Source of the DNA: Methanosphaera sp. BMS
Lineage (GTDB): Archaea; Methanobacteriota; Methanobacteria; Methanobacteriales; Methanobacteriaceae
Reading direction: 5' to 3'
DNA length: 64,000 nucleotides
Assembly (NCBI RefSeq): GCF_003268005.1
Contig: NZ_CP014213.1
Coordinates: 1,426,001 to 1,490,000, forward strand
Shown here: positions 1-64,000 of the stretch, one piece after another
Position numbering within the stretch: position 1 is the first letter of the stretch
Layout: each line of letters starts with the position of its first letter
Translations under genes and position numbers: made by a program
The notes under the pieces: generated by a model
The model's database searches: none
Told to the model about the DNA's origin: nothing
The model's input: the letters and a program-made list of their open reading frames with translations, nothing else

Positions 1-2
1 TA

Positions 3-50
3 ATAGGATTTTTAGCTATTGTATTGATAGATACTATAAGAAATAGATAG
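3..50 (+). CDS. 3' end of an upstream gene (partial)
   Basis: An open frame enters from the left edge and stops at TAG (48-50). Only about 15 residues are visible, a hydrophobic stretch followed by DTIRNR, which looks like the end of a last membrane helix with a basic cytoplasmic tail. The stop lies about 10 bases before the next start codon, and the ribosome binding site of that gene overlaps it, so the two genes probably form one operon. The product cannot be identified; a membrane subunit of the same transport cluster is plausible. Confidence 0.45.
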   Translation: MGFLAIVLIDTIRNR

Positions 51-60
51 GAGGCATTAG

Positions 61-681
61 ATGCATTTACCTGATGGAATAATTCCATTAAATCAAGCGA
101 TTGTTTACTGGATTATATCAATTATAATCATTTCGATAGTATTCTATAAATTCTCAAAGGATGAATATAAGGAAAAGACAACCGTTGAAATAGCAATATA
201 CTCTGTGTTTATGACAGTAATCTCTTCATTATCAATACCATCACCCTTGGGTTTACCAATACATTTTTTTACAATAGCATTACTAGTGTTTCTCATAGGC
301 CCTTATAATGCATGCTTCGTATCATTTATAAGTCTATTATCACAAGCACTACTTTTAGGTATGGGTGGTCTCACATCATTTGGTGCAAATTTCCTGATAA
401 TAGGAGTCGTTATTAGCATGTCCACCTATGTCATATACACCCTATTTGAAAAAATAAATAGGCAATATGCAATATTCATATCAACCATGTTTGGTATACT
501 GCTGGCAACGATAGGCCAAATAATAGTATTACTACTTAGTAAAACAACGACCCTAATGGCATTAGCATCAACATTAATACCCTTTTATTTATTCATTTCA
601 ATAGTTGAAGGAATATTAACAGTTATGATAGTCAATGCCATTAGCAAGATTAAACCGGAGCTGTTGAAAATAAAGATATGA
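61..681 (+). CDS. CbiM/NikM-like metal transporter substrate-binding membrane subunit
   Basis: This 206-residue protein is almost entirely membrane helices (about six) and begins MHLPDG. The N-terminal Met-His of the CbiM/NikM family helps coordinate Co2+ or Ni2+. Later segments such as GPYNACF and GGLTSFGANF are typical of the family. It is divergent from the second CbiM in this window (58504-59178): the SCSHPCG-type metal loop is replaced by a stretch with a single PIHF histidine. A strong AGGAGG lies 7 bases before the ATG. It heads a tightly packed operon without CbiQ or CbiO, so it either shares the energising module of the other cluster or works with the ExbB/ExbD-like pair downstream. 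The metal is unknown. Confidence 0.85.
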   Translation: MHLPDGIIPLNQAIVYWIISIIIISIVFYKFSKDEYKEKTTVEIAIYSVFMTVISSLSIPSPLGLPIHFFTIALLVFLIGPYNACFVSFISLLSQALLLGMGGLTSFGANFLIIGVVISMSTYVIYTLFEKINRQYAIFISTMFGILLATIGQIIVLLLSKTTTLMALASTLIPFYLFISIVEGILTVMIVNAISKIKPELLKIKI

Positions 682-691
682 GGTGTGAAAT

Positions 692-1174
692 ATGAACAAT
701 AGATTAATCAACATATTACTTATTCTCACAATATTAATGGCCAGCTTGACTGTGCTATCTGCTCATGGAGTAGATGTGACCAATGATAAGATGGTCATAG
801 CCGATGACAATAATGGCCAACAAGTAAAGGACATAGCGGATAAAGAAAACATTAATATTAGTGTATATAAGTTTACTTCCAAAGACGAAGTGGCTCATCA
901 ACTGGAACATATGTTAAATAATTCAAATAAACATATTCTTGTTGTAAGCTATCAGGATACTGCACAGGAATTTCTTAAAAGTCATCCGGAAGTATCCGAT
1001 AGACTGATTATTTTAAATCAATATGATGACAAGTCATTATCAGAAAATATGAAAAAAATAGCGGATAGTACAACCACAAATAGTATTGACTCAAACATAC
1101 TTATCATATCAGTTATGATAATAATCATAGTGTTAATGATAGGTGCTATACTACTATTAAAGAATAAAAAATAA
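692..1174 (+). CDS. two-TM protein with extracytoplasmic domain, CbiN-like topology
   Basis: A 160-residue protein with an N-terminal hydrophobic segment (about 5-24, signal or TM), an outside domain of about 105 residues, and a strongly hydrophobic C-terminal helix (about 134-156) ending KNKK. No family is recognised from sequence. The arrangement helix-outside loop-helix directly after a CbiM matches the layout of CbiN/NikN/NikL accessory subunits of nickel/cobalt ECF transporters, although the loop here is longer. The start is supported by GAGGTGTGAAAT just before ATG, 11 bases after the cbiM-like stop. A role as accessory or substrate-handling subunit is inference only. Confidence 0.75.
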   Translation: MNNRLINILLILTILMASLTVLSAHGVDVTNDKMVIADDNNGQQVKDIADKENINISVYKFTSKDEVAHQLEHMLNNSNKHILVVSYQDTAQEFLKSHPEVSDRLIILNQYDDKSLSENMKKIADSTTTNSIDSNILIISVMIIIIVLMIGAILLLKNKK

Positions 1175-1191
1175 AAAAAACGGAGATTACG

Positions 1192-1890
1192 ATGAATGTA
1201 ATAAGTGTAATATGGCAGATTAGTTTTATTTCTATGCTGCTTGCATTTGGAATCGAAGTGGGTATATCCTCAGGATTGAGTAAGTTAAACAGAAGATCAT
1301 TTATAATGATATGCTGTGCTTATTGTGGAGGTATATTCCTCTTAACCGAAATATTGTCCTTATTTCCAATAAGCCTTAGTGGTTTTTTAAGTGACTATAT
1401 TACGGTCATTTATGGAATTATGGCAATACTGATGATTGTTGGAGCATACAGGATAATTAAAAAATATAAAAACGATGACCATGTCTTCGATAGCATAAAG
1501 ATAGCTCATGGAATATCCATACCATGTTGTATATTCACCATGGCAATAAATATCATGGTTATACAACCAACTATTGAGTTATCAGTAAATAGGTTGAATC
1601 TTTATTCATGTGCATTGCTGCTGATAATTATGACCATTTGTTATTTAACGTCAAAATATATCGATATAATTAAAAAACCATATCCCATATTACTTAGTAA
1701 TTATATGCTACTGTTTGGTGAATATTTCATATTTACTGCATTATTCCTACCAAACATTTCAACTGCATTACAAAAAACAAGCAATATAACAATTTACTCT
1801 ATAGAGTACATGTTTATATTTATAATAATAGTTATTGGATTGATAATATTCGGTTTATTGTTGAATATTAGAAAATCGTTATTAAAATAA
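1192..1890 (+). CDS. DUF2162-like polytopic membrane protein, putative transporter
   Basis: A 232-residue protein with about seven hydrophobic helices. It carries cysteine pairs in or near helices (CCAYCGG near residue 41 and IPCC near residue 110). Length, helix pattern and neighbourhood match the DUF2162 family of predicted transporters, which in methanogens sits beside an MotA/ExbB homologue and a DUF2149 protein. The order here is the same. The substrate is not known; the thiols could bind metal, but this is inference. It is preceded by CGGAG and lies 17 bases after the previous gene, so it is probably cotranscribed. Confidence 0.75.
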   Translation: MNVISVIWQISFISMLLAFGIEVGISSGLSKLNRRSFIMICCAYCGGIFLLTEILSLFPISLSGFLSDYITVIYGIMAILMIVGAYRIIKKYKNDDHVFDSIKIAHGISIPCCIFTMAINIMVIQPTIELSVNRLNLYSCALLLIIMTICYLTSKYIDIIKKPYPILLSNYMLLFGEYFIFTALFLPNISTALQKTSNITIYSIEYMFIFIIIVIGLIIFGLLLNIRKSLLK

Positions 1891-1904
1891 AAGGAGGCTA
1901 ATAT

Positions 1905-2552
1905 ATGAATACGACTATACCCTATACAAATTTAATCACAGGAACTATGGATGTTATAAGTCAAAGTTTAACCATACCTGTTTTAATAATATTGTCCATA
2001 ATGTTTATTATTACAGTAGTAATGCTGGGAATGGTTATATCTGAGTATACATCTAGAAAGAAGGTTTCTGTTGAAACGATAAGCAATTTAATATATGATA
2101 TCAATAATGCCACTTCAATAAATGAATTGGATGCAATTGTCAGTAATTGTCAATTACCCCAATCACAAAAAGATGTTTTGAACAGGATAATAGAATCAGA
2201 TTCGCTTACTGAAACATCCCGTGAAGCATTGGCCGGAAGATTGGTCGAAACAGAAGAGGAAAAAACAGAAAATACCCTTCAAAAAACAGACATCATAACA
2301 AAAATTGGTCCGACACTTGGACTTATGGGAACGTTGATACCAATGGGTCCTGGACTTGCCGCTTTAGGAGCAGGCGACATTACAACCCTTGCCCAGTCAC
2401 TGACAGTGGCCTTTGATACTACGATTGTGGGAATAGGCTCTGGTGCTTTGGCATATGTACTTTCAAAGGTACGCAGAGGTTGGTACGAACATTACCTCTC
2501 TGATTTAGATGCACTGACTGATGCACTGCTTGATAAGATGGGGAGATTATAA
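1905..2552 (+). CDS. MotA/TolQ/ExbB-family proton channel subunit
   Basis: A 215-residue protein with one N-terminal helix (about 20-45), a cytoplasmic acidic helical region, and two C-terminal helices. The segment GPTLGLMGTLIPMGPGLAAL followed by LTVAFDTTIVGIGSGALAYV is the classic ExbB/TolQ signature. In this family five channel subunits surround an ExbD/TolR/MotB pair and convert proton or sodium flow into mechanical work. The next gene, an ExbD-like protein, overlaps its stop by one base (TAATG), implying coupled translation in equal context. An AAGGAGG precedes the start. What it drives in a cell without an outer membrane is unknown. Confidence 0.9.
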   Translation: MNTTIPYTNLITGTMDVISQSLTIPVLIILSIMFIITVVMLGMVISEYTSRKKVSVETISNLIYDINNATSINELDAIVSNCQLPQSQKDVLNRIIESDSLTETSREALAGRLVETEEEKTENTLQKTDIITKIGPTLGLMGTLIPMGPGLAALGAGDITTLAQSLTVAFDTTIVGIGSGALAYVLSKVRRGWYEHYLSDLDALTDALLDKMGRL

Positions 2553-2887
2553 TGGTTAGAAAAAAATCAAGACGCAGAAATGCTCATCATGAGGAAGATC
2601 CAATGTCTGGTACTGCCAACTTGGTTGATGCCATGCTGGTATTGGCTGTGGGATTTTTGATTTTTGTTGTAATAAGCTGGAACATGCAAAGCGTTGTATT
2701 TTCAGATATGACACAGGACCAAAAACAGGAGGTAATGAATAAAATGAAGGACGCCTCTGAAATTACTCAAGGCCAGGAACTGGATGACACCCCCCAAAAC
2801 ATTAACAGTTCAGGTAGCGGTTATCATGAGATGGGAAAGGTTTACAAGGACTCCAATACGGGTAAGCTGATTATGGTTGAAGGTTGA
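2552..2887 (+). CDS. DUF2149 protein, ExbD/TolR-like stator partner
   Basis: A 111-residue protein with a short basic N-terminus, one membrane helix (about 23-44) and an outside tail. The helix begins NLVDAMLVLAVGFL, closely resembling the ExbD/TolR helix PFVDVMLVLLI, with Asp26 where ExbD has its essential proton-carrying Asp. The ending YKDSNTGKLIMVEG is typical of DUF2149. Translation is coupled to the ExbB-like gene through a one-base overlap. The outside part (about 65 residues) is shorter than that of bacterial ExbD, so a TonB-like partner is not evident. Assignment as the stator partner is a strong inference from helix sequence plus context. Confidence 0.85.
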   Translation: MVRKKSRRRNAHHEEDPMSGTANLVDAMLVLAVGFLIFVVISWNMQSVVFSDMTQDQKQEVMNKMKDASEITQGQELDDTPQNINSSGSGYHEMGKVYKDSNTGKLIMVEG

Positions 2888-3150
2888 AGAAAACTTCAGC
2901 AATTTATATTAACAAGACATTACTCTTAACATACACTTTTAAATATGTGAACTTAAACAAATATAACTAATTCACCCCCCTTTCTTTTATAAATAATCAT
3001 CAATTAACTAAGCATCAAATAAACAATGATTAACCAATGTTCATTCTATGAAAAATTGAATTAATCAGATTTCTTTAAAAAAAAAGCATAACTATTAATC
3101 CATTGAAAAATAAACATTTACATAGTAATAACTAATGGAGGAAAAGATTT

Positions 3151-4617
3151 ATGTCCGAAAGTGTTAAATGGAACAGTACATTAAGCTTTCTGTTAGCAAT
3201 GATTGGTTCGGCCGTTGGACTTGGTAACATATGGAGATATCCATATATAGCATACACCAATGGTGGTGGAGCATTTCTGATACCCTATATCATATCAATT
3301 TTATTAATGGGACTGCCATTATTGTTTATCGAATACGGGGCAGGATATAAATTTAAAGCAGGTATAACCAAAGTATTCAGAAAAATCAATGAGAAATATG
3401 AATATTTGGCATGGTATATTCAGTTAGTGCCGTTTTTTATAATGACATATTATTCATGTATTGTCGCATGGGATTTACTTTATATCCCGGCAAGTATAAC
3501 TAAAAGTTGGGGTTCAAATCCGGATAATTTCTTTACAAACGTAATTTTGAACAATATCGATGGATTTTCTGGATTTACAAGTATTTCATTATATGTGCTG
3601 ATTGCATTAATATGTATCTGGGTTATTGCATGGTTTATTTCTCATAAAAATATCAATGATGGTCTTGCAAAGGCCAATAAAATACTCATACCATTATTAT
3701 TTGTTATAATGATTTTTATAGTATTTTACGCTTTAAACCTACCTGGTTCTATGATTGGGGTAAACCAATTTATCACACCGGATTGGACATCGATAACCAA
3801 GCTGGACATATGGTTAGCGGCTTTTGGTCAAATATTCTTCTCACTTAATCTTGGTTTAACGATTGTACTGGCCTATGCCAGTTATTTACCGGATGACGTG
3901 GATATTCCAAGAAGTGCCCTTAGGGTAGCAGTTGCTAACTGTGGCTTTGAAGTCTTTACGGCATTTGGAGTATTTGGTATTTTAGGTTATATGAGTTCAA
4001 CCAGCGGCATAGCATTAAATGAACTGGTTACACAAGGAACAGGTCTGGCATTTGTAGCATTCCCACAAGTATTTAACACGATGGGAATTATGGGTAACAT
4101 AATAGGATTTTTATTCTTTTTATGCATATTATTTGCAGGTATAACCTCAACAATATCATTAATTGAGCCTGTGACCCTTTCAATTACAAATAAGTTTGGT
4201 TCCGATAGACGACATATTGTCAGCTTAGTTTGTATTGTTGGATGTGCAGTATCACTCATTTATTGTACTAGCTGTGGAAGTACTATCATAGGACTGTTTG
4301 ATGGATTTTTAAGTCAATTCGGATTACTTCTGAATGCACTTTTAGAAATAATCATCATCGGATGGATTTATGGTGTGGATAATCTTATGGACGATCTAAA
4401 TAAGAACGCCACCATATTACGTTTAGGTAATGAATGGAAATTCATGATTAAATATCTGATTCCTGCAATTTTAACAGTATTATGGCTTTCAGGTATGAAA
4501 GAACTGCTTACTTCAGGCGATGTATTTGCTTTAACCGTACAGTCAATACTCATAGCATTATTGATTATATTACCGGCCATTCTTACAAAGCTACCGGCAA
4601 AAGTTGATGATTATTAA
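3151..4617 (+). CDS. sodium:neurotransmitter symporter family (SNF/NSS) transporter
   Basis: A 488-residue protein with about 12 helices. The first helix contains AMIGSAVGLGNIWRYPYI followed by NGGGAFLIPY, the hallmark of the NSS family (LeuT type), where unwound helix 1 binds substrate and Na+. Family members import amino acids or related compounds with sodium. The exact substrate cannot be read from sequence. ATGGAGG lies about 12 bases before the start. The gene is separated from the upstream operon by 263 bases and has its own leader, so it is probably a single transcription unit. Confidence 0.92.
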   Translation: MSESVKWNSTLSFLLAMIGSAVGLGNIWRYPYIAYTNGGGAFLIPYIISILLMGLPLLFIEYGAGYKFKAGITKVFRKINEKYEYLAWYIQLVPFFIMTYYSCIVAWDLLYIPASITKSWGSNPDNFFTNVILNNIDGFSGFTSISLYVLIALICIWVIAWFISHKNINDGLAKANKILIPLLFVIMIFIVFYALNLPGSMIGVNQFITPDWTSITKLDIWLAAFGQIFFSLNLGLTIVLAYASYLPDDVDIPRSALRVAVANCGFEVFTAFGVFGILGYMSSTSGIALNELVTQGTGLAFVAFPQVFNTMGIMGNIIGFLFFLCILFAGITSTISLIEPVTLSITNKFGSDRRHIVSLVCIVGCAVSLIYCTSCGSTIIGLFDGFLSQFGLLLNALLEIIIIGWIYGVDNLMDDLNKNATILRLGNEWKFMIKYLIPAILTVLWLSGMKELLTSGDVFALTVQSILIALLIILPAILTKLPAKVDDY

Positions 4618-4927
4618 TCATCAACTCTTTACTATTTTTGAATATTTTATTATAATAATTTTCCAAATTTTTACAGATTGTTCTAGTTAATACAAATCAT
4701 CACATTCAAACGATTGTATTGAAATAATGGCAAAGATTTAATATTATCCTACATATAAAAAGTAATATATCACATGATGAGAAAGAGAAATTAACAAAAA
4801 AGATAAATCTAACTTGAGAATACTATTTTCAATAGATTAATTTAGTAGTAATAATATAGATAATTAACAAGAAGATAATGATTTTTTCATTATAAAAGAC
4901 ATGAAAAATAATTAACGGAGAGATTAT
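4618..4927. other. AT-rich intergenic region, no gene seen
   Basis: These 310 bases follow the symporter stop with a T-rich stretch that could end its transcript, and then run into the leader of the 4928 gene. A ribosome binding site (CGGAGAG) sits about ten bases before the next ATG. I see no reading frame of convincing length, no RNA fold and no repeat. Confidence 0.6.
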
Positions 4928-5323
4928 ATGGAAATAAATAATATATTAGATGCATTGATGATGGACGGCGTTGAGGAAATAGTGCAATATTGTAACTGTA
5001 CATATGAAGGTGAAACCCTTGAATTCAGATTGATTAATGATGACATTGGCGTTATTGATGAAATAGAATACAAAGTTGAAGATGAATGGATAATGGATTA
5101 TGACATTGAAAATGCAAATGACAATGTTAAATTAATAATTGACGCTATTGAAAAGGCTCCTTTTGAAGTATTTCATAAAAGCGATGTAGGTGCAAAGTTA
5201 AAGTTAAATCATGAAAGCATTAAGCCACAGAACATTCCAAATCATCTAAAAACTGAGTTTTATGTTGATGAAAACGGACCTATCGAGTTTACACTAGAAA
5301 AGAATGTAATACAACTTGATTAA
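4928..5323 (+). CDS. hypothetical acidic protein
   Basis: A 131-residue soluble, strongly acidic protein with no signal peptide or membrane segment. I do not recognise a family. It starts with a short helical stretch, contains YCNCTYEGETLEF and alternating beta-type segments, and ends IEFTLEKNVIQLD. A good ribosome binding site (CGGAGAG) and normal base composition support it as a real gene. It is monocistronic and convergent with the small zinc-ribbon gene on its right. Confidence 0.7.
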   Translation: MEINNILDALMMDGVEEIVQYCNCTYEGETLEFRLINDDIGVIDEIEYKVEDEWIMDYDIENANDNVKLIIDAIEKAPFEVFHKSDVGAKLKLNHESIKPQNIPNHLKTEFYVDENGPIEFTLEKNVIQLD

Positions 5324-5388
5324 AATACAGTTATCATTTATTCAAAAAATTAACACTAATAATTGTTATTAAAAAAAGAGATATTAGG

Positions 5389-5601
5389 TTATTGTACACC
5401 TAATTCTTCTGCTAGTTTATCCAGCATTGACTTTGAGTTTTCCTCTTTTTCTTTTATTTTTCTTAATTCAGGCGGCAGAATCAAATGCAATCCGCATTGA
5501 GGACATTTTACGTTTTGTCCACCACAGCCCATTCCACAGTCGCAGTCTCCTGCTTGTGTGTGATCAAATTCACATCCGCATATGTCACATTTTAACATCA
5601 T
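5389..5601 (-). CDS. small Cys-rich zinc-ribbon-type protein
   Basis: About 70 residues starting MMLKCDICGCEF. Cysteines lie as CDICGC, CDCGMGC and CPQC, enough for one or two zinc sites, followed by a charged helical tail ending EELGVQ. The open frame extends upstream through weak starts into the 3' end of corA, but ATGATG at about 5601 follows GGATGTGA and leaves 14 bases after the corA stop, so I chose this start. Function is unknown. It may bind zinc and a nucleic acid or protein partner, as similar small archaeal ribbons do. It is probably cotranscribed with corA. Confidence 0.72.
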   Translation of the reverse strand: MMLKCDICGCEFDHTQAGDCDCGMGCGGQNVKCPQCGLHLILPPELRKIKEKEENSKSMLDKLAEELGVQ

Positions 5602-5615
5602 AACTTTCACATCCT

Positions 5616-6533
5616 TTATAACCATCTTTTTCTTCTGAAATAGAGTATTGTTGTTGAAGTAATTAGAACACACAACAACAGCACTGAGGGATAACTCCAG
5701 TAGAAATCAAGCTCGGGCATGTATTTGAAGTTCATACCATACCATCCCACTATGAATGTTAAAGGTGTGAATGTCGTGGTTATTATAGTAAGTATTGTCA
5801 TGATATGGTTCTGTTTGATATCCAAGTGCATCTTGTATACATCCCTAACCTGCATTGTGTAATCCCTAATGGAGTTAGACATGTCTTTTAATCTTTCCAC
5901 CCTGTTCAGGAACATCCTAAAGTATCTTAGGTTATGTTCTTTGAAGAAACCATTCTCATTTTCTTCAAATACTTCCGCCAAATCCAACAGCTGTTCATAG
6001 TGGTTTCGTAAATCCCTTATATCAGCCCTGATATCGTTTACCCTTTTGGTTGTTATTTCCTCATCGTCAAATACTATTGCATCTTCCATTGCATCAAGTT
6101 CCTGTTCATATTCTTCCATTAATCTGAAGTCGTGTCTTATGATTTGATTCAGGAAGTCATATAGGAACCTTTCAAGACTTGGCAATCTCCATTTTTTTCG
6201 TCTTTTTATTTTTCGTATTATCTTTCTTGCTTCTTGACTATCATCAATGAATACTATTCCTTTTTCGTCTAATGCAAATGCGAATTTTATTTCTTCTCCT
6301 TGTATGTCATCCCTTTTGGGTATAAAAAATGTACCTGTAATCGAGTCGTAGTTTTCTTCTGCCTTTGTTACGTGAATATCTGTTGTTTTGGGTTCAAAGT
6401 CTATTCCCATTTTAAAGATATTTTTCTCTTTTTTCCATTCCTGTGAATTTATTAAAGCCACATATTGTTTGTTAGAGCTTAATAATTCCTCTTTGGTGCA
6501 GTTTTCTAAGGATTGTTCGATTATATAATACAT
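5616..6533 (-). CDS. corA: CorA family magnesium/divalent cation transporter
   Basis: A 305-residue protein with a long cytoplasmic N-terminal part, long charged helices (about residues 125-240), and two C-terminal helices. The loop between them is preceded by WYGMNF, the universal GMN selectivity motif of CorA channels, and the tail ends RRKRWL. CorA forms a pentamer that imports Mg2+ (some members Co2+ or Ni2+). The start follows GAGGTATAATA. The small zinc-ribbon gene lies just downstream on the same strand. Confidence 0.92.
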   Translation of the reverse strand: MYYIIEQSLENCTKEELLSSNKQYVALINSQEWKKEKNIFKMGIDFEPKTTDIHVTKAEENYDSITGTFFIPKRDDIQGEEIKFAFALDEKGIVFIDDSQEARKIIRKIKRRKKWRLPSLERFLYDFLNQIIRHDFRLMEEYEQELDAMEDAIVFDDEEITTKRVNDIRADIRDLRNHYEQLLDLAEVFEENENGFFKEHNLRYFRMFLNRVERLKDMSNSIRDYTMQVRDVYKMHLDIKQNHIMTILTIITTTFTPLTFIVGWYGMNFKYMPELDFYWSYPSVLLLCVLITSTTILYFRRKRWL

Positions 6534-7137
6534 TATTATACCTCATTGATAGACTCTGATATATTATATGTTTATCCTATTATAAGAAAATTTTGATTTA
6601 ATAACAAGGATATTTTAACCAAATCTTTTTGAAAAACAGGGTGTTTACTATATATAGTTATTTAGTATTATACTTTATACATTATTATCCAATTAATCCA
6701 CATTGCTTTTTATCCTGGATAAAATCCCCTAATTTCTTTTTCATTTTAAAGTACTTTACATAGAAAAAGTATATTACACAGTAAATAAAGTTTCATTTTC
6801 AACCAGATTATCATACCCCTACATTAACGTAAACAATAACTCTGTTATGAAATAAATGAAGTACCACTTCATAATTCTTTCATTAATACAACATCTGTAT
6901 TAAAAATAAGAAAATACACAAAAAAAGCATAAAATACTCAAACTAAGAACAATAAACAAAAATACCGAATACAAACACTAGAAACTAATTTATTTAACAA
7001 AACAATGACAACAAATGGTTTTAAAGAAGGATACGACAAAAGATCATTTAAAAGAACACGGCAAACAAAATAAAAATCCCCCCAAAAAATACATTAACTT
7101 GACATCATTGAAAAAATTTAATGAAAACTGGGGTGAT
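6534..7137. other. long AT-rich intergenic region
   Basis: About 600 bases without a convincing gene. It holds the corA promoter on its left side. A short hairpin of seven base pairs (ATGAAGT at 6856-6862 pairing with ACTTCAT at 6866-6872) is the only inverted repeat I noticed. A 22-codon frame near 7005 has no good ribosome binding site and is not called. The region ends in the promoter of the small membrane protein gene at 7258. Confidence 0.6.
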
Positions 7138-7191
7138 AAATATATATAGATATTAAAACATAGTAATAATTAGGAATTTAGGTATGTCTAA
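7138..7191 (+). promoter_or_regulatory. TATA box and candidate palindromic operator before the 52-residue membrane protein
   Basis: AAATATATATAG at 7138-7149 is a good archaeal TATA box, placing transcription start near 7170. Just downstream lies TTAGGTATGTCTAA (7178-7191), whose TTAG/CTAA arms resemble boxes bound by archaeal DtxR/IdeR-type metal regulators. The position right after the expected start site would suit a repressor. Operator identity is inference. Confidence 0.4.
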
Positions 7192-7257
7192 AAATATAAC
7201 TTTTTTATATTTTTCAACAATATAAGATTGAAAAAGAAATAATCAAGAGGTGATATA

Positions 7258-7416
7258 ATGGAAGAAACCAGTAGAAAGTCCCTGATTACGGCTATTGAAA
7301 TCGTATTATTATTAGTAATATTATACATCATAGCAGTATTTTTAACAGGATATCTGGAATCAATAGAAGGAGAAGTAATTGCAACTGTATTGAACGCACC
7401 CCAATTACTAATATAA
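7258..7416 (+). CDS. small single-span membrane protein (52 residues)
   Basis: This short gene has a near-perfect ribosome binding site (AGAGGTGATATA before ATG), its own TATA box and a normal TAA stop. The product begins with a short polar, basic part (MEETSRKS), has one membrane helix of about 22 residues (AIEIVLLLVILYIIAVFLTG) and ends with a short outside or inside tail. Nothing identifies its function. The dedicated promoter, long leader and possible operator suggest a regulated small membrane protein. It is convergent with the VOC-domain gene. Confidence 0.75.
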   Translation: MEETSRKSLITAIEIVLLLVILYIIAVFLTGYLESIEGEVIATVLNAPQLLI

Positions 7417-7466
7417 CTCCCAATAACCCCTTTATTTTTGAATTAACCTTTTTTTTGAAAAAAATA

Positions 7467-7805
7467 TCATTCTTGAATTATATTAATATCCACACCATCA
7501 TAATCACATAACGATAGAATAGAATTACCCTCAGTTATGGATTGCTTTTTATAGTCCACATCAAATTCATCCAATCTTTTTAACACATCTCCCATATCAT
7601 CTACAACAAAACCCACATTATTCAAGCCATATTCACCAGAGGAATCCTCAATCAACTCCAAATTTATATTTCCATCGGTTAACATGACAACAGAAATGCT
7701 GTCAGAATAATATTCATCCACAACATCCAAATCGAATATCTTTTTATAGAACTTCAAGGATTTTACAATATTTTTAACCTTAATTGAAGTATACTTAATT
7801 TTCAT
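7467..7805 (-). CDS. glyoxalase/VOC-fold protein
   Basis: About 112 residues with the single-module VOC (vicinal oxygen chelate) pattern: an N-terminal strand IKYTSIKVKNIVKSLKFYKK, a central NLELIED, then NVGFVVDDM and a final DYDGVDINIIQ. Members of this superfamily include lactoylglutathione lyases, dioxygenases and resistance proteins; the metal ligands are only partly visible (Glu in the ELIE strand), so an activity cannot be given. The frame also has a TTG five codons earlier, but ATG at 7805 follows TTGGATG and is preferred. It is divergent from the gene at 7878, about 70 bases away. Confidence 0.8.
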   Translation of the reverse strand: MKIKYTSIKVKNIVKSLKFYKKIFDLDVVDEYYSDSISVVMLTDGNINLELIEDSSGEYGLNNVGFVVDDMGDVLKRLDEFDVDYKKQSITEGNSILSLCDYDGVDINIIQE

Positions 7806-7877
7806 AATAACATCCAACAATAATCATTATAAATATGTATTTAAAAATAGTTATATATAATATTTGGAAGTAAATTT

Positions 7878-8561
7878 ATGACTAATAATAAAGAAGAATT
7901 AAAGTTAATCGTTAAGTGTACTGATGAAGTAAAGTACGGAAAATTATATGGACTGAATCAGGAAATACCCGAAGAAGAATTCGAAAAAGCTAAGAAATAC
8001 ATGACAAACTTTGCTCCTGCAGACTTTCCGGACATAATGAAAATAAGTGGCAATCCAAGAGGATGGATGTGTACCCATGATGATGCACCCAAAGTAGAAG
8101 AAGCTCTCAATATAACAGAAACACTTGCTAAAAGAGAGAAAGAACAGGCTGAAAAAAGCAAACATTATGATGAAAACAGAAAAATAAAAGAAGAAGCTCA
8201 GCTTAAGCTCGAAGAAATATTCTTCAGTGCATCACGACCAAAACAGAAACTGAACATCCTGTTAAAGGTAGCCGATGTTGTTTATGATCCGGCAAATAGC
8301 TTCAGGGACAACAGCTATTATGGTGGAGGTCATCTGTATATCATTCTTAAAAATAGCATATGGTATATCATGAACAATGGTAGGGAAGAAAACAATTGGA
8401 ACATCAACAACATTGAAATCGATAATGCTGGTGGAGCGGTAGGTTTTAAGGTTTCCTACTCGGATGAAGTGCATGATTTAATAAAGATTGTATCCGAAGA
8501 GAATATTTACTCTGGTGAAACTCTTAAAGAAGAGGATATGAATCTCAGTTGTGGTTTATAA
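7878..8561 (+). CDS. hypothetical protein
   Basis: A 227-residue soluble protein. The N-terminal part contains strands and an EEEFEKAKKYM helix with a WMCTHDD motif. The middle (about 80-115) is a highly charged predicted helix. The C-terminal half holds YYGGGHLYIILKNSIWYIMNNG and GAVGFKVSYSDEVHDLIK. I do not recognise a family. It starts after GGAAGT and ends inside a strong hairpin terminator. It shares a short divergent promoter region with the VOC protein, which may mean joint control. Confidence 0.7.
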   Translation: MTNNKEELKLIVKCTDEVKYGKLYGLNQEIPEEEFEKAKKYMTNFAPADFPDIMKISGNPRGWMCTHDDAPKVEEALNITETLAKREKEQAEKSKHYDENRKIKEEAQLKLEEIFFSASRPKQKLNILLKVADVVYDPANSFRDNSYYGGGHLYIILKNSIWYIMNNGREENNWNINNIEIDNAGGAVGFKVSYSDEVHDLIKIVSEENIYSGETLKEEDMNLSCGL

Positions 8562-8590
8562 AAACCACAAAAGAATCCTTTCTTTTTTTT
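8549..8590 (+). terminator. hairpin-plus-T-run terminator overlapping a stop codon
   Basis: TTGTGGTTT (8549-8557) pairs perfectly with AAACCACAA (8562-8570). The four-base loop holds part of the TAA stop of the 7878 gene, and a T-rich tract ending in eight T follows (8579-8590). It would stop the + transcript before the convergent gene at 8641. Confidence 0.6.
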
Positions 8591-8640
8591 AATACGTTTA
8601 TTATTTTTTCATAGCAATTATTTTTTAAAACAAAACAGAC

Positions 8641-9384
8641 TCATTTTCTTTTTATGTTCTCGAATTGCTTCATGTATTCATTGTACTGCTTCTGTAACTG
8701 TTGAGCTTTTATAGTATCTGTATCTATTGATTCGCCAGTATTTCTATGACTCCTTGACTTATTGCTAGTGTTGTTGGATTTTTTAGTGTACTTGAATCGT
8801 TTGATGAGTATTTTATTGTTTTTTGTCAATCTTTTTATTTGATTTTTATATTTGTAAATCTGATTAATATATTTTTCTTCATTTTTTATTGCCGTGATAT
8901 AGATTTCATTATTTTCTTCTGATTTAATGTTAAGACTTTCAATTAATCTTTGATTTTCTTCAGATAATTTTAGTACTTTATCCTCCAAGTCATTTAATAA
9001 TTCATCATATTTTTCATTATCTTTTAATGTTGTTTCATAGTCATCAGTTAATTTGATGATTTGATTATTTAATCCTTCAATCCCATCATCCAATTCTTGA
9101 ACTTTCTTTGAATACTGTGAATTTTCCTTCTCCAATTCTTCCTTTTGAATTAAAAGATTATCAATACGTTTATAATCATCAGACAAGTCTTTTTCCAATT
9201 TAGTTATCTTCTTATTATCCCCTGAATCATCCGACGGAGATAAATAATATTCCCTGATTAAATTTGTTAAAGTTGGACCTATCTTCCCATAGGTTTTTCC
9301 TTCAACGGATTCAATCTTATTAACGAAATCATCCCATACCTCTTTATCCACACTTATTGACACTTGTTTAGTCTTTTTAGTCAT
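8641..9384 (-). CDS. ribbon-helix-helix-like N-terminus fused to a long coiled coil
   Basis: A 247-residue protein. Residues about 6-48 (KQVSISVDKEVWDDFVNKIE... then LTNLIREYYL) look like a CopG/Arc-type ribbon-helix-helix DNA-binding unit. Residues about 55-205 are a nearly unbroken charged heptad-type coiled coil (EKDLSDDYKRIDNL, NQRLIESLNIKSEE). The tail is Ser/Lys/Gln-rich. RHH proteins are dimers, and a long coiled coil could extend the dimer or tether other proteins. No toxin or plasmid gene is adjacent. It starts after AAAGGGGATA and lies upstream on the same strand of no other gene, so it seems monocistronic. Function is unknown; a nucleoid or partition-like role is only a guess. Confidence 0.75.
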   Translation of the reverse strand: MTKKTKQVSISVDKEVWDDFVNKIESVEGKTYGKIGPTLTNLIREYYLSPSDDSGDNKKITKLEKDLSDDYKRIDNLLIQKEELEKENSQYSKKVQELDDGIEGLNNQIIKLTDDYETTLKDNEKYDELLNDLEDKVLKLSEENQRLIESLNIKSEENNEIYITAIKNEEKYINQIYKYKNQIKRLTKNNKILIKRFKYTKKSNNTSNKSRSHRNTGESIDTDTIKAQQLQKQYNEYMKQFENIKRK

Positions 9385-9426
9385 TGAAATATCCCCTTTT
9401 TAAAAAAAATAATGTATGGAGCTGTT

Positions 9427-11385
9427 CTAAACTCCCCTCTCTGATTCATGTCCATCCTTAAAAAATTCATCAATGTTATTCTCGCTACCTGTAAATAATA
9501 TCAAATCATCATGCTGCAATTCAAATTTAGGACTTAACCCAAGAATTGTCTTGTTGTTCCTTATTACAGCCGTTACCGTTAAGTCATGCTTTTTGAATCC
9601 ATATTCGTCCAACTTTCTTTTATCTTTCACATATATTGAATCCACCATCAAATCAGTTAAGTTTTCATTTAACTTGGTTGTTAACTCTTCAGGTGCAATG
9701 GATCTGAATTCATAATAATTATCCGATCTTAATGTATCGATAGTGTCGGTTATCTCATCTACATCCTTATCATAATAATCCATTAATTTAGTGAATATTA
9801 CTATACTTGTCTCAAATTCCTCAGGAATGACCACATCAGCTCCTGCCTCATAAACTTCATCCACATTTTTAAGATATCTTGTTCTGACGATTATGTGAAT
9901 ATCCGGATTTAATCTTCTAGCTGCATCAATTGTCTTCAATGTACTTTCATAGTTTGAGGTAGCTATAATTATACAATTTGCATCATTAATCTTAAGTTCT
10001 TTAAGTACAGACTCGTTTGATGCATTACCATATATTATCGGAAGACCCAATGCCTTTTCCTTTTCCACAATCAACGGATTTAAGTCAACTATAACATAAG
10101 GTATGTGATAATGGTAACATGCACGTGACAAGTTCTTTCCATTTACTCCGAAACCCACGATGATAACATGATCTTCCAATACTTGTGATTGTATCTCCTC
10201 TTGTTTAATCATAGTTAATTCTTCATCAACGTGGAAGTAAGGTATCCTTTTGAATAAATCCACGACATGTGGTGTAATCTTCTGCAAGAATGGCGTTGAC
10301 GACATCGTAATGATGCTGACAGCCAAGAACATTGTGAATACTTCCCTTGTTAATAAGCCATGTGTGATTCCTACCCCTGCAAGTACAAATGAAAACTCCC
10401 CAATCTGAGATAAGAGTATTGATATTGCTATCGTAGTACGTATCGGTATATTCAATATTTCACCGGTTATTAATGTGGCTATAAACTTTACCACCAATAC
10501 CACCAGGGATAATGCCATGATTAAAAGGATATTGGAAACAAAATAGTTAACGTCAATCATCAAACCTATGGATATCAGGAAGATGCTCATGAATACATCC
10601 TGAAACGGTTGGATGTAACCCAATGTCTGATGAGCATAATCCGTATGTGATATGATTAAACCAGCAATAAACGCTCCCAGCTCAGGTGATATGCCAATAG
10701 CGGTTGTTCCGAATGTAGTACCTATACAAATGAACAATACCAGCAGCATATACAAATCCCTATTTTTTGTCTTTGCCGCCTCCTTAAGTGCTCTTGGAAC
10801 AACAAACAAACCGACCACTACAATAATCAATGCCAATGCAATCAGTTTAGTTAACACTGACGGCAAGATGACCAAATCTATTGATTCACCACCCAATAGG
10901 GGTGTCAATAGCAATACAAGTATTACTGCAATATCCTGAAAAATTAAGATACCCAATGTCACTCTTCCCTGGAGCGTATGGGTTAACTGTTTTTTCTGGA
11001 TTAACTTCATTACTATGGCAGTACTGCTGAAACATACTAGAAATCCCATGAATATTGCCTTGTTAACTGGCATTACATATAAAGATAGTAACATCACAAT
11101 TAATGTGGTAAGCACTACCTGCAGCAATCCACCAACTATAGCATAATGTTTTATTGCGGAAAATTTCTCTATTGAAAACTCCAAACCGATGATAAAGAGT
11201 AAAAATATAACCCCCAACTCGGAGATACTCGTTATTATGGATGTGGATGTAATAAATTGTCCCAGTACAATACCCGTTAAAAATAGCCCAATCATTGATG
11301 GAAGTTTCAGTTTATTGAAAATTAATAAGATTACAACCGCCGTAATCAATATTATTGACATAGTCTCTAATAAGTACAAATCCAT
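9427..11385 (-). CDS. KefB/CPA2-type cation:proton antiporter with TrkA domains
   Basis: A 652-residue protein. Residues about 1-385 are 12-13 helices of the Na+/H+ exchanger (CPA2) fold, with FQDIAVILVLLL and LSQIGEFSFVLAG as typical segments. Residues about 404-520 form a TrkA-N (RCK) Rossmann domain beginning HVIIVGFGVNGKN, and the end (about 560-645) is a TrkA-C domain. Such proteins export K+ or Na+ against protons and are gated by nucleotides bound to the RCK domain. AGGTTATACT precedes the start. It is a single-gene unit next to the adhesin gene. Confidence 0.9.
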   Translation of the reverse strand: MDLYLLETMSIILITAVVILLIFNKLKLPSMIGLFLTGIVLGQFITSTSIITSISELGVIFLLFIIGLEFSIEKFSAIKHYAIVGGLLQVVLTTLIVMLLSLYVMPVNKAIFMGFLVCFSSTAIVMKLIQKKQLTHTLQGRVTLGILIFQDIAVILVLLLTPLLGGESIDLVILPSVLTKLIALALIIVVVGLFVVPRALKEAAKTKNRDLYMLLVLFICIGTTFGTTAIGISPELGAFIAGLIISHTDYAHQTLGYIQPFQDVFMSIFLISIGLMIDVNYFVSNILLIMALSLVVLVVKFIATLITGEILNIPIRTTIAISILLSQIGEFSFVLAGVGITHGLLTREVFTMFLAVSIITMSSTPFLQKITPHVVDLFKRIPYFHVDEELTMIKQEEIQSQVLEDHVIIVGFGVNGKNLSRACYHYHIPYVIVDLNPLIVEKEKALGLPIIYGNASNESVLKELKINDANCIIIATSNYESTLKTIDAARRLNPDIHIIVRTRYLKNVDEVYEAGADVVIPEEFETSIVIFTKLMDYYDKDVDEITDTIDTLRSDNYYEFRSIAPEELTTKLNENLTDLMVDSIYVKDKRKLDEYGFKKHDLTVTAVIRNNKTILGLSPKFELQHDDLILFTGSENNIDEFFKDGHESERGV

Positions 11386-11596
11386 AGTATAACCTGTTTA
11401 TAAAAATCCTTAAATTTAATCTTATTAATATATTTGTTTATTAAAAATTATTAACTTAATGGTAAGAGTTTTAATTATAATGAAATGTTATACTTTGATA
11501 GATGCTGGAGAATATCTTAAATGAATAATTTATTTAAAAAAATAGCTTGTAATGTTTAATATAACTGAAAAAAAATAAGAATATAAGTAATTATCT

Positions 11597-14500
11597 CTAA
11601 TTACTTAATGTAAGAGTTGAATTTGCTTCCAATCTTGGGTAATCAGTTGAAAGTAGTACAGCAGTAATTGTGTAATCTTTTAGTTTCCAACTTTCAGGGA
11701 ATGTGTATTCAAGAACTGCTTCATTGTTAACTATTTTAGCATAGACTACTTTACCGTTTTCATCTTTAAGTGATTTTCCGTTGACTTTAAATACCACTTT
11801 TCCTTCATTAACTACCTTATCATTGTCTGTTAGTGTTGCCTTGAGTGTGATTGGACTTCCCACCTTAGCTGTAACATCTTCAGTAGTTAATTGAGGTTCT
11901 TCAATTGAAGGACCTTCCTCTTCATGTACATTTAAAGTTTCAAGTTCACTTTTAAGCATATGTACCTGACTTGATGCCGTTGACTGTGCCTGTATTGTGA
12001 AATTCTTATCTGCCCATGATTCTGGGATTAGATAATTTTCAATTTTTGCAGTTCCATTTACTATTTTAGCATAGATTATTTTACCGTTTTCATCTTTAAG
12101 TGTTTTACCATTTACCTTGAAGGTTACTTTACCTTTGTTAATATCCTGTGATACTTCATTTTCAAAGTATATGCTTGCCTGTATTGTAGCAGTTTGACCT
12201 TTGATGAAATCGGTTGTATCTACCTTAAGCACATATCCTCTTATGTAATAGTTTATACTTGATTCTGCAGCTGCATGGGTGTTGTTTCCTGCATATTTGA
12301 ATGTTAATACATGATCTCCCGGTTTTTGTGGAGTGTATGTGTATGTGAATGTACCGTCATCACTTGGACCGGCAGTAGCTATTTCCACATCATCTTCATA
12401 TATTGTGATTAGGTCAACATATGTGCCTTCATTTTCATCTGCAAATTTGAATACCCCATTGATTACAGAAGATTCTGATTGATTGAATGCTGTTTCACCA
12501 TCTACTGTTAATTGTATTTCTGTTGCATCAGGTTCTTTGACAATAATGGTAATTATGCTTTCTGAGTGTGCGTGTGTATTGTTTCCAATAAACATGAATG
12601 ACAATTCATGAGAGCCAATTTCTGTTGCTACATATTCATAGCTTAATACACCATCCTGAGAAGGACCCAATAATGTGACAAATTCATCATTATCGCTTAC
12701 CATGATAGATCCAACATAAGTACCTTCATTTTCACCAGCATAAGCAAACAATACATCTACTTTAGCAGTCTCATCAACGTATAATGATTCAGCATCACTA
12801 GTTAACGTGATTTCAGTTGCATCAGGTTCTTTGACTACTATTGTAATAGTATATTCACTGGCTATGTGACTTACGTTACCTGCGAATTTAAATGTTATGT
12901 CATGGCTTCCCACTTCTTTTGCCTGGTAGGTGTATGTTAATTTTCCATCGTCAGCCGGACCTACTGTTGCTATTTGTTCATCGTTGTCTGTAATAGTTAA
13001 TTGTTCTACATAAGTACCTGTTGTTTGATCGACTAATGTGAATAATGCATCTATTTTCGCACTTTCATCTACGAATAATTCGGTAGCGTTGGTAGTTAAC
13101 TGTATTGCTGTAGCGTTAGGTGCATCCACTGTTATTATTATGCTTGATTGACTTTCCGTATGACTTACATTACCAGCAAACTTAAATGTTAGATTATGGT
13201 TTCCCGGTGTTGTTCCATCAAATATGTAGTTAAATACACCATCTGTTCCTGTTGGACCAACTGTTGCTACCTGTTTACCATTATCTGTTACGGTTATTGT
13301 GTTTGCTTTTATGGCTTTGTTAGCTTCTTTGAATGTTCCGGTTATGTTTGCTTTTTCTGTTAGGTATATTGATGTTGCGTTTGATGTTAATGTTATACTT
13401 GTGGTTGCAGGATTTTTTACTGTGATTGTTTGTGTTGCTTCACTTGCAAGATGACTTGCATTTCCTGCAAACTTGAACGTAATGTTATGACTACCAGCAG
13501 TACCGGCAGTATAGGTATAACTTACAACACCATTACTTCCACTAGGACCAACACTGGTTATTTTAGCGTTATTATCATAAACATCCACACTGTTAACCTT
13601 AGCGGCAGCATTTTTAGCCTTGAATGTAGCATTGAATGAAACTTTTTCAGTCACGTAAACACTTGAAGGACTTGCAACTACAACAATAGCAGTCGAAATC
13701 TTATTTACAGTAACGGTTTTATTTGCCTGACTTGCCTGATGACTTACATTACCGGCAAACCTAAAGCTAAGATTATGATTACCTACAACAGTAGACTTAA
13801 ATGTGTAAGTGAATTTTCCAGTATCATCACTACTTACGGTAGCTAACTTCTTAGTACCATTATAAACATCCACACTGTTAACCTTAGCGGCAGCATTATT
13901 AGCCTTAAACGTACCCGTAATAACCAGGCTTTCATTATAGTAAACTGAAGAGTTACCAGCCAATGTGATACTTGTTGCCACAGGATTGTTTACAGTAATT
14001 ACCTTACCGGATTCACTTGCAAGATGACTTGCATTTCCTGCAAACTTAAATGTAATGTTATGACTACCATTAGTACCGGCAGTATAGGTATAACTTACAA
14101 CACCATTACTTCCACTAGGACCAACACTGGTTATTTTAGCGTTATTATCATAAACATCCACACTGTTAACCTTAGCGGCAGCATTTTTAGCCTTGAATGT
14201 AGCATTGAATGAAACTTTTTGAGTCACGTAAACACTTGAAGGACTTGCAACTACAACAATAGCAGTTGGAATCTTATTTACTGTAACGGTTTTATTTGCC
14301 TGACTTGCCTGATGACTTACATTACCGGCAAACCTAAAGCTAAGATTATGATTACCTACAACAGTAGACTTAAATGTGTAAGTGAATTTTCCAGTATCAT
14401 CACTACTTACGGTAGCTAACTTCTTAGTACCATTATAAACATCCACACTGTTAACCTTAGCGGCAGCATTATTAGCCTTAAACGTACCCGTAATAACCAG

Positions 14501-16801
14501 GCTTTCATTATAGTAAACTGAAGAGTTACCAGCCAATGTGATACTTGTTGCCACAGGATTGTTTACAGTAATTACCTTACCAGATTCACTTGCAAGATAA
14601 CTTGCATTTCCTGCAAACTTGAATGTAATGTTATGACTACCTGCCGTAGCAGCAGTATAAGTATAACTTACAACACCATTATTTCCACTAGGACCAACAC
14701 TGGTTACTTTAACACCATTATCATAAACATCAAGACTAGTTACATTAGCGGCGGCATTATTAGCCTTAAATGTAGCATTGAATGCAACTTTTTGAGTCAC
14801 GTAAACACTTGAAGGACTTGCAACAACTGTAATTGTGGTTGGAGCCTTGTTTACGGTAATGGTTTTACTTGCATTTGATGCGAATAAAGTATCGTTTGCT
14901 GCAAATTTAAATGAAATGTTGTATTGACCTGTTTTGGTTGTATTGAATGTGTAGCTGAATACGCCGTTTTCGTTGGATGAAATTGTAGCTAATTTATTAT
15001 TGTTATCATACACAGTTATGTTGGTTGTTTTGGCACCTTTACCTTCAACTTTGAATGTTCCGGTAATATTTAATTTTTCATTCACAACAATTGTGCTTGC
15101 AACATTATTTAAGGTTATTTGTGTAGCTTTTTGTGGTTCTTTGTTGTCTTTGATGGTTACGTCATTATCTGCACTGTTTACATATACGGCAGCATCACCA
15201 ACCAGGGATGTTGAGTTGATACGATTGTTTTTGATTGTGACATTTGTCACTGTCTTATTTACATATACCGCATATTCATCATCAGAGTTAATGATGTTGT
15301 TTTCTATTAGCACGTTTTTTATTTGATTGCTTCTTTTACTGGATAAGTATATTCCATCGGTGATGTTATTGTTTTTAACTGTGAATGTATCTACTGCACC
15401 ATCTCTACTGGTTAGAGTGATTGCCCCATTGATTTGTAAGTTTTCCAGGGTAATGTTTGCAGGAATAGAACTTGAAGAATCACCCGTTTTTACGGATACA
15501 TTACCGTTTATTGTACAGTTTTCCAATGTAATGTTCTTTGTATTTGATGGTATTGTTACATTACCGTTAATTGTATTGTTTGCAAATATCATATTGGATG
15601 ATAAAGTAAGGGAATTTGCAGTATTGTTGTATATCTGAGCATTAGCTGCAGGTACTAACTCACCTTGAACTGTGTTGTTAACTACTATTCCGCCTTCAGG
15701 ACAATATAACTTACAACCATATAATTCATTGTTTATGATTGTTGTGTCAATACTTTGTGGTCTTCCATCTGCCATATACTGTTGTGTAATACCTGTACCG
15801 TTGTAGTAGATCTTATTGTTTGATACAATATTCTCCTTACCACAGATTACAATTCCCCAACGAATGGAAGATGGGTTTGCTGGTCCATATATTGTATTGT
15901 TGTCTATTAAATTGTGGGAATTTAATGTATTTGATGAGGTTATATTTTCATTTACACCCTCAACGTTATATGTTGTCAGATATATTAAATTACCCACCTC
16001 TCCAATACCTCTTACAATATTGTTTCGGATAGTACAGTGACTTGCCCATGCCAATACAAAGGTACTACTTCCACCATTGTTTTCGGTTGTGAACGTGGAG
16101 TTTTCAATGATGATATAGGATGAGTTGTCCCTGATTGAAGTTTGACCCACACCACTACCTACTCTCTGATTTTGTACTTGTGTAGAAATATTGTTTATTG
16201 TAACATGATTGGCATTTTTAACATAAAGCTGTGTATTATAAAGGAATATACCGCTGATATTTGAGTATGATCCCCCTTTAGTAACCATGAAACATGGAAT
16301 CTCATCATCACCAAACATGGATTGAGCGGTTGTATTTAAATAAATACGGCTGTTAGCTTTGGAAGCTGTTATATTTACCGGTTTATCAATTACAAGGGTT
16401 TTACCAGGCCTGTCAATATTGCCCTGGAAATCCAATGTATCACCGGCAGAAACACTGCTTTTTAAACCAAGACTGTCTTCACTGTAATCGAAATAGCTGT
16501 CAATTGTACTATTAGTAATTACTATTGTTTTCGGAGCAGTTTTAATGTTCTGCCCATCTTTTACTATTTTATCATTTGCATTGACATCATTTTCAAAATT
16601 ATCAGACACACTTGCTGTTTTCAAATTGGATTCTTCTTTAACAATCGTTTGAATGTTAACAGAATCTCCCCCAGCATTTTGTGAAATATCCGAAGATGAT
16701 GTTACATCATCAACGGATGCACCTGCAGCTGATACTGCAGATACGCCGATAATCAAGAAAATAATAGCCATTACAAATAAGAATGCTTTCTTATTTGACA
16801 T
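11597..16801 (-). CDS. giant adhesin-like surface protein 1 (beta-helix plus Ig-like repeats)
   Basis: A 1734-residue secreted protein. It starts with a signal peptide (about 1-26, ending SAVSAAG), then a low-complexity Asp/Ser/Asn stretch. Residues about 100-555 are a right-handed beta-helix (pectate-lyase-like repeats such as NNTINGNVTIPSNTKNITLENC). From about 560 to 1440 run about nine Ig-like repeats of roughly 95 residues, each with an ITVY/VDVYDN strand and a GSHNITFKFAGNASH strand. Two C-terminal modules with GKVxFKVNGKxLKDENGK follow. There is no membrane anchor or LPxTG motif; it ends LTLSN. Long adhesin-like proteins of this design are abundant in gut Methanobacteriales and are thought to mediate attachment. 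Near-identical DNA repeats lie inside the Ig region. Confidence 0.92.
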   Translation of the reverse strand: MSNKKAFLFVMAIIFLIIGVSAVSAAGASVDDVTSSSDISQNAGGDSVNIQTIVKEESNLKTASVSDNFENDVNANDKIVKDGQNIKTAPKTIVITNSTIDSYFDYSEDSLGLKSSVSAGDTLDFQGNIDRPGKTLVIDKPVNITASKANSRIYLNTTAQSMFGDDEIPCFMVTKGGSYSNISGIFLYNTQLYVKNANHVTINNISTQVQNQRVGSGVGQTSIRDNSSYIIIENSTFTTENNGGSSTFVLAWASHCTIRNNIVRGIGEVGNLIYLTTYNVEGVNENITSSNTLNSHNLIDNNTIYGPANPSSIRWGIVICGKENIVSNNKIYYNGTGITQQYMADGRPQSIDTTIINNELYGCKLYCPEGGIVVNNTVQGELVPAANAQIYNNTANSLTLSSNMIFANNTINGNVTIPSNTKNITLENCTINGNVSVKTGDSSSSIPANITLENLQINGAITLTSRDGAVDTFTVKNNNITDGIYLSSKRSNQIKNVLIENNIINSDDEYAVYVNKTVTNVTIKNNRINSTSLVGDAAVYVNSADNDVTIKDNKEPQKATQITLNNVASTIVVNEKLNITGTFKVEGKGAKTTNITVYDNNNKLATISSNENGVFSYTFNTTKTGQYNISFKFAANDTLFASNASKTITVNKAPTTITVVASPSSVYVTQKVAFNATFKANNAAANVTSLDVYDNGVKVTSVGPSGNNGVVSYTYTAATAGSHNITFKFAGNASYLASESGKVITVNNPVATSITLAGNSSVYYNESLVITGTFKANNAAAKVNSVDVYNGTKKLATVSSDDTGKFTYTFKSTVVGNHNLSFRFAGNVSHQASQANKTVTVNKIPTAIVVVASPSSVYVTQKVSFNATFKAKNAAAKVNSVDVYDNNAKITSVGPSGSNGVVSYTYTAGTNGSHNITFKFAGNASHLASESGKVITVNNPVATSITLAGNSSVYYNESLVITGTFKANNAAAKVNSVDVYNGTKKLATVSSDDTGKFTYTFKSTVVGNHNLSFRFAGNVSHQASQANKTVTVNKISTAIVVVASPSSVYVTEKVSFNATFKAKNAAAKVNSVDVYDNNAKITSVGPSGSNGVVSYTYTAGTAGSHNITFKFAGNASHLASEATQTITVKNPATTSITLTSNATSIYLTEKANITGTFKEANKAIKANTITVTDNGKQVATVGPTGTDGVFNYIFDGTTPGNHNLTFKFAGNVSHTESQSSIIITVDAPNATAIQLTTNATELFVDESAKIDALFTLVDQTTGTYVEQLTITDNDEQIATVGPADDGKLTYTYQAKEVGSHDITFKFAGNVSHIASEYTITIVVKEPDATEITLTSDAESLYVDETAKVDVLFAYAGENEGTYVGSIMVSDNDEFVTLLGPSQDGVLSYEYVATEIGSHELSFMFIGNNTHAHSESIITIIVKEPDATEIQLTVDGETAFNQSESSVINGVFKFADENEGTYVDLITIYEDDVEIATAGPSDDGTFTYTYTPQKPGDHVLTFKYAGNNTHAAAESSINYYIRGYVLKVDTTDFIKGQTATIQASIYFENEVSQDINKGKVTFKVNGKTLKDENGKIIYAKIVNGTAKIENYLIPESWADKNFTIQAQSTASSQVHMLKSELETLNVHEEEGPSIEEPQLTTEDVTAKVGSPITLKATLTDNDKVVNEGKVVFKVNGKSLKDENGKVVYAKIVNNEAVLEYTFPESWKLKDYTITAVLLSTDYPRLEANSTLTLSN
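13440..14585 (-). repeat. two near-identical 573-bp tandem repeats in adhesin 1
   Basis: Segments starting near 13440 and 14013 are almost identical over 573 bases (191 codons, two Ig-like repeats each). For example ATTTTAGCGTTATTATCATA occurs at about 13560 and again 573 bases later. A third, more diverged copy begins near 14586 with the same spacing. The high identity points to recent duplication or gene conversion, and the copy number may vary between strains. Confidence 0.85.
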
Positions 16802-17145
16802 TTTATTATTAACTCCATTTTGATTATATTATAATATATTCAATAAATAACGAATGAAATAATTATTTCTTGAATGATAATATTTATATCAAAAATAGAA
16901 TATATAATTTACACATTACAAATAATAATAATTAATATTAAAATCAGAAGTTAAAGTACAAATGATTAATCAAATAAAGGTTATTTTAAAAATAATAGCA
17001 TCAAACTTTATAAAAAATAACTATTTTTACAATATTTATCGATGATTTTAAAGAATTTATGTATTTGCTTGAAATAAATCATTTACCAGGAAATTATCCC
17101 CTAATCAGAAGAGAACCTGAAAAAAATAAGGACCAATTCCTTTTG
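16802..17145. other. intergenic region between two adhesin genes
   Basis: The right part is what follows the terminator of adhesin 2, and the left part is the leader of adhesin 1, where GATATAAATATT (read on the minus strand, near 16885) is a likely TATA box and GGAG precedes the ATG by about 11 bases. No additional gene or RNA is apparent. Confidence 0.55.
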
Positions 17146-17190
17146 AAAAAAAAGTAATTAAGGAGGTAATTAACCATTTTAGTTAATTAC
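17146..17190 (-). terminator. hairpin terminator overlapping the adhesin 2 stop
   Basis: On the minus strand GTAATTAAC pairs with GTTAATTAC (positions 17190-17182 and 17174-17166). The stem and loop contain the TAA stop of adhesin 2, and a run of eight T follows at 17153-17146. This is the second case in the window of a stop codon built into a terminator hairpin. Confidence 0.5.
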
Positions 17191-20100
17191 TGTTAATGTT
17201 GTATTTGTCTGAGCTTTATCAAAGGTTGGTGAAGTAAATACTGCCTGCAATTGATATGTATTAGCTTTTAATGAGCCTAAATCATAGTTTTCGATTGTAG
17301 CTATGCCATTAATTACTTTGGCATAAATCACTTTGCCGTTTTCATCTTTTAATGTTTTACCGTTGAGTTTAAATACAACTTTACCTCCATTTACTGGGTT
17401 GTTGTCGCTATCCACAATGTTTGCCTTGATTGTGACGGTTGATCCTACTGTTACTTCAGGTATGTCATCAATAGTCATTGTAACTTGTTTTTTACCCACG
17501 GATACTTCTTCGTCTACAGTAACCTTATCATAGTTAGAACTACCCATGTATTGAGCTGTTATAGTAACGTTCTTATCTGCCAGAGCATTATCAACCAAAT
17601 AATCTACACTAGCAACACCATCAACTACTTTAGCATATATTACTTTGCCGTTTTCATCTTTGACTGTTTTACCGTTTACTTTAAAGACAACTTTTCCGAC
17701 ATTCAGGTTGTTTCCTTCATTATCAACCAGTCTGGCTGTAAGTGTGGTTGTTTTTCCCGGTGTGAGTGTCACTTCATCCAAGGTAAGGGTTACTTCTTTT
17801 TTAGCAAAGGTTATGTTAAATAGACATTCACTATTAGTGAAGTATTTATTGTTTGTGAAGCTTGCCGTTACTTCCAGGTCCGTTGGCTTATTGTATTTTA
17901 CATCAAAGCTTGCCTGTCCATCGACAACATCCACCGTTGCCAATGTATTACCGGCACTATCTGTAAATGTTACTGTTCCACGAGGAATGCTGTTGTTTTT
18001 GGCATCCGTTACAAATGCAGTTACTGTAACTGTTTGACCAATTGTAGCTGTTACATCATCCACGATTATACTGGATTGTACTGGTGCGGTTGCATTTGGT
18101 GAGTTTTTAGTATTTGTACCTTTTGTACTTACAGCATCATTTCCTGCAACGTCATAGGCCAATATGTAGTTGTTTTGTACGGATGTTGTTGCATTTGAGT
18201 ATACTACAGGTACTTCCCCATTTTCTGCATTGACGATTATATTATTGTTTTGTACGTTTGCACCTTTAGAACCGATTATGCTTATGGCATTTATTGGGTT
18301 TGAACTTGTTAAAGTCATATTGTTGTCACTGATATAAGCTGATGTGGTATCGTTTTTGAAGTATTCTAATACACTAACTGTATCTCCTTCGGATATAATA
18401 TTGTTGTATCTGAAGTTATAGCTTGATATTGTACAATTGTCATATCTTGCCGTTATTGACTCAGCAGCCTTTTGAGTTATGCTATTATTATAAAGACGTG
18501 CACTTGCTTTGGATGCGTTTACTATTATTGCAGTGTCTAATGCTGAAACATCTATAGTATTTCCATTAATGTTTAAAGATTGAGTTCTGTTTAATCCATT
18601 GAAATTTACTACAATCACATTATTTCCAGTCATTGTAATATCGGAAGCAGCTATTTCAAGGGATATAGGTGTAGCGTTGCTTGAACTGAAAGCTACTATA
18701 TCACTGCCAGTTACATTGATTGTGGAATTTGCGAATTTGACTGTTCTTTTGGTTTTGTCAGCCAGTTTATCATCAAATACCATTTTATCAGTATTGTTGA
18801 AGTTTACTCCGATTACGTTTATAGTAGTCTGTATTGTGGAAGGAGTTTCCGGATTTAAATCAGATAATTTGATTGTACCCTCATATATCGTGTAATCACC
18901 AGTATTTGTAAGGTTTACTGATACGGTTTTATCAAATGTTAAGTCCTTGTTATGTAAATCTCCTGCCAAACCTAAAACTGTTGCATCAGAGATGTAGTTT
19001 CCATTTTCATCAAACAATGTGGAATATGTATCATCCGTAAGTAATGCTATAGTTGGCGTGTTGTTTTCAATTACTGCTTCAAGATTAGATGTTACTGCTG
19101 CATTTCCACCAACAACGTTGTTTGCATTTATGTAATTTCCAACTACTGTTGCATCCGTTACATCTGTTAGGCTTATTCCTTTACCTGCTTGTGATGTCAT
19201 GTTTGAGTTTGTTATTGTTACATTGCTTGAATTTGAAATGGTCATGAATTCTGATGCTTCATCTTCATTGATTACTGATATTTTTAATGCGTTGATAAAT
19301 ATATTTTCAGGAGTGTTTCCCAGATAATCGCTATGAATGTCAACTGCCTTTACAACTCCACCGGTAAGGGTGTATGTTGCATTTGCTAATTCCACGCCAC
19401 TTGCTCCATCAACATATATTCCGAATACTTCCGGTGCATTGGTATCCTGAATGTATAACTTGGAGAAGTTGGTATTGGTTGTTTTACCGGTTGCCATTGC
19501 TGTTATGTAAGCCCCATATGCTTGATTATCAGCGTATGAAGTGACATATCCTGCCATTTGATTGTCTTGACCGTCCCCTATTTGAAGTGCGTATGCACAG
19601 TTGGTTGAATTTACAATGTAATATGTCAGTGTACTATATGTATCTTTAGCACGTGCCATGTTTAATCCATAGACGTAACTTCCACCGGTTACATTGATTC
19701 TGGTATTTCTTAATTCATTACCGACAACATATTCACCTACTGCTTTAGACTGGATATCCACTCCATCAACGGTAGGACTAAATGCACCTTCTGCAACTTT
19801 TGATCCGTAAACGAATATTTTGGAGTTGTTTATGAAGTTATCTGATGATCTTATGAATACTGCTACTGTTGGAACATAACCCATGGCATAATTTTCATAC
19901 CATTCAACGTCACCTGCTGCTGCGGTCATGTTTATTGTACAGTTAGTTATCGTGTTTAAGTCTTTTTCGATTTTGATTGCCTGCAATTCCTTATCAGTAT
20001 CTACTGTTATTGAGGTATTTTTTAGTATGTTATCCTCACTATCCAATAATATTACGTATCCTTTGTCATTTTTGGTATTGTTGATTTTAATATTTTGCAG

Positions 20101-21915
20101 GTAGATAACTGCGTCATTTTGACTTGTGATTGTAGCGTTGATTAATTTGGAGTTGGCCTCTGATGTTAACAGTACATGTATATTGTCAAATACAAAGTCC
20201 TTATTAATCAAGTCACCGGAAAATACTATTTTAGTACCGTTAGCTACAACATCACTTTTTAGAACTGCATTTTCATCGAAGTATTCATTGTAGTTTTCAT
20301 CGGTTATGGTTAATGAAGAGACTATTGGAAGGTTTCCTTGAAGTGTTGTTGCTGTTGTTGCCCCGGTAACAGAATTGTCACCATATACCGCTCCGGCATA
20401 TAAGGTGTTGTTTATGATTTTTGCATTACGTGCAGCGGTATTGAGTATTGCAATTGTCGTGTCACTTCTACTTGAAATTGTATTGTCTATAACTGTAGCG
20501 TTTGCACCGTTTATTCTTAGAACATTGTTCATCGTATTGTTTCTTACAATTGTATTGTTTGTTATGTATAATGCATATCCATATTTTTTATTAGGTACGT
20601 CGATAGTATTATTTTCAATTATAATACTATAGTTTCCAACTGAGTGTATTCCAAATGCAGGTTTTGTTGTTGAGGTCATTGATGTAAACAGTGTTGATTC
20701 TTGAATGTCTATAAATTGATTGTTGGTATAGTTTTGAGATATGATTGATCCACGAGTACCATTTACTATGTAAATACCAGTACTATGATTGAAAGTACAA
20801 TTATTCACGGAAATATTTGCTTTTCCAACGTTTATATCACATTGCTGGTTATTTATAAAGTTACAGTTTTCCACTTCAGTTAGTGATCCCTCTGAATCGT
20901 ACTGATTGTATATATCGGCAGTACCAGTATTTACATATATCGTTGGACCGTTTTTATAAGTACTTGTACCATCATATCCTATTCCACCTTCAAATGTTGA
21001 ATTAGACAGATATAATATCTTATCATTAGTTACGGCACCCCATCTAGCATAATTGTTTAATACATAGATGTTGTTTATGTATGCCGTACCGTTGTTATAA
21101 ACTGCTGATCCAAAGTTACCCGTACTTACTGATTTTGTCTGATTTTCAAAGGTACAGTTTTCCACATACAATACTCCAGTAGGTTGATTTCTTATACCTG
21201 CACCAATACCTGCATGATTCTGATAGAAGTAAATGTTTGAAGCGTTTAATGTACCATGGTTGCTTATTGTAGCACCAACACATTTTTGCATTGAATCTCC
21301 ACCGCCTGTATCATTAACCCATGCATTTTGTACTTTGAAATCCTTAATTGTGATAAGTCCATTACCTTCGGTAATGTTCATTATCATATTACCGCTTCCT
21401 ATCCAGAAAGACCAGATATCACTACTTCCCCAATGATATGGTTCGGTATTGATAACGTATTCTGCTTCACCGTCAATGATGGTTTTATCTACCCCATCAC
21501 CGATGAGGTTTATGAAGTACTGACCATTGACTGTTAGGTTTGTGTTTCCTTCTCCTTTGTAAGTTCCTTCAAGGATATGTATATTATATACGTTTTCAGA
21601 GTCAGCTTTTGATATTGCGGTATTTATTGTTTTAAATGGACTTGTCTGTGATCCATCATTTTCGTCATTACCGTTTGAATCTGAAACATAATAATCCACA
21701 CTTGTTTCAGGAGCTTGTTTTAAATTCTTTTTGATTTCCATGTTCTTATTATTATCAATCGATATATCATCCATTTGATTATCTTCAACCTGGATTGAAG
21801 ATGATGCATCACTAACGGTATCATCATTGATATCATCAGCAGATACTGCGGTGATACCCAACAATAATATCATTAATGTAGCAAATAAGAACATTCTTTT
21901 AACATTCATATTCAT
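17179..21915 (-). CDS. giant adhesin-like surface protein 2 (beta-helix)
   Basis: A 1578-residue secreted protein. It has a signal peptide (about 1-26, ending TAVSADD) and an acidic, Asn-rich linker, then YYVSDSNGNDENDGSQTSPFKTINTAIS, the usual opening of a pectate-lyase/DUF1565-type parallel beta-helix. Beta-helix repeats rich in Asn and Thr fill residues about 85-1260. Four Ig-like modules close the protein, and two contain the GKVVFK(V/L)NGKTxKDENGK motif. It ends TLTVIN with no membrane anchor. It lacks the long Ig array of adhesin 1. CGGAG precedes the start. The likely role is cell-surface attachment or glycan contact. Confidence 0.92.
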   Translation of the reverse strand: MNMNVKRMFLFATLMILLLGITAVSADDINDDTVSDASSSIQVEDNQMDDISIDNNKNMEIKKNLKQAPETSVDYYVSDSNGNDENDGSQTSPFKTINTAISKADSENVYNIHILEGTYKGEGNTNLTVNGQYFINLIGDGVDKTIIDGEAEYVINTEPYHWGSSDIWSFWIGSGNMIMNITEGNGLITIKDFKVQNAWVNDTGGGDSMQKCVGATISNHGTLNASNIYFYQNHAGIGAGIRNQPTGVLYVENCTFENQTKSVSTGNFGSAVYNNGTAYINNIYVLNNYARWGAVTNDKILYLSNSTFEGGIGYDGTSTYKNGPTIYVNTGTADIYNQYDSEGSLTEVENCNFINNQQCDINVGKANISVNNCTFNHSTGIYIVNGTRGSIISQNYTNNQFIDIQESTLFTSMTSTTKPAFGIHSVGNYSIIIENNTIDVPNKKYGYALYITNNTIVRNNTMNNVLRINGANATVIDNTISSRSDTTIAILNTAARNAKIINNTLYAGAVYGDNSVTGATTATTLQGNLPIVSSLTITDENYNEYFDENAVLKSDVVANGTKIVFSGDLINKDFVFDNIHVLLTSEANSKLINATITSQNDAVIYLQNIKINNTKNDKGYVILLDSEDNILKNTSITVDTDKELQAIKIEKDLNTITNCTINMTAAAGDVEWYENYAMGYVPTVAVFIRSSDNFINNSKIFVYGSKVAEGAFSPTVDGVDIQSKAVGEYVVGNELRNTRINVTGGSYVYGLNMARAKDTYSTLTYYIVNSTNCAYALQIGDGQDNQMAGYVTSYADNQAYGAYITAMATGKTTNTNFSKLYIQDTNAPEVFGIYVDGASGVELANATYTLTGGVVKAVDIHSDYLGNTPENIFINALKISVINEDEASEFMTISNSSNVTITNSNMTSQAGKGISLTDVTDATVVGNYINANNVVGGNAAVTSNLEAVIENNTPTIALLTDDTYSTLFDENGNYISDATVLGLAGDLHNKDLTFDKTVSVNLTNTGDYTIYEGTIKLSDLNPETPSTIQTTINVIGVNFNNTDKMVFDDKLADKTKRTVKFANSTINVTGSDIVAFSSSNATPISLEIAASDITMTGNNVIVVNFNGLNRTQSLNINGNTIDVSALDTAIIVNASKASARLYNNSITQKAAESITARYDNCTISSYNFRYNNIISEGDTVSVLEYFKNDTTSAYISDNNMTLTSSNPINAISIIGSKGANVQNNNIIVNAENGEVPVVYSNATTSVQNNYILAYDVAGNDAVSTKGTNTKNSPNATAPVQSSIIVDDVTATIGQTVTVTAFVTDAKNNSIPRGTVTFTDSAGNTLATVDVVDGQASFDVKYNKPTDLEVTASFTNNKYFTNSECLFNITFAKKEVTLTLDEVTLTPGKTTTLTARLVDNEGNNLNVGKVVFKVNGKTVKDENGKVIYAKVVDGVASVDYLVDNALADKNVTITAQYMGSSNYDKVTVDEEVSVGKKQVTMTIDDIPEVTVGSTVTIKANIVDSDNNPVNGGKVVFKLNGKTLKDENGKVIYAKVINGIATIENYDLGSLKANTYQLQAVFTSPTFDKAQTNTTLTVIN

Positions 21916-22206
21916 TTTATTTTCTCCGACATAATTTTCAAATTAATATAGTATTAACTTAAACAATATACAATCATTATAAAGCAATATTTATATTATA
22001 TAAAGTAAAGTTAATATGAGTATATTTGTAAAAATAAATATATATTTTTTAATATAATAAAAAAATTCAATAATAATACTAAAAAGAATCTTTGATGAAA
22101 AATACTTTTTTAAAGTTATTTGCTCATCATCAGAAACAGTAATTAAAAATAATTAGAATCATATACAAATAATATAATAGCGAATAATAAACAAACAGGT
22201 TATAAA

Positions 22207-23892
22207 ATGATTAAAGTTGAAAATCTAACGAAAATTTACAAATTAAAAAACAACAACAAAATCAAGGCATTGGATAATGTTTCATTTGAAATAAAAGATA
22301 ATGAACGATTTGGAATCATGGGAATCAGTGGTTCCGGTAAATCAACGCTCATGAGAATATTAAGAGGGGTTGAAGACTTTGATGAAGGAAAAATCATAAT
22401 TGATGATATGGAAATAACACCTAAGAACTATTCATCATACAAAAATGATTTAAGGGAAAAAACATCAATTCACCTTCAAAGATCATTCGGATTATGGTCA
22501 AAAACAGCACTGGAAAATGTTATTCACAAATTGCATGGACTGAAAATAGGTGATGAATCCAATGTAATAATAGATGAGGTAAAGGAAGAATACATGGATG
22601 AGGCACTGGACATATTGGATACTGTTGGCCTTAAAGAGAAGGCAAACCATTTTGCACCGGTTCTTAGTGGTGGAGAAAAACAAAGACTTGTACTTGCAAG
22701 ACAATTAGCAAAAAAACCTGAAATACTACTGTTAGATGAACCAGCTACAATGAGCAGCCCTAAGAAAAAATTCGAAGTACTTGATACGATTAAAAAAATC
22801 AATGAAAAATACGGTACAACTGTCATAATGGTAAGTCATCAACCTGAAATACAAGAATATGTCTCAGAACGCATAATGCTTATATATAACGGTAAGGTAG
22901 AAAAGATTGACACCCCTGAAAAAATAATAGAGGAATTTACCAAAAATGAGGAAGAGATATATCCAATTGCTGATATGGATCGCAGCCAACCAATCATAAA
23001 AGTGACGGATTTACATAAAGACTTCTACCTTTATAAGGGAGGACATGTACTTACAATAGATAATGTATCATTCAGTGTAAATAAGGGAGAAATATTATCA
23101 ATCATAGGCCCTACCGGCAGTGGAAAGACTGAAATATTAAAGATGATTGCAGGATTTGAATTAGAGGATAGCGGCTCAATTGAAATATTGACCAATGACC
23201 AATGGATTAACATGGCCGATTATGGTGAAAACCGTATGCAGATTAGAAAAAATATGGGATTTATGCACCAGGAATTTGCCCTTACCCCTCATACACCTAT
23301 ACTCGAACAGATAGGAACACACCTTTCACCCAAAACAGACAAAACCTATGAAAATGCCATTGCCAAGGCCAAAGAAATTGGGTTATCCGATGAATCATTG
23401 GATGTAATATATCAATTGACTGATTTATCAAGAACAGAGGCAATCACCAAGCTTGAAAAGGTTAACCTTGGACCGGAAATACTGAACATACTCTTCCCAC
23501 CACTTAATAATGATGATGTGATTGACTATACAATACCAGTATTTGAAGCATTGGATCTGCCACTTCCACTTCTTAACAGACAGTTTATCGAATTGTCCGG
23601 TGGTCAGAAAGTGAGAGTAGCCATTGCAACAGTATTGGCCTCAAAACCTGATATACTGATACTGGATGAACCGTTTGGTGACCTTGATCCGATAACGTTG
23701 AGAATTGTTGCAAATTCGCTTAAAAAGATTAATGAACAATTCAATACGACAATCATCTTGGTAAGTCATACCATGGACTTTGTCAAAGAGGTATCCACAA
23801 GATCCATTTATATCAACAAGGGAAAACTAGTGGCAGATGGAGATGTTGATGAAGTTGTCGATAAGTTTATAGAAGATGAAAATAAAGAGTGA
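22207..23892 (+). CDS. AtwA-like double ABC ATPase (methyl-CoM reductase system component A2 family)
   Basis: A 561-residue cytoplasmic protein with two complete ABC ATPase domains and no membrane part. Domain 1 has Walker A GISGSGKST (about 39-47), signature LSGGEKQ (about 153) and Walker B LLLDEP. Domain 2 has Walker A GPTGSGKTE (about 301), signature LSGGQKV (about 464) and Walker B LILDEP followed by FGDLDP. This matches component A2 (AtwA), which helps ATP-dependent activation of the nickel enzyme methyl-coenzyme M reductase. It lacks the Cys-rich insert seen in the gene at 63199, and the D-loop of domain 1 is replaced by ATMSSPKKK, so it is a paralogue whose precise job may differ. The universal stress gene follows closely. 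Confidence 0.85.
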   Translation: MIKVENLTKIYKLKNNNKIKALDNVSFEIKDNERFGIMGISGSGKSTLMRILRGVEDFDEGKIIIDDMEITPKNYSSYKNDLREKTSIHLQRSFGLWSKTALENVIHKLHGLKIGDESNVIIDEVKEEYMDEALDILDTVGLKEKANHFAPVLSGGEKQRLVLARQLAKKPEILLLDEPATMSSPKKKFEVLDTIKKINEKYGTTVIMVSHQPEIQEYVSERIMLIYNGKVEKIDTPEKIIEEFTKNEEEIYPIADMDRSQPIIKVTDLHKDFYLYKGGHVLTIDNVSFSVNKGEILSIIGPTGSGKTEILKMIAGFELEDSGSIEILTNDQWINMADYGENRMQIRKNMGFMHQEFALTPHTPILEQIGTHLSPKTDKTYENAIAKAKEIGLSDESLDVIYQLTDLSRTEAITKLEKVNLGPEILNILFPPLNNDDVIDYTIPVFEALDLPLPLLNRQFIELSGGQKVRVAIATVLASKPDILILDEPFGDLDPITLRIVANSLKKINEQFNTTIILVSHTMDFVKEVSTRSIYINKGKLVADGDVDEVVDKFIEDENKE

Positions 23893-23897
23893 TTAGA

Positions 23898-24287
23898 ATG
23901 TATGAAAGAATATTGGTATTGACCGATGGGTCTGATAATGCAAAAAATGCTGGAATTGAAGCTGTTAAACTGGCAAAAAAACTCGATGCAAGTGTTGTGA
24001 TAACATATATCTTTGATCAGAGATTAGCAACAATTGCCAATCAGGAAGAGGAGGGACAAAAATTCATAAATGCGATTAAGGATTACGCGATAGAAGAAAA
24101 TATTGGTGCCGAGGACTTGCTGATATATGGCAGCCGTAAGAATGATGTGATGATTATTGCAAGAAAAAGTGATGTTGATTTAATTGTCATGGCAAGACAC
24201 GGCAATACAAAAAATAAAAGTACCTTGATGGGTGAATTTACTGAATTTGTAGTTAAAAACATCCCACTACCAGTATTACTCATATAA
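23898..24287 (+). CDS. universal stress protein (UspA family)
   Basis: About 129 residues with the Usp fold: an opening YERILVLTDGSDNAKNAGIEA, a central VDLIVMARHG, and a final strand IPLPVLLI. The ATP-binding motif G-2x-G-9x-G(S/T) is degenerate: after RHG the sequence reads NTKNKSTLMGEF, lacking the second Gly and the GS. ATP binding is therefore doubtful. The frame can start at a GTG overlapping the AtwA-like stop, but ATG at 23898 fits the family start better. It is surely cotranscribed with the AtwA-like gene. Confidence 0.85.
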   Translation: MYERILVLTDGSDNAKNAGIEAVKLAKKLDASVVITYIFDQRLATIANQEEEGQKFINAIKDYAIEENIGAEDLLIYGSRKNDVMIIARKSDVDLIVMARHGNTKNKSTLMGEFTEFVVKNIPLPVLLI

Positions 24288-24298
24288 AATAAATCGGA

Positions 24299-25360
24299 TT
24301 AATCATCCAACAGATATTCATTTACAGAATCTATCACATAATCAATTATTTGATTGATGGATTCAAACTCCACTATTTTTTTATCAAGACTTAAAAATGA
24401 ATTTGTCAATACGATTATGGATTTACTGATATCTTTTAAGGTCAATAACCCCGTCTGGTATTCATCCACCAAATTGAGCATGCAGCTTATCCATGAAACA
24501 TAATATTCATCCTTGTTAAATTGGTAGAATAAACTTGCATATTCAACTAAACTGACACAATTTAATTTATCATAAAAGTCGTCAAATGTTATGTTGAATC
24601 TTGAAAGTCTGCTTAGTACTGTTTTTTGATAATCAGGACACATCCCCGTTTGCAGGTATAATGCCTCAAGGACCGCTTCTCTTACAGATTTGCCAATTAG
24701 TTCTCCAAGCTTGGAATGTTTACCTGCATTTTCAAGGTGATTGTCGCTTGAGGTGTTTGATATTACACATACCCCATCTGTACCTGTTCCTGTAGCGATA
24801 TGTGTGGAAAAATTACTTTGAATTTTTAAGTCCTCTAGAACACTGGTTTTTGCCTCTGTTATGGTTATGAGTGCTGTTGTTAAAGTACCTGCCTCCATAT
24901 TAGCATCGATGAATGTTATTATGTTTATTGTACCTGTAATTGGCTGGTATTTGTTATTGTATTCATAGAATGATGCATTATCTCCTGCTTTTACGGCATT
25001 TTTATCTGCCCCGGCTGTTACTATGGTAGTTACGCTTAATTCTTTATAGTTTTTAGTAATTATTGAATAGAAATCCATGTTTGCGGATGTTATGAGTCCG
25101 GTTGATTTGTCAGGATCTAATCCCAGCTCATTAAATCGTTTTATTTGAAAGTTTTTACTGGTTAATTCTTCAATAATCGGATAATCGCTTTGTGTTAATG
25201 ATTGATTAACTACATTCTGCATGTTTTCCTGATAACCAGCATTATGCCATGATGAAATTAATAGATTATTGTCAACATTCAATTTTAATACGATTGCATT
25301 ATCTATAAGAGATATATTGAACTTTTCATTATTATACAATCTTCTAGAATAATTTGACAT
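24299..25360 (-). CDS. cbiZ: adenosylcobinamide amidohydrolase, CbiZ family
   Basis: A 353-residue protein. The central region carries the CbiZ pattern: STGLITSANMDF (about 98), TTIVTAGADKNAVKAGD, GTINIITFIDANMEAGTLTTA, ITEAKTSVLEDL, GTGTDGVCV and HSKLGELIGKSVREAV. CbiZ removes the aminopropanol or nucleotide tail of cobinamide-type corrinoids to give adenosyl-cobyric acid, allowing salvage and remodelling of foreign B12 forms. A C-terminal helical domain of about 110 residues is present as in longer archaeal members. The frame extends upstream into the tRNA gene, so I use ATG at 25360, which follows CTGGTG. Confidence 0.85.
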   Translation of the reverse strand: MSNYSRRLYNNEKFNISLIDNAIVLKLNVDNNLLISSWHNAGYQENMQNVVNQSLTQSDYPIIEELTSKNFQIKRFNELGLDPDKSTGLITSANMDFYSIITKNYKELSVTTIVTAGADKNAVKAGDNASFYEYNNKYQPITGTINIITFIDANMEAGTLTTALITITEAKTSVLEDLKIQSNFSTHIATGTGTDGVCVISNTSSDNHLENAGKHSKLGELIGKSVREAVLEALYLQTGMCPDYQKTVLSRLSRFNITFDDFYDKLNCVSLVEYASLFYQFNKDEYYVSWISCMLNLVDEYQTGLLTLKDISKSIIVLTNSFLSLDKKIVEFESINQIIDYVIDSVNEYLLDD

Positions 25361-25399
25361 AATAAACACCAGGTAAAAATAAAAAAAATAGAGTATAAT

Positions 25400-25470
25400 A
25401 GTCCTTAGCGGAGTCGAACCGCTGTCACAAGATCCAGAGTCTCGTAGGATTGCCACTACCCTAAAGGACT
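25400..25470 (-). tRNA. tRNA-Gln (anticodon CTG)
   Basis: Read on the minus strand, a 71-base cloverleaf begins AGTCCTT and ends AAGGACT (acceptor stem of seven pairs). The D-arm is GGGTAGTGGCAATCC, the anticodon stem is CGAGA/TCTTG around loop CTCTGGA (anticodon CTG), and the T-arm is CAGCGGTTCGACTCCGCT. No CCA is encoded. A TATA-like ATTATATATATC lies just upstream (about 25480-25492). Confidence 0.93.
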
Positions 25471-25688
25471 ATGTTAATCGATATATATAATACTATGATA
25501 ATCATAATATTTATACTTAATCCATGTTATTGGGACCATAATAGAAAATGAATGGAAAATTATCCAACTGGGAATTTAACTATCATTTAGTTAATCATTA
25601 TTAAGAATTGTTTTAATTTAAAGACATCATAAAGGATATATGAAAAAAAATGATTAAAACTATAAATACTACTAAATACAATATCTAA

Positions 25689-26270
<582 letters not shown>

Positions 26271-26282
26271 GGGATGTTTAAA

Positions 26283-27464
26283 ATGGGATTTATCAGAGAT
26301 TCTATCCATGGGGATCTGCATTTAACCGATTTTGAGTTGAAGTTAGTAGATACAGTGGAGATGCAACGGTTAAGACGAATAAAACAATTGGGTTTTACCA
26401 GCCTAGTATATCCAGGTGCAAACCATACTAGATTTGAACATTCAATAGGTACTTTATCCTTGGCAGACAAGCTAGCCACCAGACTAGAGTTAGAGGAAGA
26501 TGTGGTGGAATTACTAAGGGTATGTGCATTACTCCATGATATCGGACATGCACCCTTTTCACATGTATCCGAAAGAGCATTGAGTCATAAGCATGAGACG
26601 ATTACCAAGGAAATAATTAAAAATTCACCAATAACTGACATTATCACCGAAAGATTCAACGCCAATTACATCACAAAAATCATTGATGGACAGACAAAAT
26701 ACGGTAAGATTATCTCAGGCGACCTTGACGTGGATCGTATGGATTACCTGGCCAGAGATTCCTATTATACAGGTGTTGCATATGGAGTTATAGATACGGA
26801 ACGTTTATTATACAGCCTGAAATATGATGATAATGATGATTTGATAATCACACAGAAAGGTGTTCAAGCAGCCGAATCAACCCTCCTTGCAAGATACTTC
26901 ATGTATCCTACAGTGTATCAGCACCATACAACCAGAATCGTCAATAGCATGTTTAGAGTATGCCTGAAACGTATGTTGGAAGACAATGTTGTCCAAGAAA
27001 GAGAGCTGAGATATCTTGATGATGGAGATTTAATAAACATTGCCAGAAACACCAAAGGACTTCCTGAAAAAACCATGAAAAACCTTGATACGAGACATTT
27101 GTACAAAAAAACAGACACCATTAATCTGGCAGACATAGATGATCCTGAAAAAATATTCCAGATGGATAAAAAAGTCTTGAAAGATGCTGAAGAGGATATT
27201 GCATACAAATTAGACATTAACACGGATGAAGTAATAATTGATTTACCTGAATCATTATCATATAAGGAAATGTGTATCCAAGTAGAAACAGACAGCGGAC
27301 TTAAATCACTGACAGAAGTATCAACAGTGATAAATTCACTTAAAAAAGCCCAGTACAACTATGCTGACTTAGCATTATACTTATCCAAGGAAAACAAGGA
27401 AAAAGCATTACGTAATAATATTAAGATAGAAGATTATTTGAGCATCCCAAGTGATAAAAAATGA
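26283..27464 (+). CDS. HD-domain phosphohydrolase (dGTPase/SAMHD1-like)
   Basis: About 393 residues. It opens FIRDSIHGDLHLTDFE, then VEMQRLRRIKQLG, HTRFEHSIGTLSLA and LLHDIGHAPFSH (about residue 85), the metal-binding H...HD...D pattern of HD phosphohydrolases in the dGTPase/SAMHD1 group. GDLDVDRMDYLARDSYYTG is also typical. These enzymes cleave triphosphates from nucleotides; the substrate here is unknown. An ATG three codons upstream lacks a ribosome binding site, whereas GGGATG lies properly before ATG 26283. It sits 12 bases after nadM and overlaps the next gene. Confidence 0.88.
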   Translation: MGFIRDSIHGDLHLTDFELKLVDTVEMQRLRRIKQLGFTSLVYPGANHTRFEHSIGTLSLADKLATRLELEEDVVELLRVCALLHDIGHAPFSHVSERALSHKHETITKEIIKNSPITDIITERFNANYITKIIDGQTKYGKIISGDLDVDRMDYLARDSYYTGVAYGVIDTERLLYSLKYDDNDDLIITQKGVQAAESTLLARYFMYPTVYQHHTTRIVNSMFRVCLKRMLEDNVVQERELRYLDDGDLINIARNTKGLPEKTMKNLDTRHLYKKTDTINLADIDDPEKIFQMDKKVLKDAEEDIAYKLDINTDEVIIDLPESLSYKEMCIQVETDSGLKSLTEVSTVINSLKKAQYNYADLALYLSKENKEKALRNNIKIEDYLSIPSDKK

Positions 27465-27703
27465 AACGAGTGATTAAAAAAGAACTTACAGAAAAGGAAT
27501 ATTCCAAGTTTATTAAAGAATTATTGGCCATTAATGAAAAAAAGGGCCATCTACCAGAATACATTGAATTTGATGATTGCAGGATTTTTAAGATTGAATA
27601 TATTGAAACCATTGAAAATGTTAATAAGTTCATACTGGAAAACGGCAGACATCCTGAAAACATCATCATATACCAGCAAAAACATAACAGGCACATTTCA
27701 TGA
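27461..27703 (+). CDS. small protein resembling pseudomurein-binding repeats
   Basis: An 80-residue protein that overlaps the HD gene by four bases (ATGA), so it is translationally coupled. It contains two related segments, LLAINEKKGHLPEYIEF and FILENGRHPENIIIY, whose pattern (F/L...N/KGxLPxYI) resembles the pseudomurein-binding repeat found in Methanobacteriales cell-wall proteins. It has no signal peptide, so wall binding would be odd. Alternatively it is an unrelated cytoplasmic partner of the HD enzyme. Family assignment is tentative. Confidence 0.7.
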   Translation: MKRVIKKELTEKEYSKFIKELLAINEKKGHLPEYIEFDDCRIFKIEYIETIENVNKFILENGRHPENIIIYQQKHNRHIS

Positions 27704-28138
27704 TTGTTCCTCTTTAAAAATTAAATGACACTACTTTAATTTTGAAAAAAGCATCCCCTATTTTTCCATCCATATCACCTTTTAAATTTATGATAATTTT
27801 TTGAATAATGAAAGCCAATGCACCCCGTTAAATATATTTTTAATTAATTTTTTCCAATTTTACTTCCAAAACACAACAAATACATGTAATCATAGCATTT
27901 ATGATTTATGGTTAAATTTAACCACTTTTTTCAAGGCAATCGTTAATTTTTAGTATCGGAATTAATGACTGCATATTTATTCCAACATGGAAAAATAAGC
28001 TTGAAAATACTGTTTTAAAAAGTTTTCTTCAAATATACCATAAAAAAGAGTAAAAATATTAATTTAAAATTAATAAACAGTAAAAAACAGGAAGACAATA
28101 TAATATTTATAGATAAAAAAGAGGGGATTTAAAGAAGT
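27704..28138. other. 435-bp region between convergent genes, with inverted repeats
   Basis: No gene is seen. AAAATTAAA (27717-27725) pairs with TTTAATTTT (27735-27743), a weak AT-only hairpin that may end the nadM operon. A perfect 16-base palindrome, TGGTTAAATTTAACCA, lies at 27909-27924. As both flanking genes point inward, no promoter is expected here, and the length is greater than needed for two terminators. Confidence 0.5.
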
Positions 28139-29632
28139 TTAACTTCTTGGATGGTAGTTAGGGCTTTCATTGGTAATTGTTATGTCATGAGGATGACTTT
28201 CACTCATACCATTTGGTGTTATGTGTACCAATTCAGCTTTTTCATGCATTTCTTTAATGGATTTTGCTCCCACATAACCCATGGATGATTTTAAACCACC
28301 CATTAATTGGAATACTATTTGTTCTGCCGGTCCTTTGTATGGGACTACTCCTTCTATTCCTTCAGGTACCAGTTTTGTAGAGTTCATGTTGCTTCCGGAT
28401 GTTTGGAAATACCTATCCTTACCTGCACCGACTCCACCGGTCATTGCACCTAATGATCCCATTCCACGGTATTGTTTGTATTTACGGCCGTTTCTAATGG
28501 TCATTTCACCGGGAGATTCTGTTGTACCTGCTAGTATACTTCCCACCATTACCGCATTTGCACCTACTGCCAATGCTTTTGCAACATCACCAGAGTATCT
28601 TAAACCACCGTCAGCTATTACCGGTACACCATAGTCTTCTGCTACATCTGCAACACTTGAAACTGCACTTAGTTGAGGTACTCCTACACCTGCTACAATT
28701 CTGGTAGTACATATTGAACCTGGACCAATACCTACTTTAATTCCATCAATTTCCGCTTTTAATATATCTTCTGCAGCTTTTCTTGTAGCGATGTTACCTA
28801 ATAATAGATCTGATTCTATGTTTTTGTTCATTTCTTTGGCAGATTTTATTATATCTGTTTTATGTCCATGAGCACTGTCTATTGCTATAATATCCACACC
28901 CGCATCACTTAATGCCATTGCCCTATCTGTGTCGAATGGTCCACATGCCGCTGCAACTATGTATCGTCCGTTTTTATCCCTTACTGCATTTGGATATTTT
29001 TTTCTTTCAAGAATGTCCTTCATTGTGACTATGCCCACTAACTTTTTATCGTCACTGACAACAGGCAATCTTTCAACCTTATTTTCATAAGCCAAATCCA
29101 GTGCTGTTTCAGTATCGGTGTCCTCGGAGATTGTTACAACATTATGTGTCATGGCCTCGGATACTTTTTTATCTGCGGCTTTTCCCCTGAGTGGTTTTAT
29201 GTCCCTACGACTGATTATACCAACAACTATATCTTCATCAGTAACGACAGGAAGCCCACTGACTCCTTCTATATCCATTATTTCCTGTGCTTGTGCTACT
29301 GTTTCATCAGGAGATATTGTAATTACTTCCTTAACTGTTAATTCATTTGCATATTTTACTTTACGTACTTCCTGTACTTCCTGTTCGATGGTCATGTTTC
29401 TGTGGATTACACCTAATCCACCCTGTCGTGCTAATGCCACAGCCATTTGTGATTCTGTTACAGTATCCATTGCTGAGCTTACAACTGGTATGTTTAAATT
29501 GTAATTTGTTGATACTTTTGTACCTAATGTCACATCTTTAGGTTCTATACTTGATAAACCAGGTTTTATTAAAAAATCATCAAATGTAAAAGTATCTTCT
29601 GCTTTAGTTAATTTATCTGTATATTTACTCAT
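28139..29632 (-). CDS. guaB: inosine-5'-monophosphate dehydrogenase
   Basis: A 497-residue IMP dehydrogenase that makes XMP with NAD, the first committed step to GMP. The TIM barrel contains [11 protein letters not shown] with the catalytic Cys near residue 305. [17 protein letters not shown] and the flap RGMGSLGAM are also present. Two CBS domains (about 95-205) are inserted as usual and are likely nucleotide sensors. Length and start (after GGAGGGGAAATA) are normal. It is 75 bases from mfnB on the same strand. Confidence 0.96.
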
Positions 29633-29707
29633 TATTTCCCCTCCATTTGAATATCAAATTATTCTATGAATTAAATATATTATTATTATTTTTATTAAAA
29701 CAAATAA

Positions 29708-30412
29708 TTAAATGTTATCTTTTAATTGTTTTACTAATTGACTATCAATATGACCTGTATTTCTATCCCCACCGGAACATACGCATCCACGTACACCCAT
29801 TATGTCACAATCCAATTGTTTAAGTAAATTTATATGGTCTTGATTCACACTTCCGGCTAGTGCTACCTTAAGGTCATAGTCATGGGCTTTATCCACAAAA
29901 CTCGTTAGTTCATCCGTGGACTGATAATCAGTTAATGTATTACCGTTTTTATTGTATGTGTCAAGCATTGCCACGTCACAATTTGAATCTCTTGCTACTT
30001 CTATAATTTCTTGTGAGGATACTGAGTTTATATTATAGTAATCGGCATATCCACAGGCCACCACTGTTATGCTGTTATCATATTCTTTAACGCTTTTTAC
30101 TACTGCATCCATTACTTCTTTTGCTTGATTGTAATTATGGGTCCCATATAATCCTACCTTTATATAATCCGAACCTGAAACTGCACATCCTAAGGCAGCC
30201 AAAGATACCGTTCCTGGTTTGTAATCAACATCACCTACTGTTGTACTGATTACTTTGGATTTGTTAACGTATTGACTGATTTGTCTAATAACCCATGGAA
30301 AATTTGCACCTAATGAACCTTCCTTTGGATTTTTTATATCAAGTATGTCAGCATCACCCATTAAAGCTTCTTTGGCTTCATTTAAATTAATTGCACTAAC
30401 CAATAATTCCAT
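29708..30412 (-). CDS. mfnB: (5-formylfuran-3-yl)methyl phosphate synthase
   Basis: A 234-residue TIM-barrel protein of the DUF556/MfnB family. DADILDIKNPKEGSLGANFP (about 20-40) holds the catalytic Lys and phosphate contacts, followed by TVGDVDYKPGT, YIKVGLYGT and DVAMLDTYNKNG. MfnB fuses two molecules of glyceraldehyde 3-phosphate to form the furan precursor of methanofuran, the first C1 carrier of methanogenesis. AAGGTGATTAA precedes the start. It may be cotranscribed with pheS and the microprotein upstream. Confidence 0.93.
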   Translation of the reverse strand: MELLVSAINLNEAKEALMGDADILDIKNPKEGSLGANFPWVIRQISQYVNKSKVISTTVGDVDYKPGTVSLAALGCAVSGSDYIKVGLYGTHNYNQAKEVMDAVVKSVKEYDNSITVVACGYADYYNINSVSSQEIIEVARDSNCDVAMLDTYNKNGNTLTDYQSTDELTSFVDKAHDYDLKVALAGSVNQDHINLLKQLDCDIMGVRGCVCSGGDRNTGHIDSQLVKQLKDNI

Positions 30413-30523
30413 TTAATCACCTTGAAAATAAATAATAATAATCATCCATCATTAAAAAAAAATAAATCTTAAGTTTAAAAAAATAAAATAGAATAAAAAA
30501 AAATGGTATTAATTAGAAATAAA

Positions 30524-30676
30524 TCATAATACCTTCAATTCTTTAAGCAATATATCTCTTTCTTTTTTTAGGCTTTCTATTTTCTCTTTGTTTTCATCCT
30601 TATTTTCTTTTTCAAGTATACTTATTGTATTTGTTATTGCTTCTAAATTTAATTCTAATGAATTTATAACCATCAT
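30524..30676 (-). CDS. 50-residue coiled-coil microprotein after pheS
   Basis: A very short gene with an excellent ribosome binding site (GGAGGAGATT before ATGATG), 13 bases after the pheS stop. The product, about 50 residues, is one continuous amphipathic charged helix (MVINSLELNLEAITNTISIL then EKENKDENKEKIESLKKERD), a likely dimeric coiled coil. Nothing identifies it further. Its placement suggests coexpression with PheS. Confidence 0.68.
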   Translation of the reverse strand: MMVINSLELNLEAITNTISILEKENKDENKEKIESLKKERDILLKELKVL

Positions 30677-30689
30677 AATCTCCTCCAGT

Positions 30690-32243
30690 TTAGAATGATT
30701 TGATATTTTTTGTTACAGGTAACTTTCTTAACCATCCAATATCACTCTGGTATAACATACGTATATCCTCGATACCATAACGCATCATTGCTAATCTTTC
30801 TATTCCAAGACCAAAAGCGGCTACTTGTGTTTTGATTCCGAGAGGTTCCAATACTTCCGGCCTGAACATTCCAGATCCTCCAAGTTCCATCCAGCTTTTC
30901 TTTTCAGGAACATATATCTCTGATTCTATTGACAGATAAGTGTATGGGAAGTATGCTGGTCTGAAACGTACCTTAAATCCTAATTTTCTATAGAATTCCT
31001 TGAGGATTCCAAGTAAGTTTTTAAAGCTCATATCATCTCCGGCAACTATTCCTTCTACCTGATGGAATTCAGGCAAGTGTTTATAATTTATGGTTTCACG
31101 TCTAAATACTCTTCCCACGGAGAACATCTTGAGCGGAGGCTGATTTTCTGACAGATATCTTACAGACAAACCGGTTGTATGAGTTCTTAATACCATTTGT
31201 CTAGCCACATCTTCATTCCATTTGTATTTCCAACCATCAGAACCAGTATTTCCACCATGTTCATGTTCAGCCCTTGTTTTATCAACCAATTCCTGTGATG
31301 GTAATGTGGCTGTTTTAGGGTTTGAAACGTAGAATGTATCCTGCATTTCGCGTGCCGCATGATCTTGTGGCTGGAACAACATGTCAAAGTTCCAGAATGC
31401 TGACTCCAGGATGTTACCTTTTGCTTCGTCAAATCCCATGTCGATGAATATATCCCTGATTTCTTCAATGGTTTGCTGTAGTGGGTGTATTTTTCCAGGA
31501 TAATTGTTCGGAGTGGATGTGTTAATATCATAACCACGATAGTGGAGATTTTTCCATTCACCTGTTTTCAGTTGTTGATGTGTAAGCTGTGTTGCTTCAT
31601 TTTGAAAGGTAAACCCTTTTTCAAGTATTTTTTTACCTGTATCAGCTAATTTAAACTTGAATTCCTGTTCTGTTTTAATATTAAATAATTCTTTTCTTCG
31701 TTGAAATTGTTTTTTTGCATTATCGAAGCTTTTTGGAATGTTTTCACTGAGAACTTCTTTTTTATCATGAAGGAATTTTAAGAACTTGACTTGATCTAAT
31801 TCATCAATATTGACATTTTTTCCTTCATCAGTTATGATTAATTTACCATTATTCATTCTTGCCCATTTATTACGCATTAAGGTACCTATTGAAAACTTCA
31901 TCTGAGCTTGACTGACACCGGCTTTTTGAATAACCTCATCCATTGTTGCCTCATCTTTTCCTTCCTTAGAAAACTCCTGTAATGCTCTGAGAATTCTATG
32001 TTCCGGCAATCCATTTACGGCATAGTCCTCACCTTCTTCAGATAATCCAATCGTGTCAATGGATTTTTTAGCCACGGTAATAATACCCTTACTTTCAAGC
32101 ATACCTGCAGCACTAGTTACTGCCTTTACCGGCATGTCCTCTGTTTCAGCTATTTCTTCCGGACTTGAATCATCCTTTTTTTCAATACCGTCTAGAAATT
32201 TCTTTTCATACAAATGTAATTCGTTAATTATTTTATCTATCAT
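30690..32243 (-). CDS. pheS: phenylalanyl-tRNA synthetase alpha subunit
   Basis: A 517-residue class II aminoacyl-tRNA synthetase subunit of archaeal length. The N-terminal third has winged-helix-like repeats ([13 protein letters not shown]) that bind tRNA. The catalytic core contains [19 protein letters not shown] (motif 1 region), then [33 protein letters not shown] (motif 2) and [14 protein letters not shown] (motif 3). It works with PheT, which is not in this window. AAGGGGGAAAA lies about a dozen bases before the ATG. Confidence 0.96.
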
Positions 32244-32272
32244 TAATCTATTTTCCCCCTTAATATCATTAT

Positions 32273-33202
32273 TTATAAACCGCTTTGTGAATATTTATCA
32301 ACCAAACTTACAAATATGGAAGCTGCCGTAAAATCCGCAGTTGTTCCAGGATTATATTTATTTTCATGCAAGTATTCATCGAATTTATTTAATGCATCCA
32401 GTCTTTGGCTTGTTTGAATATCTGTAGATTCAAGTATTTCCTGAGCCTTTTGTGATATATCCTCAGCTATTTCATCACCGTATTTTCTTGAAATCAAGGT
32501 ATCCTTTGTGGTTGATAATATCCTCAAATAGCATTCTATTGCAGAATCATTTAATGGATATTCACAGGATAATTCCGAATATAATGGAAAGCCTATGTTG
32601 AATATGACCGGTAATTTATTTGTTAATTCATAGGATATCATATCATATTTAGATGACATTTGAAGCAAATCATAGAGATTGATGTTATTATTTATCAGTT
32701 CATCTATAGTATTTGAATTATTGACATCATACTTTGATGTTTTATTTTCCATGCCCCCCGCCTTTGATAATACTATTGCCTTAACGAATGCTATTGCATC
32801 ATCCACTACGGTATTTCTCATTATAAGATCCACAGTGCCGGGCAGGTATTTTATTGAAGCATCATCATCCATAGTAGCACATGCAGCTGCTATAGGCATA
32901 AACAATAAGGATATTCCAAGATTAGTATTGGTACTAACCAACCTGTTTGTATCTTCTATTGCTCCCAAAATATTGTCTCCAACTTTTATATTACTTAATA
33001 AGTTAGGATAATAGTTGATTGCCTTGGCGGCTACTTGTTCCAAGTGTCCTCTTATGCATACGCTACTTACCAAGAAGTCCTCATAGGACATGTTATCAAA
33101 GTCATGTGTCCTGTGAACGTTACCCGGTTTCGGATAAGCACTAACTTCAAACAATGTTGCCATTTCACCTAATTTTCCTATGTCCTGAGAATTCAGATTC
33201 AT
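32273..33202 (-). CDS. CitG/MdcB-like triphosphoribosyl-dephospho-CoA synthase family protein
   Basis: About 309 residues. The opening [31 protein letters not shown] matches the CitG/MdcB family, which in bacteria attaches ribosyl triphosphate to dephospho-CoA to make the citrate-lyase or malonate-decarboxylase prosthetic group. No citrate lyase or malonate decarboxylase gene is nearby, and archaeal homologues have no proven role, so the reaction is uncertain. An ATG eight codons upstream contains the only good ribosome binding site (GGAGGATATGAT) inside its own codons, so I prefer ATG 33202, though its spacing is long. pheS follows 29 bases downstream. Confidence 0.82.
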
Positions 33203-33474
33203 ACAATTATCATATCCTCCACGCATATTTTAAAGTTTAAAAAAATATGTAATTAACCATAATTTATTATAATATAATTTATGTAATTAATAGATTATTA
33301 ATATTGGGTTATTTTTTGATGAAAAATAATGAAAAGGATATTCAGTTTATCGACTAAAAAAACAAATTGAATCATGGAAAATAATTGCTAAAAAAAGCGA
33401 TTGAATCAAATAGTTAAAGTGATTTAAAATGATTTTGAATAAAAATAAGAAATGAAAAAAATGGGAAAAATTAA

Positions 33475-34440
33475 TTATTCAATCCCCATTAATTGTGGAA
33501 CGAAATAACTGATAATCATATCTGCTCCGGCTCTTTTTATTGAAAGCAGTGTTTCATCAAGCAAATCCTCTGTGATATATCCTTTTTCAATACCGGCCGT
33601 TATCATCGAATACTCACCGCTTACCTGATAAGCAATTGTCGGCATTTTAAATTGCTGTTTTACTTCACGTAAAACATCAAGATATGCAAGTGCAGGTTTT
33701 ACGATGATTGCATCGGCTCCTTCATCAATATCCATAGCAACTTCAAGTATTGCCTCATTGAAGTTGGCAGGATCCATCTGATATGAACGTCTGTCACCAA
33801 AACTAGGAGCAGAATCAGCAGCTTCCCTGAATGGTGCATAGTAAGTTGATGCATACTTGGCAGCATAGGAGAATATCGGAACGTTCAAATAATCATTAGC
33901 ATCCAATCCATCACGAATAGCCATCACACGACCATCCATCATGTCACTAGGTGCTACTACATCCACACCGGCATCGGCATAGCTTACTGCTATTTTTGAT
34001 AGATAATCCAGTGTTTCATCATTTTGAACATATTCATCGCGTATGATACCACAGTGTCCATGACTTGTGTATTCACACATACATACATCCCCCATGACTA
34101 CAAGGTTTGTCTGTTGTTTTAATGCCCTTATTGTTTGTTGGATGATTCCATCCTTATCATATGCACTGCTTGCTACTTCATCCTTATGTGCAGGTATTCC
34201 AAATAGCAGCACACTTGTCAATCCATTGTCTTCAAGTAATCCTGCAAAATCCACCGCATCATCAACGGAGTACCGGTACTGGCCAGGCATGGTACTTATT
34301 TCTTCAGGATTACCGTTTTCTGCCTCTTCCTTGATATATAACGGATATATTAAATCACTCATATCAACACTTGTTTCTTGAAACATTGCCCTTATTCTTG
34401 CGTCGGTTCTCATTCTTCTCATTCTTCTTATTGGAAACAT
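33475..34440 (-). CDS. hemB: porphobilinogen synthase (delta-aminolevulinate dehydratase)
   Basis: About 321 residues. The zinc-binding loop [14 protein letters not shown] (near 120) and the Schiff-base lysine region [12 protein letters not shown] (near 245) identify it. It condenses two 5-aminolevulinate molecules to porphobilinogen, the pyrrole used for F430, corrinoids and other tetrapyrroles. YPLYIKEE and RSYQMDPAN are also typical. ATG at 34440 directly follows GGTGGTAAGT, so I prefer it to the ATG four codons earlier. It is apart from other tetrapyrrole genes. Confidence 0.95.
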
Positions 34441-34490
34441 ACTTACCACCATATAAATTTTAGATTATTGTAAATTGAATTAATTAATAT

Positions 34491-35375
34491 TTATTTTTGT
34501 AATGATAAAAAGTCATATATTACCTTAGCCGCATTTACGCTTGTCACATCACCTATTTCATTAGATGCAACCTCAACCACGTCCAATCCACGAACATCCT
34601 TATTTGATAAGGCATAAATTATATCCTCCAGCATCATAGGCGTTAACCCACATGGTGCAGGTGTGCCAACTGATGGGGCATAGGCAGGATCCAATACGTC
34701 AATATCAACTGTAATATAAACAGGCGAGTTTATATCCTTTAATTTATCAAACAAGCCTTTTGGGTCTTGACGTAATTGATGACTGCTAAAGTAAGTGATA
34801 TTATCATGTGCTTTTACATATTCATATTCTTCATATTCTGCAGATCTTATACCGATTTGTATTATTTCCTTAGGATTTAATTCATGTACACGACGGAGTA
34901 CACTTGCATGGGAGTATTTTTCACCAAGATACTCATCCCTCATGTCAAAATGTGCATCCAAATGAACAACCACCATGTTACTGAAAGCTTCCGGGTCATT
35001 ATCATGTAATGATTTTAAAATACTGTAAGTTACTGTATGTTCTCCACCAATGGTTATGGGAGTTAAGTTCTTATCGAGCAATTCATTAACCGTATCATAT
35101 ATCATATTTCCGGTTTCCTGATAATTTCCTGGAATTACCTGAACATCCCCTATATCATAACTGACAGTTGTAACGGATGTATCAAAACGTAGATTATATT
35201 GTTCAAAATTATATGAAGCTTCCCTTACTGCTTTTGGACCGTAACGAGCACCTGATTTGTAGCTGGTTGTACTGTCAAATCCCACGCCCATTATTGAGTA
35301 TCCTTTTTCGTATTCTTCATCGTTAAATTCTTCGGAAAAAGCAAATTTCATCATATTATCTGCATAAAAAAACAT
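34491..35375 (-). CDS. speB: agmatinase/arginase-family ureohydrolase (SpeB-like)
   Basis: About 294 residues. The binuclear manganese site is intact: GGEHTVTYS, HLDAHFDMRDE and TVDIDVLDPAYAP. SVGTPAPCGLTPMM follows, as in agmatinases. It probably cleaves agmatine to putrescine and urea for polyamine synthesis; arginase or guanidinobutyrase activity cannot be excluded. The frame extends upstream through a TATA-like GATATAAATATA, so I start at ATG 35375, which follows AAGTGGTATT and reads MFFYADNMMKFAF. Another start pair (ATGATG, 35354/35351) is possible. An insertion sequence begins about 100 bases upstream but leaves the promoter region. Confidence 0.88.
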   Translation of the reverse strand: MFFYADNMMKFAFSEEFNDEEYEKGYSIMGVGFDSTTSYKSGARYGPKAVREASYNFEQYNLRFDTSVTTVSYDIGDVQVIPGNYQETGNMIYDTVNELLDKNLTPITIGGEHTVTYSILKSLHDNDPEAFSNMVVVHLDAHFDMRDEYLGEKYSHASVLRRVHELNPKEIIQIGIRSAEYEEYEYVKAHDNITYFSSHQLRQDPKGLFDKLKDINSPVYITVDIDVLDPAYAPSVGTPAPCGLTPMMLEDIIYALSNKDVRGLDVVEVASNEIGDVTSVNAAKVIYDFLSLQK

Positions 35376-35480
35376 AATAAAATACCACTTGAATATTTTC
35401 TTGATAATTATATTTATATCATTATTCATTAAAAAGATTGTTTGAGAAATGGTACATAGTAATTATTTATATTATTACAA

Positions 35481-35500
35481 TTAAGGGGAATTCGCCAAAA
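35481..35500 (+). repeat. left terminal inverted repeat of the insertion sequence
   Basis: The GGGG(A/G)...CGCCAAAA pattern is shared with the right end in inverted orientation. It begins with TTAA. Confidence 0.7.
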
Positions 35501-35718
35501 TTAATTTTACACTGGAAGTGGTACAACTTCAAATTTTTTAAATTCAATTATTTTTAGAATTACATTATTTTTAAGAGTTATATCTATATGTAAAGATATA
35601 CTTTTAATCATTTTTCATATGGAGATTATTTTTATTCTTATTTTTGTTAATAATCATTAATTAATTAGTAAAGTTTATATAGTAGATTATACATAATTAT
35701 TATTATAAATTGAATTAA

Positions 35719-37230
35719 ATGGATTGTTTATTTATGGTTATGAAAAATATGGATAAGAAACAAACTAAAATGATTATTAGAACTAATGATTACAATGTTC
35801 CAAGTGATCATATTTCTCGTTTTGTTGTTGATTTTATTGAAGATGCTTATGAAAAATTAGACATTAAAGTAAATGAAAATAATAAAGGTAGACCCTCTTA
35901 TAACCTTTGTTCAATGATTAAATTACTTATTTGGGCTAAATTAGAACATATGGATAGTGCTAGAATTATTGAAGAGATGGCAAAGTACCATGATATATTT
36001 AAGTTTGTTTGTGATGGAAGTACTCCTTCAGAACGAACAATACAAAGATATCGGGATGAATACGGAGAATATTATGAGTTATTTCTACAAATGACACTGA
36101 AAAAAGCATCAGAAGAAAAATATACAGAATTTAATCACGTTGCTATCGATGGAACCGTGAAAAAAGCATGTAATTCCAACCATAACACAATCTCAAAAAA
36201 AGAAACCCAAATATTACTTCAATATTATAAAGGAGTTCAAATTGATGAAAATAAACTGGAAAACCTTCATAAACCTGCTAAAAAATTATATGAAAATCCA
36301 AATCTAAATAATGAAGAAAAATTAGAAATATTATACGACATAGAAACAGAATTCACACTCACCTGACAAGATAAAATACCAATGAACGATAAACAAGCAC
36401 GTAAAATGAAAGGAAAAAAAGGAAACTTCTTAATAGCATATAATATACAATCAGCAGTTGATTATGATACAAAATTAATTTGTGCAATAAATGTCACACA
36501 AAGTCCAACAGACCATTACCAACTACCAGCAATAGCCGATAAAGCAATAAAAAATATAAAAAAAATACCAGAACATATGAGTGCAGATACCATCTATTTA
36601 AATCCCACAAGCTTATCATACTTTAAAAATAAGAATATTGATGGACTAATACCAACAAGAAAACAATCCAAAGAAATAATAGGAAAATTAAACAAAAACC
36701 CATTTCATAAAGATCATTTCGAATATATCGGAGAAAAAGATGTATTTAAATGTCCAGCAGGACACTATTTAACATTTTACAATCAATACACAATACCAGA
36801 CAAAGATCCAGAAAAACCAGCAAAAATAAAACGATTATACAACAATTACACAGCATGCAAAAACTGCAAATATCAAAAAGACTGCATATCACAAAAACAA
36901 ACACACAGAACCATCACAGAAAACGGCAATAGATTACAAATAGAAATGTACTTCAAAATGGAAAAAGAAGAATATCAAGAAGAATACAGTAAAAGACCAT
37001 GTGTAGAAGGACCATTCGGAACATTCAAAGAATTCTATCACATAGAACAAGAAGTTGTAATAGGAAAAACAAAAACAGAAGAAAGAATCTACTTGGATGC
37101 ATTAGCATATAACATAAAAAGATTATACAACTTAAAATACAATAAAAACAATCAAAAAGAAGATATAATGAATTTTTGTGAAAATATATCCGTTAAACAC
37201 CAATTAACACTTGATGTAAATATATTTTAA
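35719..37230 (+). pseudogene. DDE transposase interrupted by an in-frame TGA
   Basis: Two open stretches in the same frame, 35719-36366 (215 residues) and 36367-37230, are separated only by TGA at 36364-36366. Restoring one codon (for example TGG, Trp) gives a transposase of about 503 residues. The first half has the N-terminal helical domain (GRPSYNLCSMIKLLIWAKLE) and FNHVAIDGTVKKA with the first catalytic Asp. The second half has KKGNFLIAYNIQSAVDYDTK, MSADTIYLNP (second Asp region), a Cys4 zinc motif (CKNCKYQKDC) and VEGPFGTFKEFYH with the Glu. The nonsense codon probably inactivates it, unless TGA is read through. Confidence 0.85.
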
Positions 37231-37248
37231 AAGAAATCAAAAAATCAT

Positions 37249-37267
37249 TTTTGGCGGACCCCCTTAA
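37249..37267 (-). repeat. right terminal inverted repeat of the insertion sequence
   Basis: It is the inverted counterpart of the left end, with CCGCCAAAA and TTAAGGGG conserved. It lies 18 bases after the transposase stop. Confidence 0.7.
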
Positions 37268-37394
37268 GAAGTATAAAAATTTCTACCATGATAGATAAAA
37301 AAAGGATATTGATAAAAATTTTTTTCCATATGAATAAAAAAAGAGAAAACAGGGGGAAGTTAATGAAAATTATGTTATCCATACGCTTCCAATA

Positions 37395-40300
37395 TCAGTT
37401 AACAGTCAAGACTTTGGTATCTTCAAGTCTACCATAGTCGGAAGATATGTATGTAGCCGTGATGTTATATGTACCAGCTTTCATATTTTCAGGTAGCGTA
37501 TATTCTACACTTACCTGTCCATTTACCACTTTGGCATAGATTACTTTACCGTTTGAGTCTTTTACTGTTTTACCATTTACCTTGAATACGACTTTACCAG
37601 TATTTACAGGTACTGCAGCATTTATTGTAGCAGTTAATGTAACTGTTTGGTTAACTGTTGTTGTTACATCCTCGGTAGTTATTGTTGGTTCGGCTGATTC
37701 TGTTGTTACCGTGATTTTTTCTTTGTCACTTGATAACTTGCCTACATCAGCTGAACCTGAGTATACTGCCTGTATGCTTGAGTTTTCTTTTAACCAACTT
37801 TCCGGTACTTCATAATCTTCAATTGTAGCTACACCATTTACGACTTTTGCATAGATGATTTTACCTTGGCCGTTTTTAAGTGTTTTGCCGTTTACCTTGA
37901 AGTATACTTTTCCATTGGATAGGCTGCTTGCCACTTCGTCACCATAGTATATGCTTGCCCGAATGGTTGCAGAACTTCCTACTGTAAATTCGGTCGTGTC
38001 CACTTTTATGGTGTATTCCTTGGCCGGCACTTCATCTGGTATGTTGTTTTCTATTACGTTTGTATCGTCATTTGAGTATACTGCATCATTTCCTGCAGCG
38101 GTTTTCGTTAGGAGGTAGTTGTCAGTTACTATGTTGTTTTTGCTTCCGGTTATGTTTATGGTATTAGTTAGATCTGATGGGTTGTCCACTGTTATGTTGT
38201 TGTATGTGATTGTGTTTGAATCGGAGTTACCCGTTAATTTTATACCTGTTGTTTCTGCCAGGATATTGTCCAGTTCTACTGGCATACCATCCATTTTTCC
38301 TGTTAATGTCATGTTGTTGTATGAGATGATGTTGTTTTTGCTTATGTATGTTCCTATTGCCATTACATAATTGTTGTTGGCGTTGAAGTTATTGTATGTT
38401 ATTTCATTGTTTTGCGTACTCCATAATTCAATTAGGTATACGCTGCTTGAATCTGCTGTTATGTTATTGTATTTTATTACATTGCCTGTTACTTCTGCCA
38501 TGTAGTTTGTTGATACATATATACCATAGGTTACATCTTCTGCTTTTACATAGATGTTGTTGTTTGTCACATTGTTTCTTCTTGCTCCCTGGATTAATTC
38601 CACTGCATTTGCATAGTATGTACCGTAGGATGTTATGTTGTTTGAGTCTATGAGGTTGTCGTTTGCATTATCTGATACTGCTATAGCGTATGTGTACATT
38701 TTAGCTTCTGTTATAATGTTGTTGTTTAATATCCGGTTATTGTCACATGGATTGTTATCACTACCGCTTATCTGTATGGATTCAATTGTACCATAGGCTG
38801 ATGATGTTCCAGTAGCATTTGTTGTGATGTTGTTATCCTGTACCAATACGTTTTCTGACTCTTTTATGACAATTGATGATGTTATAACACCTTTATCGCC
38901 GTAGAAGTCTATATCGGAACATGGACCGATTGTTGTAATGTCACTTGATAATATGTTAACATCATGTGAGTTTACAACTTTTATTGCATGTGTTGAATCC
39001 TCGGTATTGAATTGTGATAATGTGATGTTTTCTATCGTTATGTTAAATGTGTCCACTACCTTTATGATTGACTCGGATGTTTGGTTGTTGTTCATTATGA
39101 CATTTGTTAATTTTGAGTTGTCACTGTTTTGTGCAAATTCAATTGTACAGTTTTCAAATACTGCCTGATTGGTATATGTTGTAAGAGTTACAGGCATATT
39201 GATGAAAATGTCACGGTTTTTGAATACAGAGTCAAATTTAAGTACAGAATTTGGCGTGATGAAGTCCTTAAGCATTCCTTCATCATCGAAGTACTCGGTG
39301 TAGTTTCCATCATTCAATATGATTTCCATAGCTTCAGGCATAGCTGCCGTAGCGGTTATTGTATTTACCGCTTCATTTTGAATTACATTAATTGTGAATT
39401 CTTCGGATTTTACTGTATAAGTGTTTATTGCTTGTCCATCAACCACTTCTACAACATCATCTGCAAATTTACCTTTTTGGGATTCGTATTCAACAGTAAA
39501 TCCACCTGGTAGTGTGTTTGCATAGTCGCTTATTACTCCTTGAGTGTTGTTTAGTTTGTTGAATGTTGTCGTTAGTTCTATGAGGTCATTGTAGTTTATG
39601 TTTGTCAGATCACCTGTCGTAGTAGTCATTATAATCCAATTGTCAACTATTACTTCTGCCGCCGTTTCTTTGTATACATCATCATAATCATCCCATGCCC
39701 AGTACTGTCCGGATGCCACGAATTTTTTCGGGTTATCGTTTGTTGCCCAGTAATTGTTGTTGGCGGTAATTGTTTTTCCATATTCATTTGTGTTGAATAA
39801 TGCACTGATTCCTTCCTGACATATGAATACTGAATTTTCCACATTTGTAGTTCCATAGTAGTTATCTATTATGGATCCGTTGGCTGTTGCCGTGTTATTT
39901 ATGAATATGCATGACTGTATGTTTAATTGTTCACCGTTATTATAGAATACTCCTCCTTCACGTCCCTGTGAGTTTGTCACCTTGTTTTCTATGAAGGTAC
40001 AGTTGTTTACTGTTGTGTTCTTTCTGCTTTCCATTACTCCTCCTCGACCAATGGATGCAGTGTTGTTTATGAATGTTGAGTTTTCAAGTAATGCGGGATA
40101 TTTCTGTCCCATACTGTATATACCGGCAAGTTGTGCTTCATTGTTTTCCATTAATGAATTGGTTATTGTCAATCCACCGTTTAGGATAATCCATCCCTGA
40201 CTGTCTGTTGAACCAAAAACCTTTTTGGTATTTCTTATCGTGGAGTTGTCTATTGTTAGATTTGATGCCGTTCTTACGATTGCTCCCGTGTTGTTTTCTA

Positions 40301-41993
40301 TTAATGAATTCTTAATGGTTAATGTTGAGTTTTGATTGATATCCATTAATATTCCAATCACGTTTCCTCCAAGGTTATATGCATTGTGATTGAATAAGGT
40401 TACATTGTCAAAGGTTACGTTTGAATTTGTGGCATTGACCACTGTTGCTACTATGCCGTATGAATTGTTTATGCTTAGATTTTTAATTACGACATTTGCA
40501 TTAATTATATTGAATACACGTCCTTTGTTAGCATTCAAGTTCATTCCATTTCCATCTATGATGATATCCTTATTGATGGTTATCAGTTCTTCTGATGAAG
40601 CTCGTTTTATACCATTGTTTAAGGTCAATTCCCCATCGCTTTCGGCTATGTAACTTTCAACCGTAGCATAGTTATCCAATGTTGTAGGAGTAATATTGAT
40701 GTTACCTGAAACAATATTCTGTTTTTCAGTTGTTGTGTTATATATTGTTGCATTTACGGAGTAATTTCCGGATGCTACCGGATCTGTTACAAGGTATGTT
40801 CCTATTCCGTCTTGGATATATATCTTGTATTCATAAGTATCTATGATTACATTTACATAACAACCGGATACTGTGTTGCCGTTATCATCATGGACATTTA
40901 CGCTAATGGTAAATTCCTCATCTTCAACTGCGACAAGATCTGTTACTTCTGTAGTCAGTACCGATGCGTTACCTGATCTTATGAATATATCCGAACCGTT
41001 GAATGCGGTATTTCCGGTCATGGTATTGTTTATCAAGCACACATTGTTTGTATCGATTGATATTGCTCCACCCTGTTGTTGGAATGATGGATTTTCACGT
41101 TCAACCTTGTTGGATACAAATTGATTGTTCATGATTGTTGCATTTCCGGAACGAAGTGCTATTGCACCACCACGAACCTCTGCAGTATTGTTTTCAAAGT
41201 AGGAATTGTTTACAATCAGGTATCCCTGTGAATTTATCGCTCCACCATATAACGTTGCATAGTTGTTTAAGAATCTACAGTTATCCACTGTGACACTTTT
41301 TTGACTCCATAATCTAACAACTGCATTATTTGCCCTACAATTGGTAAAGTTGGAATCTTGAATTACGTTAGTTCCACTACCCCTAAGTTCAATTATTCCT
41401 GATACGCATGTGGAGTTATCCACTGATGAATTTATCATAGTAAATGATGAACTTGACTGGGTAGATACCACTGATGCATTATAATTTGTATGAACATTTT
41501 CAAAATTCACGTTTATCAATGTTAACTTTCCATAGTTAACTATTGCAGAGTATTCCCCAAATGTATTCTTAATTGTTAAGTTTTTGATTGTTACATCTGC
41601 ATCGCTTCCTATAACAAATAGGCCACTGTTTGAATTTGCATCAATTACATGATTGTTTCCATCAATACTGATTGTCTTATTGATTGTTATAGGATTTCCT
41701 TCTTCCGTTTTTATATAGTTATCCTCTAATGTGAGGTCATCCGATTCTTCAATAATTTGACTTAACTGTGAAAAGTCCTTATCAGCCGTGTCTTTTTTTA
41801 TTGAGGAACCACTTATTGTATCACCATTTGAATTAGTTATTTCATTATTATCAATATTATCGTATTCAACCGTTTGTGCTGCATCTGAGCCAGAATTGAT
41901 TGAATCGTCAACGTCGGTGGCAAAGCCTACTCCGATCAATGCTATGAATATTATTGAAAATAACAAAAACAATTTCATTTTATTTTTCAACAT
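37395..41993 (-). CDS. giant adhesin-like surface protein 3 (beta-helix)
   Basis: A 1532-residue secreted protein with a signal peptide (about 1-25, ending GVGFATD) and an acidic linker. Beta-helix repeats of the polymorphic-outer-membrane-protein/pectate-lyase type follow (GGAINSQGYLIVNNSYFENN), then an Ig-like insert near residues 345-430. A second beta-helix section spans about 440-780, and a third starts near 900. Two C-terminal modules carry GKVYFKVNGKTLKNGQGK and GKVVFKVNGKTVKDSNGK. It ends VLTVN without an anchor. Its 5' leader can form nested stems (42030-42094). The likely role is attachment at the cell surface. Confidence 0.92.
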   Translation of the reverse strand: MLKNKMKLFLLFSIIFIALIGVGFATDVDDSINSGSDAAQTVEYDNIDNNEITNSNGDTISGSSIKKDTADKDFSQLSQIIEESDDLTLEDNYIKTEEGNPITINKTISIDGNNHVIDANSNSGLFVIGSDADVTIKNLTIKNTFGEYSAIVNYGKLTLINVNFENVHTNYNASVVSTQSSSSFTMINSSVDNSTCVSGIIELRGSGTNVIQDSNFTNCRANNAVVRLWSQKSVTVDNCRFLNNYATLYGGAINSQGYLIVNNSYFENNTAEVRGGAIALRSGNATIMNNQFVSNKVERENPSFQQQGGAISIDTNNVCLINNTMTGNTAFNGSDIFIRSGNASVLTTEVTDLVAVEDEEFTISVNVHDDNGNTVSGCYVNVIIDTYEYKIYIQDGIGTYLVTDPVASGNYSVNATIYNTTTEKQNIVSGNINITPTTLDNYATVESYIAESDGELTLNNGIKRASSEELITINKDIIIDGNGMNLNANKGRVFNIINANVVIKNLSINNSYGIVATVVNATNSNVTFDNVTLFNHNAYNLGGNVIGILMDINQNSTLTIKNSLIENNTGAIVRTASNLTIDNSTIRNTKKVFGSTDSQGWIILNGGLTITNSLMENNEAQLAGIYSMGQKYPALLENSTFINNTASIGRGGVMESRKNTTVNNCTFIENKVTNSQGREGGVFYNNGEQLNIQSCIFINNTATANGSIIDNYYGTTNVENSVFICQEGISALFNTNEYGKTITANNNYWATNDNPKKFVASGQYWAWDDYDDVYKETAAEVIVDNWIIMTTTTGDLTNINYNDLIELTTTFNKLNNTQGVISDYANTLPGGFTVEYESQKGKFADDVVEVVDGQAINTYTVKSEEFTINVIQNEAVNTITATAAMPEAMEIILNDGNYTEYFDDEGMLKDFITPNSVLKFDSVFKNRDIFINMPVTLTTYTNQAVFENCTIEFAQNSDNSKLTNVIMNNNQTSESIIKVVDTFNITIENITLSQFNTEDSTHAIKVVNSHDVNILSSDITTIGPCSDIDFYGDKGVITSSIVIKESENVLVQDNNITTNATGTSSAYGTIESIQISGSDNNPCDNNRILNNNIITEAKMYTYAIAVSDNANDNLIDSNNITSYGTYYANAVELIQGARRNNVTNNNIYVKAEDVTYGIYVSTNYMAEVTGNVIKYNNITADSSSVYLIELWSTQNNEITYNNFNANNNYVMAIGTYISKNNIISYNNMTLTGKMDGMPVELDNILAETTGIKLTGNSDSNTITYNNITVDNPSDLTNTINITGSKNNIVTDNYLLTKTAAGNDAVYSNDDTNVIENNIPDEVPAKEYTIKVDTTEFTVGSSATIRASIYYGDEVASSLSNGKVYFKVNGKTLKNGQGKIIYAKVVNGVATIEDYEVPESWLKENSSIQAVYSGSADVGKLSSDKEKITVTTESAEPTITTEDVTTTVNQTVTLTATINAAVPVNTGKVVFKVNGKTVKDSNGKVIYAKVVNGQVSVEYTLPENMKAGTYNITATYISSDYGRLEDTKVLTVN

Positions 41994-42029
41994 AATCTTT
42001 CAACTGTCCAAATTTTATCATATTAATGA

Positions 42030-42094
42030 AATTCCAATAGTATCAATGATTATCATCAGACAATCATTTTCGAAATTTTCAAGCCATTGGAATT
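42030..42094 (-). promoter_or_regulatory. nested inverted repeats in the leader of adhesin 3
   Basis: AATTCCAAT (42030-42038) pairs with ATTGGAATT (42086-42094). Inside it AATGATT (42045-42051) pairs with AATCATT (42062-42068). On the minus strand a TATA-like ATAAATATAA (42120-42111) would start transcription close to the outer arm, so the stems would form at the 5' end of the mRNA. Alternatively they are operator sites. Confidence 0.4.
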
Positions 42095-42239
42095 AAGCAG
42101 TAATATGTGATTATATTTATTGTTTTTAAAATATTAATAAATTTTTATTAGCTATTTTTCCAGTAAAAATGAATTTAAAATAATAGGAAAAACGATACAA
42201 ATTTAGAAATAATAAGTTAAAAAAATAGAAGAAGGGAGT

Positions 42240-43850
42240 TTAAAAGTCAAATAAGGTGGTTTGTTTACTTTTAGGTTTCTTATCCTCTTTTTCAGTATTT
42301 TTACCACCCTCACTTGATTCAATATCGTTTATATCATCTTCAATAACAACATCTTGTTTTTTAGTGGATTTTTCTAAGCTTTTAACAGCTTTTGTTTTCT
42401 TAGCGGTTGAATCATTATCTTCGGACAAGGTCTTCTTGGAAGTTTTGGACTTTTTGGATGTTTCTTCAACATCTGTTTTTTTGTCACTTCCTGCAACATC
42501 CGCTACAGCATCAAGAACATCTTGATTTGCAGATTCCTTTTGTTTTTTGAGAGCCTCTTTTTTGGCTTTTTGAATGGCCTTTTCCTCTTCTTTCTGTTGT
42601 TTTTGAAGTTCCTTTATCCTTTTTTTCTCTACGGATGCAGGTATTTTACGTGATCTGAAGAGCTTTACATCCTCATCTTCCAACTTGAAGTATTCCTTGA
42701 AGTCATATGCCCTTTCATTATCTTCAAACATTACAGTATAGAAGGGTATCTGTTTTTCCAACTCCAATGGTGAGGTGTGCAGTCTCTTGGACATCTTTGC
42801 AGTAACATCGGCTATGAGATTTTTGTTTTTGCGGCTTTTGGATAACTTGGCATAGACCGTGGAATTTGTATATCTTGCAAACTTCTTATATGTTTTAGCC
42901 TTAGCCGCTGCAACTCCCCTGCCCATGAAGAAGAATGCATACTTCCAGTATGTGTAATCCTGTGTCCTGAATGCCCTTGCAAGGTTTAAGTCGGCAAGTG
43001 CAATCATTTCATATGCCTTTGCTATTTCATCAACACGTTCATATTCGCGTGGTATGTTTTCTGCCATTAACTCTATGAGAAATTGTGGCTGAGTATCCAC
43101 CCTCATCGCATCAATTACATGTGCGGGAGTTTTGCTTTTAAGTACCGTACGTACCGTGTCAAATACGTTCTGTTCCCCATCCTTCTGTGAGATAACTGCT
43201 AAACTGTCGGCCGTGATGGTCTTGGAGCTATCCACTATGGCCTCAAGGCTAGTGATAGCTGAACGCAAATCCCCGTTTGACTGTTTGCTTAACTGTTTTA
43301 ATACCTCCGAGTCATATTTGATATTCTCTGCATCACATATTTTCTTAAGCTGTGCGTTTATAGTGTTTGTATGTATTTTGGTAAACTTTATTGCCTGACA
43401 TTTACCCTTTATGGATGTCAATCTCTTGCTGTAGGGATCATTTGCCATCATTATCAAGGGCTGTTTGGTATTCTTTATTGTCTCGTTTATTGCACGTACT
43501 CCACCTGAATCATCACGTCCGCTTATTCCATCCACTTCATCCATTATCAACAGTTTATATCCTGAATTAAACAGGCTTCGTGTTTGGGCTGCTTCACCGA
43601 TTGTTCTTTTCAATATGTCATAGGATCTTTTGTCACTTGCATTTACCTCGATTGTTTCAGAAAAATATTCCTTTCCTACAAGATGTGCCATGGTTGTTTT
43701 ACCTATACCTGGAGATCCCATGAGTAATAATGGTTTTTGCGGATTACCACCAGCCCATTTCTTAGCCCATACTTCGATTTCTGCCTTTGCCTTGGCATTT
43801 CCAAGTACTTCACCCAATGATTTGGGTGCATATTTTTCTACCCATTTCAA
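42240..43850 (-). CDS. rfcL: replication factor C large subunit
   Basis: A 536-residue AAA+ clamp-loader subunit. MKWVEKYAPKSLGEVLGN opens it, Walker A is GSPGIGKTT (about 45-53) and Walker B is LLIMDEVDG. The C-terminal 130 residues are a highly charged Lys/Glu/Ser tail ending KQTTLFDF, a PCNA-binding (PIP-box-like) peptide. With RfcS it opens the PCNA ring and loads it at primer ends. The start codon is TTG (43848-43850) after AGGATG; no ATG lies near. It follows rfcS by 15 bases. Confidence 0.95.
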   Translation of the reverse strand: MKWVEKYAPKSLGEVLGNAKAKAEIEVWAKKWAGGNPQKPLLLMGSPGIGKTTMAHLVGKEYFSETIEVNASDKRSYDILKRTIGEAAQTRSLFNSGYKLLIMDEVDGISGRDDSGGVRAINETIKNTKQPLIMMANDPYSKRLTSIKGKCQAIKFTKIHTNTINAQLKKICDAENIKYDSEVLKQLSKQSNGDLRSAITSLEAIVDSSKTITADSLAVISQKDGEQNVFDTVRTVLKSKTPAHVIDAMRVDTQPQFLIELMAENIPREYERVDEIAKAYEMIALADLNLARAFRTQDYTYWKYAFFFMGRGVAAAKAKTYKKFARYTNSTVYAKLSKSRKNKNLIADVTAKMSKRLHTSPLELEKQIPFYTVMFEDNERAYDFKEYFKLEDEDVKLFRSRKIPASVEKKRIKELQKQQKEEEKAIQKAKKEALKKQKESANQDVLDAVADVAGSDKKTDVEETSKKSKTSKKTLSEDNDSTAKKTKAVKSLEKSTKKQDVVIEDDINDIESSEGGKNTEKEDKKPKSKQTTLFDF

Positions 43851-43865
43851 TTTAATGCATCCTAT

Positions 43866-44825
43866 CTATGTGTTAACTAGTAAAAATTTACTTAATAAAG
43901 CTTCCAGTTGAAGTCTTGCATTTGCTCCTTCACGGATTCTGTAGTCACATTCACTCATATATTCCATTAGTTTAACGAATTTCTCCTCGGATATTAATCC
44001 TTCGGCAGTCATTTGACTTACTTCCTGATAGATTTGAGTAATCAAATCATCACCACTTATTCCATCAACAATCATGATATCCCTTAGCAGATCTCTTGCG
44101 GCCATGAAATCCTTGTCGATTGCCTTGTTGATAATTTTACGTACATCCTTCGGTTTTGCACGGCTTATTACGTCAAATACTGTTTCGTCTGTTACCTTGT
44201 TATCGGTTGTTGTTGACGCCTGCAATATATTTATTGAGCGTCTCATATCCCCTTGTGTGAAGTACACTATGTTTTCAAGAGCGGACAGGTCTGCCTCAAT
44301 ATTTTCCTGTTCGGCTATGTATTGCAGTCTTTTGATTATTTGTGCAGATTTTATCGGTGCAAATCTGAATATTGCACATCTTGATTGTATCGGATCTATG
44401 ATTTTTGAGGAATAGTTACATGACAATATGAATGATGATGTTTTTGTATACATTTCCATTTCTCTTCTTAATGCCTGTTGAGCATCCTTTGTCATGTTGT
44501 CCACTTCATCCAAGAATATTATCCTAAATGGTGCCCCTACCGCTTTTAGTTTACAGAAACTTTTTATCTCATTTCTTACAGTGTCTATTCCCCTTGCATC
44601 CGAAGCGTTGAGTTCCAGGAAGTTTTGTTGCCAGTACTCGCCGAGTAATGCCTTTGCAAGTGCCAGTGCACATGTTGTTTTTCCAACACCGGCTGAACCT
44701 GTAAACATTATGTTCGGCATTGAATTTTCTTCAACGTATCTTTTTAATCTTCCAACTATTTGTTCTTGTCCTACAACATCATCCAATGTTTGCGGCCTGT
44801 ATTTTTCTACCCATGGTACATTCAT
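43866..44825 (-). CDS. rfcS: replication factor C small subunit
   Basis: About 319 residues. It opens [18 protein letters not shown], Walker A is GSAGVGKTT, Walker B is IIFLDEVDN, the arginine-finger motif is SRC ([11 protein letters not shown]), and the C-terminal collar domain follows. Four small subunits and one large subunit form the archaeal clamp loader. I chose ATG 44825 because GGATGAT lies before it; the frame also has an ATG three codons earlier. There is no intein, which some archaeal rfcS genes carry. Confidence 0.95.
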
Positions 44826-44846
44826 ATTTATCATCCAACTTATGTT

Positions 44847-45470
44847 CTAGTTTAAATCCAATAATTGTTTTTTCTTTTGTTCAAATTCTTCTTCGGTTAT
44901 TATTCCATCCTCTTTTAACTCATAGTATCTTCTAATCTCATCGACAGGATCAAATTCTGCTTGTTGAGTCGTCATATCCTCATTTGTTTGATTTATCACA
45001 TCAGGTACGGGATTGTTTGGATTGGTTACTTCCCTGAAGTTGTTTTCAGTATTTATTAATTTATTAGGGTTTGTAACGTTTTTGTTTGGATGTGGCATCC
45101 CATCATTTCTTTTTTGATTGGTTAGGAGTTTTTCCTGTTTCTGTCTTAAATCCAGCAACGTTTGATAGAATGCGTTCAATTCATCATCATTGTTATCCAC
45201 ACCCGCCAGTACAAACTGTGAACCTATTGCACCTACTGATAGTTTTGGCTCATTGATAAAGTTTCCCTTATCATATTGTATTAGATTAATCTCTGACAGC
45301 GGTATTACAACTTTACTACTGCCTTCATATGGTGTTAGAACCAGTTTATTATTGTCTATTATGGCTGAGCATTTTCCCATGTTGTTTACCTTTACTATTC
45401 CTACACCATGTGCTTTTTGGATATATGGAATTACTTCCGGTTTTATTTGTGTGCTACTAAAAAATGACAT
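44847..45470 (-). CDS. SHOCT-domain protein with PH-like N-terminus
   Basis: About 207 residues. The N-terminal 90 residues are strand-rich (GIVKVNNMGKCSAIIDNNKL, VVIPLSEINLIQYDKG), resembling a bacterial PH-like domain. A Pro/Asn-rich linker follows (about 105-165), and the end is a SHOCT motif (DEIRRYYELKEDGIITEEEF then EQKKKQLL). SHOCT is a short oligomerisation module usually at the C-terminus. Function is unknown. ATG 45470 follows GGTGATAAAG. It lies between RNase Z and rfcS in a tight operon, so coexpression with the clamp loader is likely. Confidence 0.8.
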   Translation of the reverse strand: MSFFSSTQIKPEVIPYIQKAHGVGIVKVNNMGKCSAIIDNNKLVLTPYEGSSKVVIPLSEINLIQYDKGNFINEPKLSVGAIGSQFVLAGVDNNDDELNAFYQTLLDLRQKQEKLLTNQKRNDGMPHPNKNVTNPNKLINTENNFREVTNPNNPVPDVINQTNEDMTTQQAEFDPVDEIRRYYELKEDGIITEEEFEQKKKQLLDLN

Positions 45471-45489
45471 CTTTATCACCAATATTATT

Positions 45490-46428
45490 TTATTCTTTGT
45501 TTATTATCCTTACAGCTTTTTTGTTTTCTATTATGACCGTCATGAAATCATGTGCATATACGGTATTTTCAAATACCGCCTTTGCTTCCTCCAATAATTC
45601 ATCTGAATTTGTGTATCTGTTGGAGATGTGTGTTAATATTAACTGTTCAACATTTGCATTTTTTGCTATTAATGCAGCATCTTCAGCTATGCTATGACCG
45701 TTTTCAAGTGCTTTGTCAGCATATTTTTTTGAAAATGTGGCTTCATGTATCAATAAATCCACATCACGTGCAAACTCCACCATAGATTCCTGTGGAACTG
45801 TATCTCCACTGAATACCATCTTAACACCTTTGCGTGGTGGACCCAGTACCTGTTCCGGTTTTATTATAACACCATCCAAGTTGATTTCCTGTCCTGCCTG
45901 AAGTTGTCCGAATAATGGTCCTGGAGGAATATTTAATTCCAATGCCTTTGACTTTAGAAATTTCGGTTGTCTTATTTCCTCTATCATATAGGCATAATCT
46001 ATTACTGTGTGTTGCATTTTTCTTGCCTTTACAACAAAGTCTTCCTGCTTATAGATTGTTGATTCATCACCGGTTACTGTGTGTGTTATTATCTCATAGT
46101 TTATTGAAGAAAAGCCTAATTTCTTTATATGCTCCAGCAATTCATCTATTCCTTCAGGTCCATAGATATTTAATGGTCTTGTTCTTCCCCTGAATGCCAG
46201 TGACTGTATAATTCCGGGAAGGCCCAATATGTGATCACCGTGCAGATGTGTGATGTAAATATCATCAATTTTCATTGGACTAATCTGTGCATACATCATC
46301 TGTTTTTGTGTTGCTTCTCCACAATCAAATAAAAGCATACGATTTGATACTTTGATTACTATTGATGTATGATTTCTACTTCTTGTAGGAATTGCCGATG
46401 CAGTGCCTAAAAATGTTAATTCTATAAT
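45490..46428 (-). CDS. rnz: ribonuclease Z, apparently with a non-standard start codon
   Basis: About 312 residues. RNase Z trims the 3' end of tRNA precursors with two zinc ions; the HxHxDH motif is THLHGDHILGLPG, and FSGDTV and ILTHISNRY follow. The first ATG in frame (46338) would remove about 30 residues, including ELTFLGTASAIPT then RSRNHTS, a block conserved at the start of all RNase Z proteins. The frame is open back to TAA just upstream of GGGGTT but has no ATG, GTG or TTG. The likely start is ATT (46428) or ATA (46425), 7-10 bases after GGGGT. A sequencing error cannot be excluded. Confidence 0.85.
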   Translation of the reverse strand: MIELTFLGTASAIPTRSRNHTSIVIKVSNRMLLFDCGEATQKQMMYAQISPMKIDDIYITHLHGDHILGLPGIIQSLAFRGRTRPLNIYGPEGIDELLEHIKKLGFSSINYEIITHTVTGDESTIYKQEDFVVKARKMQHTVIDYAYMIEEIRQPKFLKSKALELNIPPGPLFGQLQAGQEINLDGVIIKPEQVLGPPRKGVKMVFSGDTVPQESMVEFARDVDLLIHEATFSKKYADKALENGHSIAEDAALIAKNANVEQLILTHISNRYTNSDELLEEAKAVFENTVYAHDFMTVIIENKKAVRIINKE

Positions 46429-46658
46429 ATATACAACCCCACATTATTTAGTTATTTAATTTATTAAACTATATTATATATCTTTATATCATTAGTTATT
46501 TAATTTTTAAGAAAATTTTTCTTTGTAAAAAAATTACTATTTCAGTTAAGTCTCATGAATCTTTAAAATATTTATTCAAATCAATCTTCAAAATAGTAAA
46601 TAATTACTAAGGGGAATTGACAAATATATAATATAACAGTTTATTAGGGGAATTATAA

Positions 46659-47501
46659 TTGACGATTTTTAGTGACAATAGAATTATTGAAAATGTTTAT
46701 GACGATATCGGATTTGAAGATATTACAACCAACAGTCTGGTAGGTGAAGAAAAATGGGCACAGGCAGAAATATTGGCCAAAGAGGATGGTATTTTAGCGG
46801 GTATGGATGTGGCCCATTATATTATTGACAACTTTGGATTGAATATTTCATCCAGCTTTCTTGATGGGGACTTTATCAATAAGGGAGATATCATTCTTGA
46901 ATTTGAGGGCAGTGCCAGGGATATTCTGATGGTTGAACGCAGTATCTTGAATTATTTGATGCATCTTAGCGGTATTGCCACCTGTGTATACGATACTTGT
47001 CAGAGGGTTCATGAAGTAAACCCCAGCGTTCGCGTTGCATGTACCAGAAAAACTACTCCAGGACTTCAGAAGCTTGAGAAGAAGGCTGTGGAAATTGGTG
47101 GTGGAGATACGCATAGGTTTAAATTGGATGACTGCGTCTTAATAAAGGATAATCATATCCAGGTTGTTGGCGGGGTCATTGATGCCATTGAGATTGCCAA
47201 GTCCAAGGTCAGCTTTACTAAAAAAATAGAGATTGAGGTAGAGGATTTGGATAATGCCATTAGAGCTGCAATGTTTGGTGCCGATATCGTTATGTTGGAT
47301 AATATGAATCCTGCCCAAATAGAAGAGGTGTTGAACGCTTTAAAAAGTCGTAGATTGCGTGATGACGTTATTATCGAGGTTAGTGGAGGTATCAGACCGG
47401 ACAATATTCTTGAATATGCCCGGTTGGATGTTGATGTTATCTCCAGCGGATTCATTACAAACAGTACCAAATCGTTGGACTTGAGTTTGAATATATTATA
47501 A
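46659..47501 (+). CDS. nadC: nicotinate-nucleotide pyrophosphorylase (quinolinate phosphoribosyltransferase)
   Basis: A 280-residue enzyme that joins quinolinate and PRPP to give nicotinate mononucleotide and CO2 in NAD synthesis. Conserved blocks are ERSILNYLMHLSGIAT, ARKTTPGLQKLEKKAVEIGG with GGDTHRFKLDD and LIKDNHI, and EVSGGIRPDNI. The start codon is TTG (46659) 8 bases after AGGGG. The sequence AGGGGAATT occurs both there and about 35 bases upstream. It is divergent from RNase Z. Confidence 0.95.
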   Translation: MTIFSDNRIIENVYDDIGFEDITTNSLVGEEKWAQAEILAKEDGILAGMDVAHYIIDNFGLNISSSFLDGDFINKGDIILEFEGSARDILMVERSILNYLMHLSGIATCVYDTCQRVHEVNPSVRVACTRKTTPGLQKLEKKAVEIGGGDTHRFKLDDCVLIKDNHIQVVGGVIDAIEIAKSKVSFTKKIEIEVEDLDNAIRAAMFGADIVMLDNMNPAQIEEVLNALKSRRLRDDVIIEVSGGIRPDNILEYARLDVDVISSGFITNSTKSLDLSLNIL

Positions 47502-47828
47502 TTTTTTTTAAACCCCTACTATTTTTTTATGGACCCCTTATGAATTATCAAAGCATGTCAATAAATTAAAAATATTGCCCGCATTCATCTATCTGTCGTG
47601 AGCATATTATTTATTTTTATAAGAATACTATCAACCATATACAATATAGAATTGATAATAATATGATATCCCCTTATAACATATAAAATAATTAACGATA
47701 AAAGTAAAAATATGAAAACATTTATTAAGTAATAAAAGCATATATTATTATATGAATTAAATAGTATATTCTAAAAATCAATAAGATATAACTAATTGAT
47801 TCAACTTTAAAATTATCGAGGTAAAAAT
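47502..47828. other. intergenic region upstream of the histone-fold-like gene
   Basis: A T-rich stretch directly after nadC may end its transcript. The right part holds the leader of the 47829 gene: a TATA-like CATATATTATTATATG near 47740 and GAGGT at 47818-47822. No extra gene is visible. Confidence 0.5.
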
Positions 47829-48290
47829 ATGGCAGATAATGAAGAAAACTTTAATGAAGAAATGGAAGTAGAAAGTACTGAAGAAAGTTTTGAAAACGAA
47901 GAAAACTTCGAAGATGAAGAATATACTGATGAAGATGAAAAATTACCATTTGCTAAGGCAGAAGTAGTACGTTTAATGAAAGAACACTTAGACGATGACA
48001 AAATGATCAGAGAACGTGTAAAAGTAGAAATGAACAAGTTCCTTGGAGAAGTATTGGCAAATGTCTGTAAACAATTAAACCAATATCCATATTCAACAGT
48101 TGAATATGAAATGTTAAAAGAATCAATATATCCATACACAAACATTGAAAGAATCAATGAAGAAAAAATCAGAATATTAAAACACCTGGATGCAATTAAA
48201 GCAGACTGTGATGCATTAAGTATGGATGTACGAGCTACATTAAAACTAAACGATAAAATAGATACAGAAGAAGAAGATGATCTATTCTAA
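47829..48290 (+). CDS. acidic protein with a possible histone-fold core
   Basis: A 153-residue protein. Residues 1-36 are an extremely acidic tail (Glu/Asp/Asn). From [16 protein letters not shown] (about 38) through [20 protein letters not shown] and [13 protein letters not shown] the helix pattern short-long-short recalls the histone fold, whose archaeal forms begin LPxAPxxRIIK. A further charged helix and an acidic end (EEEDDLF) follow. No Lys-rich DNA-binding face like that of HMf is evident, so it may pair with a histone or act as a histone-like chaperone. It is well expressed by codon and ribosome-site appearance, and monocistronic. The assignment is tentative. Confidence 0.7.
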
Positions 48291-48369
48291 TATCAATTTA
48301 ACCTCCACAACAATATTTTTTTTTAGAAAAACATCCCGAATAATGTTTAATATGTTATTAATCTTTAAA

Positions 48370-48378
48370 TTTATATAA
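48370..48378 (+). promoter_or_regulatory. TATA box of the candidate RNA gene
   Basis: TTTATATAA lies with its centre 26-28 bases before 48401, the expected archaeal spacing to a start at the foot of the long closing stem of the RNA. Confidence 0.5.
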
Positions 48379-48400
48379 TATTGATTATAAAAAGTAATTA

Positions 48401-48609
48401 CAGTAGGAGAAAATTTTAGTAACATGCAGAGATTATTGTGTGATGTTGGCTCTGCATGCATATTTAATTTGTATAATAACAGTAATTATTTTATCTTCTT
48501 AGTATTTATTGAGCCAGAATCTGGGTGAAATCCCCAGTTTTGTTAATGAGAATATATAACGATATTTCTCCTACTACTTTTAATTTCAATTTTTTTATCT
48601 GTTTTTTTT
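48401..48609 (+). ncRNA. candidate stand-alone structured RNA (about 175-205 nt)
   Basis: AGTAGGAGAAA (48402-48412) pairs perfectly with TTTCTCCTACT (48565-48575), closing a domain of 174 bases. Inside, CATGCAGAG (48423-48431) pairs with CTCTGCATG (48450-48458), and CTGGG pairs with CCCAG around loop TGAAATC (48521-48537). TGGCTC (48447-48452) can also pair with GAGCCA (48511-48516), competing with the first inner stem or forming a pseudoknot. A TATA box lies at the right distance upstream, and T7 and T8 runs follow at 48590-48596 and 48602-48609. It matches no RNA class I can name; SRP and RNase P RNAs are larger. A 34-codon frame from 48424 is an alternative reading. Confidence 0.55.
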
Positions 48610-48884
48610 AAACCGCGCTAACCTACAAGAATTCCGTTTCATGGCTAGTTTTATTATTTAACAATACCCCATCCATATTTCAATAATTAATCTTGTTATT
48701 TTGTTTAGAATATATGGTTAAACTACATCCAATCGACTTGGTAAAACAATTGTCACATACCCTTTAGTAACATTTCAACCAATCACCCAACAGCCAAAAA
48801 TTCTATGTTTTCACTTTTTTAGTTACAAATTATTTTTAATTCCCATTTACATATAATATAATATAATCTTTTAAGGTAAGACAA

Positions 48885-49820
48885 ATGAAAGAGTATATAG
48901 AACGAGTACCTATTTCCATTGGAGGGGTTATTCTTGGTATTACTGCCATGGGCAATTTATTGTACGATTATATAAGTTATAGCCGCGAGATATGTGGAAC
49001 GATTGCAGTACTGCTTGGTATCCTGGTTGTATTAAAATTAATTTACTACCCCAAATACTTCAAAAAAGACCTGAACAACCCCATTCTTGCAAGCGTTATT
49101 GCAACGTTTTCCATGGCTTTGATGCTAATAGCAAATTACATAGCACCATATATAGGATTAAAAACGGCCTACTTTATATGGATTTTTGCAATAGTATTAC
49201 ACCTGTTCTTTTTAGCAAATTACATCCAGAAATATGTACTTCACTTCAAACTGGAAAACTACACTGCGGGAAGTTTTGTTGTATTTGCGGGCGTACAAAT
49301 GATAGCCATTACGGCACCCGTATTTAAGCAGGAATTTATCGGAAGCGTTGCTTTCTGGTTTAGTTTCATATGTGTTGTATGCGTATTTATCATCGTATGT
49401 TACAGATATTTGAAAATACCAGTAGCAGGACCGGTAAAACCAATAATAGGAGTATACGGTGCACCATTTAGTCTATGTGCAGTGGGATACCTATCATCGC
49501 TTAGTCCAATCAACACATACTTTGCTGTTTCAATGTATGTAATTACAAAAGTACTCTACATTATGATAATATACAAGTTCATAACATACATCAAATATCC
49601 CATGTATCCGACATATGCAGCATACACATTTCCAGTAGTGATAAATGCCGTTACAACAATGAAACTGATGAAGTACCTGACAGGTTTGGGGATTAATGCC
49701 TCCTTGATGGAAGTGGAGTTGATTATAGAAATAGCAATATCAATAGTATTGGTGGTTCACGTATTAAGATATTTCCTGATTGTCATATTTGAAATAAAAA
49801 GTAGAGAAATGATATTATAA
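48885..49820 (+). CDS. TDT-family (TehA/SLAC1-like) membrane transporter
   Basis: A 311-residue protein with about ten helices. The opening RVPISIGGVILGITAMGNLL and later GPVKPIIGVYGAPFSLCAVGYL fit the tellurite-resistance/dicarboxylate transporter family, whose members are anion channels or C4-dicarboxylate, malate or sulfite exporters. The substrate is unknown. It starts after AAGGTAAGACAA and is monocistronic; a 275-base stretch without a gene separates it from the RNA candidate, and whether the RNA transcript continues into it is open. Confidence 0.85.
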   Translation: MKEYIERVPISIGGVILGITAMGNLLYDYISYSREICGTIAVLLGILVVLKLIYYPKYFKKDLNNPILASVIATFSMALMLIANYIAPYIGLKTAYFIWIFAIVLHLFFLANYIQKYVLHFKLENYTAGSFVVFAGVQMIAITAPVFKQEFIGSVAFWFSFICVVCVFIIVCYRYLKIPVAGPVKPIIGVYGAPFSLCAVGYLSSLSPINTYFAVSMYVITKVLYIMIIYKFITYIKYPMYPTYAAYTFPVVINAVTTMKLMKYLTGLGINASLMEVELIIEIAISIVLVVHVLRYFLIVIFEIKSREMIL

Positions 49821-49850
49821 CAAATCTCCACAGTATTTTTTTTCTTTTTT

Positions 49851-50357
49851 TTATATGAATTCAACAAGTTCATCTATGCTTTTACGGGTTGTGCCTCTAG
49901 GTTCTGCATTAGGATAACCAAGAGGTGTTAGAAGAACCGTTCTTTGATTATCATCCAATTGTAGGAATTCATTCATCACGTCTTCATGAAATGCAGCTAT
50001 GTAACATGTTCCAAGACCCAACTCTGTTGCCTCAAGGATGATATGATCCATCACGATTGTAGCGTCAATATCGGCTATGTTTTTTCCGTCCCACTTTCTT
50101 GTCCATGCAGCATCGTAGTTTGCCACGACCGCTATGATAAGTGGTGCTTCAAAAAACCAATCCCATCCTGCGACTTGTCTTAGTTTTTCTTCATGTTTTT
50201 TTGTGTCAATAACGTAAATCTTAAATGCCTGTGCATTGACTCCTGTTGGAGCTATTTGAGCTGCCTTCAGGATTTTATCAAGTTTTTCCTTTTCAACTTC
50301 CTTATCAAGGTATCCTCTTACGCTGTATCTTTTTTCCATAGTTTCCAGTACATTCAT
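49851..50357 (-). CDS. nitroreductase-family FMN protein
   Basis: A 168-residue flavoprotein. It opens ETMEKRYSVRGYLDKEV, an FMN-binding pattern (RRSVRxF type), has APTGVNAQAFKIYVI and ATELGLGTCYIAAF, and ends near TTRKSIDELV. Members reduce nitro-compounds, flavins or quinones with NAD(P)H, and some modify cofactors; the real substrate is unknown. AGGAGGACAATTAAA, located in the 3' end of the ZPR1-like gene, is its ribosome binding site, so both are cotranscribed. Confidence 0.9.
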   Translation of the reverse strand: MNVLETMEKRYSVRGYLDKEVEKEKLDKILKAAQIAPTGVNAQAFKIYVIDTKKHEEKLRQVAGWDWFFEAPLIIAVVANYDAAWTRKWDGKNIADIDATIVMDHIILEATELGLGTCYIAAFHEDVMNEFLQLDDNQRTVLLTPLGYPNAEPRGTTRKSIDELVEFI

Positions 50358-50358
50358 T

Positions 50359-50967
50359 TTAATTGTCCTCCTGATCGATTGTCGTAAACCCGGTCTTTAA
50401 AAGTGAAGCTTCCTCCGGTGTTAATATTTCTCGAGTAGCATCTTCATCATCAATTACACTATTGCCGAATGGATCTTCAAGTATCATCACTGTTTCCAAG
50501 TCTCCCATCTTGATGTTGGTGATTAACTCTATTATATTCAATGCATTTTCTTGAACATCCACGTCAATATTATCACCTTCAAGTTTAATGGCTCGGATTA
50601 CGGCCTCTTCAAATCGGGATAGTATTCCCTCTACATTTGACACGTATCCCTGTGATTTTGGTCCCGGTTCTACCTTTATACCCAACTCAGGTATTGTTAT
50701 TGTAGCCGTCTGACTTTTAGCAACACGTGTACTTAATTTATCGCTGCTTATAGTCAAGGTGTAACGTGAGGGGTCATTCTGTTCCAGTGAGATGTTATCT
50801 GATTCCTGGTATCCGCAGTTTGTACAGTATACTGACGTTTCCAGTATGTCCCCGAAGTAGGGTATGTTTTCGGTTATGTTCTTTACTTCCAGTGTTTTTT
50901 TGGCACCACATACCGGACAATCAGACAACATTACCTCCGGTTCTTTAAGATTATTTTCATCAAACAT
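50359..50967 (-). CDS. ZPR1-like zinc-finger protein
   Basis: A 202-residue protein. An N-terminal four-Cys finger, CPVCGAKKT ... VYCTNCGYQ (about 17-53), is followed by the ZPR1 beta-domain with [21 protein letters not shown] and a helical segment [17 protein letters not shown]. Eukaryotic ZPR1 has two such units and binds elongation factor eEF1A as a folding chaperone; archaeal versions have one. Its start overlaps the stop of the kinase gene by one base, and a GGAGGAAAGATA site lies before the ATG. Confidence 0.9.
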
Positions 50968-51938
50968 TATCTTTCCTCCATGTCCATTATCAATTTTTTA
51001 TCATACAACAATCCATGTTCCTTAAACTCATCTATTATCCTGTTTAGTTTATCCTCATCGGGAGCACAGATGGTATGACTATGCACATTATTTGATAGTT
51101 CATATAACGTTTCTAGAGATTGTTTATCCTTAATGTCATTGTGTATTTGATATAGGAATTTCTTTGTATTTTCATCATCATCATAATTTGATATTACTCT
51201 TTTCAATGGTTCCTTGAATTCAGGTATATAATATGATATATCAGTAACTCTTCCACCATATTTTGTAATAATCTGTCTTTCCAACTCTATTTGATCAACC
51301 GTATGTTTTAGAAATACCTCTTTTTTAACTTCATGAATATACTGCATTATCTTGTTTACTGCATTGTTCATATCCTGATTGTCTATTACAGGAATATTCA
51401 ATTTATTGGCTTTTCTTATTAAATCATCGTTTATTACTCTGTTTTCTTCAAAGTAATCGAGTTGTTTTCCACCACGTTTAATCTCGATTGCCCGTTTTAT
51501 GAATCGTTTCTGATGCTCTTCACGGTCAATGGTCAGTATGAAAAAGAATACCTTTGCATTATCGGCAAACTGTTCTATGTCAATTAATCCGGGAACAAGA
51601 TGAACTCCCTCTATCACAATAGAATCATTATCCTTTATGGACCTTTTTATCACATTTTCTATTGCGGGTATTACAAAGGAGGCGTGTTCTTCAAATCCTG
51701 CCTCTATTAGCTTATCCCTACTTTCATAATTGGATTTATCCCGTAGTGTTGAATATGCATTGTATGATGAGCTGTGTAGTGTTGGTGCATAGTCACTACC
51801 AATTATTCCCCTTACGATTTCCCTGATAAAATCGGATTCTATCAAATATTTTATCTGAAGTTTGTTCGATATTTCCGAGGCTATTGTTGACTTTCCAATA
51901 CCTGATGCAGAACCTATTAAAATTACATATGGCTTCAT
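50967..51938 (-). CDS. P-loop kinase related to 2-phosphoglycerate kinase
   Basis: A 323-residue protein. It opens PYVILIGSASGIGKSTIASE with Walker A GSASGIGKST; then come IESDFIREIVRG, DSIVIEGVHLVPGL and a REEHQKRFIKRA lid-like helix. This matches 2-phosphoglycerate kinase-like proteins of methanogens, where the enzyme makes 2,3-bisphosphoglycerate on the way to cyclic 2,3-diphosphoglycerate. No ATP-cone precedes the kinase here. The last 120 residues are of unknown fold. The substrate is therefore uncertain. GATGTGATTTT lies before the ATG; it heads the operon kinase-ZPR1-nitroreductase. Confidence 0.82.
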   Translation of the reverse strand: MKPYVILIGSASGIGKSTIASEISNKLQIKYLIESDFIREIVRGIIGSDYAPTLHSSSYNAYSTLRDKSNYESRDKLIEAGFEEHASFVIPAIENVIKRSIKDNDSIVIEGVHLVPGLIDIEQFADNAKVFFFILTIDREEHQKRFIKRAIEIKRGGKQLDYFEENRVINDDLIRKANKLNIPVIDNQDMNNAVNKIMQYIHEVKKEVFLKHTVDQIELERQIITKYGGRVTDISYYIPEFKEPLKRVISNYDDDENTKKFLYQIHNDIKDKQSLETLYELSNNVHSHTICAPDEDKLNRIIDEFKEHGLLYDKKLIMDMEER

Positions 51939-52111
51939 AAAATCACATCAATACTTATAATGATATTTTTAAAGTAACTATAATTAATATTTTTTTATTT
52001 CATTGTTGTGAAAAAATAGAAAAAACATTTTCAATAAATAGGGATAAAAGCAAGCGAATTGGATTAAATGAGGAGATTATATTTAAAAAAATGGTGGGAT
52101 GTGAAATAATA

Positions 52112-52789
52112 TTATACTATTTCCACATCTACTTTTTTACCTTTGATTTTTGGTAGTGTGATTGTTAAAACATAATCATCGAATGATGCCTTAACTTCCT
52201 GAATATCAACTTCTACCGGTAAAAGTATTATGTTTTTGGTTTTACCAGAGCATCTTTCCCTTCTTAATATTTTAACATTTTCCTCTGATTCATATTCATC
52301 TGGGAAGTCTACTTCTATTTCAATTGATTCATTGGACATTTTCACATTTATTGCATCTTTTGTTACTCTTGGTAAGTCGACTTTAACCACTAAGTCATCT
52401 TCATAGTCCAACATATCAACTGATGGTTTTTTAGTTTTGTATTCATCGAGTATTTGATTCCAATCACTTTGTTTGCTTTTTAATGTTGCTACAACATCGT
52501 TTAACATTTTTTCTGCCATGTTTTTGGTTTCTTCTACTGTTTCTTTGCCGTAAACTTTGTAGTCAAAATTTTTTTTATCTTCTGTGGTGTCTTCTTCAGA
52601 TTCACATTCACAATCCTCTTCAGTTTTAGCACCACATTCACATTCTTCTTCGGATTCCTCTTCACATTCACATTCTTCTTCTGTTTCAGCCCCACATTCA
52701 CATGTTGTTGTTTCTTCTTCATCGATAGCTTCTTCAACTACTTTTTCTTCTTTGTGATCTTCTTTTGAATCTACATATACGTTTGACAT
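52112..52789 (-). CDS. small heat-shock protein (Hsp20) with a Cys-rich acidic tail
   Basis: A 225-residue protein. Residues about 118-225 are an alpha-crystallin domain (DYEDDLVVKVDLPRVTKDAI, then SIEIEVDFPDE and VEVDIQEVKASFDDYVLTIT then LPK). Ahead of it is an unusual acidic tail with four tandem decapeptides, each opening CxC: Cys pairs at 30/32, 40/42, 50/52 and 60/62. Such regular CxC units could bind a metal or react to oxidation. sHSPs hold unfolding proteins. The tail is absent in typical archaeal Hsp20 proteins. AAGGACTGATTATA precedes the start. It stands alone. Confidence 0.9.
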   Translation of the reverse strand: MSNVYVDSKEDHKEEKVVEEAIDEEETTTCECGAETEEECECEEESEEECECGAKTEEDCECESEEDTTEDKKNFDYKVYGKETVEETKNMAEKMLNDVVATLKSKQSDWNQILDEYKTKKPSVDMLDYEDDLVVKVDLPRVTKDAINVKMSNESIEIEVDFPDEYESEENVKILRRERCSGKTKNIILLPVEVDIQEVKASFDDYVLTITLPKIKGKKVDVEIV

Positions 52790-53185
52790 TATAATCAGTC
52801 CTTTATCAAATTAATTTTTAAAGTATTATTTTTAATATAATTTTTTATTATATATTTAATAATTAGTAACTTCATATAATAAAGCTTTCTAAATTTATCC
52901 AAACATAAAAGTATTTAAAAAATAGCAAATAATAAATTATTTCTTAAAATAAGAACAAACAAAGGATAATTACGACAATAAAATTATTATACCCCCATAT
53001 TCATCAAAAACTATTCATCAGAATACCGATTTGAATTATAAATTCGAATCAAAATAGTATTAATTTTTTGGAGGATGATTAAATAAACAATATCCATATA
53101 ACACGAAAAGAAATAATTGGGAAAAATAGAAAATAAAAATATTAAGGAAATATCTGAAAAAAAAGAAAAATCATATTTTACATAA
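52790..53185. other. AT-rich region upstream of the heat-shock gene
   Basis: The left part carries the hsp20 promoter, with a TATA-like AAATATATAATAAAA (minus strand, near 52850). GATTTGAATT (53028-53037) pairs with AATTCGAATC (53041-53050), ten pairs with one G-T wobble, possibly the terminator of NOG1 or a heat-shock control element. An open frame crossing this area on the minus strand (53011-53235) overlaps NOG1 and has no ribosome site; I do not call it. Confidence 0.5.
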
Positions 53186-54226
53186 TTACTTGTTTTCCAG
53201 TTCGGCAAGATATCTTTCAAATTCATCATCCACATCGGTGGATTCCTTGGCTATATCTTCTATTACATTTTTGATTTCTTGTATCTGTGAATAGTTGCTG
53301 ATACTTGTCTTGAATATAGGATCATCTATTTTTTGTGAATATTCATCTATCACATCTTCATTTTCAAGCAGGTCCGTCTTGTTGAATAGACATATCATTG
53401 GAGTTTCGAATACCTTTTTAATCTCCTCATATAATAGGAATTGATTTTCCATTAAAAATCCTGATGTTTCTGATGGATCGAATATGTATATGATTATATT
53501 ACCCAGATGTTCCAATGCAGCTATAGCATTCAATTCTATCTCGTTCATGTCATTTATTGAACGATCAAGTAATCCAGGCGTATCTATAATCTGATATTGT
53601 CTCCAGTTCATTTCATAGTTTCCTATCTGTAAACCCTGCGTTGTGAATGGATAGTTTGCCACCTTAGGACTTGCATCGGTGATGTTGTTTAATAAAGTGG
53701 ATTTTCCCACATTTGGAAATCCTGCTATGACAACCCTTACAGCATCAAAGTTGATGTTGGGCATGTTTTTTAGTTCCCGTTTTGCAAAGTCCAAAAAGTC
53801 GAGTTCATCCTCTATCCTGTTTACTACTGATGCTATTCTACCGAATGCTTCCTTACGTATAGGTATTGCACTTAATGAATCCGATTTTCTAATTTTTGTA
53901 GTGTATTGTGCTTCTATCTGTTTAAGTACACCAAGTGCCCAGTAAACCGCTCCCAGTGAATGCTTATACTGATCTACCCCTACAACTATGTCAATATAAT
54001 CCTGATAAAACTCAGGTAACTCCTCAATTATAGGCGTTTCAGTTATAATCCTATTTAATGTAGCGTTTATCGTTTCACATGCTGTTTGAACACGTACCTC
54101 CTCTATACGCATTCCCTTTACACGTCCATGTAACTTTGTACTTCTTACTTTAGAAGCCGCCTTACTTGCCCTGTTAAATCCCTTATCTATCAATTCATCA
54201 GGAGTTGGTATTTGCGGTAATTTCAT
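53186..54226 (-). CDS. NOG1-like GTPase
   Basis: A 346-residue GTPase. An N-terminal helical domain (KLPQIPTPDELIDKGFNRAS) precedes the GTPase core with G1 GFPNVGKST (about 168), G3 DTPGLLD and G4 NKTD. This is the archaeal form of NOG1, which acts in large-ribosomal-subunit assembly. It is shorter than the eukaryotic protein because it lacks its C-terminal extension. TAGGAGGAGATAAT lies before the ATG. It follows AMMECR1 and TldD genes by 35 bases in one operon. Confidence 0.93.
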   Translation of the reverse strand: MKLPQIPTPDELIDKGFNRASKAASKVRSTKLHGRVKGMRIEEVRVQTACETINATLNRIITETPIIEELPEFYQDYIDIVVGVDQYKHSLGAVYWALGVLKQIEAQYTTKIRKSDSLSAIPIRKEAFGRIASVVNRIEDELDFLDFAKRELKNMPNINFDAVRVVIAGFPNVGKSTLLNNITDASPKVANYPFTTQGLQIGNYEMNWRQYQIIDTPGLLDRSINDMNEIELNAIAALEHLGNIIIYIFDPSETSGFLMENQFLLYEEIKKVFETPMICLFNKTDLLENEDVIDEYSQKIDDPIFKTSISNYSQIQEIKNVIEDIAKESTDVDDEFERYLAELENK

Positions 54227-54261
54227 ATTATCTCCTCCTATCGTTTTTATCTTTAAATAAA

Positions 54262-54831
54262 TTATTCATTGATTATTTGTGCCTGGAAATTATATAATAC
54301 GCAATCATCATCCATCCATGAATCAGATGGCAGTCCTGCCTTATAGCAAAGGTTTGTCAAATATTCCTCAATATTCCAGTTTTGTTCTGTTGCAACTTGT
54401 GGTAGAAACAAACCCCTGTTATATCCTTTTTCTATTATCAGTCCATCAACGCCCAATTCTATCTTTGAAAGGTACTCTTCATAGTTATCCACAATTATTC
54501 TTTGTGGCTTGGTTAGTACACTTATCTCCACTTCAATATCAGGGTATTCGTCTTTTGTTAATGGGTTGAATCTTGGGTCATCAAATGCCGCCGCCAATGA
54601 TACGTCAAGCAGTGCATCTATCAATTTTTCATACGGTTCAGGATAACCTATACATCCACGTAGTGAATTGTTCTTGTTTAAGGTTACGAAAACTCCCAAT
54701 TTTTCATTGAATACATCTGGTAATACATATTCACAGTTGTATGTCTCATCATTCAAAATGGATAGAATATTTTCCCTGACAATTTTTAGAGCCAACTTTC
54801 CTTCATCGGCTGTCAGTACATCTTTTTTCAT
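54262..54831 (-). CDS. AMMECR1-family protein
   Basis: About 189 residues. The hallmark LRGCIGY is in SLRGCIGYPEPYEKLIDAL, followed by AAAFDDPRFNPLTKDEY and GVDGLIIEKGYNRGLFLPQV. The family is universal in archaea and eukaryotes; its reaction is unknown, although LRGCIGY suggests a catalytic or binding pocket. An in-frame GTG upstream overlaps the tldD gene; ATG 54831 is better placed after GGTGGAG, and the TldD stop lies just before it. Confidence 0.9.
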   Translation of the reverse strand: MKKDVLTADEGKLALKIVRENILSILNDETYNCEYVLPDVFNEKLGVFVTLNKNNSLRGCIGYPEPYEKLIDALLDVSLAAAFDDPRFNPLTKDEYPDIEVEISVLTKPQRIIVDNYEEYLSKIELGVDGLIIEKGYNRGLFLPQVATEQNWNIEEYLTNLCYKAGLPSDSWMDDDCVLYNFQAQIINE

Positions 54832-54832
54832 T

Positions 54833-56206
54833 CTACTGTGCTCCACCGACTGTTGCTTTACTTACTCTTATGTGTGGTCCACCGTCACCTACAGGTACTG
54901 TTTGACCGTCTTTTCCACAGAATCCTACATTCAACTTGAAGTCAGACCCTACTGCATCCACGTTGTTTAATATGTCCAATGTACTTCCTGAAAGTGATAC
55001 GTCACGTAGATGTGTTGATAATTCACCATTTTCTATTTTATATGCTTCCACTGCATTGAATTGGAAGATTCCTTTACCTGTATCCACCTGTCCGCCACGT
55101 GAACCTTTAAGATATATTCCTTCATCCATATCCTCTATCATTTCATCAAATGATGAATCACCTGGTTTTATGTATGTGTTACTCATACGTACCAGAGGCT
55201 GGTTTTTTATACTGCTTCTTGCATTTCCACTTGATTCCAATCCTAATTTCTTTGCACTTTCCCTGGAGCTTAATACTGTTTTTAAGACCCCATTTTCAAC
55301 CAGTACGTTCTTGTTTGAATTTGATCCTTCAACATCATATGCAAAATGTCCAAATCCATCTTTTCTTGTAGCGTCATCCACAACGGTAATTAATTCAGAA
55401 CCTATCTTTTGACCGATTTTATCCTTCAGTATTGAATCGTTTCTAAGTATGATATCCGCTTCGGATGCATGCCCTAATGCTTCATGGATAAATACTCCAG
55501 TTAGTTCCGGATCGAATATTACGGGAAAATCCCCTGATGGTGCCTGTTTTGCATCAAGCAAACTTAATGCCTTTTCGGATATTCTTCTTCCGAAACTTTC
55601 CAGGTCTGAGTTTTCTATCAGTTCAAATCCCTGTACTCCACCTATACTTTCATGTCCGAATTGCATTACCTGTCCATTGTCCGCTACAGAATTCATGGAT
55701 AGTACTATTCTGTTATTTTCTGATTGGATATTGGTTCCGTCAGTACTTAAGAGTATTGAGTTGGATTGTGATTCAGAAAAGGAGATGTTTGTACTAACTA
55801 TTCCGTCAAGTTTTGCTGCATCATCGGCTTCTTTTATTAGGTTTATTTTATCCTCGATTGTTAAATCCTCAATCTGTATTTTTGCATTTGTTTTTACACG
55901 ATCTTCATTGGCTTTGGTTTGGGATAGTTCCACATCACTTGATAATTGATTAGCAAGCATTGTTGCCTTATCGGCCGCTTCTTGAACTTTATTGATATCT
56001 GTTGTATATGCAAATCCCCAAGCACCGTTTTGCAATACTCTTATTCCTATTGAAAAATCGTTTCCAGTATCTACATTGTCAATCTTACTATCTTTCATGA
56101 CTATTGAATTGTTTATTGATTCACCTGCCCTGATATCAGCATAATCCACCGTATTTTCCAGTTTTTTCAGGACACTATGAAAGATATCTTCATCTAATTG
56201 AGTCAT
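54833..56206 (-). CDS. tldD: TldD/PmbA-family metalloprotease
   Basis: A 457-residue protein. FIHEALGHASEADI (about 238) has the HExxxH zinc site of TldD; later blocks are GSRGGQVDTGKGIFQFNA and GFCGKDGQTVPVGDGGPHIR. Bacterial TldD/TldE degrade peptides such as the CcdA antitoxin and mature microcin B17; archaeal members cleave small peptides. A partner TldE is not in the window. AAAAGGGAGC lies before the start. It leads an operon with AMMECR1 and NOG1. Confidence 0.92.
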   Translation of the reverse strand: MTQLDEDIFHSVLKKLENTVDYADIRAGESINNSIVMKDSKIDNVDTGNDFSIGIRVLQNGAWGFAYTTDINKVQEAADKATMLANQLSSDVELSQTKANEDRVKTNAKIQIEDLTIEDKINLIKEADDAAKLDGIVSTNISFSESQSNSILLSTDGTNIQSENNRIVLSMNSVADNGQVMQFGHESIGGVQGFELIENSDLESFGRRISEKALSLLDAKQAPSGDFPVIFDPELTGVFIHEALGHASEADIILRNDSILKDKIGQKIGSELITVVDDATRKDGFGHFAYDVEGSNSNKNVLVENGVLKTVLSSRESAKKLGLESSGNARSSIKNQPLVRMSNTYIKPGDSSFDEMIEDMDEGIYLKGSRGGQVDTGKGIFQFNAVEAYKIENGELSTHLRDVSLSGSTLDILNNVDAVGSDFKLNVGFCGKDGQTVPVGDGGPHIRVSKATVGGAQ

Positions 56207-56478
56207 ATTACTTGCTCCCTTTTATTGTGTTAGTTAATGATTAATGAGAATTAGTAAAATCATAATTTTACATTATTATACTGTATATAATATTTACTTT
56301 TTATAGTATATTATCTTTGTGGAAAAAGAGAATCAAGTTAAAATAAGACTTTAATCATCAGAGAGAATTATTAAAATTATCCAAATGGTTACTTTGTATT
56401 TGTCAAGTTTTAAAAAGAGTCGAATTGTAATAATTTATGAAAAGATTTAAAAGAAAAATGTGAAAGAAAGATAGAAAA

Positions 56479-57315
56479 TCATAATTTATCTTTCAAAGCA
56501 GTGTATGCTTGTCCCACAGTTAATGGATAACCATTAGAGAGGGTTAATATATCATTATCATCGAATTTTTCAAATAATTGCCCAATCCAAGGTAATCTTA
56601 AATCTGCTTTGTCGATAACTTCAGTATCCGTAAATACTTCACGACAATTACCTTGTTTTATTATTTCACCAAATCTTAATACACTTATGTTATCAGAGTA
56701 CATTGGTACTAAATCAACATCATGTGTTGAGATAATGATTGTCATACCATCATCATTCAAATCATATAATAATTGCATTATATCTGATGCTCCGTTAGGA
56801 TCAAGTCCACTTGTAGGTTCATCCAATACCATTATTTTTGGTTGCATTGACAATATACCTGCAATTGCTACACGTTTCTTTTGTCCTCCACTAAGATGGT
56901 GTGGTGCTTTTTGTGCATAATCAGACATACCCACTACTTCCAATGCATGTTGTGTACGTCTTTTTACTTCTTCTTCATCCAATCCCATATTCATAGGACC
57001 AAATGCAACATCTTCAAATACTGTTGGTGCAAATAATTGATCATCAGGGTTTTGGAATACTACTCCAACTTTTGTCCTTGCTTCGAGTAAACTTTTTTTG
57101 TCATATTCTAAAGTTTTTCCTTCAATTTCAATCGTTCCGCTTGTAGGTTGAATTATACCATTGAAGTGTAAAAAGAAAGTACTTTTTCCTGCACCGTTAG
57201 GACCAAGAATTGAAATCATTTGTCCTTCTTCTACTTTGAAATTTATTCCCCTAATAGCATGGGTTCCATCCGGGTAATCATAAACTAAATCCTTAGCTTC
57301 TAAAATAACTGTCAT
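56479..57315 (-). CDS. cbiO: cobalt/nickel ECF transporter ATPase CbiO
   Basis: About 278 residues. ABC ATPase with Walker A GPNGAGKST, Q-loop FQNPDDQLFAPTV, signature LSGGQKKR, Walker B IMVLDEPTSGLDP and a switch HD (STHDVDLV). A C-terminal segment of about 60 residues follows as in CbiO. It hydrolyses ATP to drive metal uptake together with CbiQ, CbiM and CbiN encoded upstream. ATG 57315 follows GGAGGATATT, which lies inside the slightly longer open frame. Confidence 0.93.
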   Translation of the reverse strand: MTVILEAKDLVYDYPDGTHAIRGINFKVEEGQMISILGPNGAGKSTFFLHFNGIIQPTSGTIEIEGKTLEYDKKSLLEARTKVGVVFQNPDDQLFAPTVFEDVAFGPMNMGLDEEEVKRRTQHALEVVGMSDYAQKAPHHLSGGQKKRVAIAGILSMQPKIMVLDEPTSGLDPNGASDIMQLLYDLNDDGMTIIISTHDVDLVPMYSDNISVLRFGEIIKQGNCREVFTDTEVIDKADLRLPWIGQLFEKFDDNDILTLSNGYPLTVGQAYTALKDKL

Positions 57316-57367
57316 AATATCCTCCATATAATTTTTTTTTATTTTAACAAATAATCATCAATATAAG

Positions 57368-58165
57368 TTATACTGGAAATATATTTGTTGAACCTGTTAT
57401 AATAATTCCACATATTACTAATCCAAAGAAGATTAACAATAATATCCAATTTTTTATTGGAACATTCCTGATTGAATCTCCACTTTGAACCATATTTAAA
57501 CGTCCATTATATCCTCTTGAAGCTAAAGCGTTATAGGAAACTTCTCCTTGTTCCCATGTTCTGATGAAAACCATACCTGCAAGAGATGCTAGACAATTCA
57601 TCCAACTCATATAGTTGTGATAACCTAATCTGGTCTTTTGTGAATTATACATTGTTGCTGTTACATCTAAGAATAAAAATATGTATCTGTACATCAATAT
57701 TGCCAAATCTGTTACTACCTGCGGTACATGCAAATCATGGAACAATGCAAATATCCTGTTCATAGGTGTTGTCAATATCAGTACTGCTAATGCTGATACT
57801 CCACCCAATACTCTGAATAATATCAATATTCCTTGATTGGCTCCTTGTGCAGATATACCCAATCCTAAAAATCCAAAATCAATTACTTTATCTCCAGCAC
57901 CCAATAATGCCAGCAAGATTACAGACAATATAGCAAATCCTGATGGTATTGCCATGAAGGTCAAATAGAATGTCGCTGATATTTTTGCCTTATATAATAT
58001 GACAATAGTACAAAATATGAATATCAGGAAAGGTACTATTGGAGATTGTGTTAGTAAATTTAAGATTAGTGTCACTATTGCAAAAATAGATTTATAGTAA
58101 ATATTTGTATCAGTCAATGCGTTATGCATTGTATAATGATCTAAAGTATCTTCAAAAATTGACAT
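57368..58165 (-). CDS. cbiQ: cobalt/nickel ECF transporter transmembrane subunit CbiQ
   Basis: A 265-residue protein with about five helices. The conserved coupling motifs are YRYIFLFLDVTATMYNSQKTR and ALASRGYNG (an A-x-x-x-R-G motif), which contact the ATPase. It links the CbiM/CbiN substrate unit to CbiO. AGGGAGATATT lies directly before the ATG. Gaps of about 40-50 bases separate it from its neighbours in the operon. Confidence 0.93.
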   Translation of the reverse strand: MSIFEDTLDHYTMHNALTDTNIYYKSIFAIVTLILNLLTQSPIVPFLIFIFCTIVILYKAKISATFYLTFMAIPSGFAILSVILLALLGAGDKVIDFGFLGLGISAQGANQGILILFRVLGGVSALAVLILTTPMNRIFALFHDLHVPQVVTDLAILMYRYIFLFLDVTATMYNSQKTRLGYHNYMSWMNCLASLAGMVFIRTWEQGEVSYNALASRGYNGRLNMVQSGDSIRNVPIKNWILLLIFFGLVICGIIITGSTNIFPV

Positions 58166-58205
58166 AATATCTCCCTAAAAAAAATAAAAAAAAGAATAAA
58201 CTAAA

Positions 58206-58502
58206 TTATTCTTTTTTAGCTTTGTTTCCTCCATGCCAGAATCCAAAGATATAACCAATGATTATACCACCGATTGCTGCTTGGAGACAGAATAAAAGAC
58301 TTTCGATTTCGCCACTAGGTGGTTCCCATGGAGAGGAAGCCCAAATTTCATAGTCTGGGTTGTTTTCTTCAATAATTTCTCCACCTTGATCGTCGGTTCC
58401 ACCGAAGTAACCGTCGTCTTCACCGTGACCATTATAAATAACCAAAGGAGCGATTATCAAAATAGCCACTATAATTAGTAGTACTATGTTTTTCATATCC
58501 AT
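58206..58502 (-). CDS. cbiN: cobalt transport accessory protein CbiN
   Basis: A 98-residue protein with one N-terminal and one C-terminal helix around an outside loop. The loop reads YFGGTDDQGGEIIEENNPDYE and the second helix ESLLFCLQAAIGGIIIGYIFG, both typical of CbiN. CbiN triggers metal insertion into CbiM. GGAG lies 9-10 bases upstream, inside the 3' end of cbiM, from which it is separated by a single base. Confidence 0.92.
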   Translation of the reverse strand: MDMKNIVLLIIVAILIIAPLVIYNGHGEDDGYFGGTDDQGGEIIEENNPDYEIWASSPWEPPSGEIESLLFCLQAAIGGIIIGYIFGFWHGGNKAKKE

Positions 58503-58503
58503 T

Positions 58504-59178
58504 TTAATTAGCTCCTACTTCATTTTCTGAAATTATACCCATTTTAACAAGAAGATCTGGTCTTGCATTTTGGATGTAATTATATATAACAGTTGAGAGT
58601 AAACCTTCAGCTATTGCTAATGGTATTTGAGTTACAGCAAATACACCTAAGAAAGTTGTAAGTGTTGCCATAGCGTTAGCACCAGGGAATGCTAAAGTTA
58701 ATTCAACTGCGGTTGTTACATAAGTTAATAAATCTGCAACGAATGCTGTAAAGAACATTGAAATTCCTGCAGATACGTTCATACTTCTAAGTGCTTTCCA
58801 AACTGCATATCCACATACAGGACCAACTATACCCATTGAGAAAATGTTTGCTCCAATGGTTGTTAATCCACCGTGTGCTAATAATATAGCTTGGAATAAT
58901 AATACTATTACAGATAATACTGCGGTTACTGCTGGACCAAAGAATACTGTACCGAATCCGTTACCACATGGGTGTGAACAACTTCCACTTACTGATGGCA
59001 TTTTAAGGGATGATAATATAAACATAAATGCCCCAGATAATGCAAGTAATGGTAATGCTTCATCGCTTTCTGCTGTAATTTTCTTAATTTGCATAATACC
59101 GTAAATTACGACAATTAAAGAGATTACGATCCATATGATACACCATTCTAATGGTAAGTAACCTTCCATTATGTGCAT
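58504..59178 (-). CDS. cbiM: cobalt/nickel ECF transporter substrate subunit CbiM
   Basis: A 224-residue membrane protein starting MHIMEGYLP, with the metal-binding N-terminus and the SGSCSHPCGNGFG loop. AHGGLTTIGANIFSMGIVGP is another family block. It selects Co2+ or Ni2+; which one cannot be told from the sequence, and methanogens need both. ATGGAGGAAATTTAAC gives a strong ribosome site. It is the first gene of cbiMNQO, behind a palindromic operator candidate. Compare the divergent paralogue at 61-681. Confidence 0.94.
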   Translation of the reverse strand: MHIMEGYLPLEWCIIWIVISLIVVIYGIMQIKKITAESDEALPLLALSGAFMFILSSLKMPSVSGSCSHPCGNGFGTVFFGPAVTAVLSVIVLLFQAILLAHGGLTTIGANIFSMGIVGPVCGYAVWKALRSMNVSAGISMFFTAFVADLLTYVTTAVELTLAFPGANAMATLTTFLGVFAVTQIPLAIAEGLLSTVIYNYIQNARPDLLVKMGIISENEVGAN

Positions 59179-59207
59179 GTTAAATTTCCTCCATTAAATA
59201 AATCGTG

Positions 59208-59224
59208 TGATAATATTATTATCA
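59208..59224 (-). promoter_or_regulatory. perfect 17-bp palindrome upstream of cbiMNQO, operator candidate
   Basis: TGATAATATTATTATCA consists of TGATAATA and its inverse around one central T. Another TGATAATA half-site lies at 59238-59245, and a TATA-like TTTATATATATA (minus strand, about 59250-59265) is just upstream. The position suits a metal-sensing repressor such as a NikR- or DtxR-type protein, but no regulator is encoded next to it. Confidence 0.5.
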
Positions 59225-59745
59225 TAAAATATACTTTGATAATAAAAGTATAATTGTATATATATAAAACATATTATTTAAAGATATAGCCCCTTAATTA
59301 AAGTAAAATTTATTTTTTATTTGAATAAAGAGTCCTAAAAATATTTAGGCTTACGTAAATCCATATTTTTCAAAGCAAAAACTATATATATTAAAATACA
59401 ATTTTCAAAATTAATAGAAAATCGTGAAATAAGAAAGTTAATAATAACGACTTAATTAACTATAAAAAAAAGAGATACGAGAAAAAATAATCAAAAAAGA
59501 AAAAAATCATAATAAAAAAATAAATAAATAAAAAAAATGGTTAAAATATAATTTAGTAAAAACAAAGAGGATTTAAAAATATATTAAAAAAGATTTTTCG
59601 AGAAATTAAAAAAAGACTTAAAATAGATTAAAATAAAATTTACTTTAAAAAAAAGAATAAGCAGAACAACTCATAAATCATAAATATAAATAAAATTTTT
59701 AAAACTTTAGAAAATATTTAACCCAAAAAAGATATAAAAGATAAT
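59225..59745. other. AT-rich region between cbiM and pyrF
   Basis: About 520 bases, mostly A-rich, containing the divergent promoters of cbiMNQO (left) and pyrF (a TATA-like AAATATAAATAAA near 59685-59697). I found no gene, RNA or repeat other than the operator half-site near 59240. Confidence 0.5.
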
Positions 59746-60396
59746 ATGAAATTCAAAAATAGTATAATTCTTGCATTAGATGTAGAAGATAAAAAAAATG
59801 CTTATAACATTATAGACAACATCATTGACTATCTGGATTGCATAAAAATAGGATATCCATTAACATTAGCTGAAGGACCTGATATAATAAAATCAATCAA
59901 AGAAGATTATGATGTAAACATAATAGCCGACTTTAAGGTTGCAGACATTGACGCTACAAATGAAAAGATAGTGAGCACCACACTTAACTGGGGAGCCGAT
60001 GCAATAATAGTACATGGCTTTACAGGAGAAGATAGCGTGTTGGCATGTAAAAATGCTGCAGAAAAATTAGACAAGGAAATATTCCTATTAACCGAAATGT
60101 CACATCCGGGAGCTGACAAGTTTCTCAAACCAGTGTCATTGGATATAGCACAAATGGGTGTTGAACTGGGAATAACCAATTATGTAGCACCTGCCACCAA
60201 ACTAGATAGGCTTAAAAAAATAAGAGAAATAGTGGGAAAAGATGCAAGCATAATATCTCCAGGAGTAGGTTTCCAGGGAGGAAATGCTAAAGATACCCTG
60301 AAATACGCTGATGGAGCCATAGTGGGAAGAAGCATATACAATGCAGCCAATCCTAAAGAAAGCCTAGAAGAAATCATAGCATCTATCAAAGATTAA
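59746..60396 (+). CDS. pyrF: orotidine-5'-phosphate decarboxylase
   Basis: A 216-residue TIM-barrel enzyme that makes UMP from OMP. The catalytic Lys-Asp array is IIADFKVADIDATNE; the phosphate loop region is SPGVGFQGGN with the final ADGAIVGRSIYNA. The start has only a weak ribosome site (AAGATAAT). Its last 33 bases overlap the 3' end of the convergent membrane-protein gene. Confidence 0.95.
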   Translation: MKFKNSIILALDVEDKKNAYNIIDNIIDYLDCIKIGYPLTLAEGPDIIKSIKEDYDVNIIADFKVADIDATNEKIVSTTLNWGADAIIVHGFTGEDSVLACKNAAEKLDKEIFLLTEMSHPGADKFLKPVSLDIAQMGVELGITNYVAPATKLDRLKKIREIVGKDASIISPGVGFQGGNAKDTLKYADGAIVGRSIYNAANPKESLEEIIASIKD

Positions 60397-60954
60397 ACTG
60401 ACAGATTCATACGACAAGTCAAAGCCATAGAAATATATTATGGTCAACGGACTAAAACAGTATACATTAACTAAAAAACCACCATACAACATCTTAAATA
60501 ATCCAATCAATGACAGCACAAATACCGTGATTTTAAGAGCGTATCTATATTTGAAAAACTTATATGAAAATCCCTTATCTGATGAAGATCCGAGTGATTC
60601 CATTTCATCAGATTTATCATTACCCTTTTCATCGATGAATGCTGCGATTGTACATAATATCAATGCATACCATGAAAAAGCCGGAAAACCCACTAAGAAT
60701 AATAAAGCTGCAAATAGGATAGCGGACAATATATGATTTATTGAATCGACCTTGCTGGCCAGTGCAGTGCCTATAAGGATACTTAAAAAAATACATGCCG
60801 CCTCCGAACTAATTCTACAAACCAATAATGTAAATACCACACATAGTAATCCTGTTACAACGGCTAGTAACAGATTGTTCTTTTCATCCATGAACTCATC
60901 GGAAAGTTTCATAAAAAAGCCGCTTAAAGAGTAAGATATGAATTCAAAAAGCAT
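60364..60954 (-). CDS. hypothetical polytopic membrane protein
   Basis: A protein of about 196 residues with five or six helices, including LLLAVVTGLLCVVFTLLVC and HILSAILFAALLFLVGFPAF. A central charged loop of about 25 residues (DEKGNDKSDEMESLGSSSDK) separates the two helix groups. No family is recognised. The start region AGGGTGATGTGATG offers a good ribosome site but short spacing, so the exact start is unsure. It overlaps pyrF tail to tail by 33 bases. Confidence 0.75.
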   Translation of the reverse strand: MLFEFISYSLSGFFMKLSDEFMDEKNNLLLAVVTGLLCVVFTLLVCRISSEAACIFLSILIGTALASKVDSINHILSAILFAALLFLVGFPAFSWYALILCTIAAFIDEKGNDKSDEMESLGSSSDKGFSYKFFKYRYALKITVFVLSLIGLFKMLYGGFLVNVYCFSPLTIIYFYGFDLSYESVSLIFDRCYDFF

Positions 60955-60995
60955 CACATCACCCTCTAATAGTATTCAATGTAGCACTCATTTTA

Positions 60996-61916
60996 TCACT
61001 CATTTACCTTATCCAATGCACCGGCAACAATCAATGGAAACATTACTGTTGCATCTCCAACAACCGTTACCAAGTTGGAGCCACACTTTGCTTTAGCCCA
61101 TGACTTAGCCTCTTCCAATGGTGCACCGCTAAGACTTCCACCTTCACTTCTATCTAATGTAATTTGTATCCCCGCATCTATTCCTCCGGTTAAAATATTT
61201 GATGCCAACGTGTAATGCTTAGGAAGTCCACCACCCAGCATACATGCAGTAACCTTTTTGGAATTGTATACAAAATCAGATAAATCGGGCATATCTGCTA
61301 CTGCACTGAGGGTGAAATCATTTTCTTGACAGTATATCCATAACTGTAATCCTATCATGCAGTCAATTAATCCAGGTGCAAATATAGGTACATTGTTTTT
61401 GCTGGCCGTGTGTATGATTGACTGTTCATCTTCAACCAATAATCCTATTTCGTAGATAAAATCCTTGATGGAGATTACCTTATGTTTCTGATTTATCTTT
61501 GAAAATATCTTATGAATTTCTTCCTCAAACACTTCAAAGTCATCTGATTTTGTGAGTATATCCCCGATTCTACCCATGCCACTTTCATATAACTGTTCAT
61601 CATCCTGCTGTATTCCCCTGTAATGTGCTCCTCCGAATGATTCTACCAAGTCATGAGTAAGGTTTGCACCGCTTGATACTATTAGATCAACATAACCCCT
61701 GTCTATCAAATCACGTACAATCTTTCTTAATCCTCCAGGTACCATAGGTCCGGCTAGACTTAAAAAAACTTTAGTATCTTCATCCTTAAAAGATTGTGCA
61801 AGTAGATTTGTTGCTTGGGACACTCTTTTTGCACCCAATACTCCAGAGTTATCCAATTGATTTATAAAATCAGATATTTTCATGTTTTCATTAATTTCTA
61901 ACTGTTTAACTTTCAT
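60996..61916 (-). CDS. dys: deoxyhypusine synthase
   Basis: A 306-residue enzyme. Blocks AGPMVPGGLRKIVRDLIDRG, SSGANLTHDLVESFGGAHYRG and SEGGSLSGAPLEEAKSWAK (with the catalytic Lys region) are typical. It transfers the aminobutyl group of spermidine to a lysine of aIF5A using NAD. It depends on polyamines, which the agmatinase at 34491 may help to supply. GGTGATTTT directly precedes the ATG. Confidence 0.94.
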   Translation of the reverse strand: MKVKQLEINENMKISDFINQLDNSGVLGAKRVSQATNLLAQSFKDEDTKVFLSLAGPMVPGGLRKIVRDLIDRGYVDLIVSSGANLTHDLVESFGGAHYRGIQQDDEQLYESGMGRIGDILTKSDDFEVFEEEIHKIFSKINQKHKVISIKDFIYEIGLLVEDEQSIIHTASKNNVPIFAPGLIDCMIGLQLWIYCQENDFTLSAVADMPDLSDFVYNSKKVTACMLGGGLPKHYTLASNILTGGIDAGIQITLDRSEGGSLSGAPLEEAKSWAKAKCGSNLVTVVGDATVMFPLIVAGALDKVNE

Positions 61917-62004
61917 AAAATCACCCTATGAATAAATATAAAAAAATACCAAATTCGAAAAATAATTATAAAAAAAGAAACATCATTTAAAAAAAAAGAT
62001 AAGA

Positions 62005-62682
62005 TTAAGAGATTACTAATCGTTCTAGAATATCCTTAAATGATATTACACCTGACATTTTATCATTTTTATCAAGAAGTACCATTAATGGTAAGTTGTT
62101 ATGGTACATTATATCCATTGCTCTCATTAATGATATGTCATCTTTTGATGTTACTACATGAGAGTCCATGAAACTTTTTGCACGAATATCAAATACACGC
62201 TCTGATATCATTTTAACAATGTCATCAAACATTATTATTCCAAGTATTTCATCACCATCAACTACCGGTGCTCCACGAATATTATTGGAAACCAATAATT
62301 CTGCAACGTCAGAAATATTTAATTCAGGATCTATCGTTATAATATCTTTTGTTGCTATATCTTTTACCAGTATGTTGGGTACACTTTGTATATTATCTGT
62401 TTTTAACAACAATGCGTTGTCCACATCATCTCTTCCGACGATTGTTCCGTTGACGGTTAGATTATTAACTGGCGTAGGACCGATTTTTATTTCATCATCC
62501 AAATCCAATTGCTTAATATCCCCTACAACGAATATGGTGGCTTCACAGTCACCCGGTTTTAATATACTATTAAATTCTATTTTATTTACTGCTATATCTG
62601 ATACTGCAAAACCATTAACATAGATTGGTATGTGGATTTCACACGGATCATCCTGTATGTTTAACGTGTGGTATGCCTCCAA
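62005..62682 (-). CDS. CBS-domain part of a split HTH-CBS regulator
   Basis: About 225 residues from a TTG. It carries an N-terminal beta domain (HIPIYVNGFAVSDIAVNKI) and two CBS domains (MVKDIATKDIITIDPELNIS-like start near 108; SFMDSHVVTSKDDISLMRAM). CBS pairs bind adenine nucleotides or other ligands. The reading frame continues upstream without a stop into the HTH region in the other frame, through GVPGPRGGYKPTLEAYHTLN, so the intact gene is one protein with the HTH unit at 62661-62882. A one-base shift near 62719 separates them. No ribosome site suits the TTG. Confidence 0.85.
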   Translation of the reverse strand: MEAYHTLNIQDDPCEIHIPIYVNGFAVSDIAVNKIEFNSILKPGDCEATIFVVGDIKQLDLDDEIKIGPTPVNNLTVNGTIVGRDDVDNALLLKTDNIQSVPNILVKDIATKDIITIDPELNISDVAELLVSNNIRGAPVVDGDEILGIIMFDDIVKMISERVFDIRAKSFMDSHVVTSKDDISLMRAMDIMYHNNLPLMVLLDKNDKMSGVISFKDILERLVIS

Positions 62683-62882
62683 GGTAGGTTTATATCCACC
62701 TCTTGGCCCAGGAACACCTTTACAAGCCCCAAACTACGTAATGATTGCATTTGGTTTCGTATTGTTCCGGAGTTTCTTCCCATTAATTTTGCTATATTTT
62801 CGCATTTAACAGAGGTACACTTGGATTTTCTGTATAGATTTATTAATGTCTGCAATATTTCTTTTTGTACTGATGTTAACAT
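62661..62882 (-). CDS. winged-helix part of the split HTH-CBS regulator
   Basis: About 73 residues starting MLTSVQKEILQTLINLYRKS. It is a winged-helix/HTH unit (CENIAKLMGRNSGTIRNQMQ then SLRSLGLVK). The ATG at 62882 follows GGAGGTATTATTCA. After LGLVK the frame drifts to VFLGQEVDINLPWRHTTR and stops, but the -1 frame reads GVPGPRGGYKPTLEAY into the CBS part. The cause is one missing A in TAAAGG, where AAAA would restore the frame. Confidence 0.82.
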   Translation of the reverse strand: MLTSVQKEILQTLINLYRKSKCTSVKCENIAKLMGRNSGTIRNQMQSLRSLGLVKVFLGQEVDINLPWRHTTR

Positions 62883-63198
62883 TGAATAATACCTCCCTGA
62901 TTCAAGTAAAATGAATTCAAAGAACATTTTACTCAAAAAATAATTACACTTTTATTTATATCTATTATTTATTATTATCATATAATAAATATTTTATGAT
63001 AAATGATTACAAATTAAAGTATAAAAAATAATCAATAATCTCTATTTGAATATGAGTTAAACATTAGTTGCATCTGGAAAAATACACGAACTACATTTAA
63101 ATATATAATCAAGAAGGGACATATGTATAAATAATAAAAAAGTTTGAATGTAATAAAACTAATTAAATTTATATATAATTAAAAAACTGGTGTAAAAT

Positions 63199-64000
63199 AT
63201 GAGTTTTATAGAAGTAAAAAATGTTACAAAAAAATTCGATAACGAAGCAGTTCTCGATAACATTTCCTTTAATATTGAAGAAGGAGAAGTACTGGGTGTT
63301 CTAGGTAGAAGTGGTTCTGGAAAATCTGTACTATTAAACATGCTTCGTGGAATACCAGAATATGAACCGGATGAAGGCGAAGTATTCTACAATGTATCTG
63401 TATGTCCCCACTGTAAAAGAGTAGATGTTCCATCAAAAGTAGGAGAAACATGTAGCTGTAAAAAAGCAAAACTAGAAGAAAAAAATATAAACCTCTGGAA
63501 AAGTTCAAGAAGAGACTTCTCCGAAGTCAAAAAACGAATATCAATTATGTTACAGCGAACTTTCGCATTATACGAAGAGGATACGGTAATAGAAAACATA
63601 ATGAAATCCTTTGAAAATCAAAGAGATGAAGACAACATAAACAAGGCAATTTCATTATTAAAAATGACCAGAATGGAACATAGAATCACACACATAGCCA
63701 GGGACTTAAGTGGTGGAGAAAAACAGAGAATCGTACTGGCAAGACAACTGGCAAAAAACCCTATGCTATTCCTGGCCGATGAACCAACAGGTACACTTGA
63801 CCCTAAAACAGCAAAACTCCTACACGATGCACTCTTAAGCGGAGTTAAAGATAAAAACATTACAATGATTATAAACTCACACTGGCCAGAAGTAATTGAA
63901 GATCTATCAGACAGAGTTATATGGTTAGAAAATGGACAAATCAAAGAAGAAGGAGACCCTTCAAGCATAGTTACTGAATTCGTAAAAGAAATACCACTTC
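63199..64000 (+). CDS. atwA: AtwA: methyl-CoM reductase system component A2 (partial, runs off the end)
   Basis: 267 codons are visible. The first ABC domain has Walker A GRSGSGKS, a Cys-rich insert ([10 protein letters not shown] then TCSCKK) that probably binds zinc or an Fe-S cluster, Q-loop [11 protein letters not shown], signature LSGGEKQR and Walker [13 protein letters not shown]. This is the hallmark of AtwA, the ATP-dependent component that helps reductively activate methyl-coenzyme M reductase. The second ABC domain should follow outside the window. GGTGTAAAAT precedes the ATG. The paralogue at 22207 lacks the Cys insert. Confidence 0.92.

Follow-up and report, generated by a model that had tools for sequence, protein, structure and literature searches.

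The window, that is, the whole 64,000-nucleotide stretch of DNA analysed here (G000:C1:1426001-1490000, from a closed genome of 2,868,093 bases), probably contains a real RNA gene at 48402-48575, whose homologue in a second Methanosphaera species carries two arms that are antisense to the leaders of adhesin-like protein (ALP) genes. The RNA family is new to Rfam, while its kind, the archaeal trans-acting antisense sRNA, is already known. The new points are the target class (adhesin-like proteins) and the relocation of the gene, and both the antisense relation and the relocation go beyond what was observed in a preliminary description of the region. In the literature searched there is no report of this RNA family, and no sRNA is described in Methanosphaera.

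Anatomy of the RNA gene

The ends of the RNA are brought together by stem P1, in which AGTAGGAGAAA (48402-48412) forms 11 base pairs with TTTCTCCTACT (48565-48575), closing exactly 174 nt (48402-48575). The first base of P1 is the predicted transcription start, and the archaeal TATA box TTTATATAA (48370-48378) lies about 26-27 nt upstream of it, on the plus strand like all the features given here. The 9-bp stem P2, formed by CATGCAGAG (48423-48431) and CTCTGCATG (48450-48458), is followed by arm A (48475-48521), which is mostly single-stranded, by the hairpin P3 (TGGGTGAAATCCCCA, 48522-48536, with the 4 bp TGGG/CCCA), and by arm B (48537-48564). In the window sequence the P3 pairing extends to CTGGG at 48521-48525 with CCCAG at 48533-48537. 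Downstream of P1 is a T-rich tract (48577-48609), which would form a U-rich terminator region, and the predicted transcript is about 175-205 nt long. The two stems, the hairpin, the TATA box with its spacing and the T runs had been pointed out in the preliminary description, as had the absence of an overlapping coding gene, and all are borne out; there is no ORF of at least 60 aa overlapping the RNA gene on either strand.

The region 48402-48575 folds with z = -3.1, a value equalled by one of 300 dinucleotide shuffles, and an 11-bp helix spanning 174 nt occurs in two of 100 shuffles. No helix of at least 11 bp with at least five G+C was found in 212 tiles of the window. The minus strand folds at least equally well (z = -4.9). 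Such comparable folding is expected where stems consist of Watson-Crick pairs, and the strand is therefore not given by the fold energy. Assignment to the plus strand is based on the promoter, and on two P2 substitutions in the homologue (below) that are compatible with pairing on the plus strand only.

Conservation in a second species

Among 139 genomes of the family a single homologue was found, 79-81% identical, in Methanosphaera sp. RGIG2546 from goat jejunum (G018). A stem-pattern search picked out the RNA in just two genomes, the window genome (G000) and G018, with one copy in each. BLAST also gave AT-rich matches in G004, G006 and G012, which proved on inspection to be chance. With blastn, the window module and G018 give one alignment of 272 columns and 79% identity, which ends at 48343 and 48609; this stretch, from promoter to terminator, is the unit common to the two copies. 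Identity drops outside it, to 52% in the upstream flank and 42% in the downstream flank. Over the promoter region (48343-48401) identity is 81% and the spacing is conserved, and the terminator region is T-rich in both species and 64% identical. Promoter, stems and terminator thus recur together, in agreement with the preliminary description of an undescribed, stand-alone structured RNA.

Of the 11 base pairs of P1, 10 are unchanged in G018, and P3 retains 14 of its 15 nucleotides and all 4 bp. P2 keeps its 9 bp despite two substitutions (C-G to U-G and A-U to G-U), both of which produce G-U pairs on the plus strand and mismatches on the minus strand. Slid controls for stem pairing in G018 were 40-57% paired. 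Compensatory changes are not countable from two RNA sequences, and the conservation of the P1/P2/P3 structure, as judged from these two, is suggestive. Identity is 91-94% in P1, P3 and the linker, and the arms that face the Shine-Dalgarno (SD) sequence, at 75-76% with a 3-nt insertion, are the fastest-changing inner parts of the RNA.

It had also been proposed that GGCTC (48448-48452) pairs with GAGCC (48511-48515) in competition with P2, as a switch. The pairing is present in the window but lost in the homologue (AGCTC vs AGACT). The switch idea is therefore unsupported, and we reject it, since the mutually exclusive pairing is not conserved.

A 34-codon frame beginning at 48424 is indeed open, as was described, and could represent a short protein gene (34 codons in the window, 65 in the relative), given that the two frames open from the same ATG and that an early indel is of 3 nt. 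However, about 10 of 12 substitutions (hand count) are non-synonymous, a later 1-nt indel shifts the frame, the homologous G018 frame has 65 aa and not 34, and the ATG is inside stem P2. Conservation of this frame instead of the stems had been named as evidence against the RNA; the reverse was found, with the stems kept and the frame not conserved as coding. We regard a short protein gene as highly improbable.

No Rfam family matches the RNA at gathering score, and the sole listed match, at chance level, is to snoU54 (E 1.2). A faint resemblance to cobalamin riboswitches had been suggested. It is limited to a GGTGAAAT-type hairpin loop; no riboswitch in Rfam reaches gathering score or matches with an E of 5 or less, and unlike a cobalamin riboswitch the Methanosphaera RNA has no adjacent cobalamin gene, and has its own promoter and a U-rich end. 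The RNase P RNA and SRP RNA of the genome are elsewhere (2139699-2139993 and 1090563-1090874, respectively). Searches against phages, plasmids and viral contigs gave no meaningful match to the RNA.

Insertion of the module

The gene order in the window is quinolinate phosphoribosyltransferase, a 153-aa conserved protein, the RNA, a SLAC1-type transporter and a nitroreductase, with 594 bp (48291-48884) separating the 153-aa gene from the transporter. The gap between the same neighbour genes in G006, G018 and G015 is about 100-120 bp and lacks the RNA, which therefore entered the window locus by insertion. In G018 the RNA has an AbrB/MazE-like gene on one side and an Lrp/AsnC regulator on the other, and ALP genes come next. 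On this comparison of loci, the RNA module has changed its chromosomal position between the two species.

The insertion adjoins a decayed copy (48622-48759) of a dispersed MITE-like repeat of 138-140 bp. The repeat has the apparent inverted ends TGTGC[AG]ACAATTA, and three more copies were seen in about 400 kb sampled from G000 (L126:8963-9101, L136:16520-16658 and L141:6637-6776). The RNA module might itself be a miniature transposable element, with the 11-bp arms of P1 as terminal inverted repeats, which would fit its different sites in the two species and the short intergenic region in others. We give this very little credence, however: there is one copy per genome, a target duplication was not seen, the homology reaches about 60 nt past the left arm and takes in the promoter, and the true MITE-like element is the adjacent 138-bp repeat.

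Antisense match to adhesin-like protein leaders

The antisense lead came from weak covariance-model matches in the window genome, which lay antisense to the start region of the genes of one family. In the proteins of this family MKKIKEVLLFVIVLVLLVGVATA stands at the start and is followed by right-handed beta-helix-like repeats, and they are identified on these grounds as ALPs. The pattern AATAACAGTANTTNTTTTATNTT, which represents a conserved 20-position core, was searched with up to two mismatches and has six sites in the window genome and no other match there: one is the RNA, and the remaining five are ALP starts, four of which show no mismatch. The five ALP genes (G000:C1 731330, 761483, 1047024, 1549765 and 2367956; L048, L069, L033, L049 and L036) have different repeat bodies and a near-identical leader cassette of promoter, 5' UTR and signal peptide, and since they share one leader they amount to roughly one independent case. 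The copy at 731k is truncated to 66 codons. Related ALP leaders are also present in G018, G007 and G006. The window itself encodes two large adhesin-like proteins, both on the minus strand (11600-16828 and 37398-41999); Big_3_5 occurs in both and Beta_helix in the second, and their signal peptides are outside the family matched by the RNA.

The G018 RNA is antisense to ALP leaders along roughly 70 nt, divided into two arms by hairpin P3, which forms an insertion in the match. On the ALP mRNA the match begins at about -41 and ends at about codon 13, and the arms span the mRNA 5' end, the ribosome-binding site and the start codon; position -41 is near the expected start of the mRNA, judged from a TATA-like sequence in the leader. 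Arm A faces the start codon and signal-peptide codons, and arm B the 5' UTR and SD. The predicted duplex with the ALP leader has 17 + 15 continuous base pairs around P3.

The background for these comparisons was sampled: for G000 it comprised the window and about 400 kb from elsewhere in the genome, and for G018 it comprised 659 kb. The G018 scan was unsupervised, with contigs holding ALP leaders (two of the three leaders) included on purpose. Arms A+B together place the ALP leaders at ranks 1 and 2, with scores of 87 and 82 and a next best of 63; a tail fit gives E of about 5e-4 per genome, and dinucleotide shuffling p of about 5e-7. The A+B query has P3 cut out, and this segmentation was chosen after the first alignment, so the ranks of the separate arms matter: ALP leaders are ranked 1 and 3 by arm A alone, and 1 and 2 by arm B alone. 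The third ALP leader in G018 (L079) scores only 49. It also counts against the antisense reading that the ALP leaders are not top-ranked when P3 is left in the query, and that differences in the wobble direction show no consistent preference over those in the mirror direction.

The G018 arms fit the leaders of G000 (score 88) as well as their own (87), and species-specific co-evolution is therefore not clearly seen. At two adjacent columns RNA and leader agree within each species (both read TC in the window genome and CT in G018); this could be co-evolution, and is too little to claim it.

In the window copy, arm A keeps a core at 48475-48497 and is diverged on its SD side (48502-48521), and arm B is strongly diverged. 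Against the genome's own ALP leaders arm A scores 40 and A+B 49 (shuffle p 0.003-0.006, with 0.006 for arm A), and arm B gives no significant match. The arm A match is not unique within a sample of the genome. The score of 49 is not outstanding when set against the best score in an unrelated 464-kb sample, which is 58. The energy of the RNA/ALP duplex is an ordinary -30, and duplex energy taken by itself fails to set ALP leaders apart from gene starts richer in G+C. We also considered the P2 loop against the NLTQN repeat codons of ALP genes and discarded it: the 14-nt exact match has background-level scores, and is absent from the ALPs of G018.

Proposed function

Our working explanation, which we hold with a little under even confidence, is that the RNA is an antisense sRNA that would block translation of ALPs, that its gene relocates, and that in the window species the interaction has eroded or shifted to other targets. 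The antisense mechanism is well supported by sequence in G018 and only partly so in the window species. The transcribed RNA would have its ends clamped by P1 and a 5' hairpin in P2, and its large loop would present arms A and B, both largely unpaired and with P3 between them. In vivo the arms would base-pair in trans with mRNAs of the ALP family over a stretch that begins near the predicted mRNA 5' end, takes in the Shine-Dalgarno sequence and the AUG, and ends at about codon 13. With P3 looped out, this pairing would block translation and repress ALP synthesis. Pairing of A and B would mask the SD and AUG of several ALP mRNAs simultaneously. The arms probably derive from an inverted copy of an ALP leader, the RNA from the leader. 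In the window species, where the SD-facing arms have diverged, the interaction may be weakened, limited to the start and signal-peptide codons, or retargeted. The anatomy, homologue, insertion and antisense similarity on which this draws, the last strong in G018 and partial in the window, are read from the sequences. As a trans-acting antisense sRNA gene would, it stands alone with its own promoter and terminator at the sequence level, and complementarity to a trans-encoded translation-initiation region is present in the G018 copy and partial in the window copy.

Two other explanations have to be weighed. The RNA could be a real gene that arose from an inverted ALP leader and has lost its antisense role in the window species, being now a decaying relic or taken over for other targets. 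The SD-facing arms are the parts that change fastest, and the window arms are not significant genome-wide, which speaks for such a loss; free decay of the whole gene, however, is opposed by the retention of the promoter, P1, P2, P3 and the 10-nt AATAACAGTA core. We think such a loss possible, with a probability well short of even. Somewhat less likely still is a structured RNA of some other function (a protein scaffold, guide or sponge), whose likeness to ALP leaders would have arisen by accident, through its origin or through A+T-rich sequence. A protein could bind the conserved scaffold and linker, and the A+T-rich background yields many partial matches, yet each arm independently ranks ALP leaders first in G018, collinear around P3, and the RNA matches no Rfam family and is distinct from the RNase P and SRP RNAs located elsewhere.

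The antisense explanation has a broader form, in which a relocating archaeal sRNA gene, itself an inverted copy of the leader of its targets, controls a whole family of surface adhesins together and re-tunes its arms after each move. We consider this doubtful.

Relation to known systems and significance

Plant MIRNA genes are born by inverted duplication of target genes. The Methanosphaera RNA gene likewise resembles an inverted copy of its target, and differs in being archaeal and in lacking Dicer-type processing or a long target-derived hairpin. Closer in kind are sRNA162, sRNA41 and loop 2 of sRNA154 of Methanosarcina mazei, which are methanogen intergenic sRNAs too, and for which masking of the ribosome-binding site via a single-stranded region has been proposed or shown (PMC3510493; review PMC5867862). 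Of these, sRNA162 provides experimental precedent for such masking by a methanogen sRNA (PMC3510493). The RNA described here has no established sequence relation to this group, has a different target class in the adhesin-like proteins, has long complementarity (two arms totalling about 70 nt, with a hairpin looped out between them), and its gene has relocated.

The regulation of adhesin-like proteins in gut methanogens has been stated to be an open question (PMC11532034). The host of the window RNA is a rumen organism, relevant to methane emission, and with a defined RNA and a defined predicted target site, one route of ALP regulation becomes testable.
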